DNA of 64,000 bases, taken from NCBI RefSeq assembly GCF_000720455.1, contig NZ_JOAK01000016.1:62001-126000 (forward strand), given 5' to 3'. The stretch is from Streptomyces virginiae (GTDB lineage: Bacteria; Actinomycetota; Actinomycetes; Streptomycetales; Streptomycetaceae). Below the pieces are notes generated by a model. That model was not told the DNA's origin. It saw nothing but the letters and a program-made list of their open reading frames with translations, and made no database searches. Position 1 is the first letter of the stretch, and each line of letters begins with the position of its first letter. The position numbers and the translations under genes are program-made. This document shows, piece after piece, positions 1 through 64,000 of this stretch.

Positions 1-1
1 G

Positions 2-166
2 GCCGTCACCATCGGCCGCGCCTTCACGGACACGTTCGCGGGCATCGCCCCAGCCTCGGTCCCGGGTTTCATCGCCATGCAGCTCGTCGGCGCCGTGGTG
101 GGCCTGGTGCTCGTAGCCGTCATCTTCATGCGCGGCAAGACGGACAACGGAACGCCCGCGGCATGA
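2..166 (+). CDS. Aquaporin / MIP-family channel, C-terminal end (5' end outside window)
   Basis: The open frame enters at the window edge and ends in a TGA that overlaps the next start codon (ATGA). The visible 54 residues begin with AVTIGRAFTDTFAGIAP, which reads as the segment after the second NPA box of aquaporins (NPAVTIGRAF...). A hydrophobic last membrane helix (about FIAMQLVGAVVGLVLVAVIF) and a short charged tail with K and D follow. Aquaporins next to ArsO/ArsR genes (AqpS type) are known arsenite channels, and the overlap with an ArsO-like gene here suggests the same job. Only the C-terminus is visible, so solute selectivity cannot be judged. Confidence 0.8.
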   Translation, partial: AVTIGRAFTDTFAGIAPASVPGFIAMQLVGAVVGLVLVAVIFMRGKTDNGTPAA

Positions 167-1224
167 CGCAGCGCACCGACGTGGTGGTGATCGGCGGCGG
201 CCAGTCCGGGCTCGCCGCCGGATATCACCTGCGCCGCCTGGGCATCGAGCACGTCATCCTCGACGCCCAGACGGCGCCCGGCGGAGCCTGGCAGCACACC
301 TGGGACTCCCTGCGCCTGTTCTCCCCGGCCCAGTACTCCTCCCTGCCCGGGCGGCTCATGCCCTCCCGGCCGGGCGAGCTCTACCCGAACGCCGCCCACG
401 TGGTCGACTACCTCGCGGACTACGAGAAGCGCTACGACCTCCCTGTCCAGCGCGGCCAGCGGGTCGACAGCGTGGACCGTGACGGCCCCGTCCTGCGGGT
501 CGGGACGGACTCCGGACCCTGGACTGCGCGGGCGGTCATCAGCGCCACCGGCACCTGGACCCGCCCGTTCCTGCCTGCCGTTCCTGGCAGGCGGGACTAT
601 CGGGGTCGCCAGCTCCACACCGTGCAGTACCGCAGGCCGTCCGAGTTCGCCGGGCAGCGGGTGGTCGTCGTGGGCGGCGGCAACTCCGGCGCCCAGATCG
701 CCGCCGACCTCGCCCACGCACGGATCGACTTGATCTGGGTGACCCAGCGACCGCCCCGCTACCTCGCCGACGACATCGACGGCCGTGCCCTCTTCGACGC
801 CGCGACCGCCCGCCGCCGCGCCCTCGACGAAGGCCGCACCGACGCCGGCGGCGTCGCCTCCCTCGGCGACATCGTCGCCGTCCCGCCCGTCCGCGCCGCC
901 CGCGACGCCGGACTCCTCGCCTCCAGGCCGATGTTCGCCCGGCTCAACACGACCGGGGTCGAGTGGGCCGACGGTACCCGGGCGGAGGCGGACACGGTCA
1001 TCTGGTGCACCGGATTCCGTCCCGCCTTGGCGCACTTCGCCGCCCTGCGCCTGCGTGGTACCCGCGGACACATCGCCACCGTCGGCACTCGCGCGGTGGA
1101 CGAACCGCGCCTGCACCTGCTCGGCTACGGCGACTGGACCGGCCCGGCCTCCGCCACCCTCATCGGCGTCGGCCGCCCGGCGCGGGAGGCCGCCCGGGAC
1201 ATCGCTGACTTCATACGCCATTGA
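163..1224 (+). CDS. arsO: ArsO-like FAD/NAD(P)-dependent monooxygenase
   Basis: A 353-aa flavoprotein with an N-terminal FAD-binding Rossmann motif (VVVIGGGQSGLAAGYHL, residues 7-23) and a second, NADPH-binding motif in the middle (VVVVGGGNSGAQIAADL). This two-dinucleotide layout is that of small flavin-containing monooxygenases and thioredoxin-reductase-like proteins. The ATG start overlaps the stop of the aquaporin gene by 4 nt, so the two are translationally coupled. In actinobacterial ars loci this family is called ArsO; its exact substrate is not settled. A close paralog of similar length lies at 3776-4834 on the other strand, with matching passages such as LxLFSPAxxSxLPG. Start and operon position are well supported; the chemical role is inferred from context. 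Confidence 0.8.
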   Translation: MTQRTDVVVIGGGQSGLAAGYHLRRLGIEHVILDAQTAPGGAWQHTWDSLRLFSPAQYSSLPGRLMPSRPGELYPNAAHVVDYLADYEKRYDLPVQRGQRVDSVDRDGPVLRVGTDSGPWTARAVISATGTWTRPFLPAVPGRRDYRGRQLHTVQYRRPSEFAGQRVVVVGGGNSGAQIAADLAHARIDLIWVTQRPPRYLADDIDGRALFDAATARRRALDEGRTDAGGVASLGDIVAVPPVRAARDAGLLASRPMFARLNTTGVEWADGTRAEADTVIWCTGFRPALAHFAALRLRGTRGHIATVGTRAVDEPRLHLLGYGDWTGPASATLIGVGRPAREAARDIADFIRH

Positions 1225-1998
1225 TGCTGCTAAACATCAGGACAGGGTGGATGGATAACGCGCCTAAGGGCCGGTGTGACGGCCCCTCAAGCACCCTTCC
1301 TGTGGCTTCCTGACCAAGATGGTGACCCCGAGGTGCTCACGCTCCTCGTGGACACCCCCAAGGGCACCCACATCCGCCGCACCCCGCCCGCGCTGCCCCT
1401 GCCGGCGCCATCGACAACGGGCCGGGAGCCGCAGAGGCTCCAAGGGCTCGGGTCGGCGGGAGCTGGGCGACCGGCTGCTCCTGGCCGTCACCGCGGCGCG
1501 GTCGGCCAGCCGCTCGGGATGCCCGCCAACGCCCTCGTACGCCGCGACTGGGGTTTCCTCTTCGACCAGCTGCGTTCCACCACCGCGGTACTCGACCACC
1601 TCTTCCGGGCAGCCGGCGAGCCGGTGCGCCACTACGAACTGGCCGCTGCGGATGCCGACGCGGCTCCGCGGGGAATCGACACCGAACTCGTGGGCGCCGG
1701 CGGCACGCTGTGCTCCGCCCCGCAGCTGCAGCAGGCCCCGGCCGCAGTGACGGCACCAACGTCCACCGAGTCCTGCGCATGCTCCACGAAGACAGCACAC
1801 GCCGGCTCATCGTCCACCCCGCCTTTGGACCGCGACTCCACAGCGGTATGCCGTCACCCCAGACGTGCCCGGGCAGCTCGGCGGGCAGCATACGGCGCTC
1901 GGAGGTCTGGACGAAGGCTGCGTGCACGGCCGGTGCCTTTCCCCGAAGCTGGGATCGCCTCGTAGCGAATGGGGCTGTGACCAGCAAGGATGTCCGTC
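1225..1998 (+). other. Long region with no intact gene; possible decayed coding remnants
   Basis: About 770 nt between the ArsO-like gene and the TSUP permease lack a convincing intact gene. Three plus-strand frames each carry short protein-like stretches: around 1528-1640 (NALVRRDWGFLFDQLRS and onward), around 1455-1520 (RRELGDRLLLAVTAARSAS) and around 1755-1850 (VHRVLRMLHEDSTRRLIV). This pattern would fit one gene broken by at least two frameshifts. I do not recognise the family, and the stretches may be chance, so no product is assigned. Confidence 0.35.
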
Positions 1999-2814
1999 AT
2001 GCCGGCTGACGCGAACCTCGCCCCTCTCCGCTCGACACACGCGACGCCGGTCGTGTTCGGGGCGGGCGCCGCGATCGGTGTTCTGGGCGGGATGATCGGG
2101 CTGGGCGGCGCCGAGTTCCGTCTGCCGCTGTTGATCGGTCTATTCGGGTTCGCCGCGCTCTCGGCGGTCATCCTGAACAAGGCGATGAGCCTGGTCGTGG
2201 TCCTGGTCGCGCTGCCCGCCCGCCTCGGCGCGGTCCCGGCGGCCGAGATCGCGGCACGCTGGCCTGTGGCGGTCAACCTCCTCGCCGGCAGCCTGCTGGG
2301 CGCATGGGCGGGAGCGAGCTGGGCAGTTCGCATGCGCAGCAGCACCCTCTACAAGGTGCTGGCCGCCCTGATGGTGCTCATGGCCGCCGCCCTCGTGGTC
2401 ACCCACACCACTGCCTTCGGCACCCTCGATCTGCCGCTGTGGGCGCAGGTACCCGCTGGTGTGGTGGCCGGGTTCGGGATCGGTGGGGTGGCTGCGATCA
2501 TGGGTGTAGCAGGCGGTGAGCTGCTGATCCCGACGATCGTGCTGCTGTTCGGAGAGGACATCAAGACCGCCGGAAGCCTCTCCCTGCTGGTCTCCCTGCC
2601 CACCATGCTCGTGGCGTTCGCCCGCTACAGCCGCGACGGCAGCTTCGCCGTCCTCGGCGCCAACCTCCGCTTCACGGCGATCATGGCCGTCGGCTCCATC
2701 GCCGGCGCGGTCGTGGGCGGGCTGCTCCTGGGCGTCTTCCCGGATCTGATCCTTGTCCCTCTGCTCGCCGTGATCCTCCTCGTGTCCGCGGTCAAGCTCG
2801 CCCGTCACGAATGA
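1999..2814 (+). CDS. TSUP (TauE/SafE) family membrane permease
   Basis: A 271-aa very hydrophobic protein with about seven to eight membrane segments. It has the two-fold repeat of glycine-rich motifs typical of the TSUP family: GVLGGMIGLGGAEFRLPLLI near the N-terminus and GGVAAIMGVAGGELLIPTI in the second half. TSUP proteins export or take up sulfite, sulfonates and related anions. I chose the ATG at 1999 because an AAGGA sequence lies at usable spacing; an in-frame ATG at 1990 sits on top of that sequence. The gene lies between an ArsO-like gene and the arsR operon, so transport of a sulfur or metalloid anion is plausible, but the substrate is unknown. Confidence 0.8.
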   Translation: MPADANLAPLRSTHATPVVFGAGAAIGVLGGMIGLGGAEFRLPLLIGLFGFAALSAVILNKAMSLVVVLVALPARLGAVPAAEIAARWPVAVNLLAGSLLGAWAGASWAVRMRSSTLYKVLAALMVLMAAALVVTHTTAFGTLDLPLWAQVPAGVVAGFGIGGVAAIMGVAGGELLIPTIVLLFGEDIKTAGSLSLLVSLPTMLVAFARYSRDGSFAVLGANLRFTAIMAVGSIAGAVVGGLLLGVFPDLILVPLLAVILLVSAVKLARHE

Positions 2815-2874
2815 CTGCGCCGAGACGCCTCCGCATGTCGTCGGGGCCCCGCGGACAGAGCCGCCGGACCCTGT

Positions 2875-3372
2875 TCAGTCGATCAGAGGGCTCCGGCGTT
2901 CCAGGAGGACCACGTCCCTCCAGGCCCCGTGGTGGCGGCCGATGCGCTCACGCGTGCCGATGACGCGGAACCCGGCACGTGCGTGGACGGCGAGGCTGGC
3001 GGTGTTCTCGGGGAAGACGCCGGACTGGATGGTCCAGATGCCCGCGGTCTCGGTAGAGGCGATGAGCGCGTCCAGCAGACCGCGGGCGACGCCGCGGCCG
3101 CGTGCCTCGGGGTGGACGTAGATGGAGTGCTCGACCACGCCCGCGTACGCGCACCGGTCCGAGACGGCGCTCGCCGCGACCCAGCCCAACACTCGGCCGT
3201 CGTCGTCGAGGGCGACGAAGCGGTGGCCCGGCAGCTTGGTCTTGTCGAACGCGGCCCATTCGGGGGCCTTCGTCTCGAAGGTCGCATTGCCCTCGTCGAT
3301 CCCCGACTGGTAGATGCCCAGCACCTGTTCGGCGTGCTCGGGCAGCAGCGCCTCGATCCGCACGCCGGTCAC
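2875..3372 (-). CDS. arsN: ArsN-like GNAT N-acetyltransferase
   Basis: A 165-aa single-domain GNAT protein resembling the phosphinothricin acetyltransferase/ArsN group. Seen in the sequence: the N-terminal IRxALxxHAEQVLxIYQxGI segment, AYAGVVEHSIYVHPEARGRG (beta-4 plus the acetyl-CoA pyrophosphate loop) and the LAVHARAGFRVIGTRERIG C-terminal motif. The GTG start at 3372 overlaps the arsR stop by 4 nt (GTGA), so it is translationally coupled to arsR. Family knowledge: ArsN1 enzymes acetylate the amino group of arsinothricin, a natural arsenical antibiotic, and related PAT proteins act on phosphinothricin. Which substrate is used here is inference. A second in-frame GTG nine nt downstream is an alternative start. 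Confidence 0.85.
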   Translation of the reverse strand: MTGVRIEALLPEHAEQVLGIYQSGIDEGNATFETKAPEWAAFDKTKLPGHRFVALDDDGRVLGWVAASAVSDRCAYAGVVEHSIYVHPEARGRGVARGLLDALIASTETAGIWTIQSGVFPENTASLAVHARAGFRVIGTRERIGRHHGAWRDVVLLERRSPLID

Positions 3373-3737
3373 ACCGTCTTCGCGGGGCCGGCCAGCAGCG
3401 CGCCCATGGCGGCGAGCACGGACGGCTCGACCCGGTAGTAGACCCACGTCCCGCGGCGCTCGGAGGACAGCAGGCCGGCCTCTTTGAGCTTCTTCAGGTG
3501 GTGGGAGACGGTGGGCTGGGAGACTCCGACGTCGGAGATGTCGCACACGCACGCCTCCCCGCCCTCGTGGGAGGCGACGGCGGAGAACAGGCGCAGGCGC
3601 ACGGGGTCGCCGAGGGCCTTGAACATCTTCGCCGCGACCTCGGCCTCCTCGGCCGACATCGGGCGCTCGTTCAGCGGCGGGCAGCAGGCCGCGACGACGT
3701 CGGGCTCCAGCAGCGGCAGAACCTTCACATTCGACAT
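3369..3737 (-). CDS. arsR: ArsR-family metalloid-sensing repressor
   Basis: A 122-aa winged-helix repressor of the ArsR/SmtB family. The recognition-helix region reads VSQPTVSHHLKKLKEAGLL (residues 72-90) and is followed by the wing GTWVYYRVE. Candidate As(III) ligands are the vicinal pair C18-C19 near the N-terminus and C63/C65 in EACVCDI. This resembles the Corynebacterium glutamicum ArsR arrangement, with an N-terminal Cys pair plus a Cys near the DNA-binding helix. The ATG at 3737 is chosen because the earlier in-frame ATG at 3755 lies inside the operator-like repeat. arsR is flanked by a flavin monooxygenase upstream and arsN downstream, all on the minus strand. It probably represses its own operon and the divergent one. 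Confidence 0.92.
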   Translation of the reverse strand: MSNVKVLPLLEPDVVAACCPPLNERPMSAEEAEVAAKMFKALGDPVRLRLFSAVASHEGGEACVCDISDVGVSQPTVSHHLKKLKEAGLLSSERRGTWVYYRVEPSVLAAMGALLAGPAKTV

Positions 3738-3739
3738 AC

Positions 3740-3760
3740 GTCTATGTTGACACACATCGA
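3740..3760 (-). promoter_or_regulatory. Putative ArsR operator in front of arsR
   Basis: An imperfect inverted repeat, TCTATGT-n6-ACATCGA, lies directly upstream of the arsR start in the 38-nt gap after the preceding monooxygenase gene. The same element (GTCTATGTTGAC-n4-ATCGA, identical spacing) recurs at 4859 in the divergent promoter region. Two copies beside arsR-linked genes point to a shared ArsR box; binding itself is inferred. Confidence 0.55.
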
Positions 3761-3775
3761 ACTAAGAGGCAGGGG

Positions 3776-4834
3776 TCAGCTGCGGGCCAGGTGGGCGGCC
3801 AGTCGGCGTGCCGCCCGGGCGGCATCCCTCCCGACTCCGCGCAGGGTGTTCGAGGACAGGCTGCGCTGCCACTCCAGCCCGACGAACGCCAGGCCCGGAT
3901 GGGCGGGGGAGGCCCCGCCGCGGTGGCGGGGGTGTCCGGCCGGGTCGAGGATGCCGTCGAGTCCGGCGAGGTAGGGCAGGTGGGGGCGGTAACCGGTGGC
4001 GAGGATCAGCGCGTCCAGCCGCTCCGTGGTGCCGTCGGCCCATGTGACCCGGTCGCCGGTGAGCCGGGTGAACATCGGGCGCCGGTCGGGGGCGCCGGCG
4101 GTGAGGGCGGCGCGGTAGCGGCCGTCGTCCAGGACCGGCGGGGCGGGCGGATTCTTCAGGAGATGTCCGAGCGGGGCGGTGTCCAGGCCGGTGCGGGTGA
4201 GCCAGAAGTGCAGGTCCTTGCCCAGTAGGTGCTGCCGGGCGAACTTCACCGGCGTCCGCGTGGCCAGGCTCGTGCGGCTTTCGCGGGCGAGCTCGGCGGC
4301 GATCTGAACCGCGGAGTTCCCCGCCCCGACGACCACCACGCGCTGCCCGGCGAACGGGGTCGGGCTGCGGTAGTCGGCCGCGTGCAGGACCTGGCCGGCA
4401 AAGGTCTCCAGGCCCGGCAGGTCGGGGCGGTGCGGGCGGCCGAAGCTGCCCGAGGCGGCGACCACCGCCCGCGCCGACAGCCGCCCGCCGCCCTCCAGCT
4501 CGACCGTGAACCCGCTGCCGTCGGCCCGGACCGCGATGACGCGCTGTCCGGTGCGGATGTCGGCCTGGAGGCGGTCGGCGCAGGCGGTCAGATAGGCGAC
4601 GACCTCGTCCCGGTGCGGGTGGCGGTCCAGGTCCCCGCCGAACGGTATGCCGGGCAGCGCGCTGAACCGGGCCGGGGAGAACAGGGTCAGGCTGTCGTAG
4701 TAGCGGGGCCACGACCCCGCCGCCCTGTCCGAGGCCTCCAGCACCACCGGCTTCAGCCCCGCCCTGACCAGCGCATGCGCAGTGGCCAGCCCCGACTGCC
4801 CGCCTCCGACGACGACCGCTTCCACGTGTTCCAC
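3776..4834 (-). CDS. Second ArsO-like FAD/NAD(P)-dependent monooxygenase
   Basis: A 352-aa flavoprotein paralogous to the gene at 163-1224. The FAD motif is VVVGGGQSGLATAHAL near the N-terminus and the NADPH motif is VVVVGAGNSAVQIAAEL in the middle; a late ILATGYRPHLPYL matches the ATG motif of flavin monooxygenases. The GTG at 4834 is chosen because it gives the same N-terminus as the paralog; upstream in-frame ATGs would run through the operator. It is the first gene of the minus-strand operon with arsR and arsN. The paralog uses NSG where this one has NSA in the NADPH motif. Having two related enzymes suggests different substrates, but neither is known. Confidence 0.82.
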   Translation of the reverse strand: MEHVEAVVVGGGQSGLATAHALVRAGLKPVVLEASDRAAGSWPRYYDSLTLFSPARFSALPGIPFGGDLDRHPHRDEVVAYLTACADRLQADIRTGQRVIAVRADGSGFTVELEGGGRLSARAVVAASGSFGRPHRPDLPGLETFAGQVLHAADYRSPTPFAGQRVVVVGAGNSAVQIAAELARESRTSLATRTPVKFARQHLLGKDLHFWLTRTGLDTAPLGHLLKNPPAPPVLDDGRYRAALTAGAPDRRPMFTRLTGDRVTWADGTTERLDALILATGYRPHLPYLAGLDGILDPAGHPRHRGGASPAHPGLAFVGLEWQRSLSSNTLRGVGRDAARAARRLAAHLARS

Positions 4835-4858
4835 GACAACCCCATTGATTAGATGAAT

Positions 4859-4881
4859 GTCTATGTTGACGTCTATCGATA
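4859..4881. promoter_or_regulatory. Putative ArsR operator in the divergent promoter region
   Basis: This site carries GTCTATGTTGAC-n4-ATCGA, matching the element before arsR over 17 of 21 positions with the same spacing. It lies 25 nt upstream of the minus-strand monooxygenase start and about 60 nt upstream of the plus-strand Cys-rich gene. A repressor bound here could control both directions. The match is read directly; ArsR binding is inferred. Confidence 0.55.
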
Positions 4882-4939
4882 CAGGTGTCATCCTGATCGC
4901 GCAAGCCATAGACAAACTTCGAAACACCAGGGAGTCGTC

Positions 4940-5149
4940 ATGAACGAGCCGGTCACGCCCACCAGCCCGAACCGCGCCGAGGCGGCAGGTTCCTGTTGCG
5001 GCCCCACCCCCGCTCAGCCCGCCGTCGAGGTGGCGTCCGTCCAGTCCTCACCCTGCTGTGGCACCAGTGAGGGCGCGGAGGCCGCCGGAGCCTGCTGCGA
5101 CCCGCAGGCCAAGCGCGAAGCCGTCGCCACCGGCGTCGGCTGCTGCTGA
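4940..5149 (+). CDS. Small Cys-pair-rich protein, probable metal(loid) binder
   Basis: A 69-aa protein with four Cys-Cys pairs (SCCGPT, SPCCGT, GACCDP and the terminal GVGCC), spaced across an otherwise Ala/Pro/Glu-rich chain with no predicted membrane segment or signal peptide. GGAG lies 9 nt before the ATG, which supports this start over an in-frame ATG at 4853 that would read through the operator region. Vicinal thiols bind trivalent arsenic and antimony tightly, so a role as a scavenger or chaperone handing metalloid to the adjacent Cys-tailed flavoprotein is plausible. I know of no named family for it; the function is inference from composition and neighbours. Confidence 0.75.
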   Translation: MNEPVTPTSPNRAEAAGSCCGPTPAQPAVEVASVQSSPCCGTSEGAEAAGACCDPQAKREAVATGVGCC

Positions 5150-5216
5150 CCGCCTGAAGCCCCCGCCCCCCGCCCCCCCCCGCCCGCCCGCCTGCACGAA
5201 GACCCGGAGACATGCC

Positions 5217-6593
5217 ATGAGCGAGATCACCACCGAGCTGCCCGTCGTCGTCATCGGGGCCGGCCCTGCCGGACTCGCGGCCGCCGCCCACCTCCTCGAC
5301 CGCGGCCTGGAACCCCTCGTCCTGGAAGCCGGCCCGCTCGCCGGGGCCGCCGTGCGCGAGTGGGCCCACGTACGGCTGTTCTCCCGCTGGGGCGAGCTCG
5401 TCGACCCGGCCGCCGAGAAGCTCCTGGCCCCGACCGGCTGGACCAAGCCGGCCGAAGGCACCTACCCCTCCGGGGGTGACTGGGCCGAGCGCTACCTCCA
5501 GCCGCTGGCCGACGTACTCGGCGAGCAGGTCCGCTACGGAGCACGCGTCACCGGCGTCTCCCGCACCGGCCGCGACCGCATCGTCGACGCCGACCGCGAC
5601 TCCCAGCCCTTCGTCGTCCACTACGAGAACGCCGATGGCCACGAGCACCGCCTCTTCGCCCGCGCCGTCATCGACGCCTCCGGCACCTGGTCCACCCCCA
5701 GCCCCGCCGGCGGCAGCGGACTCGCCGCCCTCGGCGAGAAGGCAGCCGCCGACCACATCACCTACCGGGTCCCGGACCTGAAGGACCCCGCCGTCCGTGC
5801 CCGCTACGCGGGCAAGCGCACCGCCGTCATCGGCTCCGGCGCCTCCGCCTTCACCGCCCTCGCCCACCTCGCCGATCTCGCCAAGTCCGCCGACGGCCAG
5901 GGGACTCACGCCACGTGGATCCTGCGCCGCGGGATCTCCGGATCGACCTTCGGCGGCGGTGAGGCCGACCAGCTGCCCGCCCGCGGCGCCCTCGGCCTGG
6001 CGGCCAAGGCCGCAGTCGACGGCGGCCACGCCGACGCGGTCACCGGCTTCCGCACCGACACCGTCGAGCGCACCGAAGACGGCCACGTGATCCTGATCGG
6101 TGAGGACGGCCGCCGCCTCGACCCGGTGGACGAGGTCGTCGTCCTCACCGGCTTCCGCCCCGACCTGTCCTTCCTGGGCGAGCTGCGCCTCGGCCTGGAC
6201 GAGCGCCTCCAGGCACCGGTCGAGCTGGCGCCGCTGATCGACCCGAACCAGCACTCCTGCGGCACGGTCTACCCGCACGGCGTGGGCGAACTCTCCCACC
6301 CGGAGAAGGACGTCTACCTCGTCGGCATGAAGTCCTACGGCCGCGCCCCCACCTTCCTCGCCATGACCGGCTACGAGCAGGTCCGCTCCATCGCCGCCCA
6401 CCTCGCAGGCGACCACGAAGCGGCCGAGCGCGTCGAACTCACCCTCCCCGAGACGGGCGTGTGCGGCGGTGCAGGCCTCTTCGACGAGCCCGCGGCCGCG
6501 GAAGAGACCGGTGGCGGGTGCTGCGCGGCCCCGGCCACCCTCACCATCGGCGCCGCTCCCGCTCCCGCTCCCGCTGCCTCCGGCGGCTGCTGA
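5217..6593 (+). CDS. FAD-dependent oxidoreductase with Cys-rich C-terminal tail
   Basis: A 458-aa flavoprotein. The N-terminus has the FAD motif VVVIGAGPAGLAAAAHLLDRG (from about residue 9) and the centre has an NAD(P)-binding motif (KRTAVIGSGASAFTALAHL). The last 45 residues form a distinct tail with GVCGGAG, GGGCCAAP and a terminal SGGC, echoing the CC motifs of the small protein just upstream. GGAGA precedes the ATG at 5217. The MFS gene starts one nt after its stop, so the three plus-strand genes form an operon behind the divergent ArsR box. A redox or metalloid-transfer role with the Cys tail as binding arm is inferred. The fold family is clear, the substrate is not. Confidence 0.8.
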   Translation: MSEITTELPVVVIGAGPAGLAAAAHLLDRGLEPLVLEAGPLAGAAVREWAHVRLFSRWGELVDPAAEKLLAPTGWTKPAEGTYPSGGDWAERYLQPLADVLGEQVRYGARVTGVSRTGRDRIVDADRDSQPFVVHYENADGHEHRLFARAVIDASGTWSTPSPAGGSGLAALGEKAAADHITYRVPDLKDPAVRARYAGKRTAVIGSGASAFTALAHLADLAKSADGQGTHATWILRRGISGSTFGGGEADQLPARGALGLAAKAAVDGGHADAVTGFRTDTVERTEDGHVILIGEDGRRLDPVDEVVVLTGFRPDLSFLGELRLGLDERLQAPVELAPLIDPNQHSCGTVYPHGVGELSHPEKDVYLVGMKSYGRAPTFLAMTGYEQVRSIAAHLAGDHEAAERVELTLPETGVCGGAGLFDEPAAAEETGGGCCAAPATLTIGAAPAPAPAASGGC

Positions 6594-6594
6594 G

Positions 6595-7818
6595 GTGAGC
6601 GACCTTCAAAGCGGCGTGGCCGCGGCCGGGACGGGGGTCCGGTCGCGGCCACGCGCCGTCCTGCCCGCCCTCTGCCTCACCCAGATCACCAGCTGGGGCA
6701 TCGTCTACTACGCCTTCATCGTCCTCAACCCGGCCATCACCGCCGACACCGGCTGGAGCGCGGGGGCGACCACCGCGGCGTTCTCCGCAGCCCTCGTCGT
6801 GTCCGCCGTCGCCGGGATCTACGTCGGCCGCGTCCTGGACCACCGCGGGCCCCGCACCGTCATGACCGCCGGCTCCGTCCTGGGTTCGCTGAGTCTGCTG
6901 GTGATGGCCGCCGCCCCCAACCTGGCCGTCTTCTTCGCCGGGTGGCTGCTCGCCGGAGCGGCCATGGCCGCCATCCTCTACCAGCCCGCCTTCGCCGCGC
7001 TCACGCGCTGGTGGGCCCCCGACCACATCCGCGCACTCACGATCGTCACCCTCGCCGGCGGACTCGCCTCGACCGTCTTCGCCCCCCTGACCGCGATCCT
7101 CGCCGACCACATGTCGTGGCGCGCCACCTACGTAGTCCTCGCCGGCATCCTCGCGGCCCTGACCGTCCCGGCCCACGCGATCGCACTGAAAGCCCCGTGG
7201 CCGCCGGCCCCGCCGAGCCCGCCGCACGTCACCAGCGGCCACGAGCGGGTCGTGCGCAGCCGGGCGTTCTGGATGCTGGCCGTCACCTTCACCCTCTCCG
7301 CGTTCGCCATGTACGCCGTCGTCATCGGCCTCGTTCCCCTCCTCCTCGAACGCGGCTACACCACCACCCAGGCCGCATGGGCCCTCGGCCTCGGCGGTGC
7401 CGGCCAGACCCTCGGCCGCACCCTCTACGCGGCCCTCGCCCGCCACCTCGGCGTCACCGCCCGCACCGTCATCCTGATCGCACTCGGAGCCCTCACCACC
7501 GCAGCCCTCGCCACCGTGGCCGGCCCCTACGCGCTCCTCGTAGCCGTATCCGTCCTCGCCGGCGTGATCCGCGGCAACCTCACCCTCCTCCAGGCCACCG
7601 CCGTCACCGACCGCTGGGGCACCACCCACTACGGCCGACTCTCCGGACTCCTCGGCGCACCCGCACACGCCGCAGCCGCCCTCGCCCCCTTCGCCGGCGC
7701 CCTCCTGGCCGGACCCCTCGGCGGCTACCCCGCACTGTTCGCACTGCTCGCCGCACTGTCGATCACCGCCGCCGTCACAGCATTCGGGACTCGTCCGGGC
7801 AACGGCCCGAGCGGATGA
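6595..7818 (+). CDS. MFS transporter of the ars operon
   Basis: A 407-aa major-facilitator protein with about 12 hydrophobic helices and a central hydrophilic loop (around residues 195-215). The loop between helices 2 and 3 reads VGRVLDHRGPRTVM, close to the MFS signature GxLaDrxGrrxxl. The GTG start begins one nt after the upstream stop, so translation is coupled. Longer upstream readings would overlap the flavoprotein tail. Several ars loci carry MFS exporters for trivalent or organic arsenicals. By position this would export the product of, or the ligand handled by, the preceding flavoprotein, but the substrate cannot be read from the sequence. Confidence 0.82.
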   Translation: MSDLQSGVAAAGTGVRSRPRAVLPALCLTQITSWGIVYYAFIVLNPAITADTGWSAGATTAAFSAALVVSAVAGIYVGRVLDHRGPRTVMTAGSVLGSLSLLVMAAAPNLAVFFAGWLLAGAAMAAILYQPAFAALTRWWAPDHIRALTIVTLAGGLASTVFAPLTAILADHMSWRATYVVLAGILAALTVPAHAIALKAPWPPAPPSPPHVTSGHERVVRSRAFWMLAVTFTLSAFAMYAVVIGLVPLLLERGYTTTQAAWALGLGGAGQTLGRTLYAALARHLGVTARTVILIALGALTTAALATVAGPYALLVAVSVLAGVIRGNLTLLQATAVTDRWGTTHYGRLSGLLGAPAHAAAALAPFAGALLAGPLGGYPALFALLAALSITAAVTAFGTRPGNGPSG

Positions 7819-7985
7819 CCTCCAGTGCTCCTCGGCCTCGGCCGCGGGGACAGTGGGTCGTCGTCGAGCACGCGCCCGGCCCCGTTCGGTGGGCGGCCCG
7901 CAGGGATCGGGCCACGGCCGACGGGCGCCCTTACTGACACGCGTCCTCCTGCCCAGACTGCTGATCGGAGACGGGGAGGTACTGG

Positions 7986-8687
7986 GTGGCGGTACGCAAG
8001 AGGCGCCGGTCGGCATCACGGAAGCGCGGGAAGGCTCGGCTCAAGGCGGGCGCATGGGCCGGCGTAGTCGTCCTGGCGCTGCTCCTGACGTTCTGGTCGG
8101 CCATCTGGCCGTACCTGGTCGGATTGTTGCTGCTCGGGGCTGTCGGCGGTGGCACTTGGTGGCTGTGGAGGACGGACCGTCTCATCCGGGGCAGTGACCG
8201 GCAGTGGCGTCACGAGGACGCGGTCGACGTCGGCCATCGAACGCTCGCCGAAGTGGACCGGATGGACGGCACGCAGTTCGAGGACTTCGTGGCCGACCTG
8301 TGCCGGCGGGACGGATGTACGGAAGTCCGCCGCGTCGGCCGCACGGGTGACGACGGCGCCGACGTACGCGGACGTCTGCCCGACGGCCGCACCATGGTGA
8401 TCCAGTGCAAGCGGTACAACCCGAAGCGGAAGATCTCCAATGGGGAGGTCCGCAACCTCCTTGGCTCGCAGGTGCACTTCAAAGCCGACGTCGCCGTTTT
8501 CGTCACCACCACGTACTTCAGCGGCCCCGCCGAACGCTGCGCCGTGCAGAACGATGTCGTCGCCGTTCACCGTGACCACCTCGGCCTGTGGAACAACGGA
8601 GCGGCGCTCCCGTCCCTCACAGTGGTGAACGGAGCCGGCCAGGGCGACCGCCGACACCGCGCCCTGCGCAAAAGCACGTACGAGTAG
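7986..8687 (+). CDS. Membrane-anchored Mrr-like restriction endonuclease domain protein
   Basis: A 233-aa protein with a very basic N-terminus (RKRRRSASRKRGKARLK), two adjacent membrane segments (about residues 22-38 and 41-60) and a C-terminal Mrr_cat/PD-(D/E)XK-type domain. Motifs include the helix TQFEDFVADLCRRDGC, the core GDDGADVRG with catalytic D126, and VIQCKRY with the Q140-x-K142 pair. The GTG start follows a purine-rich GGAGACGGGGAGG. Proteins with two helices and an Mrr-like domain are common in actinobacteria and may cleave foreign or modified DNA. No methyltransferase neighbour is present, consistent with a modification-dependent or non-restriction role. Confidence 0.8.
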   Translation: MAVRKRRRSASRKRGKARLKAGAWAGVVVLALLLTFWSAIWPYLVGLLLLGAVGGGTWWLWRTDRLIRGSDRQWRHEDAVDVGHRTLAEVDRMDGTQFEDFVADLCRRDGCTEVRRVGRTGDDGADVRGRLPDGRTMVIQCKRYNPKRKISNGEVRNLLGSQVHFKADVAVFVTTTYFSGPAERCAVQNDVVAVHRDHLGLWNNGAALPSLTVVNGAGQGDRRHRALRKSTYE

Positions 8688-8793
8688 CGCTGCTCGCGTT
8701 CCGCCTGCCGTGCTCGATCTTGTCGTGCGCGAGGTCGCCGCGCAGCCGCTGGCGCGTAACGGCCGCCCGCTCCGCATGGATGAGAGAGGGCGA

Positions 8794-9375
8794 TCAGTGC
8801 CGGCTGTTCAGGAAGCCGATCGCCACCGCACCCCACCAGGCGGCTTGTGAGACAGAGGCCGTCGCGGCACCGCGGATCATCAGCCGACGGCCGACGGGGC
8901 CGCCGTCGACGGCGGCCAGCCGGCGGTGCAGGGCGGACGCCTGGACGCCGTTGAGGGAGAGCACCAGGACGAGGCCGAGCTTGACGCACGTCAGAGGTGA
9001 GCTGACATCGGGGTGGAGGAAGGCACCGCTGAAGAGCAGCCCGCCGAGGCCGGCCCACACGGGCACGTGCAGTGGGGCCGTGAAGTCGAGCACCTCATGG
9101 AGTGTCTTGCGGCCCATGAGCCACAGCGCGCCGTAGTAGTCGATGGCGAGCACCGCGCCGAATCCCAGCACCAGGGAGGCGAGGTGCGCGAAGAGCGCCA
9201 CGGTGTGGAGGGTGACATCGGCGCGCAGATGCAGGGCGATCCACGTGGTCGCCGCCCAGCCGACGCAGACCGCCAGCGATGCCGCGGCGGTTCCGCACCA
9301 CGAGGGGAGCTGGAGAAGGTCCGCTTCCCGTCCATGTCTTCGTTCGGTCGCGGTGGCGTCGGCGGCGGCGGACAT
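8794..9375 (-). CDS. Four-helix membrane protein of unknown function
   Basis: A 193-aa protein with about four strongly hydrophobic segments (about residues 27-46, 53-75, 92-112 and 124-141) and a conserved-looking histidine-bearing stretch, LFAHLASLVLGFGAVL. The ATG at 9375 is chosen over the one at 9414 because TGGAG lies 7 nt upstream. The layout recalls DUF2269/CopD-like integral membrane proteins, but I cannot assign it firmly. It stands alone between the Mrr-like gene and a TetR fragment, on the opposite strand to both. Confidence 0.6.
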   Translation of the reverse strand: MSAAADATATERRHGREADLLQLPSWCGTAAASLAVCVGWAATTWIALHLRADVTLHTVALFAHLASLVLGFGAVLAIDYYGALWLMGRKTLHEVLDFTAPLHVPVWAGLGGLLFSGAFLHPDVSSPLTCVKLGLVLVLSLNGVQASALHRRLAAVDGGPVGRRLMIRGAATASVSQAAWWGAVAIGFLNSRH

Positions 9376-9644
9376 GGGTGCTCCAGGGATCTTCTGCAGG
9401 GTGCGCCCACACATGCAAGGAGTGAGCGAAGGTAAGGCTGGCCTAAGCGTCGATCGCCGTCAAGGTGACCGTCCGCACAGTGGGCACGACCCTGCGGGGC
9501 CATGGATCGTGCACCCGCATGGGGTGGTGGATGTCGTTCCGGTTTGAGCCGTGACGGCATCGGTGTGCAGGCCACGACGCCTGCCCCCGCCGTTCTGGTT
9601 CTGATCCGGAATGCCGATCGTGCGACATCAACACCGCACAGGCC

Positions 9645-10190
9645 GTGGTGGACCGCGATGGCGCCGCAGCCCTGACCAGCCGCGCGGTCACGGCGGAGGC
9701 GGACTGCGGCAAGGGCGTCCTGCACACGCACTTCGCCGGCCTGGACGAGTTCGTCGCCGAGCTGGTCCTGGACCGGTTCGCGTCCAGCGCCCGCCGGGCC
9801 GAGGCGCTGGACGCCAAGGTGGGGCAGGCCACGGTGGCGGCCAATCTTCAGGACATCGTTCTCGCCCTGCTGGAGGCTCTGCCGCCGGCGGTGGTGGGGC
9901 TGGCGATGACCCGCCCGGCGGCCGTGCTGCACACCCGGGAGGGTCTTGGGGCCGGCGCGCCCGCCTTCGAGGCGATTCAGCACGCCTTCACCGCTTACCT
10001 GCGGGCGGAGCAGCGCGGCGGCCGACTGCCCGCCGACGCTGACGCTGCCACCATCGCGCTCGCCCTCGTCGGCACGATTCACCACCTGCTGATGACGCGC
10101 GTTCCCGGAAGCGGAGACGAACCGGAGGCGATCACGGGGCGGCTGCTGGCCGTTCTGCTCGGTGGCGCCGGGCAGTCGCCGGTGGTGTGA
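9645..10190 (+). CDS. TetR-family regulator, apparently N-terminally truncated
   Basis: A 181-aa frame whose start reads VVDRDGAAALTSRAVTAEAD...GVLHTHFAGLDEFVAELVLDRF, i.e. the TetR recognition helix and the HF-x-x-x-(D/E)-F motif, followed by an alpha-helical ligand domain with MTRPAAVLHTREG. A normal TetR protein begins with about 20 more residues forming helix 1. Here the upstream frame runs only to a TGA at 9552 and offers no ATG or GTG earlier than 9645. The encoded protein would therefore lack helix 1 and may be non-functional, unless a non-canonical start is used. No clear ribosome binding site precedes the GTG. Target and ligand unknown. Confidence 0.6.
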   Translation: MVDRDGAAALTSRAVTAEADCGKGVLHTHFAGLDEFVAELVLDRFASSARRAEALDAKVGQATVAANLQDIVLALLEALPPAVVGLAMTRPAAVLHTREGLGAGAPAFEAIQHAFTAYLRAEQRGGRLPADADAATIALALVGTIHHLLMTRVPGSGDEPEAITGRLLAVLLGGAGQSPVV

Positions 10191-10517
10191 TCCGCGGGGT
10201 CAGTGCGCGTGGCCGTCGTTGTGGGACTGGTGGAACAGCGTGAGCTCACCGCTCGCCGTCGTGTCCACGATCTGCGGGAGGAGGCCGACCGCCTCCAGTG
10301 GGCATCGCCCGCTCACGCGTTGGTGAGGTACTGGCCCCGGGCAACGACGCCGTCGTCGGCCCCGCCGCCTCCGAAGGTCTGCCTGCTCCCGGTGTGGAGC
10401 CGGCGCGGCCCGAACCGGCGGAGGCGGCGAAGTCGAAAACCGTGCCCGGGACTGACGAACCCGGCGAAGAGTCGTGTCCTACCGGCTCGAGGCGCGGCGA
10501 GCCGCCCCCGCTGCGTC
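10191..10517 (-). other. Intergenic region with a short minus-strand gene-end-like frame
   Basis: Between the TetR fragment and the maleylpyruvate isomerase-family gene (327 nt), the minus strand encodes a short frame ending at 10200 with plausible protein composition (EAVGLLPQIVDTTASGEL, then LFHQSHNDGHAH). It could be the C-terminal remnant of a lost gene, or a 38-aa peptide from a GTG near 10315. I do not recognise it and see nothing else in the region. Confidence 0.25.
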
Positions 10518-11318
10518 CTACTTCTCCTCCGGCTCCCAGGCGCGGAGCAGGTCGAGCAGCCCTGCGTCTCCGTCAACGTGCAAGGAGTCGGCCTGGATCC
10601 GGTCGTACAGGTAGAGGACCAGCTCACTGGCCGTGCCGTGGACGGCGGCGCCGGCTGCGTCCGAGTCTTCGCCGGTCGCGGCGGTGGGCGCGGGGATGCG
10701 GGTGATGCGTGCGCCGTCGCCGTCGACGGTGAGGCGCCAGGAGCGGCCCTCGGCGGCGTGGAAGTCGAAGGCCGTGGGCTTGTGCGGCCAGGCACTCGGC
10801 GTTGCGCAGACGGTGAACAGGAACTCCTCCACACCGTCGAGTGCCAGCTCGACCGGCAGCGGCTGCGGGGAGCCCCCGGCGAGCTCGGCGTCGTACGTGT
10901 GCACCGCGGTCTCCTGGACCCGGTGCCGGGCGGTGCCGCCGGCGGTCTGCGGTGACTGCGACGCCGGCCACCACGTCCAGCAACCGCCCTCCGGTCCCGC
11001 CGCGCGCAGGGCGCCCAGCAGAAGCTGCGTCGACGCGTCCAGCCAGGCCAGCAGGGCCTCACGCTCCTGCGGCACTTCCAGCGCGGCGCGCGCGGCGACG
11101 GCCTCGGCCGGGGGAGCGTCGGCAGACCCCGCGCCGACGATCGCGGCCCAGAAACGGTCTCCCCCACCCAGGTGCTTCACCAGATCGAACAGCGTCCACC
11201 CGGGGCAGGACGGCACCTGCGCGTCGAGATCGGGCGCGGCGGCGACCACGGCGCGGAAGGCGGTCGACCGCTCATCGATCAGTCGCAACAGGTCAGGGAA
11301 CTCAAGATTCTTTTCCAC
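10518..11318 (-). CDS. Maleylpyruvate isomerase family mycothiol-dependent enzyme
   Basis: A 266-aa protein of the DinB/MDMPI fold. The N-terminal helix bundle carries CPGWTLFDLVKHLGGGDRFW, with candidate metal ligand H49. A second metal motif is HRVQETAVHTYDAELA (E136, H140, with D143 nearby), which matches the His-Glu-His zinc site of mycothiol-dependent maleylpyruvate isomerase. The C-terminal part is a small alpha/beta domain common in these actinobacterial paralogs. The family uses mycothiol as cofactor or co-substrate; many members are uncharacterised detoxification transferases, so the true substrate is open. It is monocistronic here. Confidence 0.85.
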   Translation of the reverse strand: MEKNLEFPDLLRLIDERSTAFRAVVAAAPDLDAQVPSCPGWTLFDLVKHLGGGDRFWAAIVGAGSADAPPAEAVAARAALEVPQEREALLAWLDASTQLLLGALRAAGPEGGCWTWWPASQSPQTAGGTARHRVQETAVHTYDAELAGGSPQPLPVELALDGVEEFLFTVCATPSAWPHKPTAFDFHAAEGRSWRLTVDGDGARITRIPAPTAATGEDSDAAGAAVHGTASELVLYLYDRIQADSLHVDGDAGLLDLLRAWEPEEK

Positions 11319-11873
11319 GCCGGATGTCTATCACCGTGCTCCGATGATCGGACAGCGATTTTCACAGTCGCCGCCGGTCGGCCATTGCGGACGTCCTCGC
11401 CTCCCACCGCTCGGGGGGACACGCTGCGCACTGCTGCGAGGACATTGGTGGTGGCGGTACGCCAGGCGTCGTGCCTGTGGGTGCTCTGGCCTCGCCGTGC
11501 TGCCGGGCACCGCGGGGGCGTGACGTCCACCCGGTGCGCGCGGTCATGCTGCCGCTCGACGTGATGGACGCGGAGGTCACGACGGCGACCCGGCAGTGCC
11601 TGCTGCCCGGTGGCTGGTGCAGCGGGGTGGACTTCAAGGTCGTGAGGGTTCCACTGGCCGATCGGTCGGTCGCGCAGGGCAGTCCCCGAACTCCGGCCCG
11701 GTTCCGGGGGCCGGATTTGTGGTGGCGCGTCGTCGCGGCTCCAGCAACTCCATCTCGGGTGTGTGCAACGCGCGGGCCAGAGCTGCCACCGTTCGGCACG
11801 TCGATGTCTTTCACCCGAAGGAGCCGGTCGTGTGTGTCCATGTCCATTGCTTTCGGACCGCTGGTCCGCCGGT
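11319..11873. other. Intergenic stretch with no supported gene
   Basis: About 555 nt between the mycothiol-dependent enzyme gene and a small secreted-protein gene. Several frames are open on both strands, but none shows a recognisable domain, convincing start or ribosome binding site. Confidence 0.4.
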
Positions 11874-12071
11874 TCAGAAGCCGCCGCTGTCCATGCCGAA
11901 GCCGGAGCGCCAGGCGTCGGTGTGGACGGCTTCCACGACCAGGGCGTCATCGGGGGAGAGTCGCGAAGGGCCCGCAACGGGCGCAGGACCGGCGGCGTGC
12001 GCGGTAGCCACGACCGACAGGGCGACTCCGGCGAGGGCGAAGATTGCAACTACGCGGGTGGTGTTGTTCAT
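11874..12071 (-). CDS. Small secreted protein of unknown function
   Basis: A 65-aa frame from an ATG at 12071: MNNTTRVVAIFALAGVALSV, then an Ala-rich cleavage region (ATAHAAGP), then about 40 mature residues ending in DAWRSGFGMDSGGF. The N-terminus has the basic residue, hydrophobic core and AHA-like motif of a Sec signal peptide. The mature part has no Cys. A longer reading from 12245 lacks these features and is not preferred. Similar short exported proteins are frequent in Streptomyces; no function can be given. Confidence 0.5.
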   Translation of the reverse strand: MNNTTRVVAIFALAGVALSVVATAHAAGPAPVAGPSRLSPDDALVVEAVHTDAWRSGFGMDSGGF

Positions 12072-12313
12072 GCCCGGCCAACGATCTTGACCTGTTGCGG
12101 TCACGCCTGGTCCACGGACACCGCCCTGCGCGAGCCCTGATCGATTCCGGCACGGCTTCGCCCCGGCACCGTGTCGGCGCGAAGGACCGTCCCGACGTAT
12201 GGCGTCTTTGCACCCGCTGTCGAGCGGTTCACGGTTGTCAAGCATCTGCCATGGCGAGGACTTGCCGTCATGATGCCTTCACGTCGGCACTCTCGGGTCG
12301 ATAGACCCTTGGC

Positions 12314-15300
12314 ATGTCCTCCCCCTCTCATGTTTCCGCCTTCCGGCGTCGGCGCCGGCAGCTGATCTCGGCCGCCACCGCGGTGCCGCTGTTGGCGTCG
12401 GGGCTTGCGGTCCTGCAAGCGCCCGCACAAGCCGCTCCGAGCAAGCCCACCCATTCCGCCAGGTCATCGGCGACCCACAAGGTCACCCTGGTCACCGGTG
12501 ACGTCGTCACGGTCACCACGATGGCCGACGGCAAGCAGACCGCCGAAGTCGACCGGCCCGACAGCGCCGTCGGCGGCGTGAAGATCCAGCAGGTGAAGGG
12601 AGACCTGTTCGTCATCCCGGACGAGGCGGCGCCGCTGCTGGGCACGGACAAGCTGGACCGGCGGCTGTTCAACGTGACGGACCTGATCGAGATGGGCTAC
12701 GACGACGCGAAGTCGGCTGCTGTTCCGCTGATCGCGACGTACGCCGAGTCGAAGTCCCGGTCGGCCGGGGAGCCGGCGGCCCCCCGGGGCAGCAAGGTGA
12801 CCCGCCCGCTCAAGGGCATCGGCGGTGCCGCGCTCAGCACCGAGAAGAGGCAGGCCCGCACCTTCTGGACCACCGTCGCGCCGCAGGGCAGTGGGTCGTT
12901 GGGCGAGGGCGTGGCGAAGCTGTGGCTCGACGGTCGGGTGAAGGCCAGTCTGAAGGAGAGCGTGCCGCTGATCGGGGCGCCCGAGGCCTGGGCGGCCGGG
13001 TACGACGGCAAGGGCGCCAAGGTCGCGGTGCTCGACACCGGCATCGACGTCAACCACCCCGACTTCGCCGGCCTGATCGACGGCACGGCCAGCTTCGTGC
13101 CGGGTGAGGCCGTCACCGACGTCAACGGGCACGGCACCCATGTCGCCGGCACGATCGTCGGTTCGGGCGCCGCCTCCGGCGGCGGCAACAAGGGCGTCGC
13201 GCCCGGCGCCGACCTGTTCGTCGGCAAGGTCCTCGGTGGTGCGGAGGGCTCCGGCCAGGACTCCTGGGTCATGGCCGGCATGCAGTGGGCCGCGGAGTCC
13301 GGTGCGGACGTCGTCAACATGAGCCTCGGCGACTCCTACCCTACGGACGGCAGCGACCCCATGTCGCAGACGGTGGACGCACTGTCCGCGCAGTACGGCA
13401 CGCTGTTCGTCATAGCCGCCGGCAACTCCGGCCCGGAGAGCATCTCCGCACCGGGCGCGGCCGCCTCGGCGCTGACCGTGGCCGCCACGGACAAGCAGGA
13501 CCGGCTCGCGTCCTTCTCCAGCACCGGCCCGCTGGCCCACTCCGGCGGTATGAAGCCGGACATCGCGGCGCCCGGCGTGGACATCACCGCGGCCCGCTCG
13601 CAGGAGATGACCGGCGGTGGGGAGGGCCCTTACCGCACCCTCAGCGGCACCTCGATGGCCACCCCGCACGTCGTCGGCGCGGCGGCGATCCTGGCCCAGC
13701 GGCACCCGGACTGGACCGGCGCGCAGCTCAAGGAACACCTGATGAGCACCGCGAAGGGCCTGGACGGCGGGTACTCGCCGTACGAGGTGGGCACCGGGCG
13801 TCTCGACGTGGCCGCCGCCGTGCGCACCACGGTCCGCGGCACCGGATCGCTCTTCTTCGGCAACCACACGTGGCCGCACGAGCCGAGCGACGCCGCCGTC
13901 ACCAAGGACCTGACCTTCACCAACACCGGTGCCACCGACATCACCCTGAACCTCGCGCAGACCGGCGGCGGCCCGTTCACGCTGGGAGCCACGAGGGTGA
14001 ATGTCCCGGCGCGCGGCACGGCCGCCGTCCCGGTGACCGGTGACCCGAAGGCCGCGGCCGCCGGCCGGCACGTCGGCCACGTGACGGCCACCGACGTCGC
14101 CACCGGGCAGCCGGTGACCCGCACGTCCTTGGCGCTGCTCAAAGAGGAGGAGCGCTACGACCTGAACATCAAGCTGGTCGGCCGGGACGGCAAGCCCGCC
14201 GCCGGCTGGGTCACGGTCAACCTGGCCGGCGACCTCTGGCCCTGGTCGCTCTACGTCGACGGCACGACCACCATGCGCATGGCACCCGGTACGTACACCG
14301 CCGCGGGATACCTCGACGTGGCCGGCGAGAAGGCCGACCGCTCGGGTCTGGCCGTGCTGGTCGACCCGGAGACCGTACTCAAGGACCGCTCCGCGGAGGT
14401 GGTGCTGGACGCGAGCAAGGCACGCCTGCTGCAGACCGAGGCGCCGCAGCGCACCGAGGACCGACAGCGCAAGGTCGACTTCAACGTCCACTACGAGGGC
14501 TTCGACCCGTTCACGGACTACCGCAGCGCGTACGTGCTGCCGCCGACGTACGACGATGTCTACGTCGCGCCGACGGAACCCATGAAGCAGGGCGAGTTCA
14601 TCCTGACCACCCGCTGGCGCAAGGGTGAGCCGCAGCTCGGCCTGAGCACACCGGGCGGCCGGCTCCCATTCGAGGCACTCGTGCAGGCGGGCAGCTCCCT
14701 GGGTACCGCCCGCGACACGCTGGACGCCGTCTACGCGGGCAACGGCGCGACGGCCGCGTACGAGAAGGTCAAGGCCAAGGGCAAGGTCGTCGTCATCGAC
14801 CGCAGCGACGGGGTCTCGCCCCAGGAGCGCACCGAGGCCGCGGTCGCGGCCGGTGCGAAGGCGCTGATCGTGGTCAACGACGGTGTCGGCGGTCTGATGG
14901 AGTACGTCGGCGAATCGCACATCCCGGTCGCCACCGTGCACCGCGAGGCGGGCAAGGCCCTTGTCGCGATGGCCACGGCCGGCAGCCACAAGCTGACCGT
15001 GGAGCAGACCGAGTACACGCCGTTCGTCTACGACCTCACCCGGGAGTACCCCGGCCGGGTTCCGGACCGGGCCCTGGTCTACAAGCCGGCCAAGGACGAC
15101 CTCGCGCGGATCGACGCCCGCTACTACTCGGCCACGGACGGCCGGTCGGCGGAAGGCTACAGGTCCGACTTCACCCTCAGCCCGTCGGTCAACTTCCCCG
15201 AGCGCGAGTGGCACCCGGGCACCCGCACCGAGTGGGTGACCCCGGGCCAGGTCTGGAGGGAGTTCCACGCGCAGGGCGTCGACACGGCCCTGCCGTGGGT

Positions 15301-16045
15301 GATGGTGTCGGGCGACAACACGTACGCCAAGGGCAGCACCACCCGTCTGGACTGGTTCGCCCCGGTGACCCGGCCCGCCCAGAGCGAGTCCTTCGGCGTG
15401 TACAACTCCCGCTGGCAGAACCACATGACCTGGAACGTGCAGGCGTGGGCCTCCTCCAGCGACACCATGCGACTGGGCGGCTTCCTGCAGTGGGGTGAGA
15501 CGCCGACCCACCTGCAGGTCTTCCAGGGCGACAGGCTGATCCACGACAACCCGTACAGCACGGACATGCAGTGGGTGGAGGTCCCGGCGGGCAACCTGCC
15601 CTACCGGGCGGTCCTCGACGCCGAGCGGCCCGGTGACCTCTTCCGGCTGTCGACGCGCACCCACACCGAGTGGACGTTCATGTCCGACACCGTCGACTCG
15701 GAGTTCTTCGAGCCGTTCCCGGTGCTGAACCTGGACTACGCGCTGGAGTCGGACCTGCACGGCGACGTCAAGGCCAGCGCGACCCAGGAGATCGCGCTCA
15801 AGCCGGTGTCGATGGGCGTCGGCACGGTGCCGGGCACCGTCAAGTCGGTGAAACTGGACGTCTCGTACGACGACGGCGCCACCTGGCAGAAGGTGACCGT
15901 GACCAAGGGCGCACACGGCCGCTGGACGGGTTCGTTCAGGACGGCCGAGAAGCCCGGCGGCTACATTTCGGTGCGCGCGAGCGCCGAGACCGACAGCGGC
16001 TTCAGCGTCAGGAACGAGATCATCCGGGCGTACGGCCTGCGATGA
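12314..16045 (+). CDS. Secreted S8 family (subtilisin-like) serine protease, large
   Basis: A 1243-aa exported protease. An Arg-rich N-terminus (FRRRRRQLIS) and hydrophobic core end in QAPAQAA, a signal peptide with AXA-like cleavage near residue 41. A propeptide of about 180 residues follows. The catalytic triad is visible as D241 (VAVLDTGIDVNHPDF), H273 (NGHGTHVAGTI) and S447 (SGTSMATPHVVGAAA), with the oxyanion Asn in AAGNSG. A PA-like domain region (VVVIDRSDGVSPQERTEAA, ALIVVNDG) lies around residues 810-880. The C-terminal beta-rich half is not assigned. It is followed by a strong terminator and a TrmB-like regulator. No good Shine-Dalgarno precedes the ATG. It should degrade extracellular protein. 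Confidence 0.92.
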   Translation: MSSPSHVSAFRRRRRQLISAATAVPLLASGLAVLQAPAQAAPSKPTHSARSSATHKVTLVTGDVVTVTTMADGKQTAEVDRPDSAVGGVKIQQVKGDLFVIPDEAAPLLGTDKLDRRLFNVTDLIEMGYDDAKSAAVPLIATYAESKSRSAGEPAAPRGSKVTRPLKGIGGAALSTEKRQARTFWTTVAPQGSGSLGEGVAKLWLDGRVKASLKESVPLIGAPEAWAAGYDGKGAKVAVLDTGIDVNHPDFAGLIDGTASFVPGEAVTDVNGHGTHVAGTIVGSGAASGGGNKGVAPGADLFVGKVLGGAEGSGQDSWVMAGMQWAAESGADVVNMSLGDSYPTDGSDPMSQTVDALSAQYGTLFVIAAGNSGPESISAPGAAASALTVAATDKQDRLASFSSTGPLAHSGGMKPDIAAPGVDITAARSQEMTGGGEGPYRTLSGTSMATPHVVGAAAILAQRHPDWTGAQLKEHLMSTAKGLDGGYSPYEVGTGRLDVAAAVRTTVRGTGSLFFGNHTWPHEPSDAAVTKDLTFTNTGATDITLNLAQTGGGPFTLGATRVNVPARGTAAVPVTGDPKAAAAGRHVGHVTATDVATGQPVTRTSLALLKEEERYDLNIKLVGRDGKPAAGWVTVNLAGDLWPWSLYVDGTTTMRMAPGTYTAAGYLDVAGEKADRSGLAVLVDPETVLKDRSAEVVLDASKARLLQTEAPQRTEDRQRKVDFNVHYEGFDPFTDYRSAYVLPPTYDDVYVAPTEPMKQGEFILTTRWRKGEPQLGLSTPGGRLPFEALVQAGSSLGTARDTLDAVYAGNGATAAYEKVKAKGKVVVIDRSDGVSPQERTEAAVAAGAKALIVVNDGVGGLMEYVGESHIPVATVHREAGKALVAMATAGSHKLTVEQTEYTPFVYDLTREYPGRVPDRALVYKPAKDDLARIDARYYSATDGRSAEGYRSDFTLSPSVNFPEREWHPGTRTEWVTPGQVWREFHAQGVDTALPWVMVSGDNTYAKGSTTRLDWFAPVTRPAQSESFGVYNSRWQNHMTWNVQAWASSSDTMRLGGFLQWGETPTHLQVFQGDRLIHDNPYSTDMQWVEVPAGNLPYRAVLDAERPGDLFRLSTRTHTEWTFMSDTVDSEFFEPFPVLNLDYALESDLHGDVKASATQEIALKPVSMGVGTVPGTVKSVKLDVSYDDGATWQKVTVTKGAHGRWTGSFRTAEKPGGYISVRASAETDSGFSVRNEIIRAYGLR

Positions 16046-16056
16046 ACCGCACTGTC

Positions 16057-16086
16057 GGGCCCCGGGGCGGCGACTCCCCGGGGCCC
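16057..16086 (+). terminator. Strong hairpin terminator after the S8 protease gene
   Basis: A perfect 11-bp inverted repeat, GGGCCCCGGGG/CCCCGGGGCCC, with an 8-nt loop begins 11 nt after the protease stop. There is no obvious T-tract, which is usual for Streptomyces terminators. Confidence 0.75.
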
Positions 16087-16128
16087 TTCCTCTCGCACCC
16101 GCTCCCAGCAGGGACTATTCAGGGTCTG

Positions 16129-16140
16129 CCGCCATGGCGG
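16129..16140. promoter_or_regulatory. Perfect 12-bp palindrome CCGCCATGGCGG upstream of the TrmB-like regulator
   Basis: A perfect palindrome lies 43 nt before the regulator start and after the protease terminator. Its position suits an operator for the regulator itself. No second copy was noticed upstream of the protease, so the target range is unknown. Confidence 0.4.
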
Positions 16141-16182
16141 ATACTCTCCCCGCTGCGGCAAGCGGAAGAGAGTCGGTCGCCG

Positions 16183-17181
16183 ATGCTGGATGTTCTGGGC
16201 CTCGAACCCGATGACGAGCGTGTCTACCGGGCGCTGCTCGGACGGCCGAACTCCACTGCGATCCTGCTGAGCGACGAGGTAGCCCTCCCGTACGCCCATG
16301 TCGACAAGGCCCTGTCCCGTCTTGTGGGGTGGGGGCTGGTGACGAGGTCGGCGGACGACCGGTTCACCGCCGCGCCGCCGGCCATGGCTCTCGGCGCGCT
16401 CATCAGCCAGCGGCGGGACGGGCTGCGGATGGCCGAGCATGCCCTGGTGACCTTCGCCGAGGAGCACCGGGCGGCGATGACCGGGAACAGCATCAATGAT
16501 CTGATCGAGGTCGTCACGGGCGTCGACGCCATCCGCCACCGCTTCCTCCAGGTGCAGCAGGCGGCACGCACGCAGGTCCGCTCCTTCATCACCGCACCGT
16601 TCGTCGCCCTGCCGCCCGAAGAGAACACGGCCGAGCCCGTGGCCATCGGCCGCGGCGTGCAGTTCCGGGCGGTACTGGACCGGGCCGTGCTCGCAGAGCC
16701 GGGCATCGTCGACGACGCCATCGATTCACTGGGCAAGGGCGTGCAGCTCCGTGTCGCCGACCAGCTGCCGATGAAACTCGTGCTGGCCGACGCGGACCTC
16801 GGGCTCGTCCCCCTCGCGGTCACACCGGACGGGGAGCCCGGCGCCGTGCTGCTGCACCGCAGCGGCCTGCTGGACGCGCTGGACGCGCTGTTCGAGACGG
16901 TATGGCGCAACGCCCACCCGCTCGCGCTCTCAGCCACCGACGGAGAGGCCGAAGCCACCGTCGAGGTCGGTCCGCAAGGCCCGACCGAGCTCGACCGCAG
17001 GATCCTGGGGCTGCTCCTGGCCGGCCTGACGGACCTGACGGCTGCGGCACAGCTCGGTCTGTCGGCGCGGACGCTGCACCGGCGTCTGCGTCACCTCATG
17101 GACCTGGCCGGCGTACGAAGCCGGATGCAGCTCGGCGCCCACGCGGTCCGAAACGGCTGGGCGGACCCCCCGCGACCGTGA
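16183..17181 (+). CDS. TrmB/LuxR-type helix-turn-helix transcriptional regulator
   Basis: A 332-aa regulator with two DNA-binding-like ends. The N-terminal winged-helix resembles TrmB: LGLEPDDERVYRALLGRP, then helix ALPYAHVDKALSRLVGWGLV. The C-terminal part reads DRRILGLLLAGLTDLTAAAQ and LSARTLHRRLRHLMDLAGV, a LuxR-like HTH. The middle (about residues 100-260) looks like a PLD/TrmB-type effector region. GGAAGAG precedes the ATG at 16183; an open frame continues upstream into the protease gene and is not used. Such regulators commonly sit beside secreted proteases in Streptomyces and may control them. That link is inferred from proximity. Confidence 0.8.
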   Translation: MLDVLGLEPDDERVYRALLGRPNSTAILLSDEVALPYAHVDKALSRLVGWGLVTRSADDRFTAAPPAMALGALISQRRDGLRMAEHALVTFAEEHRAAMTGNSINDLIEVVTGVDAIRHRFLQVQQAARTQVRSFITAPFVALPPEENTAEPVAIGRGVQFRAVLDRAVLAEPGIVDDAIDSLGKGVQLRVADQLPMKLVLADADLGLVPLAVTPDGEPGAVLLHRSGLLDALDALFETVWRNAHPLALSATDGEAEATVEVGPQGPTELDRRILGLLLAGLTDLTAAAQLGLSARTLHRRLRHLMDLAGVRSRMQLGAHAVRNGWADPPRP

Positions 17182-17596
17182 CCGGTCGGCAACGGCAGGG
17201 GAACGTCGGTGCGGTGGGCACACCCGTCGCCGGGTGGTCGCCGGTGTCCAGGCGACGGATCTTGGGCGGTGCGGGGACGAGCCGGAGCCCCCAGCCTGCG
17301 GGACGTCGACTGCAGGACCGGCCACGTGCTGTGAGATCCGGCCAATCTGGATCTCGGAGGCTTCGATGGGCGTGTTGCCGGTAACCGGCCTGTCCCAGGG
17401 GCGTTGGGATGTCGTACCCACCTGGCGTCGGGGACGGCCCGGGATGCGCGGGCATCTTTCGTACCTCGACGGTCCCGCGTCCTCGCGGCACCGCGCCCGG
17501 CGGCATGACATCTGTTTTCGCCCCCGCGCATCGGCCTGCTCAGGCCACCTGCCTATTACTTGAGCGCTGCTCACGCAGACCCCCAGGAGATGTTCC
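17182..17596. other. Intergenic region, no gene recognised
   Basis: Some 415 nt follow the regulator. Open frames on both strands overlap here but have no domain signal. An AGGAG at about 17584 belongs to the next gene, and its promoter should lie in the distal part of this region. Confidence 0.4.
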
Positions 17597-18178
17597 ATGT
17601 CCACGCAGCCGCAGTCCGGTCACGGCAATCCGCACCAGCCGGCCGGGTACCAGCCTCCGCCGAAGCAGGGGATGAGCACGGGCCTCAAGGTGGCGCTGGG
17701 ATGCGGTATCCCCACTGTCCTCGGTCTGATTCTGATCGGCGGCTGCGGGCTGTTGTTCACCAAGGCCGCCAGCGACGCCGGCAAGGAGCTCGACAAGAAC
17801 CACGACTCCGCAGCCGTCGCTCCTGACGGCGCTGCCCGGGGCGGCGGCAGCTCGAAGGTCGACGAGCCGGACATCACCAAGGACGTGAAGGTCACGTCCT
17901 GCAAGGTGAAGGCCGGCGAGTACGGAATCAAGGAGCTCGACCTCAAGATCGAGTACATCAACAGCGGTGACCGTCGGTTCAACTACCTGGCCGAGGGCGA
18001 GATCACCGTCAACGGCGAGAAGAAGAGCGACATCTTCTCCACCGGTCAGAACCTGGCACCCGGCCAGAAGTACACGGACGACAACGCCGGGGCCCTGGCA
18101 TTCGACGTGGCGAAGTCCGCAAAGTCCGGGGACAAGATCGAGTGCAAGCTGATCAAGGTCTCCCGCAACTCCTACTGA
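17597..18178 (+). CDS. Membrane-anchored DUF4352-like protein
   Basis: A 193-aa protein: a cytoplasmic Gln/Pro/Gly-rich N-terminus (STQPQSGHGNPHQPAGYQPP), one membrane helix at about residues 30-56 (KVALGCGIPTVLGLILIGG), then an extracellular Ig-like beta domain. The domain carries VKVTSCKVKAGEYGIKELDL, YLAEGEITVNGEK and a late IECKLIKV. C96 and the late Cys could form a disulfide. The arrangement fits actinobacterial DUF4352/telomeric-repeat-like surface proteins. AGGAG precedes the ATG by about 9 nt. No enzyme motif is visible; function unknown. Confidence 0.75.
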   Translation: MSTQPQSGHGNPHQPAGYQPPPKQGMSTGLKVALGCGIPTVLGLILIGGCGLLFTKAASDAGKELDKNHDSAAVAPDGAARGGGSSKVDEPDITKDVKVTSCKVKAGEYGIKELDLKIEYINSGDRRFNYLAEGEITVNGEKKSDIFSTGQNLAPGQKYTDDNAGALAFDVAKSAKSGDKIECKLIKVSRNSY

Positions 18179-18180
18179 GC

Positions 18181-18420
18181 GCCCAGCTCCATCTCGACGG
18201 CCGCCTCGTAGGACAGGGCGGCGACATGCCGGTCACCACCCCGATCGCCATCAACCCGGGCGGCATGGCCTGCGGCGCCAACCCCGGCTCTGCCGTCACC
18301 CCCGACTACCGGGGGCAGTTTCCCTTCACCGGCACCCTCCACAGCGTCACCGTCGATCTGTCCGGCGACCTCATCGTCGACGCGGAGAGCGAGATGCGCA
18401 TGCACATGGCCCGCCAGTAG
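18181..18420 (+). pseudogene. Arylsulfatase C-terminal remnant
   Basis: A frame that has lost its 5' end reads AQLHLDGRLVGQGGDMPVTT, continues through AINPGGMACGANPGSAVTPD and ends FTGTLHSVTVDLSGDL...EMRMHMARQ. This closely resembles the last 75 or so residues of large bacterial arylsulfatases. No sulfatase active-site motif (C/S-X-P-X-R) exists nearby and the reading begins directly after the preceding gene's stop. It appears to be a decayed fragment left by deletion. Confidence 0.6.
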
Positions 18421-18448
18421 CCGCCTCACCGGGCCGACCGCACCGGCG

Positions 18449-19684
18449 TCAACTGAAACCCTTACCGGCATCTGCGACCTCGACGGTGGCGGGCGCGGTG
18501 TTCAGTTGCCCTGCCGAAGTGACTCGATGCTTCGAGGTGGGTTCGCTGGGCCGTCCCTGCGGAGGTACCGACGTGGATCCCGCCGCGCGGCCGGGTTCCG
18601 GCCGCCACACCCCGGTGCGCCGTGTCGCGCGTCGCCACGGGCGAGGCAGGAAGGAGTAGAAGCGGTCGGGAAGGAACACGGCGTCCGCGACGATCATCGC
18701 GCCGGAGAAGAGGGGCAGTCCCAGGAGCACGGCGATGCCGATGTGCATGCCCAGCAGCACGGTCAGAACGGGGTACTTGAGCTTGCCGAAGAGTACGAAC
18801 GGGAAGGCGACCTGCAAGAGCACCGTCACGTAGCTGGCGATCGCGATCACCATCGGGTAGTCGTCCACGAGGTGGGAGAGCGCGGGCCAGGGCTGGAACA
18901 GTTCGAGGTTCAGCGCGTAGTGGAGAGCGGTGCCGCCGCCCCAGGTCGGGCCCTGGATCTTGTACAGGCCGGCCGATCCGTAGAGGAAGCAGACCTGCGC
19001 CGCGATGACGAGGATGCCGCAGTTGTGCACCACTGTGGTCAAGGTGTCACGGGCGTCGCGCAGTTGTTGTGCGAAGAGGCTCCGCACCGGCTCCGGCGCG
19101 TCGCCCGCACGGCCTGCCTTGAGCCGGTTCCTGCGTGCGTCCAGGGACCAGCGCCGGCCGCACGCGGTGAGGACGAGGTAGAGGGCCATCAGCAGGATCA
19201 GGTTGTCGCCCCCGTCCGTCATGAAGATCGATCTGGCATGGAAGGAGGCCACCACGACGGCGAAGAGGACGGACATGACCCGGGTCCGCCAGCCCAGCAT
19301 GAACAGTGCGGACGTGAAGAGCGCCGTCACGTAGCAGAGTTCGAAGTAGGCGCGGCTGTCGGACAGGAGCAGGATGCTGTTCCAGCCCGTCTGGTCGAAG
19401 AGTTGCTGTGCCAGCGCGGGTGTCCAGGGGGAGCCGGGGCCCCAGATCTCGTCACGGTGCGGGAATTCGCGCAGGAGGAAGACCAGGTAGAGCAGCCCGT
19501 AGCCGATGCGCAGAACCGACGCGGCGTACAGGGAGACCGGCCGGTCGGTGAGAAGCGCCCACAGAGCGCCGGTCCGGTCGAGGAGCCATCGGTGGGCCCT
19601 GCCGGCGACCGAAGCCTCCTGGGTCGCGGGCAGGTGTTGTGCGGCTGCCGTGGAGGGGGGTCGGGGGATCTGTTCACTTCCCAT
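18449..19684 (-). CDS. HTTM-domain membrane protein
   Basis: A 411-aa polytopic membrane protein of the HTTM (horizontally transferred transmembrane) family related to vitamin K-dependent gamma-carboxylase. Typical segments are SLYAASVLRIGYGLLYLVFL, the loop HRDEIWGPGSPWTP, YFELCYVTALFTSALFMLGW and the DGGDNLILLMALYLVL motif. The helices end at about residue 345 and a polar, Arg/Pro-rich tail follows. The ATG at 19684 lies inside the end of the upstream DUF5819 gene (11-nt overlap) and follows GGAAGGTG. The pair DUF5819-HTTM recurs in Streptomyces; its biochemical role is not known. Confidence 0.85.
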   Translation of the reverse strand: MGSEQIPRPPSTAAAQHLPATQEASVAGRAHRWLLDRTGALWALLTDRPVSLYAASVLRIGYGLLYLVFLLREFPHRDEIWGPGSPWTPALAQQLFDQTGWNSILLLSDSRAYFELCYVTALFTSALFMLGWRTRVMSVLFAVVVASFHARSIFMTDGGDNLILLMALYLVLTACGRRWSLDARRNRLKAGRAGDAPEPVRSLFAQQLRDARDTLTTVVHNCGILVIAAQVCFLYGSAGLYKIQGPTWGGGTALHYALNLELFQPWPALSHLVDDYPMVIAIASYVTVLLQVAFPFVLFGKLKYPVLTVLLGMHIGIAVLLGLPLFSGAMIVADAVFLPDRFYSFLPRPWRRATRRTGVWRPEPGRAAGSTSVPPQGRPSEPTSKHRVTSAGQLNTAPATVEVADAGKGFS

Positions 19685-20414
19685 GGGAGGTCACCTTCCA
19701 CCAGGGCAGGAGCCGGTCCTCGGTGGGTGGCGGCGGGTGGTCACCGGCCGTCGTCCCCGGCGCAGCGACGGGCAGTGTGACGACCCGGAGCTGAATGAAG
19801 TCGAATGCGCGGTCGTCGTTGTGGGCGGCGACGCGGTCCGCAGCGATGTTGCGCAGGTACGTCTGCAGCATCACGGCCCGTTCGGAGCGAGCCGTGTCGC
19901 TTCCTCCATGTGTCTCGACATAAGAGGTCCAGGCGCGGCGCAGAAGGTTCTGGGACGTATGGCTCGGAAATGCGTTGTGGTCGACCGCGGAATGGTCCAC
20001 GGCAGCCAGGTCGAACCAGGGCGTCACCTGCACCGATCCTTTGGAGTCGGTGTGTGCGGTTCGCGCCAGGATTTTTCGGTTGAAGGAGTCGGGGTCCGGG
20101 GCGAAGAGTCGCCAGTTCTGTTCGAAGAGGGGGTACACCCATCCGTTGACCTGCGAGCTGTAACGCTTCGATACAGGGTTGGAGGGGGCAACGTGAAGGA
20201 ATACCAGGACGACGTGGACCAGAGTCGTCACCAGGCAGAGGGCTACGGCGGTGCGCAGCCCTGCTTCCACTGCGCGAATTCTCATGGGCCGCTTGCCCGG
20301 CATGGCCGCTTCGTCACGACGCTCTTGGAGGACCGGACCGGAATCGGACTGATGAAGTTCCTTCACGCCCACAGATTCAACTCCGCTCGACACCACCCAC
20401 CCGGTCCTTCTCAT
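19674..20414 (-). CDS. DUF5819 family membrane protein
   Basis: A protein of up to 246 aa with one membrane helix (LRTAVALCLVTTLVHVVLVF) and an exported domain containing NPVSKRYSSQVNGWVYPLFE, then QNWRLFAPDP, a signature of DUF5819. The overlap with the downstream HTTM gene implies co-translation, and the two proteins probably act together at the membrane. The start is uncertain: ATG 20414 gives a long leader, while ATG 20303 (MPGKRPMRIR) begins just before the helix. Function unknown. Confidence 0.8.
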   Translation of the reverse strand: MRRTGWVVSSGVESVGVKELHQSDSGPVLQERRDEAAMPGKRPMRIRAVEAGLRTAVALCLVTTLVHVVLVFLHVAPSNPVSKRYSSQVNGWVYPLFEQNWRLFAPDPDSFNRKILARTAHTDSKGSVQVTPWFDLAAVDHSAVDHNAFPSHTSQNLLRRAWTSYVETHGGSDTARSERAVMLQTYLRNIAADRVAAHNDDRAFDFIQLRVVTLPVAAPGTTAGDHPPPPTEDRLLPWWKVTSHGK

Positions 20415-20523
20415 GTCTGCTGTTCGCCTGAGGTCTCTGGGACTTACCGACGGCGCGCGGCGGATCCATGAGGATCCCGCCGCGCACCGTCATCCGATGA
20501 GCGGGCTTCGTGCAGCCTGCTGT

Positions 20524-21786
20524 CTAGCCCTCGTGGCCTTCGTGACCCTCGTGGCCCGCGGGCTTGTTGCCGTAGCCGTAGTGGTCGCCGGGCTTCCCGT
20601 CGTGGCCGTGGCCGTGATCCGGCTTGCCGGGTCCCTCGTCGTGCCCGTTGCCCGGCCCGCCGTGCTCCGGACCGTGGTGTTCCACGCCATGGTGGTCCGG
20701 GCCGCCCGGTCCGCCGTGGCCCGGGCCGCCGGGCTGACCGCCGTGCCCGCCGGTGACGTTGCCCCCGGTGATGGTTCCGCCGGTCGTGTTGCCGCCGGTC
20801 GTGTTGCCACCGGTGCTGTTTCCGGCCGTGTTGCCCGCGGTGTTGCCGGAGGTGTTGCCGGCGATGTTCCCCGAGGTGCCGCCCGACACGAGGTCGACGA
20901 TCGGTCCGCCCAGGAGGCCACCACCGATCAGCCCCACGGTCGTACCGGTCGTCGATCCGGCGGTAGGCGTTCCGGTGGTACCGGTCGTCGTGCCGGTGGT
21001 CGTACCGGTCGTCGTGCCGTTGGTCGTACCGGTCGTCGTTCCACCGGTGGCGCACCCGCCGAGGAAGATCCTGTTGGTGTCGAGCGTCACGGCACCGTTA
21101 CGGGCCAACGCCCGGCCTTCGATGTTCGTCCCCGTGGTAACGCTGATAGAGGTCAGAGCCATGATGGTGCCCACGAAAGTGGAGGTAGTGCCGAGGGTGG
21201 CCGAACTCCCGATCTGCCAGTAGACGTTGCACGCCGAAGCGCCGTTCGTGAGGAGCACACGGCTATTGGAGGCAGTCGTCAGGGCTTCTGGGATCTGGAA
21301 CACCCAGACGGCGTTGGGGTTTCCGCCCGCGTCCAGGATCAGGTCGCCGGTGAGTCCGACACCGCCGACAGCCGTGTGAACGCCCGGAAGCAGCGTCTGG
21401 CCGGCGCCGATTCCCGCTGCGAGCGCGAAGTCCGTGGCCTGGCCCGCTGCGTTGTTGTAGGCCTGGACCAGGTCGGACTTGGCCTGAAGCGCCACGGCGT
21501 CCGCAGCGTGCACGGCGCCAAGCACCAGGCCGGGCGGGAATCCGGAGATGGCAGGGTTCGGGTGCGTCCCGAGGTCGTGGCTGATCACGGAGGGGCCGGT
21601 GTTGGTGACGCCCTGACCTGCCAGAACGGAAAAGCTGGCGGCCGTGGCCAGGGGCACGGGTGTCGCGATGGCCAGAGCCTGCGTGGGCAGTGCGGCGACC
21701 ATCACAGCGGCAACCGTTCCGGCGACGGCCGAGGCCAGCCAGCCGGACATGGTGCGGCGCTGAGCCGCTTGGAATTTCAGCTTCAT
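20524..21786 (-). CDS. DUF3494 ice-binding-like secreted protein with T/G/N- and His/Gly-rich tail
   Basis: About 420 aa. A signal peptide (KFQAAQRR...AVMVAALPTQALA) precedes a DUF3494 domain with FSVLAGQGVTNTGPSVISHD, LPGVHTAVGGVGLTGDLIL and VYWQIGSSATLGTTSTFVGT, the beta-solenoid pattern of ice-binding proteins and related adhesins. From about residue 250 the chain becomes low-complexity: TTTGTT repeats, then GNT/GGNTT repeats, then a His/Gly/Asp/Pro-rich tail ending in three GHE repeats. There is no LPXTG anchor. The ATG at 21786 is favoured over 21819 because GGAAG lies about 12 nt upstream. Ice or surface binding is family knowledge; the His tail may bind metal. Confidence 0.85.
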   Translation of the reverse strand: MKLKFQAAQRRTMSGWLASAVAGTVAAVMVAALPTQALAIATPVPLATAASFSVLAGQGVTNTGPSVISHDLGTHPNPAISGFPPGLVLGAVHAADAVALQAKSDLVQAYNNAAGQATDFALAAGIGAGQTLLPGVHTAVGGVGLTGDLILDAGGNPNAVWVFQIPEALTTASNSRVLLTNGASACNVYWQIGSSATLGTTSTFVGTIMALTSISVTTGTNIEGRALARNGAVTLDTNRIFLGGCATGGTTTGTTNGTTTGTTTGTTTGTTGTPTAGSTTGTTVGLIGGGLLGGPIVDLVSGGTSGNIAGNTSGNTAGNTAGNSTGGNTTGGNTTGGTITGGNVTGGHGGQPGGPGHGGPGGPDHHGVEHHGPEHGGPGNGHDEGPGKPDHGHGHDGKPGDHYGYGNKPAGHEGHEGHEG

Positions 21787-22479
21787 CGAGGGGGCCACTT
21801 CCTGTGGGGGCCGTGGCATACCGGGCTCCTACCGATCGCCCGGGAAGCCTTTGTCGTGTCGCCGCATATTACGCAGGCATATTCACGTGTCAAAAATAGG
21901 CAAGGGGAAGGAGGGGGAATGACAAGCATATTCAGCGCCGCGAGGCGCGATGAAAATGCCAAAACCTACCGCACGTATTATGTGATGTTGTTTCCGTCGA
22001 GTGGGGCCGAATTAACTCACACGAGGCGGAACCGTTCATATGTGCATGCGTCAAACCCGGCCGCGCGTGAGGAGTGCCGCCAGGAGGGTGATTTCGTGAG
22101 GTTGATGGAGGGCGGGCGCGCCGATCGAGTCTTCCGTGAATCCCTGTGGCTCTGGCGGGAGCCGTTGCGCTCCCTTTCTTGCGCGGGTTCTTGCGCGAAC
22201 TCGAACACCGGCCTGGTCGAATTGGTGAGCGTGTCTGCCCTGTCGAATCGAGCGTGACTTCACCCGCCGGTGACTTCGTCCGCTTCTCGTTTCCGGCAGA
22301 TAGGTGGAGTGTCGGGGCATTCGGGTGGGCTCGGGCTGTGCACGCGGCTGCGCTCGCGGCGCGTGACGCTCGGCAGCGGGGCCCGTAGATCATCATTTCC
22401 CGCCGCATGCGTTCATTCGGGCCCGGCCGCGGCGGTTCCTGTGGCTGGTGGACAGTCCCGAGCCGGAGGCAGACCGCCC
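21787..22479. other. Gene-poor, locally AT-richer region
   Basis: Nearly 700 nt between the ice-binding protein gene and the broken XRE gene. Part of it (about 21880-22060) is clearly lower in GC than the surroundings, with runs such as TCAAAAATAGG and AAAATGCCAAAAC, which fits a promoter region or foreign DNA. No gene is supported on either strand. Confidence 0.4.
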
Positions 22480-22798
22480 GTGGCGGTGAACGGAAACCCG
22501 ACCGTCAGGCGACGCCGGCTGGGCGCGGAGCTGCGCTGGCTCCGTCTGGCCAGTGGCCCGACCGGTACGCAGGTGGCCGAACACCTGTTGATCTCCCAGC
22601 CCAAGGTCAGCCATGTGGAGACCGGCCGTCGCGGGATCAGCCTGCGCGATGTGCGGGACCTGTGCGGCCTCTACGGAGTCACGGACCAGCAGGCCATCGA
22701 CTCGTCGATGGAGATGGCCAGGGAATCGAACCGGCAAGGGCTGGTGGGTCGCCGCCCAGGAGCTGTCGCCCGCCGCATCGCCGCCCGGCACACTCTGA
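22480..22798 (+). pseudogene. XRE-family (DUF5753-type) regulator, frameshifted and C-terminally deleted
   Basis: From a GTG at 22480 with GGAGG upstream, the frame encodes an XRE helix-turn-helix: RRRRLGAELRWLRLASGPTG, VAEHLLISQPKVSHVETGRR, then VRDLCGLYGVTDQQ. Around 22738 the expected ...RQGWW... reading is lost. An extra base (CAAGGGC instead of CAGGGC) shifts the frame, and in the corrected frame (GWWVAAQELSP) a stop comes at 22798. The usual DUF5753 domain of about 200 residues is missing. These regulators normally pair with a small DUF397 gene, which is also absent. Confidence 0.65.
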
Positions 22799-22806
22799 GG
22801 ACGCGG

Positions 22807-22840
22807 CGAGCCCGCATCCCCGGCCGGGGATGCGGGCTCG
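22807..22840. terminator. Perfect 17-bp-arm palindromic hairpin, bidirectional terminator
   Basis: CGAGCCCGCATCCCCGG is followed immediately by its exact reverse complement. It lies between the broken XRE gene (plus) and the DUF4236 gene (minus), whose 3' ends face each other, so it can terminate both. Confidence 0.7.
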
Positions 22841-22962
22841 CTCGGACCAGGCCGCCGGGATCAGGCGGGCGGCCGGATGCCGACCACGGACCGTGTACAT
22901 CAAGCGGTGGGCCCCCGGCCCGTGCGACCGGGGCTCGTGGATGCGCCGCGGACCCTCGCGGG

Positions 22963-23151
22963 TCAGCCCCGGCTCTTGCGCCAGCCGAAGGGGCCGGGGA
23001 GATCCACCGAAGTGGTCCGGCGTCCGGTGCTGCTGTGGGTACGGCGGGGGCCGTACTTGCCGCCGCCGGTGGTGATCGACCACGACTTGCGATTGATGTT
23101 GAGTCGGACACCGGGCAGGATCCTGAAGCTCTTGCGGAATGTCAGCGGCAT
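22963..23151 (-). CDS. DUF4236 domain-containing small protein
   Basis: A 62-aa protein, MPLTFRKSFRILPGVRLNIN and then KSWSITTGGGKYGP, ending in LPGPFGWRKSRG. The FRKSxRxxPGxRxNxSxxxxSxSxG pattern is the DUF4236 signature. GGAAAG precedes the ATG. DUF4236 occurs as a stand-alone small protein or as an N-terminal module in many bacteria; its function is unknown. The high Arg/Lys content suggests nucleic-acid or protein binding, which is inference. Confidence 0.8.
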   Translation of the reverse strand: MPLTFRKSFRILPGVRLNINRKSWSITTGGGKYGPRRTHSSTGRRTTSVDLPGPFGWRKSRG

Positions 23152-23273
23152 GACGTCTCACTTTCCAGGCGCGCGTGGATACGGACGGCCCGACTGTGCC
23201 TGCACTCAGGCCCGTTGGCATACGTGTGTCCCGCGGCGCCCGTTCCATGCGCCTGTGGCCCGAGGTCTGTCCC

Positions 23274-24593
23274 CTACGCGTCCGGGTAGAGCTGCGCAGT
23301 CGACGGTCGTGAGGCATCGGCGAGGTCGGCGCCCGTGGCCGCGTCACGCTCGGAGGCGCCGACGCCGCGCCAGTCCAGGCACATGACGGTTGCGTCGTCG
23401 TCCAGACGGCCGTTGCCGGCGTCCACGATCGCTCCGATGAGGGTGCGGGCGGCCTCGCGGGGATGCAGGGCGCGGGTGCGGAGGATCAGGTCCGACAGGT
23501 CGAGACTCTCGGCGTTGCGCTCCAGCATGCCGTCCGTCAACATCACCAGCCGGTCATCCGGCCGCAGATCCAGCTTCTGCACCCGGTAGGTGCCGGCCGG
23601 GGATCCCTGGACATTAAGGCCGAACGGCCGATCGACTTCGGGAACGATCTCTTCTACCTGCCCGTCGCGCATCCGCAACGGCCAGGGATGCCCGGCGTTG
23701 ACGAACTCGGCCCGGCCGTCGAGCAGACTGATGCGCAGCAGCTGACCGGTGACGTAACCGCCCCGGCCGTGATCGCGCATGGCCCGGTCGGCCTGGCGGG
23801 CCTGTTCCTCGAGGTCGGCGCCCGCCCGCCGCGCCCTCCGCAGGGCCCCCACGACGAGGGTGGCCAGCAGTGCGGCGTCGACGTCGTGCCCCATGGCGTC
23901 GGTGACGGAGAGCTGCACCGTATCCCGGTCGATCACGTAGTCGAAGGTGTCGCCCCCGACGTGGTCGGCGGGTTCCAGGGCGCCTGCGACCGCGAACTGT
24001 GCCGCCTCACATGCCAGCGACGCCGGGAGCAGGCGGTGCTGGATCTCCGCGGCCAGACTCAGCGGCTTGGTGCGCCGGCCCCACTGGTACACATCGGTGT
24101 GGGACCGGTTGGCGATGACGATGTACCCCAGCGCGTGCGCGGTCTCACCGATCTCCCGCATCACTTCGTCGCCCGGAGCGGTGGGCAGGAACAGCTCCAG
24201 GAGCCCGATGGCATCCCCCCGGTTGGTCACCGGGGCGACGACCCGCACCAGCTCACCGCCGCCCCTGTCCTCCACCTGCGGCCGCTGGCTGCGGATCACG
24301 TCGTCGTACAGGGTCCCCCGCAGCCGAATGCGCGCGGCCGGCTCGCCCGTGTCGACGCTGCCCGCCACCCCCAGGCGTACGACCGAACTGCCCGTGAAGT
24401 CGGCGATCAAGAAGGACACCGAGGCTGCCCCGAGGTGCTCCCTGAGCATGCGCGCGACCACATCGAGCGACTCCACGGGCGCCGCGGCCTCCGCAGCCTC
24501 CAACGTTTCCGCCAACGTCATGGTCAGGCCGGGTCGGCTGCCGCCCATGGAGTGACGAGAGGCATGCGCGTCGTCCGGCTCTCTTGCGGTCAC
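23274..24593 (-). CDS. GAF-SpoIIE PP2C-type serine phosphatase
   Basis: A 439-aa phosphatase. Residues about 25-165 form a GAF-like sensor (VVRLGVAGSVDTGEPAARIR). Residues about 180-400 form the SpoIIE PP2C domain, with the linker SLAAEIQHRLLPASL, metal-binding Asps in HVGGDTFDYVID and TDAMGHDVDAALLATLVVGA, then VNAGHPWPLRMRDG, MLTDGMLER and DDDATVMCLDW. Such phosphatases dephosphorylate STAS anti-anti-sigma factors in partner switching. An HATPase kinase gene (24780-25175) and a STAS gene (25546-25875) are close by, so all three could be one module. The ATG at 24593 has no strong ribosome binding site; an internal ATG before GGSRPG is possible. Confidence 0.88.
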   Translation of the reverse strand: MTAREPDDAHASRHSMGGSRPGLTMTLAETLEAAEAAAPVESLDVVARMLREHLGAASVSFLIADFTGSSVVRLGVAGSVDTGEPAARIRLRGTLYDDVIRSQRPQVEDRGGGELVRVVAPVTNRGDAIGLLELFLPTAPGDEVMREIGETAHALGYIVIANRSHTDVYQWGRRTKPLSLAAEIQHRLLPASLACEAAQFAVAGALEPADHVGGDTFDYVIDRDTVQLSVTDAMGHDVDAALLATLVVGALRRARRAGADLEEQARQADRAMRDHGRGGYVTGQLLRISLLDGRAEFVNAGHPWPLRMRDGQVEEIVPEVDRPFGLNVQGSPAGTYRVQKLDLRPDDRLVMLTDGMLERNAESLDLSDLILRTRALHPREAARTLIGAIVDAGNGRLDDDATVMCLDWRGVGASERDAATGADLADASRPSTAQLYPDA

Positions 24594-24779
24594 AACGACC
24601 CCTTATCGCGTGATGGAGGCCCGGACTCGTCGCGGATCGGGGAGACCCGCGCCAAGGCGGCGTCGGACAGTCACATTGCACCACGGGACCCCGGGCGGCC
24701 GGTGAACCCGCAGCCTGCGCGGCGACACGTTCCGGAGTCGGCTCGGCCGGGACCGGTCACGAGCCGCGCCGACATCCTG

Positions 24780-25175
24780 CTACCAGGGGAGTTTCGCGCA
24801 GATGATCTTTCCGCCGCCGACTGCCGGGCCGATCCGGATGTGGGTTGCGAGGCGCTGGATCATGAACCATCCCCACCCACCGCTCCCGTCCGTGCGAGGG
24901 GTCCTCGGCTCGGGCGGCCGGGGGCTGGGGTCGCAGACGCAGACATCGACGGCGTCATCGAGCAGTTCCAGGTGCAGCGAAGAGGGGCCGTCGGTGTGCC
25001 GGGTCGCATTCGCGACCAGCTCGGCCACCACGAGGAGCACGTCATCCATGCTTCCGTCCCTGGTGGGCGCCCGCAGGCGGGCTGCGCGCGCGAGGAAGGC
25101 ACGGGTGGCCTCGCGAGCTGCTGCTCCAGGCCAGCCGGTACGAGACAGCGACTGATCCAGGACGGCTGTGGTCAC
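24780..25175 (-). CDS. HATPase (RsbW/SpoIIAB-like) anti-sigma serine kinase
   Basis: A 131-aa single-domain GHKL ATPase. The N-box is VAELVANATRHT (Glu, Asn and His in the usual spacing), followed by the G box GGWGWFMIQRLATHI. The GTG at 25175 is fixed by a near-perfect AAAGGAGG about 7 nt upstream. Family knowledge: these proteins bind sigma factors or phosphorylate STAS antagonists. It is transcribed away from the STAS gene at 25546, and the 370-nt gap between them could hold divergent promoters. Confidence 0.85.
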   Translation of the reverse strand: MTTAVLDQSLSRTGWPGAAAREATRAFLARAARLRAPTRDGSMDDVLLVVAELVANATRHTDGPSSLHLELLDDAVDVCVCDPSPRPPEPRTPRTDGSGGWGWFMIQRLATHIRIGPAVGGGKIICAKLPW

Positions 25176-25545
25176 CTGTTCCTCCTTTGCCCGGCGTGCC
25201 TGACTGGCGGATGCCCCGCTACGCGAACGCAAACCGCGACACCGTATGCCGAGTGCGGCCGGACAGTGCGGACGGACAGATGCGACAGCGGATCGCTGTG
25301 GCACGGTTACCGGCGCTTGCCGCCGTCGACGGGTGGGGCGGTCTGGTGTTCCCGGCGTCGGCGTGACACGCTCAGGGGGAACCAGCCTGGTCTGGTGGGA
25401 GACCCCGCACGCCTGAAGGCGACCGGCGGCACGGGTGGTCTCGCTCGGCTGTGAGTGGCCTTCCGACGGCTGCACGCTTGACGGCCTCCTCCGCGCTCGC
25501 GGGAGCCGACCGTAATGGGCTTCGATCCCCGAACGGCGGACAGCC
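25176..25545. other. Divergent intergenic region between kinase and STAS genes
   Basis: 370 nt with no supported gene. It must hold the promoters of the minus-strand kinase gene and the plus-strand STAS gene. I could not identify confident -10/-35 boxes. Confidence 0.4.
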
Positions 25546-25875
25546 ATGCTCCCCAACAGGTTTGACCTCGTCGTCAGTGCACAACCCGACGTGACGGTCG
25601 TGACCGTGACAGGCGAACTCGACATGACCACCTGCCCCTACGTCACCCGAGCCACCGACGACCTGACCCTGCATGGGCAGATCCTCGCCCTCGACCTGTC
25701 GGCCTTGACCTACATGGACTCCAGCGGCCTCAACGTGCTCCTCACCCTGCGCAACCGCGCCCGCGCCGAGGACGGCGTCCTGCACTTGTGCGGCGTCCCG
25801 CGCCAAGCACTGCGCGTCCTCGACCTCACCGGCACCCGCAATCTCTTCACCCTGCGTCCCTGCCTCACACCATGA
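25546..25875 (+). CDS. STAS-domain anti-sigma factor antagonist
   Basis: A 109-aa STAS protein. VTVVTVTGELDMTTCPYVTR forms the first strands, and LDLSALTYMDSSGLNVLLTL contains the phosphorylation loop, with S59 in the DSSG motif as the expected phospho-acceptor. Length matches SpoIIAA/RsbV-type antagonists. It would bind an HATPase anti-sigma factor when unphosphorylated, freeing the sigma factor. The kinase at 24780 and the phosphatase at 23274 are its likely partners by proximity. A desaturase gene follows on the same strand. Confidence 0.9.
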   Translation: MLPNRFDLVVSAQPDVTVVTVTGELDMTTCPYVTRATDDLTLHGQILALDLSALTYMDSSGLNVLLTLRNRARAEDGVLHLCGVPRQALRVLDLTGTRNLFTLRPCLTP

Positions 25876-26030
25876 CGTTCGCGCTGGCAGCCGGGCACGT
25901 CAATGTCGATATCGCGGGTATGCGCACTGGGACGGGGAGCGTCACCCGCGGGCCGGGTGGGCCCGGCACAGGGCGTTCCGCAGGTGCCGTGGCCGCTCCT
26001 CCGAGACCGACGAGGAAAGCGACTCCTGAC

Positions 26031-27077
26031 ATGAATTCCTCCCAGACGGTGCGTCCCCCTCCCGTACGGGCGGATTCGGGGAGCGACTTCGCCCGACTCT
26101 CCCGGAAGATCCAAGAAGCGGGTCTCATGGCCCGACGCCCCGGGTACTACGCGCTGCGCATCGTGGCCGTGACGTCCCTGTACGCCGCCGGGTGGACGGC
26201 CCTTTTCCTGATCGGCGACAACTGGTGGACGCTGTCGGCGGCTGCCTTCCTCGCCTTCGTGTTCGGGCAGGTGGCCCTGCTCGCGCACGACCTGGCCCAC
26301 CGGCAGGTGTTCCGACTGCGCAGGGCCAGCGAGGTGTCCGGACGCCTCGCCGGCAACTTCGGCATCGGCATGGGGTACGGCTGGTGGCAGGACAAGCACA
26401 CCCGCCACCACGCCAACCCCAACCACGAGGACCTCGATCCCGACCTCGACCCGGACATCTTCGTCTGGACGCAGGACCAGGCCCGCGCGGCCAGCGGACT
26501 GCCGCGGCTGCTCGGCCGCTCGCAGGCGTTGCTGTTCTTCCCGCTGCTCACGCTGGAAGGGTTCAACCTGCACGTGTCCGGGGTGCGGTCGCTGTTCGAC
26601 CGCTCGCTCAAGCATCGGGTGTGGGAGGGGGTCCTGCTCGCCGCGCACTTTGCCGCTTACCTCGGCGCGATGTTCCTGGTGCTGCCGCCCGGCAAGGCGG
26701 TCGCGTTCATCCTGGTCCACCAGTGCCTCTTCGGCGTCTACCTCGGTTCGATCTTCGCGCCGAACCACAAGGGCATGCCGGTCCTGCGGGGCGCCGACCG
26801 TCCCGACTTCCTGCGGCGCCAGGTGCTGACCTCCCGCAACGTGCGCGGAGGCCGGCTCACGGACATCGTCCTGGGCGGTCTCAACTACCAGATTGAGCAC
26901 CACCTCTTCCCGAGCATGCCCAGCCCGCACCTGCGCCGGGCCCGGATCATCGTCCGCGGGTACTGCCGGGAGCTCGGGGTCAGCTACCTGGAGACCAGCC
27001 TGGTCAACTCCTACCGGCAGACCCTCGCCAGCCTCCACGCGGCCGGAGCCCCTCTCAGAGTGCCGCAGACCCCCTGA
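26031..27077 (+). CDS. Membrane fatty acid desaturase
   Basis: A 348-aa integral membrane di-iron desaturase with the three expected histidine boxes: AHDLAHRQVF, WQDKHTRHHANPNHED and NYQIEHHLFPSMP. Membrane pairs lie at about residues 45-85 and 190-245. The QxxHH third box is typical of acyl-lipid front-end/delta-9-like enzymes that introduce a double bond into membrane lipids, lowering membrane rigidity in the cold. The ATG at 26031 follows GAGGAAAG. It sits after a STAS regulator in a stress-gene neighbourhood, so cold or envelope stress control is plausible. Confidence 0.88.
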   Translation: MNSSQTVRPPPVRADSGSDFARLSRKIQEAGLMARRPGYYALRIVAVTSLYAAGWTALFLIGDNWWTLSAAAFLAFVFGQVALLAHDLAHRQVFRLRRASEVSGRLAGNFGIGMGYGWWQDKHTRHHANPNHEDLDPDLDPDIFVWTQDQARAASGLPRLLGRSQALLFFPLLTLEGFNLHVSGVRSLFDRSLKHRVWEGVLLAAHFAAYLGAMFLVLPPGKAVAFILVHQCLFGVYLGSIFAPNHKGMPVLRGADRPDFLRRQVLTSRNVRGGRLTDIVLGGLNYQIEHHLFPSMPSPHLRRARIIVRGYCRELGVSYLETSLVNSYRQTLASLHAAGAPLRVPQTP

Positions 27078-27188
27078 CTGCCGCCACGAACCCGACCGGG
27101 ACGCGGGAAGTCGTTCCACCCCGCGGCGGGCAGCTCGGCGTGGACCGACCGCGGCCGCCGACACCGCTGCCACTGGTCGGTGGCGTAG

Positions 27189-27383
27189 GGCTGGACGCGC
27201 AGCCCCGCGGACTTCGAAGGAGCCCTTGCCCGGCTGCGCGCCTCCCGTCTGGCGTTCGACCCGGAGCGCGGCGAGGGCGTGGTTGTGTACGCGGACGCGG
27301 ACGCGGTGATCGCCAGGCGTGCCGGAGACGTGGAGGAGCAGGAAGCCGCGTTGGCCGAGGTCCTCGAATTCGAGGAGGGCTGA
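27189..27383 (+). pseudogene. C-terminal fragment of a small conserved protein
   Basis: Between a TAG at 27186 and a TGA at 27381 a frame encodes GWTRSPADFEGALARLRASR, then LAFDPERGEGVVVYADADAV, ending VEEQEAALAEVLEFEEG. Composition is protein-like (acidic, helical, regular codon bias), but no start codon suits it and its 5' part seems lost. A strong terminator 8 nt after the stop supports it as a true gene end. Family not recognised. Confidence 0.4.
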
Positions 27384-27390
27384 CCCTCAC

Positions 27391-27432
27391 GACGCCGGTC
27401 CCGGCACCCAGGTGGGTGCCGGGACCGGCGTC
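27391..27432. terminator. Strong bidirectional hairpin terminator
   Basis: Perfect 19-bp arms (GACGCCGGTCCCGGCACCC and its complement) with a 4-nt AGGT loop lie between a plus-strand fragment and the 3' end of the minus-strand PRC-barrel gene. Confidence 0.8.
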
Positions 27433-27449
27433 GTCGTGCGGGATGGCGA

Positions 27450-27818
27450 TCAGGCGGGGCGGCCGCCGAAGGGGGCTCCGGTGCCGTAGTACGTGCCCAG
27501 TTCCTCCCGGTACCCGGCGTCGCCGAGGTGCTTGTCCCGGTGGAACTCGGGGGCGCTCTTGATCTGTTCCTTCGTGCGGTCGACGAAGACCTTCTGCTCC
27601 TCCGGGTCGATCCTGACGACGGTGCTCGCCGGCAGCAGGACCTCCTTGCCGAAGATCCAGACACCGGTGTCGACCACCAGGTAGGCGTCACCGACCTCGT
27701 CGGAGTGCTTGTCGACCTTGCCGATGCTGCCGTCGGTCGCCTCGACCTTGTAGCCGGTCAGATCCGCACCGGCCAGGTGGCCCGAGGTCGGCTGGTAACT
27801 CCACACATGCTCAGTCAC
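27450..27818 (-). CDS. PRC-barrel domain protein
   Basis: A 122-aa protein with a PRC-barrel at about residues 13-80. GADLTGYKVEATDGSIGKVD, then DAYLVVDTGVWIFGKEVLLP, then VVRIDPEEQKVFVDRTKEQI follow the family pattern. The C-terminal 40 residues are polar and end in GAPFGGRPA. The GTG at 27818 follows GGAGGAG, which settles the start; a 191-aa upstream extension is rejected. PRC-barrel proteins in actinobacteria are often general-stress-induced; the molecular role is unknown. Confidence 0.85.
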   Translation of the reverse strand: MTEHVWSYQPTSGHLAGADLTGYKVEATDGSIGKVDKHSDEVGDAYLVVDTGVWIFGKEVLLPASTVVRIDPEEQKVFVDRTKEQIKSAPEFHRDKHLGDAGYREELGTYYGTGAPFGGRPA

Positions 27819-28002
27819 GCGAAAAACAACTCCTCCGGTCAATGGAGGACGACGGAGAAGTGGTTCTCCGTCGTCCTCTTTGTTCCGTACGTCGTGCTCG
27901 GCGGATGGTCCTGCGTTCCGCCTGAACTTCGCCTGCCCCGCCTTTGCGACTTCACGCACCCGGATCGAACGGGTTGCTGCTGAGTCACGGCGACCGGTAC
28001 GG

Positions 28003-28164
28003 CTACCAGCGATACCAGCGGGCACTACCGCCCTTGGGGCGGGCGACGAAACCGATCAGCCACAGGATCAGGACTGCGACAGCCACCCACCAGAGAATCT
28101 TCACCGCGAAACCCGCGCCGAAGAGGATCAGGGCCAGCAGAAGAACGAGAAGCAGGGGAACCAT
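28003..28164 (-). CDS. Small hydrophobic membrane protein
   Basis: A 53-aa protein with two hydrophobic helices (VPLLLVLLLALILFGAGFAV and ILWWVAVAVLILWLIGFVAR) and a short basic tail, KGGSARWYRW. GGAGG lies 10 nt before the ATG at 28164, favouring it over the ATG at 28185. Similar tiny membrane proteins are common in Streptomyces near general-stress genes; no function is known. Confidence 0.7.
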   Translation of the reverse strand: MVPLLLVLLLALILFGAGFAVKILWWVAVAVLILWLIGFVARPKGGSARWYRW

Positions 28165-28395
28165 AGTTATCAACCTCCGAAGCACCGTGTGCCCGACCGG
28201 ACCCAGGACATGTATGCGATTCTTATGTGTTTCTTATTCCGGCCGAAGGGCAGGAGATCTCGCCTGCGATCACCCGCTTCTCCGCGACGACGCTTGGGCG
28301 CCAGACGCGCGGAGCCGGGCGCACGCAGAGGGCCGCCTTACGCCGAATGGCCCAGTCGGCAAGGCGCCAAAGGGGCGTTGGGGCAGACATGCTCC

Positions 28396-28836
28396 ATGGA
28401 CAGCAATCACGAGATGGATCCGGCCCACGAGGCTCCGGAGGGTGTCGACGAGAAGACGGTGCGCGCTCTGGGCGCGCTTTCGAAGGCGCTGGAAACCACG
28501 GAGAGAGCCCGCGGTCACCTCTACGGGTTCCACCAGCTGACCGGAACCGCGGACTTCGAGCTGGGCGACGCGGCCCGGCTCCTGCGCGAGGCGGGGCACG
28601 AGGAGCAGGCCGCCCGCGTCGAGCGCGAGATCGTGGGCCGCAACGTCATCCCGGGCCACTGGACGTTCCAGATCATCGAGGCCTACAACTCCACCTACTA
28701 CCGGCCCTTCGCCGCGGTGGAACGGAACATCGTCGACGAGGTGGCCGGTGGACGCGACCACCTGCTGGAGGCCCGCCTCAAAACGATTCGCCGCACCCCC
28801 GACCATCCCGATCACACCGCAACGCCCCCCTCCTGA
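28396..28836 (+). CDS. Conserved hypothetical helical protein
   Basis: A 146-aa soluble, acidic, mainly helical protein: KTVRALGALSKALETTERAR, HLYGFHQLTGTADFELGDAA, then ERNIVDEVAGGRDHLLEARL. It has no signal peptide or membrane segment. The ATG at 28396 has only a weak upstream purine stretch. I do not recognise a catalytic motif; family-level function unknown. It lies between the small hydrophobic protein gene and a hemerythrin gene in the stress-type neighbourhood. Confidence 0.65.
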   Translation: MDSNHEMDPAHEAPEGVDEKTVRALGALSKALETTERARGHLYGFHQLTGTADFELGDAARLLREAGHEEQAARVEREIVGRNVIPGHWTFQIIEAYNSTYYRPFAAVERNIVDEVAGGRDHLLEARLKTIRRTPDHPDHTATPPS

Positions 28837-29170
28837 AGAAGGCCCGCCTCGCCGGGGGCGTCGGTCAGGGCCATCGAACCCGGATGACCGGCCGGGGCTT
28901 CCCCGCGGGGTGGAGCAGGCGCGCAGGGGCTCGTCATGCTGAAGCCTCCGGCACGTTCCGAGGACCAGGCCGTTCACGCACATGCCAAGACGTCGAACGG
29001 GTCTATGCCGGACGGTGTGCCGGCGCGGTTCGGTGGCCCAGCGGACGGCGTAGGCATGTCACCCGTCCTGGCCAATCCCTCCTCTCGGGCGAGCGCCGCG
29101 AGCGCGGGCCGGGTACACGCGCGTGGGTGGCCGGCCGGGCCGCCCGGTACTGCGAGCTCTGGAGGCGTTG
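28837..29170. other. Intergenic region upstream of the hemerythrin gene
   Basis: 334 nt with no supported gene. Open frames here are antisense or out-of-frame to neighbours. TGGAGG at 29160 is the ribosome binding site of the following gene. Confidence 0.4.
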
Positions 29171-29644
29171 GTGGACGGGATCGTGCTGCTCAAGGAAGAC
29201 CACAAGACGGTCGAGAAGCTGTTCAAGCAGTTCGAGAAGGCAGACGACGACGCTCACGCGGAGAAACGGAAGATCGCCGACCAGGTGATCGAAGAGCTGA
29301 CCACCCACACCTGGATCGAGGAGAAGATCTTCTACCCGGCCGCGCGTGAGGCCGCCCCCGACACCAAGGACCACGTCCTCGAGAGCATCGAGGAGCATCA
29401 CGTCGTGCTGTGGATGCTCTCCGAGCTGAAGGACCTGGACGCGGCCGACGAGCGGTTCGACGCGAAGATGAGCGTGCTGATGGAGAACGTCCGGCACCAC
29501 GTCGAGGAAGAGGAGAAGGAGTGGTTCCCCGACGTTCGCAAGGCCATGGGCCGTAACCGTCTCACGGAACTGGGCGAACAGATGGAGGCGGCGAAGAAGA
29601 AGGCCCCCGGCGAACCCCTTGCCGTCCCGAGCGCCAAAGACTGA
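29171..29644 (+). CDS. Hemerythrin HHE-domain protein
   Basis: A 157-aa four-helix protein with the iron-ligand pattern of HHE hemerythrins: LLKEDHKTVEKLF (His in helix 1), TTHTWIEEKIFYPA (His and Glu), IEEHHVVLWML and RHHVEEEEKEWFP. The last 25 residues are Lys/Ala/Pro-rich. GGAGG sits 6 nt before the GTG at 29171; longer ATG starts have no such site. These proteins bind a di-iron centre and oxygen, nitric oxide or peroxide, consistent with the adjacent broken catalase gene. Confidence 0.88.
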   Translation: MDGIVLLKEDHKTVEKLFKQFEKADDDAHAEKRKIADQVIEELTTHTWIEEKIFYPAAREAAPDTKDHVLESIEEHHVVLWMLSELKDLDAADERFDAKMSVLMENVRHHVEEEEKEWFPDVRKAMGRNRLTELGEQMEAAKKKAPGEPLAVPSAKD

Positions 29645-29849
29645 TCGCGGGCCGGTCGGCTCGCTCGCGCGCTCACGGGGAGACGCGACCGCCGAAGCGT
29701 GCCGGCGGGCGCTGCTCCTCAGATGAAGGACCGTGTTGATCTCCCTCACGGACCTGCGCCGGGAGCCGGTGAGGCCGACACCACACCACCTCACGGGTGA
29801 ACCGCGGTAAGCCCCGAGCCGGGACGCGCTGCCCTTACCGACCCGCCCG

Positions 29850-29885
29850 TTGCCGCCCATCCGCGAGCCCGCGGGTGGGCGGCAA
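29850..29885. terminator. Hairpin terminator between convergent genes
   Basis: 16-bp arms with one mismatch (TTGCCGCCCATCCGCG versus CGCGGGTGGGCGGCAA) and a 4-nt loop. It lies between the hemerythrin gene (plus) and the catalase pseudogene (minus), so it probably serves both. Confidence 0.6.
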
Positions 29886-29897
29886 GGAGCGATGGCG

Positions 29898-31995
29898 TCA
29901 GAGGTTGGCAGGGAAGCGGTCCCATGCGCGGTGTCCACCCAGCGCCCGCGTCAGTTCCGCCACGACGGCCGTGCTGGATTCGCCGGTGGCGATGCCCGGC
30001 TCGTCCGCAGTGATGCCGGCGGACTCCAGTAGGCGCTCCGCGCCGTCCCACCCGCCGACAGCCTTCCCGTGGCGGTACGCCTCCGTCAGGAGCAGCAGCA
30101 CGCGCGGGTCGGGGGCTTGTGGCGGCTGCGCGGTGCCGGCCTTGGCGTCGCGGGCGCCGTACGCATCTGCGCCCGCCCGGGGCTCACCTGCCAGGAGGAG
30201 CGCATCGAATTCGACGGAGCGGGCGGTCGCGTAGGTCCGCTGGACCGCGATCGGGTCGCCGTCCGGGCCGAGGGTGCCGCCGGTCGGGGCGATGACGAGG
30301 GGCACCATGCCGGTGTCGAGGACGGCTTGCCGGGCGCTACGTACGCCGTCCACATCGGAGGCGGCGTCGGCGATGATGCCGATGACGCGGCCGTCCGGCG
30401 GCCAGGTCCCGCCCATCTGGGAGAGGGCCGGACTGGGGTCGGGCGAAGCGAGCGGTTCGGTGGACGTGGGGGCCGGGAGGCCGAGTCCGGTGGCGACCTG
30501 TTCGCAGAGTTCCGTGTCGATGTTCGCGAGGACTTGGAGGGTGCGTTCCTTGATGGCCTGCTCGTAGCACTTGTTCAGTTCGAAGGTGTAGGCGGCGACG
30601 ATGTGTTCGCGCTCGGGCGGGGTCATGCTGAGCCAGAAGAGCCGCGGTTGGGAAAAGTGGTCCGAGAAGGAGGCGGGTGCCTCGCGGACCTTGCTCGCTG
30701 CCGGAACCTTGACGGGCGTTTCGATGAAGGCGCTCATGTCGGCGCCGGCGAGGAAGGGGCAGCCGCCGTCGAGGCTGTTGGGGTGATAGGGGGCTACGCC
30801 CGTGTGGACGGCGCTCTGGTGCATGCCGTCGCGGAGCATGTCGTTGACGGGCGCGTGCGGCCGGTTGATCGGGATCTGCCCGAAGTTCGGGCCGCCGAGC
30901 CGGCTGATCTGCGTGTCGAGGTAGGAGAAGAGCCGGCCGGCGAGCAGCGGGTCGTCGGTGACGTCGATGCCGGGGACCAGGTGGCCGGGGTGGAAGGCGA
31001 CCTGCTCCGTCTCGGCGAAGTAGTTCTTGGTGTTGGCGTTCAGGGTCATGAGGCCGATGGGCTGAACGGGCGAGAGTTCCTCGGGGACGATTTTGGTGGG
31101 GTCGAGGAGGTCGATGCCCTCGAACATCTGGTCGTCGGTGTCGGGGAAGACCTGGATGCCCAGTTCCCACTGTGGGAACGCGCCGGATTGGATGGCGTCG
31201 AAGAGGTCCCGGCGGTGGAAGTCCGGGTCCATGCCGCTGATGAGCTGTGCTTCCTCCCAGACCAGGGAGTGCACGCCCAGCTTCGGCTTCCAGTGGAACT
31301 TCACCAGCACGCTCTCCTCGGCTGCGTTGACCAGCCGGAAGGTGTGGACTCCGAAGCCCTCCATCATGCGGTACGAGCGGGGGATGCCCCGGTCGGACAT
31401 GTTCCAGATGGTGTGGTGGGTGGCTTCGGTGTGCAGGGAGACGAAGTCCCAGAAGGTGTCGTGCGCGCTCTGGGAACCCACGGGTGTCGCGCACCGTGTC
31501 GGCGGAGCCGCGTGAGCCGAGGACGGTGGAGAAGCGTACGAAGACGGGCGTCTCCACGTCCTTGGCGAGGAACGCGGCCTTGGACACCTCGCCCGCCGTT
31601 CCGTACCCCTGGAAGACCCCGTGCGCGGCGGCGCCACGCGCATGAACCACTCGCTCGGGGATCCGCTCGTGGTCGAAGTGGGTGATTTTCTCGCGTAGGT
31701 GGTGGTCCTGCAGGAGGACCGGACCGCGGGCTCCGGCCTTGAGTGAGTGATCGGTCTCCGGCAGACGTGTGCCTTGGGCGGTGGTCAGGTATGCGCCGCT
31801 CTGCGCCACGCGTGCCTGGTCCGCTCCGGTGGGCTGTCCGGTGGGGCTCACCGTCTCGGGGCCTTCCTGGTCCGGCTTCGGGGGCAGCGGTTCCCCCGGT
31901 TGCAGGGGCTCGGCCACGGGCGGGGGTACGGGGCCCGGTCGGCCCGGCAGTTCGTTCCTGGCGGCGTCTTCTGCCGACTGCTGTTGCTTCGTCAT
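29898..31995 (-). pseudogene. katE: Large-subunit (KatE-type) catalase, broken by an internal deletion and frameshift
   Basis: The N-terminal part starts at ATG 31995 (AGGAGA upstream) and holds [20 protein letters not shown] with the distal His, then [20 protein letters not shown]. At about 31471-31480 the reading jumps from ...DTRGF directly to [20 protein letters not shown] in another frame. The usual segment of about 45 residues between these motifs, with the GNNIPVFFIQD box and the distal haem-pocket Asn, is absent. The rest is intact: the proximal Tyr motif [15 protein letters not shown] and a C-terminal flavodoxin-like domain ([20 protein letters not shown]) typical of about 700-750-residue catalases. 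As written no full enzyme can be made. A recent deletion or an assembly error are both possible. Confidence 0.85.
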
Positions 31996-32059
31996 GGTCG
32001 GTCTCCTCATGGGCGCCGGTGTGGTGGGACGAGGGGCCTGCGCATCTGCTCTCCGCAGG

Positions 32060-32953
32060 TCACGGGAGGGGTGTGCCGCCGGTGGCATTGACGATCTCGC
32101 CGGTGATGTAGCCGGCTTGGGGCGAGGCCAGGAAGACGTAGGCGGGAGCCATCTCCGCCGGCTGGGCCGCCCGCCCCAGGGGCGACTGCTTGCCGAACTC
32201 CGTCACGTCGGGCATGGTCGCCGGGATCAACGGCGTCCAGACCGGTCCTGGGGCCACTGCGTTGACGCGGATGCCGCGTTCGGCGACCATCTGCGCCAGC
32301 CCGTGGGTGAAAGAGATGATCGCCGACTTCGTCATCGCGTAGTCGAGCAGGTGCGGGCTGGGCTGATAGCCCTGTACCGAGGCGGTGTTGATGATCGACC
32401 CGCCACGCGGAATATGGGCGAGGGCCGCACGGGAGAGCCAGAACATCCCGTACAGGTTGGTCTTCATCACCCGGTCGAACTGCTCCGTGGTGATCGCCTC
32501 GATCCCGTCGGGCTGGGACATCTGGTACGCGGCGTTGTTCACGAGGATGTCGAGGTGCCCCAGCTCGCTCACGGCACGGTCGATCAGGGCCTCGCACTGA
32601 GCCTCGTCGCGGATGTCGCACTGGACGGGGACGGCTTTGCGGCCCGCCTCACCGACCAGACGGGCGGTCTCGGCCGCATCGTCGGCTTCCTCCGGCAGGT
32701 GGGTGAGGACGACGTCCGCGCCCTCCCGGGCGAAGGCCAGGCATACGGCCCTGCCGATGCCGGAATCGCCTCCCGTGACCAGGGCCGCCCGGTCCAGGAG
32801 GACGTCGTGGCCTTGGTAGGAGCCCTCGCCGTGATCGGGTCGGGGATCCATCTCCTCGGTCGAGCCCGGGGGCTCCTGCTCCTGGTCGGGGAACGGCGGG
32901 CGTGGGTGGCGGGTGACGGGGTCGGAAACTCGGGGCGCTTTCTGGGACGACAT
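32060..32953 (-). CDS. Short-chain dehydrogenase/reductase (SDR)
   Basis: A 297-aa SDR with a polar N-terminal extension of about 50 residues. The cofactor motif is [20 protein letters not shown], followed by [10 protein letters not shown]. The catalytic triad region is [24 protein letters not shown] (Ser, Tyr, Lys) and the C-terminus ends [17 protein letters not shown]. This belongs to the YghA/YhdF-like group with an N-terminal extension, often general-stress-induced. GGAGAT lies before the ATG at 32953. It is the gene upstream of katE on the same strand (64-nt gap), so the two may be co-transcribed. Substrate unknown. Confidence 0.88.
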
Positions 32954-32999
32954 TCGTATCTCCGGTCTCCGGGGCACGCAGGGGCGGGGCTGTGGGTCA

Positions 33000-33180
33000 G
33001 CTCGCCGGGCAGGGGGCTGCCCTGAGGCTTCGCCGACCCAGCAGGTGACGGCGTTCGGGGCGAGGGAAGCCGACGTCGTTCAGGCCCCGGAAGAGGCCGG
33101 CGCTGACCGTGTGGGCTGCGTCCTCGTTGCCGACGACACAGACCGCGGCGACCGAGAGGGCGACAGGGTGCGAACGAGCG
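33000..33180 (-). pseudogene. Remnant of an NAD(P)H-dependent FMN reductase/flavodoxin-fold protein
   Basis: Upstream of the SDR gene the minus strand encodes VALSVAAVCVVGNEDAAHTV and then SAGLFRGLNDVGF. After a frame change it reads SLAPNAVTCWVGEASG. The VGNEDxAHxxxAxLxxGLNDxGF...PANAxTxWVGEA order is that of a flavin reductase of the flavodoxin fold. The N-terminal FMN-binding part is missing. It is a decayed fragment, recognised from a short match only. Confidence 0.4.
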
Positions 33181-33331
33181 CAACAGCGCGGAGCGGGGTG
33201 TGATTGTTGGGATCCATGGTGTTCGGCTACCCCCACCCCCGCCTTTGATGTCGCAAGCAATCCCTTTTCATCCCCTTTGGCTCAAGCCGTCGGCGTGCGG
33301 TGTTCCGGCAGGCTCCGCCGTCTTGATCCGC

Positions 33332-33359
33332 GGCCGGACCCGGCAGGGCGGGTCCGGCC
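33332..33359 (-). terminator. Hairpin terminator after the formaldehyde dehydrogenase gene
   Basis: Perfect 11-bp arms GGCCGGACCCG/CGGGTCCGGCC with a 6-nt loop, about 10 nt downstream of the minus-strand stop at 33370. Confidence 0.75.
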
Positions 33360-33369
33360 CGGTCCGCGA

Positions 33370-34689
33370 TCAGTGTTCGAGAGCCCGCTCCAGCTGTTGC
33401 TTGTTCATGTGAGAACGGCCCTCGATGCCCTGCGCTCTGGCCTCTCGGCGCAGCTCCTCCAGGGTGTGCTCGGAGGAACCGCCCGTGGTGCGCCCGCTGC
33501 GCTTGGCGGCGGACGTCCGGCGGCCGCTGCCGGCACTGCCGTTGGGGTGGAGAACGACCTTGGTCCAGCCGTCGTCGCGGTTGTCGAAGTGCTCGTAGGC
33601 CGAAGACGCCTCGTCGAGGCCGAGTTCGTGGGAGACGAGGAAGCTCGGCTGAGCCTTGCCGCCGGCGATGAGATCCCGAAGGGCCCGGTTGTAGCGTTTG
33701 ACGGGAGCCTGGCCGGTACCGATGTGCTGGCCCTTGAACCAGAGCATGCCGAAGTCCAGCGGCACCTTCCCCTGGGCTTCCAGCTCGCCCTGGGCCTCGG
33801 CTCCGCCCGGGTCCTCGGGCAGGAACACCCCGACCACGCCGATGCCGCCGGTGAACCGGACCGACTCGATGAGCCCGTTCATGGTCAGCGTCGCGTCCTC
33901 CTCGCCCTGGGGGTCGTGGGCTTGGTAGCCCACGCATTCGCAGCCGTTGTCCGCGCCCAGACCGAGGGTGGCTTCCTTGACCACCTCGGCCGGATCCTGC
34001 TCGGCGGTGCTGATCGCGATCGCGCCGATCTCCTCGGCCAGCCGCAGTCGGTCGGGGTGGTGGTCGGCGACCCAGACGCGGCCGGCGCCCTTGAGGATCG
34101 CCGAGTAGGCGGCCATGAGGCCGACGGGGCCCGCGCCGTAGACGATCGTCTGGTCGCCGGGCTTGACGCCCGCCATCTCCGTGGCGTGGTAGCCCGTGGG
34201 GAAGATGTCGGCCAGCATCACGTAGTCGAGCTGGCGCTCGGCGGCGTCCTCGCCCAGGCGCAGGGCATTGAAGTCGCCGTAGGGTACGCGCAGGAGTTCC
34301 GCCTGGCCGCCCTGGTAGGGGCCCATCTCGGCGAAGCCGTACGCGGCGCCGGCCATGTCCGGCTCGGGCTGCATGGTGAGGCAGTAGTTCGTCAGGCCCT
34401 GCTCGCACTGCTTGCAGAAGCCGCAGGCGATGTTGAAGGGCAGGACAACCCAGTCTCCGACTTTGACCTTGCTGACCGCCTGTCCGACCTCGACGACCTG
34501 GCCGAGGTTCTCGTGGCCGAGGGTCCGGCCCGTCTCGAAAGAGGTCCGGCCCTCGTACATGTGCAGGTCGGAGCCGCAGATGTTGGTGGTGGTGATCTTC
34601 ACCAGGATGTCGCCGGGGTGCTCGATCTTCGCGTCGGGGACGTCCTTGACCGTCACCGTGCGCGGACCTTCGTACACTGCCGCTTTCAT
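33370..34689 (-). CDS. Glutathione-independent formaldehyde dehydrogenase-like zinc enzyme with a Rho_N-like tail
   Basis: A 439-aa zinc-dependent medium-chain dehydrogenase. Catalytic zinc ligands are C38 (NICGSDLHMYEG) and H59 (GHENLG). Structural zinc cysteines are C89, C92, C95 and C103. The NAD-binding motif reads YGAGPVGLMAAYSAILKGAG. Length, the CGFCKQCEQGLTNYC box and the DHHPDRLRLAEEIGA segment fit the FdhA group that oxidises formaldehyde without glutathione. The last 65 residues are an added Ser/Arg/Gly linker and a Rho_N/SAP-like helix pair (HTLEELRREARAQGIEGRSH), unusual for this enzyme. The ATG is well placed and a terminator follows. It likely detoxifies aldehydes. Confidence 0.87.
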   Translation of the reverse strand: MKAAVYEGPRTVTVKDVPDAKIEHPGDILVKITTTNICGSDLHMYEGRTSFETGRTLGHENLGQVVEVGQAVSKVKVGDWVVLPFNIACGFCKQCEQGLTNYCLTMQPEPDMAGAAYGFAEMGPYQGGQAELLRVPYGDFNALRLGEDAAERQLDYVMLADIFPTGYHATEMAGVKPGDQTIVYGAGPVGLMAAYSAILKGAGRVWVADHHPDRLRLAEEIGAIAISTAEQDPAEVVKEATLGLGADNGCECVGYQAHDPQGEEDATLTMNGLIESVRFTGGIGVVGVFLPEDPGGAEAQGELEAQGKVPLDFGMLWFKGQHIGTGQAPVKRYNRALRDLIAGGKAQPSFLVSHELGLDEASSAYEHFDNRDDGWTKVVLHPNGSAGSGRRTSAAKRSGRTTGGSSEHTLEELRREARAQGIEGRSHMNKQQLERALEH

Positions 34690-34893
34690 GGTCGTTCCTT
34701 GCCGACGCCACGCTTCACCGGACGCTCCACGGAGGGTGGTGGCATCTGAGGGGGCGTTTGGCGCGCGGTTGACCTCGAATGACTCAACCGCGGTGGACGT
34801 CCGTCCGCAGGAGCAGCTGACGCCTTTCTCATGGCCGCCTACCCCGCCCCCGCTACGTCACACCACGCGGGACCGGGGTTGGTGCGCGGGTCC

Positions 34894-36090
34894 TCAGGTG
34901 CTCGCGAGGCTTTGCCGCCCCGACCGGAGATCGGCCAGGAGGCGGCCGGCGTCCGTGAGGAGCGTGCCCTGCAAGGCGTGCACTGCCGGAGAGGCTTCCG
35001 GGGCGGTCCGTTCCTGCCGTTGCACGAGGTCGAGTTCTGCGGCTGCCCGGTCGGTCTTCGCGTCGAGGACGTTCGGACTGACGTGGGCCGCCTTGCCGAT
35101 TTCCTCCAGCACCGTGGCCACAGCGCGCAGGACAGCGCTGAAGCGGGGCCGGAAAGACGCCGGCAGGTTCCCCAGTTCCCCACTGTCGAGGGCGTAGTCC
35201 AGGGTCCGGGTCATGGAACGGAGGTGGTCCATGCTGCGTTCGGCGACCGTGATCGCTTCCCGGGCGCGGGGGAGGGCCTCGCCGGAGCCGCTGAGGGTTC
35301 GGCGAGGGTTCAAGCGGCCGTTTTCGATCTCGGCCTCGATGCTGTGGCGGATGCGCTCGCACTCCTCGGACAGGCTGCGCCAGTCGCGGCGCCACTGGCG
35401 CAGGTGGTCCCGATCGGGATCGCTCGCTTCGAGGGTGACCGCGAGGTCGTCGAGGCGCTGGGCCATGGTGGTGTACAGGTCGGTGACGGCTTGTTGCCGA
35501 TGGCCGGTGTGCCGGGCGGGAGCGAGGATGATGTGGGCGGCGAGGCCGCAGAGCGCGCCGATGCCCACGGACGCGATCAGGTGGCCGATGTAGTCGATCT
35601 GCCCCTGTCCGGAGGAGAACGCGAAGAAGCCGACGATGGCGACCTGGATGCCCTGCTGCCCGAAGCGCCGGACCCTGCCGATGCAGAGGGCGATGAGCGT
35701 GAGCAAGCCGAACGTCCAGCCGTGGATGCCGGCTACGGCCGCCAGGGTGGCGGCGAGCGTGGCTCCCGCTGCCACGGCCACCACGTACTGCAGACAGTCG
35801 CGGACCGATCGGTACACCGTTGCCTGAAGTGCCACCAACGCGGTGAACGGTGCGAACGTCGAAACGGCAGGAGGCAGCAGATGGCGCGCCAGCACCCAAG
35901 CCGCCATCGCCGCGACCACCGTCTTGGCGACGAGCAGCACCTCGTCGCGCTCACCCCCGGCTCCCCGCACCGCGCGGCGCAGATAGCCGGCTCGCTCCGT
36001 GACCGCCGACCAGATCCTTCGCGCCGTATCCACCCCTCTGAGCAAGATCGACCACCTCCGGTCTGCGCCTGCCCCGCCAACTGCGCTCAA
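34894..36090 (-). CDS. FUSC-family membrane protein (aromatic acid exporter-like)
   Basis: About 398 aa. The N-terminal half has five to six membrane helices (LLVAKTVVAAMAAWVLARHL, STFAPFTALVALQATVYRSV, YVVAVAAGATLAATLAAVAG, IGHLIASVGIGALCGLAAHI). The C-terminal half is a cytoplasmic helical domain rich in Arg/Glu, the layout of FUSC/ArAE proteins. The reading starts at a TTG at 36090; a downstream GTG (VDTARRIW) is an alternative, so the N-terminus is uncertain. Members export aromatic acids or contribute to envelope functions; the substrate here is unknown. A phosphatase gene lies upstream on the same strand, 111 nt away. Confidence 0.82.
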   Translation of the reverse strand: MSAVGGAGADRRWSILLRGVDTARRIWSAVTERAGYLRRAVRGAGGERDEVLLVAKTVVAAMAAWVLARHLLPPAVSTFAPFTALVALQATVYRSVRDCLQYVVAVAAGATLAATLAAVAGIHGWTFGLLTLIALCIGRVRRFGQQGIQVAIVGFFAFSSGQGQIDYIGHLIASVGIGALCGLAAHIILAPARHTGHRQQAVTDLYTTMAQRLDDLAVTLEASDPDRDHLRQWRRDWRSLSEECERIRHSIEAEIENGRLNPRRTLSGSGEALPRAREAITVAERSMDHLRSMTRTLDYALDSGELGNLPASFRPRFSAVLRAVATVLEEIGKAAHVSPNVLDAKTDRAAAELDLVQRQERTAPEASPAVHALQGTLLTDAGRLLADLRSGRQSLAST

Positions 36091-36201
36091 CGCTCAGATC
36101 TGCGTCACAAAGGCCTGGTCTGCGGAGAGCCGCGAAACGCGGCTCGGATCACGGCGACGAAGGAGTCCCGAGGCGCCGTGGCTGCTGTCGTCTCCGCACC
36201 G

Positions 36202-38079
36202 CTATGGCTGTGCGACCACGGGGGTACGCACGGCGAGCAGGACGACGTCGTCCTCGGGCGCCGGGTGAGCCAGCCGGTTGCTGATCCGGCGGAGCAATTC
36301 GTCCAGGGAACCGCCCCCGTGGCGGGCCAGCAGGGCGATGAGCTGTGCCACGGCCGCGTCCATGTCGTGACCGCGGCGTTCGACGAGCCCGTCGGTGTAG
36401 AGCAGGAGCGTCGAGCCCGGTTGCAGGGGGCGTCGGTGCTCCGTGCGGTCGAAGGCCCCGAGCGACCGGTGCAGCAGCACGTCGTGTTCCAGCAGCTGGG
36501 TCACGTGCCCGTCGGGAGCGCGGAGCAGGGGCGGCGGGTGGCCGGCGTTGGACCAGGTCAGCGTCCAGTCGGGGCTGCCGTCGACGGGGTCGAGGCGGGC
36601 GTGCACGAGGGTGCCGCTGGTCTCCAGGGGCAGGATCGAACAGGCCGCGTCGAGGGCGGCCAGAGCGGCGGCCGGGCTGTAGGGCGGATGGTCGAGGGTG
36701 GCCTGCCGCAGCATGCTGCGGATCTGCCCCATGATCGTGGCGGCGTGCATGTCGTGGCCGGTGATGTCGCCGACCGTGACCATCAGCGCCGAGGTCTCAC
36801 CGTCCGAGTTGGCCGCACGGGGCAGGTGATAGGCGTCGTACCAGTCTCCGCCGATCATGTGGTCGTCCGCGGCCGGCTGGTACAGGGCGCTGATCTCGAC
36901 GCCGTCGGCGAGGGGGAGGTCGGTGAGCATGGCGGCCTGGAGCTGCCGGGCGACCGAGATCCGTTCGTCCAGGTACAGGGCACGTTCCACCGCCTGCGCG
37001 ACGTAGCCGGACGCGGCGGTGAGGGTTGCCCGCTCGGTGACGTCCACCTCGTGCCGCTTGGCCCAGCAGATCGCGAGCACGCCCAGGAGGGCGCGGCTGC
37101 CCCAGAGCGGCAGGCACAGCGCGGTGGTGAAGCCCATGCGGTCGAAGAAGCGGACCGCCACGGGGCTGTACCCGGCGACGAGCGTCTCGCGGTCGGGAAC
37201 GAACACCGCCCTCCGATCCCGCATGACCCTGGCGCTCGGGAACGCAGCGTCCACGGACAGCGTGAGGACTTCCTGTTCCACCGAGTGTTCGATGTCAGGG
37301 TCGGCGACCCGGTGCAGTTCGTCCTTGTCCGCGACCAGCAGGCCGACATAGGAGGGCTTCCCGGCGCCGACGAAGAGGTCCCGCACCCGTCGTCGGACGT
37401 CCTCCAGCCCGGAGGTCTGGGCCAGTTCCTCAGACGCCCGCAGTAGCAGCTCAGCGTGGTCCAGTCCGGCCTGGGCCTCTTGTTCCAGACGCTGGGCATC
37501 GCGCCGGGCGTGTTCGGCGGCGGCGCGAGCGGTTTCCAGGACCTGCTGTGCGGACCGGCTCTTGGCCGACAGGATGCGCAGGCACAGCTCGGCGGAGCAG
37601 GCCGCGGCCAGATCGTCGAGGTCGGACAGTTCGCCCTGCTGCCAGGACCGTGGCTGATGATCGATGGCGCACAGGGAGCCCAGGACGAGACCGTCGGTGT
37701 CTCTCAGTGGAATGCCCGCGTAAGCGACGACCCCAAGGTCCGTGACGGCCGGATTGGTGCGGAGCCGCTCGTCGGCGCGTGCGTCCGGCACCACGAGGGG
37801 CTGACCGGAAGCCACCACGTACCGGCACAGCGAATGCGACAGCGGAAGTGCGCGGCGCCCGGCCCAGGGCTCCGGCAGACCGATCAGTCCGGGCAGGATC
37901 TGCCGGTTCTCTTCGACCAGCGAAACGAAGGCCACCGGCACGCCCAGCACTCGTGAAACCAGCCGGGCGAACCGGTCCATCCCGGTATCGGAGGCAGCCG
38001 TGAGGCCGACCCACCGCAGTACCCCTTGCTGGGCGGCGTTGATCGGGTCAGCCTCCGTCTCCCGGCCCGGCTCTCGCAT
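36202..38079 (-). CDS. Dual-GAF SpoIIE PP2C-type phosphatase
   Basis: A 625-aa signalling phosphatase. A first GAF (residues about 25-180: RFARLVSRVLGVPVAFVSLV, YAGIPLRDTDGLVLGSLCAI) is followed by a coiled-coil helix (about 185-230, Ala/Glu/Arg-rich). A second GAF (about 230-380) and a SpoIIE PP2C domain (about 390-620) come next, with DDHMIGGDWYDAYHLP, VGDITGHDMHAATIMGQIRS, SNAGHPPPLLRAPDG, LLYTDGLVERRG and the final PEDDVVLLAVR. The metal-binding Asp residues are present. The ATG at 38079 follows GGAGGG, which rejects the longer reading. Which signal the GAF domains sense cannot be told. Confidence 0.9.
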   Translation of the reverse strand: MREPGRETEADPINAAQQGVLRWVGLTAASDTGMDRFARLVSRVLGVPVAFVSLVEENRQILPGLIGLPEPWAGRRALPLSHSLCRYVVASGQPLVVPDARADERLRTNPAVTDLGVVAYAGIPLRDTDGLVLGSLCAIDHQPRSWQQGELSDLDDLAAACSAELCLRILSAKSRSAQQVLETARAAAEHARRDAQRLEQEAQAGLDHAELLLRASEELAQTSGLEDVRRRVRDLFVGAGKPSYVGLLVADKDELHRVADPDIEHSVEQEVLTLSVDAAFPSARVMRDRRAVFVPDRETLVAGYSPVAVRFFDRMGFTTALCLPLWGSRALLGVLAICWAKRHEVDVTERATLTAASGYVAQAVERALYLDERISVARQLQAAMLTDLPLADGVEISALYQPAADDHMIGGDWYDAYHLPRAANSDGETSALMVTVGDITGHDMHAATIMGQIRSMLRQATLDHPPYSPAAALAALDAACSILPLETSGTLVHARLDPVDGSPDWTLTWSNAGHPPPLLRAPDGHVTQLLEHDVLLHRSLGAFDRTEHRRPLQPGSTLLLYTDGLVERRGHDMDAAVAQLIALLARHGGGSLDELLRRISNRLAHPAPEDDVVLLAVRTPVVAQP

Positions 38080-38322
38080 GTGCCCTCCGGTCCTGCTCGT
38101 CCCGCGGCCCCCATGGCATCGTAGGCCAGTTGGGCGATGCCGGTCGTGCCATGCCGGGGCTGCCAGGCGCGGCGAAACCGGGCTGTCGGCCGACCGCAGG
38201 GGAGGGCGCCTGGTCCGGAGCCGACGCGACCGCTGCGGTGGACGGTGGGACGATGGGAAGACCGACGGCAAACGCGCAGGTCCCTATGCGCGCCGTTCCC
38301 GAACCGGACAGCAGGCCAGGCC

Positions 38323-38712
38323 ATGACGAAACAGCCGAAGCCGTCCCAGCCGAAGCACGGCGAGGGACCGAGTCCCCACGAGGGCACCAAGCAGCACGGC
38401 TGGTCCCCCGATGTGGACGAAACCCGTCAGCAGGAGAACCCGAGCGCCCATCGTTCCTTCCACCCGGACACATACGCGCCGGCCAAGGGCCCCGGACGTA
38501 CCGTTTCCAAGGAAGAGGCCGGAAACCCCCACGGCAAGCCGGTCAAGAGCCACGGCACACGAGGCGAGGACCAGAGCAAGGGCTCCGGGGAGAAGGGCAT
38601 GCACGACCAGGGCCCCCGCGGCCGCTCCCAGCGGCCCAGCGGAACGAAGGACGCGTCCGCCACGACGGGCGTGGACCCTCAGGACCCGCCCGGCAAGCGC
38701 AGCGCCGGCTAG
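38323..38712 (+). CDS. Hydrophilic, probably disordered conserved protein
   Basis: A 129-aa protein with almost no hydrophobic core, very rich in Lys, Gly, Pro, His and Gln (TKQPKPSQPKHGEGPSPHEG). A more conserved-looking core reads SAHRSFHPDTYAPAKGPG. Composition resembles hydrophilins/stress-protective actinobacterial proteins. The ATG at 38323 follows a weak AGGCCAGG. No domain is recognised; stress protection is inference from composition and neighbours. Confidence 0.6.
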   Translation: MTKQPKPSQPKHGEGPSPHEGTKQHGWSPDVDETRQQENPSAHRSFHPDTYAPAKGPGRTVSKEEAGNPHGKPVKSHGTRGEDQSKGSGEKGMHDQGPRGRSQRPSGTKDASATTGVDPQDPPGKRSAG

Positions 38713-38863
38713 CGGTTTTCCGGCACCAACGAGTGCACCGGGTCGTGTGAAACCGTAGTACCTCCTTCCTGCTGCACGCGCGCAGGCGACGGCCCGAGGC
38801 GCCGGCAACGAGGCGGGGCACCCTCCGCGTTCGCATTCTCCTGTCCACGAGAAGGACTTGCTC

Positions 38864-39316
38864 ATGGCCGTACGGAACCAGCTGATCCACCGTTCGCCGT
38901 CGGCTGTCTGGGCGGTACTCGCGGATCCAAGCCGCTACGGGGAGTGGGTGGTGGGACCATCCGAGTCCACGCCACTTGATCAGGCCTGGCCCGAGGTCGG
39001 CTCCCGGCTTCTCTACACCGTGCGACTGGGCCCCTGGTCGGCCGAGGGGGTGACTACGGTCCGGCACCAGGTGCCAGGCCGTGAACTTGAACTGGAGGCA
39101 TCGTTCAAGGCCTTGGGCACGGCGAGGATCTTCCTGCAACTCCGGCCGTGGGGCGAGGAGACGCTCGTCGTATGCGACGAGCACCCGTTGCGCGGCCTGG
39201 GCGGCACTCTCCACAACCCCGTGAGCGAGGTGGCGCTCCAGCTCCGGCACCGGGGCATGCTGGCCCGCCTGGCCAGGCTCGTCGAGAACGACCCCCGCAA
39301 GGTCCGTCATGCCTGA
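38864..39316 (+). CDS. SRPBCC (START/Bet v1-like) family protein
   Basis: A 150-aa protein with the SRPBCC layout: an N-terminal strand and helix (LIHRSPSAVWAVLADPSRYG), a central beta-sheet (GSRLLYTVRLGPWSAEG), VVCDEHPLRGLGG, then the long C-terminal helix ALQLRHRGMLARLARLVEND. GAAGGA precedes the ATG at 38864. Its stop overlaps the start of the phytoene desaturase-like gene by 8 nt, so the two are coupled. These proteins bind lipids or polyketides, so it may deliver a hydrophobic substrate to the neighbouring oxidoreductase. Confidence 0.82.
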   Translation: MAVRNQLIHRSPSAVWAVLADPSRYGEWVVGPSESTPLDQAWPEVGSRLLYTVRLGPWSAEGVTTVRHQVPGRELELEASFKALGTARIFLQLRPWGEETLVVCDEHPLRGLGGTLHNPVSEVALQLRHRGMLARLARLVENDPRKVRHA

Positions 39317-40898
39317 CGCGGTGGTGATCGGCGCAGGCCCGAACGGGCTGGTGGCCGCGAACCTCCTGGTCGACGCGGGATGGAGCGTGGAGGTCCTGGA
39401 GGCACAGCAGGAGCCCGGCGGAGCCGTGCGCAGCGACCGCGGTGTCCATCCGGACTACGTGTCGGACCTCTTCAGTGCCTTCTACCCGCTGGCCGCGGCC
39501 TCCCCGGTGCTCGCGCGCCTCGACCTCGCCGCGGAGGGCCTGCGATGGAGCCACGCCCCGTCCGTACTGGCCCACCCGCTCCGGACCGGACGGTGCGCGG
39601 TGCTGGAGCGTCGTATGGAGGAGACGGCAGCCGGGCTGGGGGAGTTCGCTGCGGCCGACGCGGACGCCTGGCGCGACATGTACGAGGCGTGGAGCCGTGT
39701 CGGCCCGGACCTCGTGCAGGCCCTGTTCACCCCCTTCCCGCCGGTCCGCTCCGGGCTCCGTCTGGCAGCCGGCCTCCGCGCCGCAGGGGGGCTGCGGCTG
39801 GCCCGGAACCTGGCCCTGCCGGTGCGCCGCCTGGGCGAGGAGGAGTTCGCCGGGGACGGGGGCCGGCTCCTGCTGGCCGGCAACGCCCTGCACGCAGACC
39901 TGGCCCCGGAGGCCGTCGGCAGCGGCGGCTTCGGCTGGCTGATGTCGATGCTCGGCCAGAGCCACGGCTTCCCCGTGCCCGTGGGTGGCGCCCGCGCGCT
40001 GACCGAGGCGCTCGTGAACCGCCTCAGGCGCCGAGGGGGCGTCCTGCGCTGCGGGGAGCGCGTCGCCTCCGTCGCCGTACGCGGTGGCACGGCGGTCGGG
40101 GTGAGGACCGCGAGCGGGGAGACCGTGAGCGCGCGACGGGCCGTACTGGCCGACACGTCCGCTCCGGCTCTGTACCGGGACCTCGTCGGCGAAGAACACC
40201 TACCGTCCCGCCTCCTGCGGGACCTGGAACGCTTTCAGTGGGATTTTGCGACGTTCAAGGTCGACTGGGCACTGACCGGCTCGGTGCCGTGGACGGCCCC
40301 GCAGGCTGCCGGAGCGGGGACGGTCCACGTGGCCGACGGCGTGGACGGCCTGACCCGGTTCGCCTCGCAGATCGCCATGGGACAGGTTCCCGACGAGCCG
40401 TTCGCCCTGTTCGGCCAGATGACCACGGCGGATCCCAGTCGCTCACCGGCCGGCACGGAATCGGCCTGGGCCTACACCCATCTTCCGCAGCGCATCACCT
40501 CCGACGCGGGCCCCGACCGCATCACCGGCCGCTGGGATGCCCGCGAACAGGAAGCCATGGCCGACCGCATCGAAGCGCAGGTGGAACGGTTCGCACCGGG
40601 CTTCCGCGCCCGGATCGCCGCGCGCCGGATCCTGGCCCCCACCACCCTCCAGGCCATGAACGAGAACCTCCACAACGGCGCCGTCAACAACGGCACCACC
40701 GCGATGCACCAGCAGGCGATCTTCCGCCCCACCCCGGGCACCGGCCGCCCCGAGACCCCCGTCAAGAACCTCTACCTCGCCTCCGCGGCCGCCCACCCCG
40801 GCGGCGGCGTCCACGGTGCCCCGGGCGCGAACGCCGCCCGGGCCGCTCTGCGACGCCACGGGCTCCACCCCCTCCTGCACCGCGCCCAACGCACATGA
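39309..40898 (+). CDS. Phytoene desaturase-like FAD oxidoreductase
   Basis: A 529-aa flavoprotein of the CrtI/NAD(P)-FAD amine-oxidase-like superfamily. The FAD motif is AVVIGAGPNGLVAANLLVDAG, with the second segment VEVLEAQQEPGGAVRSD. The conserved C-terminal motif is NLYLASAAAHPGGGVHGAPG. The family includes carotenoid desaturases, but many actinobacterial members act on unknown substrates, and no carotenoid genes (crtE, crtB) are in the window. It overlaps the SRPBCC gene by 8 nt and is probably co-translated. Carotenoid formation is not claimed; an isoprenoid or lipid substrate is inferred. Confidence 0.85.
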   Translation: MPDAVVIGAGPNGLVAANLLVDAGWSVEVLEAQQEPGGAVRSDRGVHPDYVSDLFSAFYPLAAASPVLARLDLAAEGLRWSHAPSVLAHPLRTGRCAVLERRMEETAAGLGEFAAADADAWRDMYEAWSRVGPDLVQALFTPFPPVRSGLRLAAGLRAAGGLRLARNLALPVRRLGEEEFAGDGGRLLLAGNALHADLAPEAVGSGGFGWLMSMLGQSHGFPVPVGGARALTEALVNRLRRRGGVLRCGERVASVAVRGGTAVGVRTASGETVSARRAVLADTSAPALYRDLVGEEHLPSRLLRDLERFQWDFATFKVDWALTGSVPWTAPQAAGAGTVHVADGVDGLTRFASQIAMGQVPDEPFALFGQMTTADPSRSPAGTESAWAYTHLPQRITSDAGPDRITGRWDAREQEAMADRIEAQVERFAPGFRARIAARRILAPTTLQAMNENLHNGAVNNGTTAMHQQAIFRPTPGTGRPETPVKNLYLASAAAHPGGGVHGAPGANAARAALRRHGLHPLLHRAQRT

Positions 40899-41152
40899 GC
40901 CGGCCACCCGGCTCGCCTCACTCTCCTGTACACGTCGCGTCAGAGGAAACTGCCCGGATGCTCCGGCGTCGGAGAGGAAGCCGGAGGCGGACGGCAGTGC
41001 CGCAGGGATGTCGAGGCTCACAACCGGTTCGCCCAGGTCCGGAGACGGCTGCCGCGCGCCACGCTCCGTAGTCAACGAGATGCGAGATGTGACAACGCGT
41101 GCGAGCGTGAGAGGGAGGCACGAACGCCTCCCCACCCGAAGGAGTTGCCGTC

Positions 41153-41347
41153 ATGGGCGGTATGCAGGACAAGCGCCAAGAGCCGGGCAAGGGCCGCGAG
41201 GAACAGCAGCGTCCGCAGCGCCCTGGCCAGGACCCGATGCACCCCGGGCCTGCCCGGCCGTCCCGTCAGCCGGGCCGCGAGGAGAAGACGCACCGTCGCG
41301 AGGGTGACCTCCTGCGCGAAGAGGACCTGCGCGACGAGAACCTCTGA
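41153..41347 (+). CDS. Small charged protein, tandem copy 1
   Basis: A 64-aa highly polar protein: a KRQEPGKGREEQQRPQRPGQ-like N-terminus, then Pro/His/Arg, ending in HRREGDLLREEDLRDENL. The ATG has AAGGAG upstream. It matches the 66-aa protein at 41556-41756 in its first 15 and last 20 residues (DKxQEPGKGRE... and DDLLREEDLxDEx L), so the two arose by tandem duplication. A hairpin terminator follows. Function unknown; the charged composition suggests disorder. Confidence 0.7.
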   Translation: MGGMQDKRQEPGKGREEQQRPQRPGQDPMHPGPARPSRQPGREEKTHRREGDLLREEDLRDENL

Positions 41348-41369
41348 CCGAGGGTCACCCCACGCACGC

Positions 41370-41409
41370 AGAGCCCGGCCGGAGCCCGTACTCGCCCCGG
41401 CCGGGCTCT
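41370..41409 (+). terminator. Hairpin terminator after small charged protein 1
   Basis: Perfect 13-bp arms AGAGCCCGGCCGG/CCGGCCGGGCTCT with a 14-nt loop, 22 nt after the stop at 41347. Confidence 0.7.
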
Positions 41410-41555
41410 GTCAGGTCCCGGTTCGCTCCGCGGGGCCGGCGGGGGGCGTCAGCCGTGTGCCTCGCTTCGCGGTCGACGTGATGCAGACCCTCGCGGCGCG
41501 TGTCAGCGTGATCGGAGAGGAACCCGTACCCCACGCATCCAGAGGAGTGGCCGTC

Positions 41556-41756
41556 ATGGACGGTAAGCACGACAAGCACCAGGAGCCGGGCAAGGGGCGC
41601 GAGGCGCAGGAACACCGTCGCCCCGGAGACCCCGCGCACCCCCAGCCCGGCAGGTCCTCCCGCGAGAAGGGACACAAGTCCGGGCAGAAGGAGACGTCGC
41701 GCCGCCGCGAGGACGATCTTCTGCGCGAAGAGGACCTGCACGACGAGGGGCTCTGA
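41556..41756 (+). CDS. Small charged protein, tandem copy 2
   Basis: A 66-aa paralog of the protein at 41153: GKHDKHQEPGKGREAQEHRR at the N-terminus and DDLLREEDLHDEGL at the end, with a Lys/Ser/Gln-rich middle (EKGHKSGQKETSRR). AGAGGAG sits 8 nt before the ATG; the leader GGCCGTCATGGACGG also resembles that of copy 1. An overlapping 203-aa reading starting at 41145 runs through copy 1 in another frame and is discarded. Function unknown. Confidence 0.7.
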   Translation: MDGKHDKHQEPGKGREAQEHRRPGDPAHPQPGRSSREKGHKSGQKETSRRREDDLLREEDLHDEGL

Positions 41757-41796
41757 CCGGCGCACCACTCGGGCACTCGCCGCTGAGGATGAGGGA

Positions 41797-42294
41797 TCAG
41801 CCCGCCGCCTCGGCGGCGCCGTCCTCAGGTTCGGGTGTCGTGGTGACGAGGATCTGAGTGGCCTGCGTGATGTTGTCGGCCCGGACGGCGCGGGCCATCG
41901 CTTCGCGGGCGGCGTCGGCGGTGGTGTCCGGGGGGACCACCAGCAGGGCGAAGTGATCGTTGTGGCCGCGCGTGACGAGGACGGTGTCGTCGCCGACGGG
42001 GTCGGCGTCGAGGTGCACGACCTGGCCGTCGATGACCAGGCGGGTCGGGACGTCCTGCCAGGCGGAGGTGTCCAGGCCGACCCGCGTGATGGGCCCGAGA
42101 TGTGCGGTCAGTGCCGTGATCAGGGCGGGCAGCTCGACGGTGACGTCCCTGGAGCGCGGCCACCAGGCGCCGTCCAGGAGCCCCTGGCGGGACCGCGTCG
42201 TTTCCAGCCGGAGCAGGGCGGCGCCCGGCCTGACCGCTTCGTGGATCGCGTCCGGGAGGAGCTTCGAAGGGTCGGGGTGGTCGGATGCGGCCAT
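41797..42294 (-). CDS. DUF5994 family protein (copy 1, minus strand)
   Basis: A 165-aa protein with the DUF5994 hallmark SRQGLLDGAWWPRSRDVTVE (residues 35-54), then PITRVGLDTSAWQDVP and VVHLDADPVGDDTVLVTRGH, ending in an Ala/Glu-rich tail. GGCGG lies just upstream of the ATG at 42294; a much longer open frame is ignored. It is transcribed away from a second DUF5994 gene across 319 nt. The family is restricted to actinobacteria and its function is unknown. No signal peptide is visible. Confidence 0.85.
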   Translation of the reverse strand: MAASDHPDPSKLLPDAIHEAVRPGAALLRLETTRSRQGLLDGAWWPRSRDVTVELPALITALTAHLGPITRVGLDTSAWQDVPTRLVIDGQVVHLDADPVGDDTVLVTRGHNDHFALLVVPPDTTADAAREAMARAVRADNITQATQILVTTTPEPEDGAAEAAG

Positions 42295-42613
42295 GGTGGT
42301 TCCGCCTGTCTCACGGTGCGGCGGCACCCCGTCCGACTGCCTGCGGCGGCGCCGAAAGGGCTGTTGAGCTGCGGAGCGTCTCCGTCGTTTCACGGTACTC
42401 CGCCCGCCCCCACGGTGCGGCGAGGGGGACCGGCTGCGCCGCTCTCGCCGTCTGCGCCGGAAAATACACTGGTCAGAAGCGGCTTCCTGGCTCGCGAACC
42501 GGAGTACGGTGAAGAGACCGGGAGTACCTCGCACACCCGCTCCCACGCGGACGTCGTTTCCGGCGATCACTGCACCGGGCCGTTCACGAACGGCCCGGGG
42601 ACGGGTCCGCGAC
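42295..42613. other. Divergent promoter region between DUF5994 genes
   Basis: 319 nt with no gene, carrying the promoters of both divergent DUF5994 genes. It has runs of relatively low GC (GAAAATACACTGGTCAGAAG, about 42460-42480) and a perfect hairpin near the plus-strand start. Confidence 0.5.
42575..42598 (+). repeat. Perfect inverted repeat in the leader of the plus-strand DUF5994 gene
   Basis: CCGGGCCGTTC and GAACGGCCCGG form 11-bp perfect arms with a 2-nt spacer, ending 15 nt before the ATG at 42614. It may be an operator or a leader hairpin that affects ribosome access. Confidence 0.5.
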
Positions 42614-43186
42614 ATGACCACGACCCTCGACCGCGCCGCGCAGCCGGCTGTTGTCCTGCGCCCGGCCCGACTGTCCCTCACCCCGAAGACCACCCTCGCA
42701 GGTCAACTGGACGGTGCCTGGTGGCCCCGCTCGCGTGACCTCGAAGCCGAGCTCCCTCCTCTCGCCGCCGCGTTGGACGAGACCTGGGGGCGCATCACCC
42801 GCGTCAGCGTGAACCCCAGCCGCTGGCCGGTCATCCCGCGCACGGTCGCCGTGGCCGGGCACCTGTTGCACGTGGGCTGGTTCACCGAACAGGACCCGGA
42901 CAAGCTGATCCTGCTCTCCTACACCGTCGGCCGCTGGGACCTCCTCGTCGTCCCGCCCGAGACCGAGCCCGCGGCCGCGGCCCGGCTGATGGCCGCCGCC
43001 GCGATCCCGGGCAGCGTCCTGGCCGCAGGCGTCCTGATGGCCAACGAAACCGTCATCGGACGTGGCGTCCGCGACGCGCGCCGTCGGGAAGCCGCCTGGG
43101 AGGACGAGGGCGGGGCCTGCATGTCCACCTTCGGTGAGCCGTTCGGACGAAGCGCCCTACCGCTGTCCGCGAACGGCTGGAGGTGA
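42614..43186 (+). CDS. DUF5994 family protein (copy 2, plus strand)
   Basis: A 190-aa protein with the same hallmark as copy 1: TTLAGQLDGAWWPRSRDLEA (residues 27-46), then GRITRVSVNPSRWPVIPR and HVGWFTEQDPDKLILLSYTV. A 45-residue polar C-terminal extension (RDARRREAAWEDEGG and onward) is absent from copy 1. The ATG at 42614 lies 15 nt after a perfect hairpin. The stop overlaps the next small gene by 4 nt (GTGA). Function unknown; the divergent pair suggests an old duplication. Confidence 0.85.
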   Translation: MTTTLDRAAQPAVVLRPARLSLTPKTTLAGQLDGAWWPRSRDLEAELPPLAAALDETWGRITRVSVNPSRWPVIPRTVAVAGHLLHVGWFTEQDPDKLILLSYTVGRWDLLVVPPETEPAAAARLMAAAAIPGSVLAAGVLMANETVIGRGVRDARRREAAWEDEGGACMSTFGEPFGRSALPLSANGWR

Positions 43187-43380
43187 GCTCCGTGGAGACC
43201 GTCGTCGTCATCGCCGTGATCATCCTCATGATCGGCATCGGAATGCGCTGGATCCACCTGCTGAACGCCCGGCACGACGCGCGGATCGAGGCCTACCGCT
43301 TCAGTGACCCCCTGCCGAGGCCCTCCGGCCTGCCGGACGACACCGGTCGTCGAGCCCACCACACGGGTGCCGGCCGGTGA
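43183..43380 (+). CDS. Small single-helix membrane protein
   Basis: A 65-aa protein with one N-terminal membrane helix (VETVVVIAVIILMIGIGMRW) and a polar cytoplasmic or external tail (HDARIEAYRFSDPLPRPSGL). The GTG at 43183 overlaps the stop of the DUF5994 gene and its own stop overlaps a further potential GTG, so it sits in a coupled gene string. An alternative GTG lies nine nt downstream. No family recognised. Confidence 0.6.
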   Translation: MSSVETVVVIAVIILMIGIGMRWIHLLNARHDARIEAYRFSDPLPRPSGLPDDTGRRAHHTGAGR

Positions 43381-43472
43381 GGAACACCTTCCTCCGACCG
43401 GGGGCAGCGGTCGGGGCGCCCCGGCGCCCCGCTCCGCCGGCCTCTCACCCCTCAGAAAGGGAACACGCCTAC

Positions 43473-43739
43473 GTGAAGTACATCGAGACCCAGACACTGC
43501 CCTCGCTCGGGCACGCCGAGGTCCGGATCATCGCGCATACCCCGGAAGCCGCCCGAGCGGTCGCGGAGGCGCTCCGCCGCTGCTTCGCAGGCGCGGAACA
43601 GCGCAGCTACCCCGCCCTCGACGGCAACACCCGCCTCCACCTCACCGTGGACACGGCGACCCCCTCTGGCCCCGCCCGCTCGTGGCTGGCCGCCAGCAGG
43701 ACCCCGGCCGGCACCGGCGCGCACTCCGACGAAATCTGA
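43473..43739 (+). CDS. Small conserved hypothetical protein
   Basis: An 88-aa protein: KYIETQTLPSLGHAEVRIIA, then an Ala/Arg-rich helix (ARAVAEALRRCFAGAEQRSY), then strands NTRLHLTVDTATP. The alpha/beta pattern could be a small ferredoxin-like fold. GAAAGGGA precedes the GTG at 43473, favouring it over the overlapping GTG at 43377. It is the third gene after the DUF5994 gene on the plus strand. Function unknown. Confidence 0.6.
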   Translation: MKYIETQTLPSLGHAEVRIIAHTPEAARAVAEALRRCFAGAEQRSYPALDGNTRLHLTVDTATPSGPARSWLAASRTPAGTGAHSDEI

Positions 43740-43799
43740 GAAGCCCCGACCGGCCCCGGAGCCCACCCCCAACCCACCCCCACACGAAAGGACGCGGTC

Positions 43800-44102
43800 A
43801 TGGCCACCCTGCGCGAACGCAAGACCTACCGCGATCAAGTGCTCCGGGTCCTGTACGAAGCCGTCGAGGGCAACCGCCTCCTCGGCATCACCGGAACACA
43901 GCTGCGGCGCGACCTCCAGGTACCGGAACAGGACCTGGCCGCCGCCTGCACCTACCTGGCGGGCGAAGGGCTGATCACCGTCGACTGGGAACCCGGCAAC
44001 ACCCCGGCGATGGTCACGCTCACCCACGAGGGAATCCGGCGCATGGAGGCCGAGGAGGAAGGGACGGCCCCGGGCCCGGCCCCATCCGAACAGCACGCCT
44101 AG
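43800..44102 (+). CDS. Winged-helix-like small protein
   Basis: A 100-aa protein. The order of RDQVLRVLYEAVEGNRLLGI, TGTQLRRDLQVPEQDLAAAC, TYLAGEGLITVDW and PAMVTLTHEGIRRMEAE matches a winged helix: helices, then a recognition helix with LxxxGLI, then a beta-hairpin wing. It probably binds DNA or protein. AAAGGA sits 9 nt before the ATG. It ends the plus-strand gene string that starts with DUF5994, and its 3' end meets the minus-strand AAA gene 7 nt away. Targets unknown. Confidence 0.65.
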   Translation: MATLRERKTYRDQVLRVLYEAVEGNRLLGITGTQLRRDLQVPEQDLAAACTYLAGEGLITVDWEPGNTPAMVTLTHEGIRRMEAEEEGTAPGPAPSEQHA

Positions 44103-44109
44103 GGCGTGT

Positions 44110-45378
44110 CTAGATGCGGGCGAACTTCTCGGTCTGCCGGGCGAACTCCTGCGCCATGGCCGCGCTGACCGTGGGCCTGGTCCCGCCGATCGTGCGCAGA
44201 TAGTCGTCGGTGGTGGGGCGGGCCCGGGCTCCGGTGTCGAAGGTGCGCTCGAACTGGACCTGGGAGACGGTGCGCGCCACATGGGCGATGTCGGCAGGGG
44301 TGAACCCCTCGCTGGCGGTCGCCAGCACCGCGCTGTCGGCCTCCGCGCCCGCCCGGGCCAGGTAGCTCTCCCACAGCGCGGTCCGCGCGCGGTCGTCGGG
44401 CGGGCCGATCGGCAGTACGTAGTCGAAACGGCCGTGCCGCAGGAACGCGGAGTCGAGCGTGGTCACGTCGTTCGTGGCGCAGACGAGCAGCCGCCCGTCC
44501 TGGCCCCGGAACCGCACGATCGCCTTGAGCAGTTCGTTGACGACGCCGACCGCGGTCGCGTCGGCGCCGCTCCGGGTCCCCGCGATCTCCTCGACCTCGT
44601 CGATGAAGACCAGGACGTGATCGAGCCGGGCGATCTCGTCGAATCGCCGGTTCAGCCCGCTGGCCAGCCCGTACTCGGCGGCCAGCCGGGCGGGGAACAG
44701 TTCGAGGAACGGCCATCCCAGACGGCTGGCGATGGCGTGCGCGAACGTGCTCTTCCCCGTCCCGGGCGGCCCGAACAGCATCACCGCCCGAGGCAGCTCC
44801 ACTCCGTGCTGGGCGGCCATTTCCGGATGGGCCAGTGGCAGGACGAGACGCCGCTCGATGAGCTCCTTCTCCCGCTGCATGCCCGCGACCCTCTGCCACA
44901 GTCCTCCGGGAGGCAGCTCCGCTCCCAGCGACGCGAGCATGCCGACCGCCTGCGGGGTCACCCGCCCGCGCTTCTCGAAGAAGACCAGGCCCGGACGGGC
45001 GCCGAAGCCGCAGTTGTGCAGGGCGGTGGCCCCGGTCTCACCGTCGGGCAGGACCGCGTGGACCGTCCGGACGCCACCGGCGAACAGCCGGTGTTCGAGG
45101 GCCGTGATCAGGTCGCTGCCCAGCCCCTGGTGCCGCCAGGCCGGCGCCATGCTTATGCGCAGGATCCACGCCCGGTCACCCTCCACCCTGCTCACGGCAG
45201 CGCCGACGACCTCCTCGTCGGCGGTGGCCACCACCGCCGGGTGGAGGGCCTGGAGGGCCGCCACGGTGTCCGAGAGCGGAAAGAGCGGTGACTCTTCGCC
45301 CGTCCCTGTCTCGGCGTCCACGCGGAGCACCGCTTCGAGATCGTCCTGGGTGTAGTCCCTGACGCGCCACCCCGTCAT
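44110..45378 (-). CDS. GNAT acetyltransferase fused to an AAA+ ATPase
   Basis: A 422-aa two-domain protein. Residues 1-140 are a GNAT fold (WRVRDYTQDDLEAVLRVDAE; acetyl-CoA loop WRHQGLGSDLITALEHRL; GATALHNCGFGARPGLVFFE). Residues about 165-422 are a classical AAA+ module: Walker A LFGPPGTGKSTFAHAI, Walker B HVLVFIDEVEEIAG, sensor 1 RLLVCATNDV and an arginine-finger region LRHGRFDYVLPIGPPDDRAR. The closest AAA features are FtsH/CDC48-like. The ATG at 45378 begins the GNAT domain. No protease or other partner is adjacent. It might couple acetylation to remodelling of a protein target, which is inference. Confidence 0.85.
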   Translation of the reverse strand: MTGWRVRDYTQDDLEAVLRVDAETGTGEESPLFPLSDTVAALQALHPAVVATADEEVVGAAVSRVEGDRAWILRISMAPAWRHQGLGSDLITALEHRLFAGGVRTVHAVLPDGETGATALHNCGFGARPGLVFFEKRGRVTPQAVGMLASLGAELPPGGLWQRVAGMQREKELIERRLVLPLAHPEMAAQHGVELPRAVMLFGPPGTGKSTFAHAIASRLGWPFLELFPARLAAEYGLASGLNRRFDEIARLDHVLVFIDEVEEIAGTRSGADATAVGVVNELLKAIVRFRGQDGRLLVCATNDVTTLDSAFLRHGRFDYVLPIGPPDDRARTALWESYLARAGAEADSAVLATASEGFTPADIAHVARTVSQVQFERTFDTGARARPTTDDYLRTIGGTRPTVSAAMAQEFARQTEKFARI

Positions 45379-45537
45379 GGTCAGCTCCGCGTGTTCGGCC
45401 GTACCCCCATCATCGGCCGACGAGGGCCGGGGCGCGCACGGAAGCCGTGTGGCGTGCCCGGTCACCGGGGAGCATCCTGGAGGGCAGGCCGCCCGTGCAA
45501 CCGGATGCCGTCCCGCCGCCTGGTTGGAGGCAACAGG

Positions 45538-46737
45538 ATGACCGTCAGAGGGCGCGGGGACCCGGACCGCTCGGAGAGCTTCGGGGAGGAGCTGCTCGGG
45601 GTGTTCCTGGATCGTGCGCACGAGCTGCCACCCCATCTGGTCGGCCCGCTCGTCGCGGAGACGGTGGCCCGGATGGGTGGCCGCGCACCGCAGGTCCTGC
45701 TCCAGGACTACGGACAGCAGCAGCTGGTCCCCCTGCCCGCCGACGGTGCGGGCGCCGGTGATCCGCAGCCCATCGACCGGTCCGAGGCCGGCCGGTGCTT
45801 CCTGGAGTCACGCACCGTCGAGGTCTTGGCGCCCGACGGCGTGCGGGTCCACCTGCCCCTGCTGGACGGCGGCGACCAGGTGGGGGTCCTCTCGGTCACC
45901 CTGGACGGGATCGACGACGACGCCCGCCGCCTCCTGCGCAGGATCGCGGGCCTGGTGGCCGACCTGCTGCAGACCAAGAACGGCTACACCGACCTCTTCT
46001 TCCGGACCCGCCGCAGTGAACCGATGACCGTGGCCGCGGAGATCCAGTGGTCCCTGCTGCCCCCGCTGTCGATGGTGATGCCGCACGTCGCGGTCGCCGG
46101 AGTCCTGGAGCCCGCCTACGCCGTGGCGGGGGACAGCTTCGACTACGCCCTGAACGGCGACGTCCTGCACCTCGCCATGGTCGACGCCATGGGGCACGGC
46201 CTGGACGCGGCGACGATGGCCACGGTGGCCATCGGCGCGTACCGCCACGCCCGCCGGATCAGCATCGAACTGTCCGAGATCTACCTCTTCATGGACCGGG
46301 CCGTCGCCGAGCAGTTCGACCCGGACCACTTCGTGACCGCCCAGATGATGCGCCTGGACACCGACACGGGGCGCCTGCAGTGGGTCAACGCGGGGCATCC
46401 CGCGCCGATGCTGATCCGCGCGCACCGCGTCGTACGCCGACTGGACAGCCCCACGACCCTCCCCGTCGGCTTCGGAGGGGCGCAGCCGCAGGTCAGCGCG
46501 GTGGCGCTGGAGCCCGGCGACCGTGTCCTCTGCTTCACCGACGGTCTGATCGAAGAACACGAAAGCGGGCAGGAGCAGTTCGGCGAGGAACAGCTGATCG
46601 ACTGGGTGAACCGGCTGGAGCAGGACGACCACGGGATCCGCACGGTGGCCCGGGACCTGTCCCACACCCTCAAGAGGGCACGCGGCGAAACCACCTCGGA
46701 CGACGCGACGCTCGTCCTGTTCGAGTGGCGCGGATGA
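45538..46737 (+). CDS. SpoIIE PP2C-type phosphatase (third copy)
   Basis: A 399-aa phosphatase. A divergent N-terminal GAF-like sensor (residues about 15-165: PPHLVGPLVAETVARMGGRA, DGVRVHLPLLDGGDQVGVLS) is followed by a SpoIIE domain (about 170-395) with EIQWSLLPPLSMVMP, AVAGDSFDYALNGD, VDAMGHGLDAATMATVAIGA, VNAGHPAPMLIRAH, CFTDGLIEEHESG and SDDATLVLFEW. This sequence order is close to that of the 23274-24593 phosphatase, so the two are near paralogs. TTGGAGG lies 8 nt before the ATG at 45538. Its STAS partner is not identified. Confidence 0.88.
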   Translation: MTVRGRGDPDRSESFGEELLGVFLDRAHELPPHLVGPLVAETVARMGGRAPQVLLQDYGQQQLVPLPADGAGAGDPQPIDRSEAGRCFLESRTVEVLAPDGVRVHLPLLDGGDQVGVLSVTLDGIDDDARRLLRRIAGLVADLLQTKNGYTDLFFRTRRSEPMTVAAEIQWSLLPPLSMVMPHVAVAGVLEPAYAVAGDSFDYALNGDVLHLAMVDAMGHGLDAATMATVAIGAYRHARRISIELSEIYLFMDRAVAEQFDPDHFVTAQMMRLDTDTGRLQWVNAGHPAPMLIRAHRVVRRLDSPTTLPVGFGGAQPQVSAVALEPGDRVLCFTDGLIEEHESGQEQFGEEQLIDWVNRLEQDDHGIRTVARDLSHTLKRARGETTSDDATLVLFEWRG

Positions 46738-46773
46738 AGGAAGACCGGCCGCACCGCCGGGCGCCCGGCGCGC

Positions 46774-48050
46774 TCACGGGGTGATCCCGTCCCCCTTCCC
46801 GGCCGGCTCCGGTACCGTCGGCAGGTCCTGCCCGGCGCGGAGCGGGCCCGTCAGGAGGAGCAGAGCGCACAGTGCGTTGCCGCCGTAGAGGAGCCACAGG
46901 GCGTCGCGTTCGCCGAGGAGGGTGCCGAGGGCGCCGCCGAGGAGGCTGCCGACGGGGATCGTCCCGTACATCACGAAGCGGATGGTGGAGCCGACCCGGC
47001 CCAGCATGTCCGGCGGGCAGTACGCCTGCCGGAAGCTGACGATGATGACGTTCCCGGCGACCACCCCGGTCATCAGGCAGAACTCCCCGACCAGGAAGGC
47101 CAGCAGCCCCACCCCGTCCGTGGTGAGCGGGATCAGCAGCCCGAACGGGCCCCCGCAGAAGGCGCACAGCAGGACCGCCCGGGCCGTCCCGAACCGGCGG
47201 GTCAGGCGCGGCGAGACCACCGCGCCCAGGACCCCGCCCAGCCCGGCCAGGGCGATCAGGACACCGATCAGCGCGCCCGGCGCGCCCACCGTCCGGCTCA
47301 GGAACAGGATCGACAGGGACTGCGCACCGGCCAGGAACAGGTTCATCGCGGCGTCGCACAGCAGGATCGTCCGCAGGAAGGGGTCCCGGACGAGGAAGGC
47401 CACGCCCTCGCGGATCTCCTTGGCCAACGACCGTTCCGCGGGTGCCCGTTCCTCTCCGCCGGGCGGCCCCTCCGGGGTCCGGATCCGCAGCAGCAGAGCC
47501 GCCGAGACCAGGAAGCTCAGCCCGTCGGCGAGGAAGCCGACCGCCGCGCCCCCGGCCTGGGCCAGCGCCCCGCCCGCCCCCGGTGCGACGACCTCCGCGA
47601 CCGATTCGCTGGTCTGGAGCCGGGCGTTGCCGTCGGCGAGCTCCTCGTGCGGCAGCAGGGTCGGCAGGTACGCGCTGTAGGCGGCCCGGAAGAACACGTC
47701 GGCGGTCCCCGACAGGACGGCCACCAGCATCAGTTGGGAGGTCGTCAGGACCTCCAGCCAGACCGTCGCCGTCAGCGACAGCATCAGCAGCGCCGACACC
47801 GCGTTGCACACGATCATCACCGGCCGGCGGCGCATCCGGTCGGTCCACGCCCCCACGGGCAGTCCGAACAGCAGCCACGGCACCCAGGCCGCGGCGTTCA
47901 GCACCCCCATGGTCAAGGGCCCCGCGTCCAGCGTGTCCACCGCGATCAGCGGCAGCAGCACGCGGGTGGCCGCGCTCCCGAACTGGCTCACGGACTCGCC
48001 CGCCCACAGCAGCCGGAAGTCCCGGCGGCGCAGCGCGCCGCGACCGGCGC

Positions 48051-48054
<4 letters not shown>
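46774..48054 (-). CDS. MFS exporter of the NRPS cluster
   Basis: A 426-aa major-facilitator protein of the EntS/DHA3-like type, with about 12 helices: [20 protein letters not shown] at the N-terminus, [20 protein letters not shown] (the loop 2-3 motif) and a long central loop around residues 195-215. The GTG start overlaps the NRPS stop by 4 nt (GTGA), so it is the last gene of the operon and co-translated with the terminal NRPS. DHA3 transporters commonly export siderophores and peptide antibiotics; export of the peptide product is the natural inference. Confidence 0.87.
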
Positions 48055-55269
<7,215 letters not shown>

Positions 55270-55277
<8 letters not shown>

Positions 55278-58200
55278 CGGCGGAGCGGCGGAGCGTGGGA
55301 CGGGCCTTCGGCGCGTCGGTGAGCAGGGCGGCGGTGCGGGCCGGGGTCGGGTGCTGGAAGAGCTGGCGGATCTTCAGCTCCCGGCCGAGTTCGGCCCGGA
55401 TCCGGCTGATCAGCCGGGTGACGAGCAGGGAGTGGCCGCCCAGGGCGAAGAAGTTGTCGTCCGGGCCGACCTCCTCCCGGTCGAGGACCTCGGCGTACAG
55501 GGCGCGGACGCGGTCCTCGGTGCTGCCGCCCGGGTCCGCGGCCGGCTCCGGCGCGGCGGGGGCGGCCGCGGCCGTGCGCGGGGCCGGGCCGTCGACCGAG
55601 CCGACCGCCCGCTCCGGGGCGGCCGCGAGACCGCGCAGCACCAGGGCCAGGTCCGCCGCCAGCCGCTCGGCGCTCGTACGGTCGAACAGCTCGGTGGCGT
55701 AGGTGAGTTCCCCGGTGAGGCCCAGCGGGGTGCCGTCGGCGGCGCGCCGCTCCCCGAGGTCCACCCCGAGGTCGAACTTGGACACCGCCCATTCGACGGG
55801 GTGCGGCTGTGCCGTGACGCCCGTCAGGCGGGGCAGGGCGGGCGGCTCGTTCTGGACCTGGAGCAGCACCTGGAAGAGCGGGTGCCGGGCGAGGGACCGC
55901 TGCGGGTTCACCCCCAGCACGACCCGCTCGAAGGGCACGTCCTGGTGGGCGTAGGCGGCGAGGTCGCTCTCCCGGACCCGGGCGAGGAGGTCCGTGAAGG
56001 CCGGGTCGCCGGAGACGTCGGTGCGCAGGACCAGGGTGTTGACGAAGAAGCCGACGAGGTCGTCGAGCGCCTCGTCCGTGCGGCCCGCGACGACGGTCCC
56101 GATCGGGATGTCGGTGCCTGCCCCGAGGCGGGACAGGAGTACCGACAGCCCGGCCTGGAGGACCATGAAGAGGGTGCAGCCGTGCTGTCGGGCCAGTTCC
56201 AGCAGCCGTCCGTGCAGCTCCGCGTCCAGCTCCAGGGGGACGGAGCCGCCCGCGAAGCTCGCCACCGCGGGGCGCGGCCGGTCGTAGGGCAGGGCCAGCT
56301 CGGCAGGGGCGCCGGCCAGCTCCTCGGTCCAGAAGGCGAGCTGACGGGTGATCGGCGCGTCCGGGTCGCCCTCCGCGCCGAGCACGGACCGCTGCCAGAC
56401 GGTGTGGTCCCGGTACTGCACGGGCAGCGGCTCGAAGGCCGGCTCCGCGCCCGCCAGGCGGGCGGCGTAGGCGGTGGCCAGGTCGGTCAGGAGCGGCCCC
56501 CAGGACCAGCCGTCGGTGGCGATGTGGTGGATCACCAGCACCAGCACCCACTCCTCCCGGCCCAGCTCCAGCAGCCGGGCCCGCAGCGGCAGTTCGGCCG
56601 AGATGTCGAAGCGGTGGCCCGTCACCTCCCGTACCGCGTCCGCTACTGCGCCGGCCTCCGCGACGGCGAGGACCTCCAGCGGCACGTCGGCCGACGCACC
56701 CTCCAGCAGCCGGATCACCGGCTCGCCCCCGCACTCGTCGAAGACGGTCCGCAGCACCTCGTGCCGGGCCACCACGTCACCGAGCGCCGCACGCAGCGCC
56801 GACGCGTCCAGCGGACCCCTCAGCCGGTAGGCGAAGGGCACGTTGTGGTGGCCGGACGGGCCCTCCGCCTGGTGCGCGAACCACAGCCGGTGCTGCGCCG
56901 AGGACAGCGGCGCGCCCTGCCCGGGCTCCGCACGGCGCAACGGCGGCCGCGCCCGGTCGGCGTTCCCGGCCAGCTCCGCGAGCGCGGCCACGGTCTGCGC
57001 GCGGAAGACCTCGCGCAGCGGCAGCTCGACCCCGAGGGCCGTACGGATCCGGCTGACCAGCCGGGTCGCCAGCAGAGAGTGGCCGCCCAGGTCGAAGAAA
57101 CCGGCGTCGGCGGCGACCGCGTCGAGGCCGAGCACCTCGGCGAAGAGGCCCGCCAGGATCTCCTCCCGGGGGGTACGGGGGGCACGCCCGCCGGAAGCGG
57201 GCAGCGCGGGCTCGGGCAGGGCCCGGTAGTCCACCTTGCCGTTGCGGGTCAGCGGCAGCGCGTCCAGGACCATGACGTACGAAGGCAGCATGTAATCCGG
57301 CAGCAGCCGCTCCAGCCGGCGCCGCACCGAGGGCCCGGAGACCTCCCCGACCACGTACCCGGCCAGCCGCTTCTCGCCGTCCGCGGCCGCCCGTACGGCG
57401 ACCACGGCCTGGCGGACGCCCGGGCAGGCGGCCAGCGCGGCCTCGACCTCGCCGGGCTCCACGCGGAAGCCGCGGACCTTCACCTGCTCGTCGGCCCGGC
57501 CGAGGAATTCCAGCAGCCCGTCGGCCCGCCACCGGGCGAGGTCGCCGGTGCGGTACATGCGCGTCCCGGGCGCGCCGAACGGGTCGGCGACGAACCGCTC
57601 CGCGGTGGCCGCGGGACGCCGGTGGTAGCCGCGCGCCACTCCGGCACCGGCGAGGTACAGCTCGCCCGGGGTGCCCGGCGGCACCAGCCGCATCCGCTCG
57701 TCCAGCACGTACGCGCGGGTGCCGTCCAGGGGGCGGCCGATCGGCACCGGGCCGTCGGCGTCCGCGGCGCCGGTGATCAGGTGGGCGGTCGCGCACAGGG
57801 TCGCCTCGGTGGGCCCGTACAGGTGGCGGACCACGGTGTCCGGGCACGCCGCCAGCACGGCGCGGACCGCGGCGGGGCTGACGACGTCGCCGCCGGTCAG
57901 CACCTCGCGGACGCCGGCCAGCAGGCCGGGGTCCTCCTCGGCGACCACGCGGAACAGGCCGGCCGTCAGGTGCACGGCGGTGATGCCCGCCCCGCGGATC
58001 AGGGCGCGCAGCCCGGCGACCGTCGGCTCGCCCTCGGGGGCGACGACGACCTGCCAGCCGGACAGCAGGGCCACCCACAGCTCGTAGTCGGCGATGTCGA
58101 AGGCGTGCGGCGCGTGGAACAGGACGCGCTCGGTGCCCCGGGTGTGCCAGCCCCGGTCGGCCACGAGGTCCAGGACGTCCCGGTGGGTGACGGCGACGCC

Positions 58201-61200
58201 CTTGGGCTCGCCGGTCGAGCCCGAGGTGTGCATCAGGTAGGCCAGTTGCCCGGGCGGGCACGGCGCGGCCGCGAACTCCCCGCCGTCCGCGAGAGCGCCG
58301 GGGGCCTGCGCCGCGCCGGCCAGGACCGTCCGCACTCCCTCCGGGGCGAGCCCGGCGTGCGCCTCGTCGACCAGCAGCACGGAGCAGCCCGCGGCGTCCA
58401 GGATCCGCCGGGTGCGCGCGGCGGGCTGGCCGGCGTGCAGCGGCAGGTACGCGCCGCCCGCCTTGAGGACGGCCAGCATCGCCACGACCACCTCGGGGGA
58501 GCGCCCCATCAGTACGCCCACCGGGGATTCGGCGGTGAAGCCGAGGCCGGCCAGCCGCCGCGCCAACCGGTCGGCGCGCCGGTCCAGCTCCCCGTAGGTG
58601 ATGGCGTCGGGGCCGGACACCAGGGCCACGGTGGCCGGGTGCAGCGCGGCCCGCCGGGCGAATTCCAGGTGCACCGCCGTACCCGCCCGGGGCGGGGCCG
58701 GCGGCTGCCAGTCGGCCAGCAGCTGCTGCCGCTCCCGCGGCAGCAGCACCTCCAGGGCCGAGATCCGGCCGCGCGGCGCCCGTACCGCAGCCGCCAGGAT
58801 CCCGCGCAGCCGCTCCACGAGGGCGCGCACGGTGGCCTCGTCGAAGAGCTCCGTACGGTACTTGGCCACCGCGCTCAGCCCCTCGCCCGCCCCGGCCGCC
58901 TCCGTGAACTGCAGCGCCAGCTCGAACTCGGCCCGCGGTACGTCCACCTCCTCGGCCACCGCCGTCAGCCCGGGCAGCTCAAGGCCGGCGGCGGCCGCCC
59001 GGCGCATCGTCAGCGCCACCTGGAACAGCGGGTGGTGGGAGAGCGAGCGCCGCGGGTTGACCGCCTCGACGACCTGCTCGAAGGGCACGTCCTGATGGGC
59101 GAAGGCCGCCAGGTCGCTCTCCCGCACCCGCTCCAGCAGTTCCGCGAAGGCCGGGTCCCCGGACAGGTCGGTGCGCAGGACCAGGGTGTTGACGAAGAAG
59201 CCCACCAGATCGTCAAGGGCTTCGTCGGAGCGGCCCGCGACGACCGTGCCGATCGGCACGTCGGTCCCCGCGCCGAGCCGGGACAGCACCACCGCCAGCG
59301 CGGCCTGGAGCACCATGAAGACGGTGCAGCCGTGCGCCCGGGCCAGCGCCTCCACCTGCGCGGTCAGGGCCGCGTCCAGGCCGAAGGCGACGGCCGCGCC
59401 CGCCGGATCGGCCACCTCCGGCCGGGGCCGGTCGGTGGGCAGCACCGGCTCCTCCGGCAGCCCGGCCAGCGCGGTGCGCCAGTACGACAGCTGCTCCTCG
59501 GCCGCGCCGTCCAGCAGGGCGCGCTGCCAGAGCGTGTAGTCGGCGTACTGCACGGCCAGCGGAGGGCGCGGCTCGGCGCCGCCGCCCGTGCGGGCCGCGT
59601 AGGCGTAGGAGAGGTCGCCCAGCAGCGGCCCCCAGGACTCGCCGTCGGTGGCGATGTGGTGCAGGGCCAGCACCAGCGTGTGCCTCTCGGGCCCGGCGGT
59701 CAGCAGCGCGGCCCGCAGGGGCGTGTCGGTGGCCAGGTCGAAGGGGCGTGCGGCGATCTCGTCGATGTCCGCGCCGGCCGCGTCGAGGAGTTCCAGGACG
59801 GGCGCGGCCGGGGGCAGTACGACCTGCAGGGGCTCGCCGTCGGCCGCCGGGTGGATCGTACGCAGGATCTCGTGCCGCTCGGCCAGGTCGGCCAGCGCCC
59901 CGCGCAGCGCCTCCACGTCGAGCGGACCGTCCAGCCGGACCGCGACCACGCTGTGGTAGGCCGGGTCGGACCCCTCAAGCCGGTCCAGGAACCACAGCCG
60001 GCGTTGCGCCGCGGAGAGCGGCAGCTGCGCCGGGCGCGGCTGCGGCCGCAGCGCGGGACGGGCCCGGTCCGCGCCGTCGACCAGCGCCGCGAGCGCGGCC
60101 GGAGTGCGGGCGGCGAACACCTCACGGATGCCCAGCTCCGCGCCGAACGCCCCGCGGACCTGCGCCACCAGCCGCATCGCCAGCAGGGAATGGCCGCCCA
60201 GCTCGAAGAAGTCGTCGTCGGCGCCCACCCCGGGCAGGCCCAGCACCGACGCGAACAGGCCCGTCAGGATCCGCTCCCGCTCGGTGCGGCCGCCACGGCC
60301 GCCGGCGCGCACGGAGGGGGCGGGCAGGGCCCGCCGGTCCAGCTTGCCGTTCGGCGTCACCGGCAGCTCGTCCAGCACGACCACGGCCGGGACCATGTGC
60401 TCGGGCAGCTTGGCGGCCAGCTCGCCGCGCACCCCGGCGGGGGTCGGCGCGGCGCCCTGGCGGGGCACCACGTACGCCACGAGCCGTGGATCGCCGGGGT
60501 GGTCCTCGCGGACGACGACCGCCGCGTGGGAGACGCCCGCGCAGCCCGCGGCGGCGCTCTGGACCTCGCCCGGCTCGATGCGGAAGCCGCGGATCTTGAC
60601 CTGGTCGTCGGTGCGGCCCAGGTACTCCAGGACGCCGTCGGCCCGCCAGCGGACCAGGTCGCCCGTGCGGTACATGCGGGCCCCCGGCTCGAAGGGGCAG
60701 GCCACGAACCGGTCGGCGGTCAGAGCGGGCCGGCCGAGGTAGCCGCGGGCCAGCTGCACGCCGGCCAGGTACAGCTCGCCCGCGGTACCGGGCGCCACCG
60801 GGGCGAGCCGGCCGTCCAGCACGTACGTACGGGTGTTGGCGGCGGGCCGGCCGATCGGGACCGTGGCGTCCCCGGGCCGGCAGGGCCAGAGCGTGACGTC
60901 GACCGCGGCCTCGGTCGGGCCGTACAGGTTGTGCAGCTCCGCGCCGGGCAGGACCCGGAAGAAGGCGTCCTGGGTGTGCGGGGGCAGCGCTTCGCCACTG
61001 GCGATCACCCGGCGCAGTGAGCGGGCGTCCGCCGCTGCGGGCTCGCGCAGGAACACGTCGAGCATGGACGGCACGAAGTGCGCGGTGGTGACGGACTCCC
61101 GGGCGATCAGGCCGGCCAGGTAGGCGGGGTCCTGGTGGCCGCCGGGCTTCGCGACCACGAGGGTCGCCCCGGTCAGCAGCGGCCAGAAGAACTCCCACAC

Positions 61201-63138
61201 CGAGACGTCGAAACCGCTCGGCGTCTTCTGCAGCACCCGGTCCCCGGCCCCCAGACCGTACTCCCGCTGCATCCACTCCAGCCGGTTGACGATGGCCCGG
61301 TGCGGGACCAGCGCGCCCTTGGGGCGGCCGGTGGAACCGGAGGTGAAGATCGCGTACGCCGGGTGGTCGGGAAGGACCACCGGCCGCGGTGCGGGATCCG
61401 CCGCGGGGAGCGGGGCGTCCAGCCGCAGCGTCGGCGTCCCCGGCGCCTCCCAGCCGGTGCTCAGCACCAGCGCCGGGGCGGCGTCGGCCATGATCCCGAG
61501 GCTGCGCTCCTGGGGCTGGCCGGGGTCCACGGGCAGGTAGGCCGCCCCCGCCTTCAGCACCCCGCACAGGGCGACCATCAGGTCGAGCGAGCGCGGTACG
61601 GCGACCGCGACCAGGCTCTCCGGTCCGATGCCGCGGTCCGCGAGCACGTCCGCGAGGCGGCCCGCCCGCTCCTCCAGCGCCCGGTAGGTCAGGGACTCGC
61701 CCTCGAAGACGACGGCGGTGGCGTCCGGCGTCCGGGCCGCCTGCTCCGCGAGCAGCGCGCTCAGCGTCGACTCCGGGAGGGCGGCGGCGGTGTCGTTCCA
61801 CTCGGCCAGGACCCGGTGGCGCTCGGCCGCGGTCAGCGCGTCCAGGGCCTCCACCGGCGCGTCCGGGTCGGCCGTCCACCGCTCCAGCAGCCGCACCAGC
61901 CGCTCGCCCAGCTCCCGCACCCGCTCGGCGGCGACGAGCCCGGGGTGGTGGCTCAGCCGCAGCCCGAGCGCCGCGCCCGGCTCGACCACCAGGGTCAGCG
62001 GGAAGTGCGTGGTGTCCCGGAACCGGATCCGCGCCTCCAGGCCGAAGCCGGGCAGGTCGAGCGCGTAGTCGCTCATCGGGAAGTTCTCGAAGACCAGGTT
62101 CGTGTCGAAGAGGGCGGCCGGGGAACCGGCCAGCTTCTGGATCTCCGTCAGCCCCAGGTGGTCGTGGTCCACCAGCTCCGCCCGCTCGCCCTGGAGTTCC
62201 GCGCAGACCCGGCGCAGCGGGGCGGCCGCGTCGATCCGGGCCCGCACGGGCACGGTGTTGATCAGCATGCCGATCATCCGCTCCGAACCCGGCAGTTCGG
62301 CGGGGCGGCCGCTGACCGTGAGACCGAAGACCACGTCGTCCTGCCCGGTGGCGCGGGCCATGAGCACCGCCCAGGCGCCCTGGACCACGCTGGTCAGCAG
62401 CAGCCCGCACTCCCGGGCCCGCGCGGTCAGCGCCGCCGTCCGCTCCTCGTCCAGCCGCACCACCACGTCCTCGGGGGTGGCGCCGGGGGAGACCCGGCCG
62501 GCGCCGTCCGCGATCCGGCCGGGCGCGTCGAGACCGGCCAGGGCGGTGCGCCAGGCCTCCTCGGCGGCGGGCCGGTCGCACCGCGCGAGGTGCGCCAGGT
62601 ACTCCCGGTAGGGCCGCACCGGCTCCGGCTCGCCACCCGCGTACAGGGTGAACAGCTCGCGGAAGAGCAGCCCGAACGACCAGCCGTCCAACAGGATGTG
62701 ATGGGCCGTCACCAGAAGTCGGTGCCGGTCGTCCGCCAGCCGCAGCAGCGTGAACCGCAGCAGCGGCGGGCGGCGGCTGTCGACGCCCTGCGCCCAGTCC
62801 TCCTCCGTCAGCTCCGCGGCCCGTTCCGCGGCCGCCCCGGCGGGCAGAGCGCCGAGGTCGTGCTCCTGCCAGGCCGGCTCCATGTCCCGGCGGACCACCT
62901 GGACGGGATCACCGTTCTTGCGGTGGGTGAGGACCACCCGCAGGTTGGCGTGGCGGCGCAGCAGCTCCCCGGCGGCCCGGCGCAGCCGATCCGCGTCGAG
63001 CGTCCCGTCCAGGTCGACGGTGAACTGGGCGATGTAGAGGTGCTTGGAGTCCTCGTCGTACCCGGAGTGGAAGAGCATGCCCTCCTGCAGCGGGGAGAGG
63101 GGCAGGACGTCCTCGATGGCCGGCCGGCTGGTGTTCAT
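55270..63138 (-). CDS. NRPS protein: C-A(Ser)-T-C-A(Hpg)-T-C-T, last module without A domain
   Basis: A 2622-aa synthetase. The N-terminus [20 protein letters not shown] with HHILLDGWS is a DCL-type condensation domain that accepts a D-residue, as expected after an upstream epimerase. Order: C (1-430), A1 (460-960), T1 ([16 protein letters not shown] near 983), C2 (1045-1480), A2 (1490-1990), T2 ([15 protein letters not shown] near 2018), C3 (2075-2520), T3 ([16 protein letters not shown] near 2566). A1 code reads D-V-W-H-I-S-L-V-D-K, the classic L-Ser signature. A2 code reads D-I-Y-H-L-G-L-L-C-K, typical of 4-hydroxyphenylglycine. C3 joins T3 through a Pro/Ala linker with no adenylation motifs at all. 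Confidence 0.93.
55995..56325 (-). repeat. Near-identical NRPS condensation-domain segment, copy in the A-less module
   Basis: The partner of the segment at 54300-54630, lying in the C3 domain before the A-less carrier. Flanking parts of the two C domains diverge, so homogenization is local. Confidence 0.6.
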
Positions 63139-63204
63139 TGGAGATGTCGCTTTCTGGGGGCCGTCGGAGAGCGGCGGCGGGGCGGGGGTGCGGTCCGGTC
63201 GGGG

Positions 63205-64000
63205 TCAGAGGAGGCCGAGGGAGGCCGCGAGGTCGTCCAGTTCGTCCTGGCCGATCGCGTCGAGCGTCAGGCCGGGGGCGGGCGGGACGGTGGAGGAGGC
63301 CGCGGGGCCGGTGCGGTCGGCGTGGACGACGAGGGCGCCGAGCATCCGGAACCAGCCCTCGGCCAGGGCCCGGACCTCCGCCTCGTCGTGGACGCCGTCG
63401 GCCCAGGCCCAGTCGGCGTGCAGGACGGGTCCGTCCACCGACTCCAGGACGAAGGCGCTCACCTCGACGGGGTGCGCCATCGGCATGCCCGGGCCGGGGG
63501 CGTCGAGCCGGGCCCCGTGGGCCGGCAGCAGCTGCCAGTCGCCGCCGCCCGGACCGCCCAGCCGGCCCAGGTAGTTGAAACCGAGGCCCGCGGGCTCCGC
63601 CGCGGCGAGCTCCTTGCCGACGACCGGGTCGAGGTGGCGCAGCAGGCCGTACCCGATGCCCTTGCGCGGGATCGCCCGCAGCTGCTCCCGGACCCGCCGC
63701 AGTGCCTCGGCGGCGGTGGGGCCGCCGTCCTCGGCGTCCGCCGCGCCCAGGCCGTCCAGGGCGAAGCGGGTGGGGAAGAGGGTGGTGAACCAGCCGACGG
63801 TGCGGGAGAGGTCTACCTCGGTGCCGATGTCCTCCCGGCCGTGGCCCTCCAGCTCCACCAGGACCTCCGGGCCGCAGGGCCGCCACCGGGCCAGGGCCAG
63901 GCAGAGCCCGGTCAGCAGCACCTCGTTGGCGTCGGCGCCCAGCCGGTCGGCCACCGACGTCAGCAGCGGCCCGGCCGTCGCCGCGGGCAGGCTCAGGGCG
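63205..64000 (-). CDS. Upstream NRPS, C-terminal epimerization domain (5' end outside window)
   Basis: The 264 visible residues end with the stop at 63205 and continue off the right edge. The E-domain motifs are present in order: VLVELEGHGRED, VDLSRTVGWFTTLFPTRF, PRKGIGYGLLRHL and FNYLGRL. It therefore converts the previous residue to the D-form before transfer to the DCL-type C domain of the next protein, 66 nt downstream. The last 20 residues (LTLDAIGQDELDDLAASLGL) look like a COM donor docking helix. Upstream A domain and substrate lie outside the window. Confidence 0.9.
   Translation of the reverse strand, partial: ALSLPAATAGPLLTSVADRLGADANEVLLTGLCLALARWRPCGPEVLVELEGHGREDIGTEVDLSRTVGWFTTLFPTRFALDGLGAADAEDGGPTAAEALRRVREQLRAIPRKGIGYGLLRHLDPVVGKELAAAEPAGLGFNYLGRLGGPGGGDWQLLPAHGARLDAPGPGMPMAHPVEVSAFVLESVDGPVLHADWAWADGVHDEAEVRALAEGWFRMLGALVVHADRTGPAASSTVPPAPGLTLDAIGQDELDDLAASLGLL

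Follow-up and report, generated by a model that had tools for sequence, protein, structure and literature searches.

Gene content of the locus

The window analysed here is a 64,000-nucleotide stretch of Streptomyces virginiae DNA (C16:62001-126000), and its coordinates equal C16 coordinates minus 62000. Two NRPS genes with an 8-base overlap lie in an operon that continues past the right window edge (Table 1). The order of transcription is a 104-aa ORF, MbtH, DDAH-like enzyme, TauD, A-T, TEII, HmaS, Hmo, aminotransferase, A (531 aa), T-E and the two NRPS genes.

Table 1. Coordinates of the synthetase genes, the A-less module and the accessory genes. Positions are window coordinates unless preceded by C16.
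Feature	Position	Strand	Basis
NRPS, 2408 aa, C-A-T-C-A-T-TE (modules 5-6 of proposed line, and release)	48051..55277	-	ORF, Pfam, profiles
NRPS, 2622 aa, C-A-T-C-A-T-C-T (modules 2-4 of proposed line)	55270..63138	-	ORF, Pfam, profiles
T3, carrier domain with GGHSL	55324..55533 (residues 2536-2605)	-	profiles, motif
C-T linker, 15 residues, Ala/Pro-rich, at the expected A-domain site	55534..55578	-	profiles
C3, condensation domain of A-less module, HHIATDG intact	55579..56913 (residues 2076-2520)	-	profiles, motif, tree
A-less T-E protein, 575 aa (proposed module 1)	63205..64000, cut by window end; whole gene C16:125205-126932	-	
Stand-alone A, 531 aa, beside T-E gene	C16:126985-128580		
Aminotransferase (HpgT by context)	C16:128573-130027		
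Hmo	C16:129883-130989		
HmaS	ends at C16:130986		
TEII (type II thioesterase)	C16:132065 to about 132880, in another frame		
A-T didomain, 601 aa	C16:132880-134685		
TauD oxygenase	C16:134678-135841		
DDAH-like enzyme	C16:135781-136629		
MbtH	C16:136634-136861		

Pfam identified three Condensation, two AMP-binding and three PP-binding domains in the 2622-aa ORF, and the profile-derived domain order bears out an earlier note that described its final module as C-T without an A domain. The complete C domain and intact carrier serine described there were found as HHIATDG at residue 2204 and GGHSL at residue 2567, and the Pro/Ala-rich linker between them was also recovered. Searches for the A3, A5 and A8 patterns returned only residues 599/739/851 and 1638/1774/1890, within the first two modules, in agreement with the reported absence of A-domain motifs between C3 and T3. 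C3 was placed in the LCL-like part of the C-domain tree. A fully supported group, separate from other C domains, unites the first C domains of six lines with every after-E C domain (seven) and a single after-T row, from a mycobacterial line, and the T-E protein is therefore taken as upstream partner and chain starter. Its nearest named relatives are from Streptomyces (95% and 68% identity).

The earlier note argued that trans loading would need a separate A or A-T enzyme and proposed a search of the flanking genome. Both kinds were found in this operon, a short way beyond the right window edge: the 531-aa A and the 601-aa A-T, with the TEII behind the A-T. The TEII retains the GHSMG serine (GHSxG) and the catalytic His, and its nearest solved chain is 7e3z. 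Its structure model reached pLDDT 37 without an alignment and 88 with 46 homologues, where the first row was P0004 and not the window's own protein. HmaS best matches solved chain 2r5v (384 bits), which we take to be hydroxymandelate synthase, and the best solved match of Hmo is 4-hydroxymandelate oxidase (372 bits). The DDAH-like enzyme passes the NCBIfam threshold for dimethylargininase, and its nearest solved chains are Sll1336/Alr4995. Elsewhere in the window, a 508-aa ORF that combines matches to GNAT acetyltransferase and to AAA ATPase (44110-45636, minus strand) is overlapped on the opposite strand by a 448-aa SpoIIE-type phosphatase (45391-46737, plus strand).

Conservation of the C-T module

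Using profiles built from this cluster, T-E followed by C-A-T-C-A-T-C-T was found in nine related clusters: Streptomyces sp. NRRL S-244, S. melanogenes, CBMA152 (spread over two contigs), G257, G059, G071, G212, G122 and G019. GGHSL of T3 is kept in all ten loci read and HHxxxDG of C3 in nine; the exception, NRRL S-244, has its frame broken inside C3. The C3-T3 linker is 15-47 residues long across the ten loci and thus leaves no room for an A domain. Six pairs gave dN/dS values of 0.26-0.43 over the C-T module by NG86, a rough estimate for GC-rich DNA.

These data bear on two explanations in which the module would not be loaded as proposed below. An assembly gap, named in the earlier note as one outcome that would overturn its reading, could arise from similar C domains. 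Long stretches of C3 and of the C domain that follows are identical in the proteins encoded by the window, and the NRRL S-244 assembly goes out of frame in both domains. However, the C-T module lies at the same place in nine related clusters, and in eight of these the frame is unbroken at this point. This contradicts an artefact, which was rejected as the source of the missing A domain, and its probability is practically negligible. It is also highly improbable that the module is skipped, or merely passes the chain on without adding a residue. WS9326A biosynthesis, which Kim et al. in 2021 are said to have described, reportedly includes module skipping, but here the motifs are intact in readable loci, dN/dS is below 0.5 in all six pairs, and loader genes are present.

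The related clusters fall into two subfamilies. DDAH and TauD are present in 6/6 loci of this cluster's subfamily, and gave no match of at least 120 bits in the searched stretches of the second (G071, G212, G122 and G019), where no relative of this A-T matched as such. Stand-alone-A relatives occur in all nine related clusters, including those without this A-T gene, and G122, with two A-less carriers, showed a single stand-alone A. The three Hpg genes have strong matches in three relatives with the module-3 code DIYHLGLLCK, as here; strong matches were not seen in G257 and G059, whose module-3 code is DTWDQGIIDK. The A-T gene of G257 is in fragments in several frames (L058:3048-4811; G257:C8 about 315048-316811), either as a pseudogene or through sequencing errors. 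In the C-domain tree, C3 of one subfamily does not cluster with C3 of the other. The A-less state may therefore have arisen more than once, or the C domains may have been swapped.

Distribution of the A-T and TEII genes

TEII scores over 199 genomes are separated by a gap, with 16 among the matches listed at 153 bits or above and the next at 125.5. Ten of the eleven remaining TEII-clade loci were inspected, plus ten next-ranked control TEIIs. In the five best inspected loci (298-322 bits), an A-T gene adjoins the TEII and an A-less T is present, with C and T in one protein in three and on two divergent genes in two. None of the five has an E-domain match, so A-T and TEII accompany an A-less T even without a T-E protein. 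The G110 locus (251 bits) has an A-T and no A-less T in view, and four of the ten, all below 230 bits, have neither an adjoining A-T nor an A-less T in view. Among controls, 4/10 (G043, G038, G093 and G077a) also carry A-T and C-T modules; the G038 TEII was placed via the 199-genome search. No C-T is seen at the remaining six, of which G015 carries an A-T adjoining its TEII. The TEII clade by itself was rejected as a marker of A-less modules, since 4/10 clade loci lack both parts and 4/10 controls have both. Runs of C-T modules lie beside an A-T of the same clade in control loci of G038, G093 and G077a (L123-L126, L129-L130). G063 and G136 (L093-L096) encode T-C-T-C-A-T-TE and T-C-T-C-T-C-A-T-TE proteins with an extra N-terminal A-less T, and G136 carries two TEII-clade loci and one MppQ locus.

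In an A-domain tree built by a quick method with SH-aLRT as the sole branch test, 13 of 15 A-T rows form one clade (SH-aLRT 100) that contains no cis A domain. The members are G000, S. melanogenes, G059, G063, G136a, G136b, G142, G193, G110, G043, G038, G093 and G077a, which represent about six line layouts and not 13 unrelated lines. The clade holds 13/14 TEII-adjacent A-T proteins; outside it are G015 (TEII-adjacent, another code) and G212 (A-T far from TEII). By MAFFT placement all 13 members have the code DAVDLGLVDK or DAVDFGLVDK. Position 239 hinges on a gap and is V by MAFFT and Q when read directly, giving DAQD(L/F)GLVDK. The code DAQDLGVVDK is given for Glu and Gln in an excerpt of PMC12283262. 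A literature search on specificity codes returned one match, which was unrelated. Tentatively, the A-T clade with its fixed Glu/Gln-like code and the TEII shuttles could form a portable cassette supplying the A-less modules of various types of Streptomyces line, some with consecutive C-T runs, and would then be an NRPS counterpart of trans-AT polyketide synthases.

Proposed loading of module 4

The module-4 amino acid is probably delivered by a free-standing loader together with a likely shuttle enzyme. The full reading, judged fairly likely, places the C-T as the fourth module in a line of six residues and has it charged in trans by the A-T plus TEII, with the 531-aa A charging the T-E protein. 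The A-T would load its own carrier with an activated Glu/Gln-like amino acid, and the GHSMG serine of the TEII would accept the aminoacyl group and hand it on to T3. C3 would join the trans-loaded residue to the module-3 (Hpg) peptide, and the chain would proceed to the 2408-aa protein. The six-residue product is predicted to carry Ser at position 2 and Hpg at position 3. The stand-alone A, whose code DVEFAAEVVK presumably resembles proline-type codes, would independently charge the T-E protein and so start the chain, and the E domain would supply the DCL-type first C domain with a D residue. The residue loaded in trans, or a precursor of it, is probably modified by TauD and the DDAH-like enzyme, with hydroxylation as a predicted step. 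The DDAH-like gene suggested citrulline as the trans residue, but this idea lacked support and was abandoned; other loci share this A-T code. A limited product-directed search of the open-access literature found no name for the product of this cluster.

The earlier note compared the module with ramoplanin and enduracidin, and this comparison stands in part: in those systems too, an A-T enzyme acting in trans serves an A-less module inside the line. According to excerpts of a review covering ramoplanin, enduracidin and syringomycin (PMC8949500), their A-T loaders carry an N-terminal extension of ~300 aa, required for ramoplanin. The A-T here starts AMP-binding at residue 13 of 601 and lacks this extension, which makes the fit less good, so they are not the closest parallel. 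TEII-shuttle systems (LgnA, WS9326A and rotihibin) appear to fit better on sequence features: an A-less C-T with catalytic His and carrier Ser, a separate A-T and a stand-alone TEII with GHSxG. In excerpts of PMC8748450, LgnA is a TEII with a canonical triad that carries Thr from the T of the A-T to an A-less T in vitro, and S77A fails. Legonindolizidine LgnB/LgnA/LgnD likewise comprises an A-T didomain, a stand-alone TEII with the GHSxG Ser and an A-less acceptor T; there Thr is loaded onto the first T of LgnD, whereas here the acceptor belongs to an internal module and the code is of a Glu/Gln-like type. WS9326A has an A-less C-T inside the line, as here, and in vivo it needs both of its trans A proteins (PMC7539972); it uses two loaders (Thr, Asn), in contrast to one A-T and a separate A by the T-E. 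A TEII shuttle has been proposed for WS9326A and himastatin, as cited in parts of PMC8552735 and PMC9943842. For rotihibin, a portion of PMC8552735 proposes cooperation of RthB (A-T), RthD (TEII) and A-less module 2 of RthA, all with counterparts here, although the loader there is Thr-type and release is by a reductase.

Other A-less systems were also compared. A search with the enduracididine enzyme MppQ, made for the comparison with enduracidin, led instead to three loci that are presumably mannopeptimycin-like lines (MppQ family above cut-off). Each contains a C-T-E module but no A-T or TEII match within 120 kb. In mannopeptimycin a cis A domain serves twice, as is probably the case in these three loci. 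A-less modules are thus of at least two kinds, and the module studied here has the parts of the shuttle kind. Kutzneride KtzN/KtzH/KtzO,P has a stand-alone Glu A domain, an A-less module and a TauD-type hydroxylase, a likeness in parts; kutzneride is not known to have an A-T/TEII pair. The syringomycin kind (SyrB1/SyrC/SyrE) uses a SyrC/CmaE-type transferase with a Cys nucleophile; the gene adjoining the A-T here is a TEII with GHSMG.

Three further loading routes were weighed. TEIIs are best known as editing hydrolases (canonical hydrolysis is named in PMC8748450) and GHSxG is common to shuttle and hydrolytic TEIIs, so the A domain of the A-T might charge T3 directly and the TEII only clear wrong groups. 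This is unlikely: the loader's own T would be needless and the A-T/TEII/A-less T association recurs, though neither point is decisive. It is quite unlikely that the stand-alone A charges both T-E and C-T while the A-T/TEII pair acts elsewhere. Relatives of this A occur in all nine related clusters even where this A-T gene is missing, and it is the sole stand-alone A found in G122, but five blind loci carry A-T, TEII and A-less T without an E-domain match, so that A-T and TEII go with the A-less T, and the first C domain groups with after-E C domains, as expected if A and T-E start the chain. Charging of T3 by a neighbouring cis A, most likely that of module 5, besides its own T, is very unlikely, since A-T and TEII are present here, unlike in the three MppQ loci whose C-T-E modules would be its precedent. 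Viomycin and capreomycin are named in PMC8552735 as further cases in which a single A serves twice.

Trans charging of T3 by the A-T and TEII thus remains the preferred reading. An A-less module with a separate loader and shuttle is an arrangement already known from a few antibiotics. If the reading is true, the product of this cluster would contain a residue missed by colinear prediction, and members of a single loader family might be used to introduce or exchange a residue in several lines. How a TEII finds its acceptor carrier could then be studied with natural replicates, namely the nine related clusters and the additional loci.
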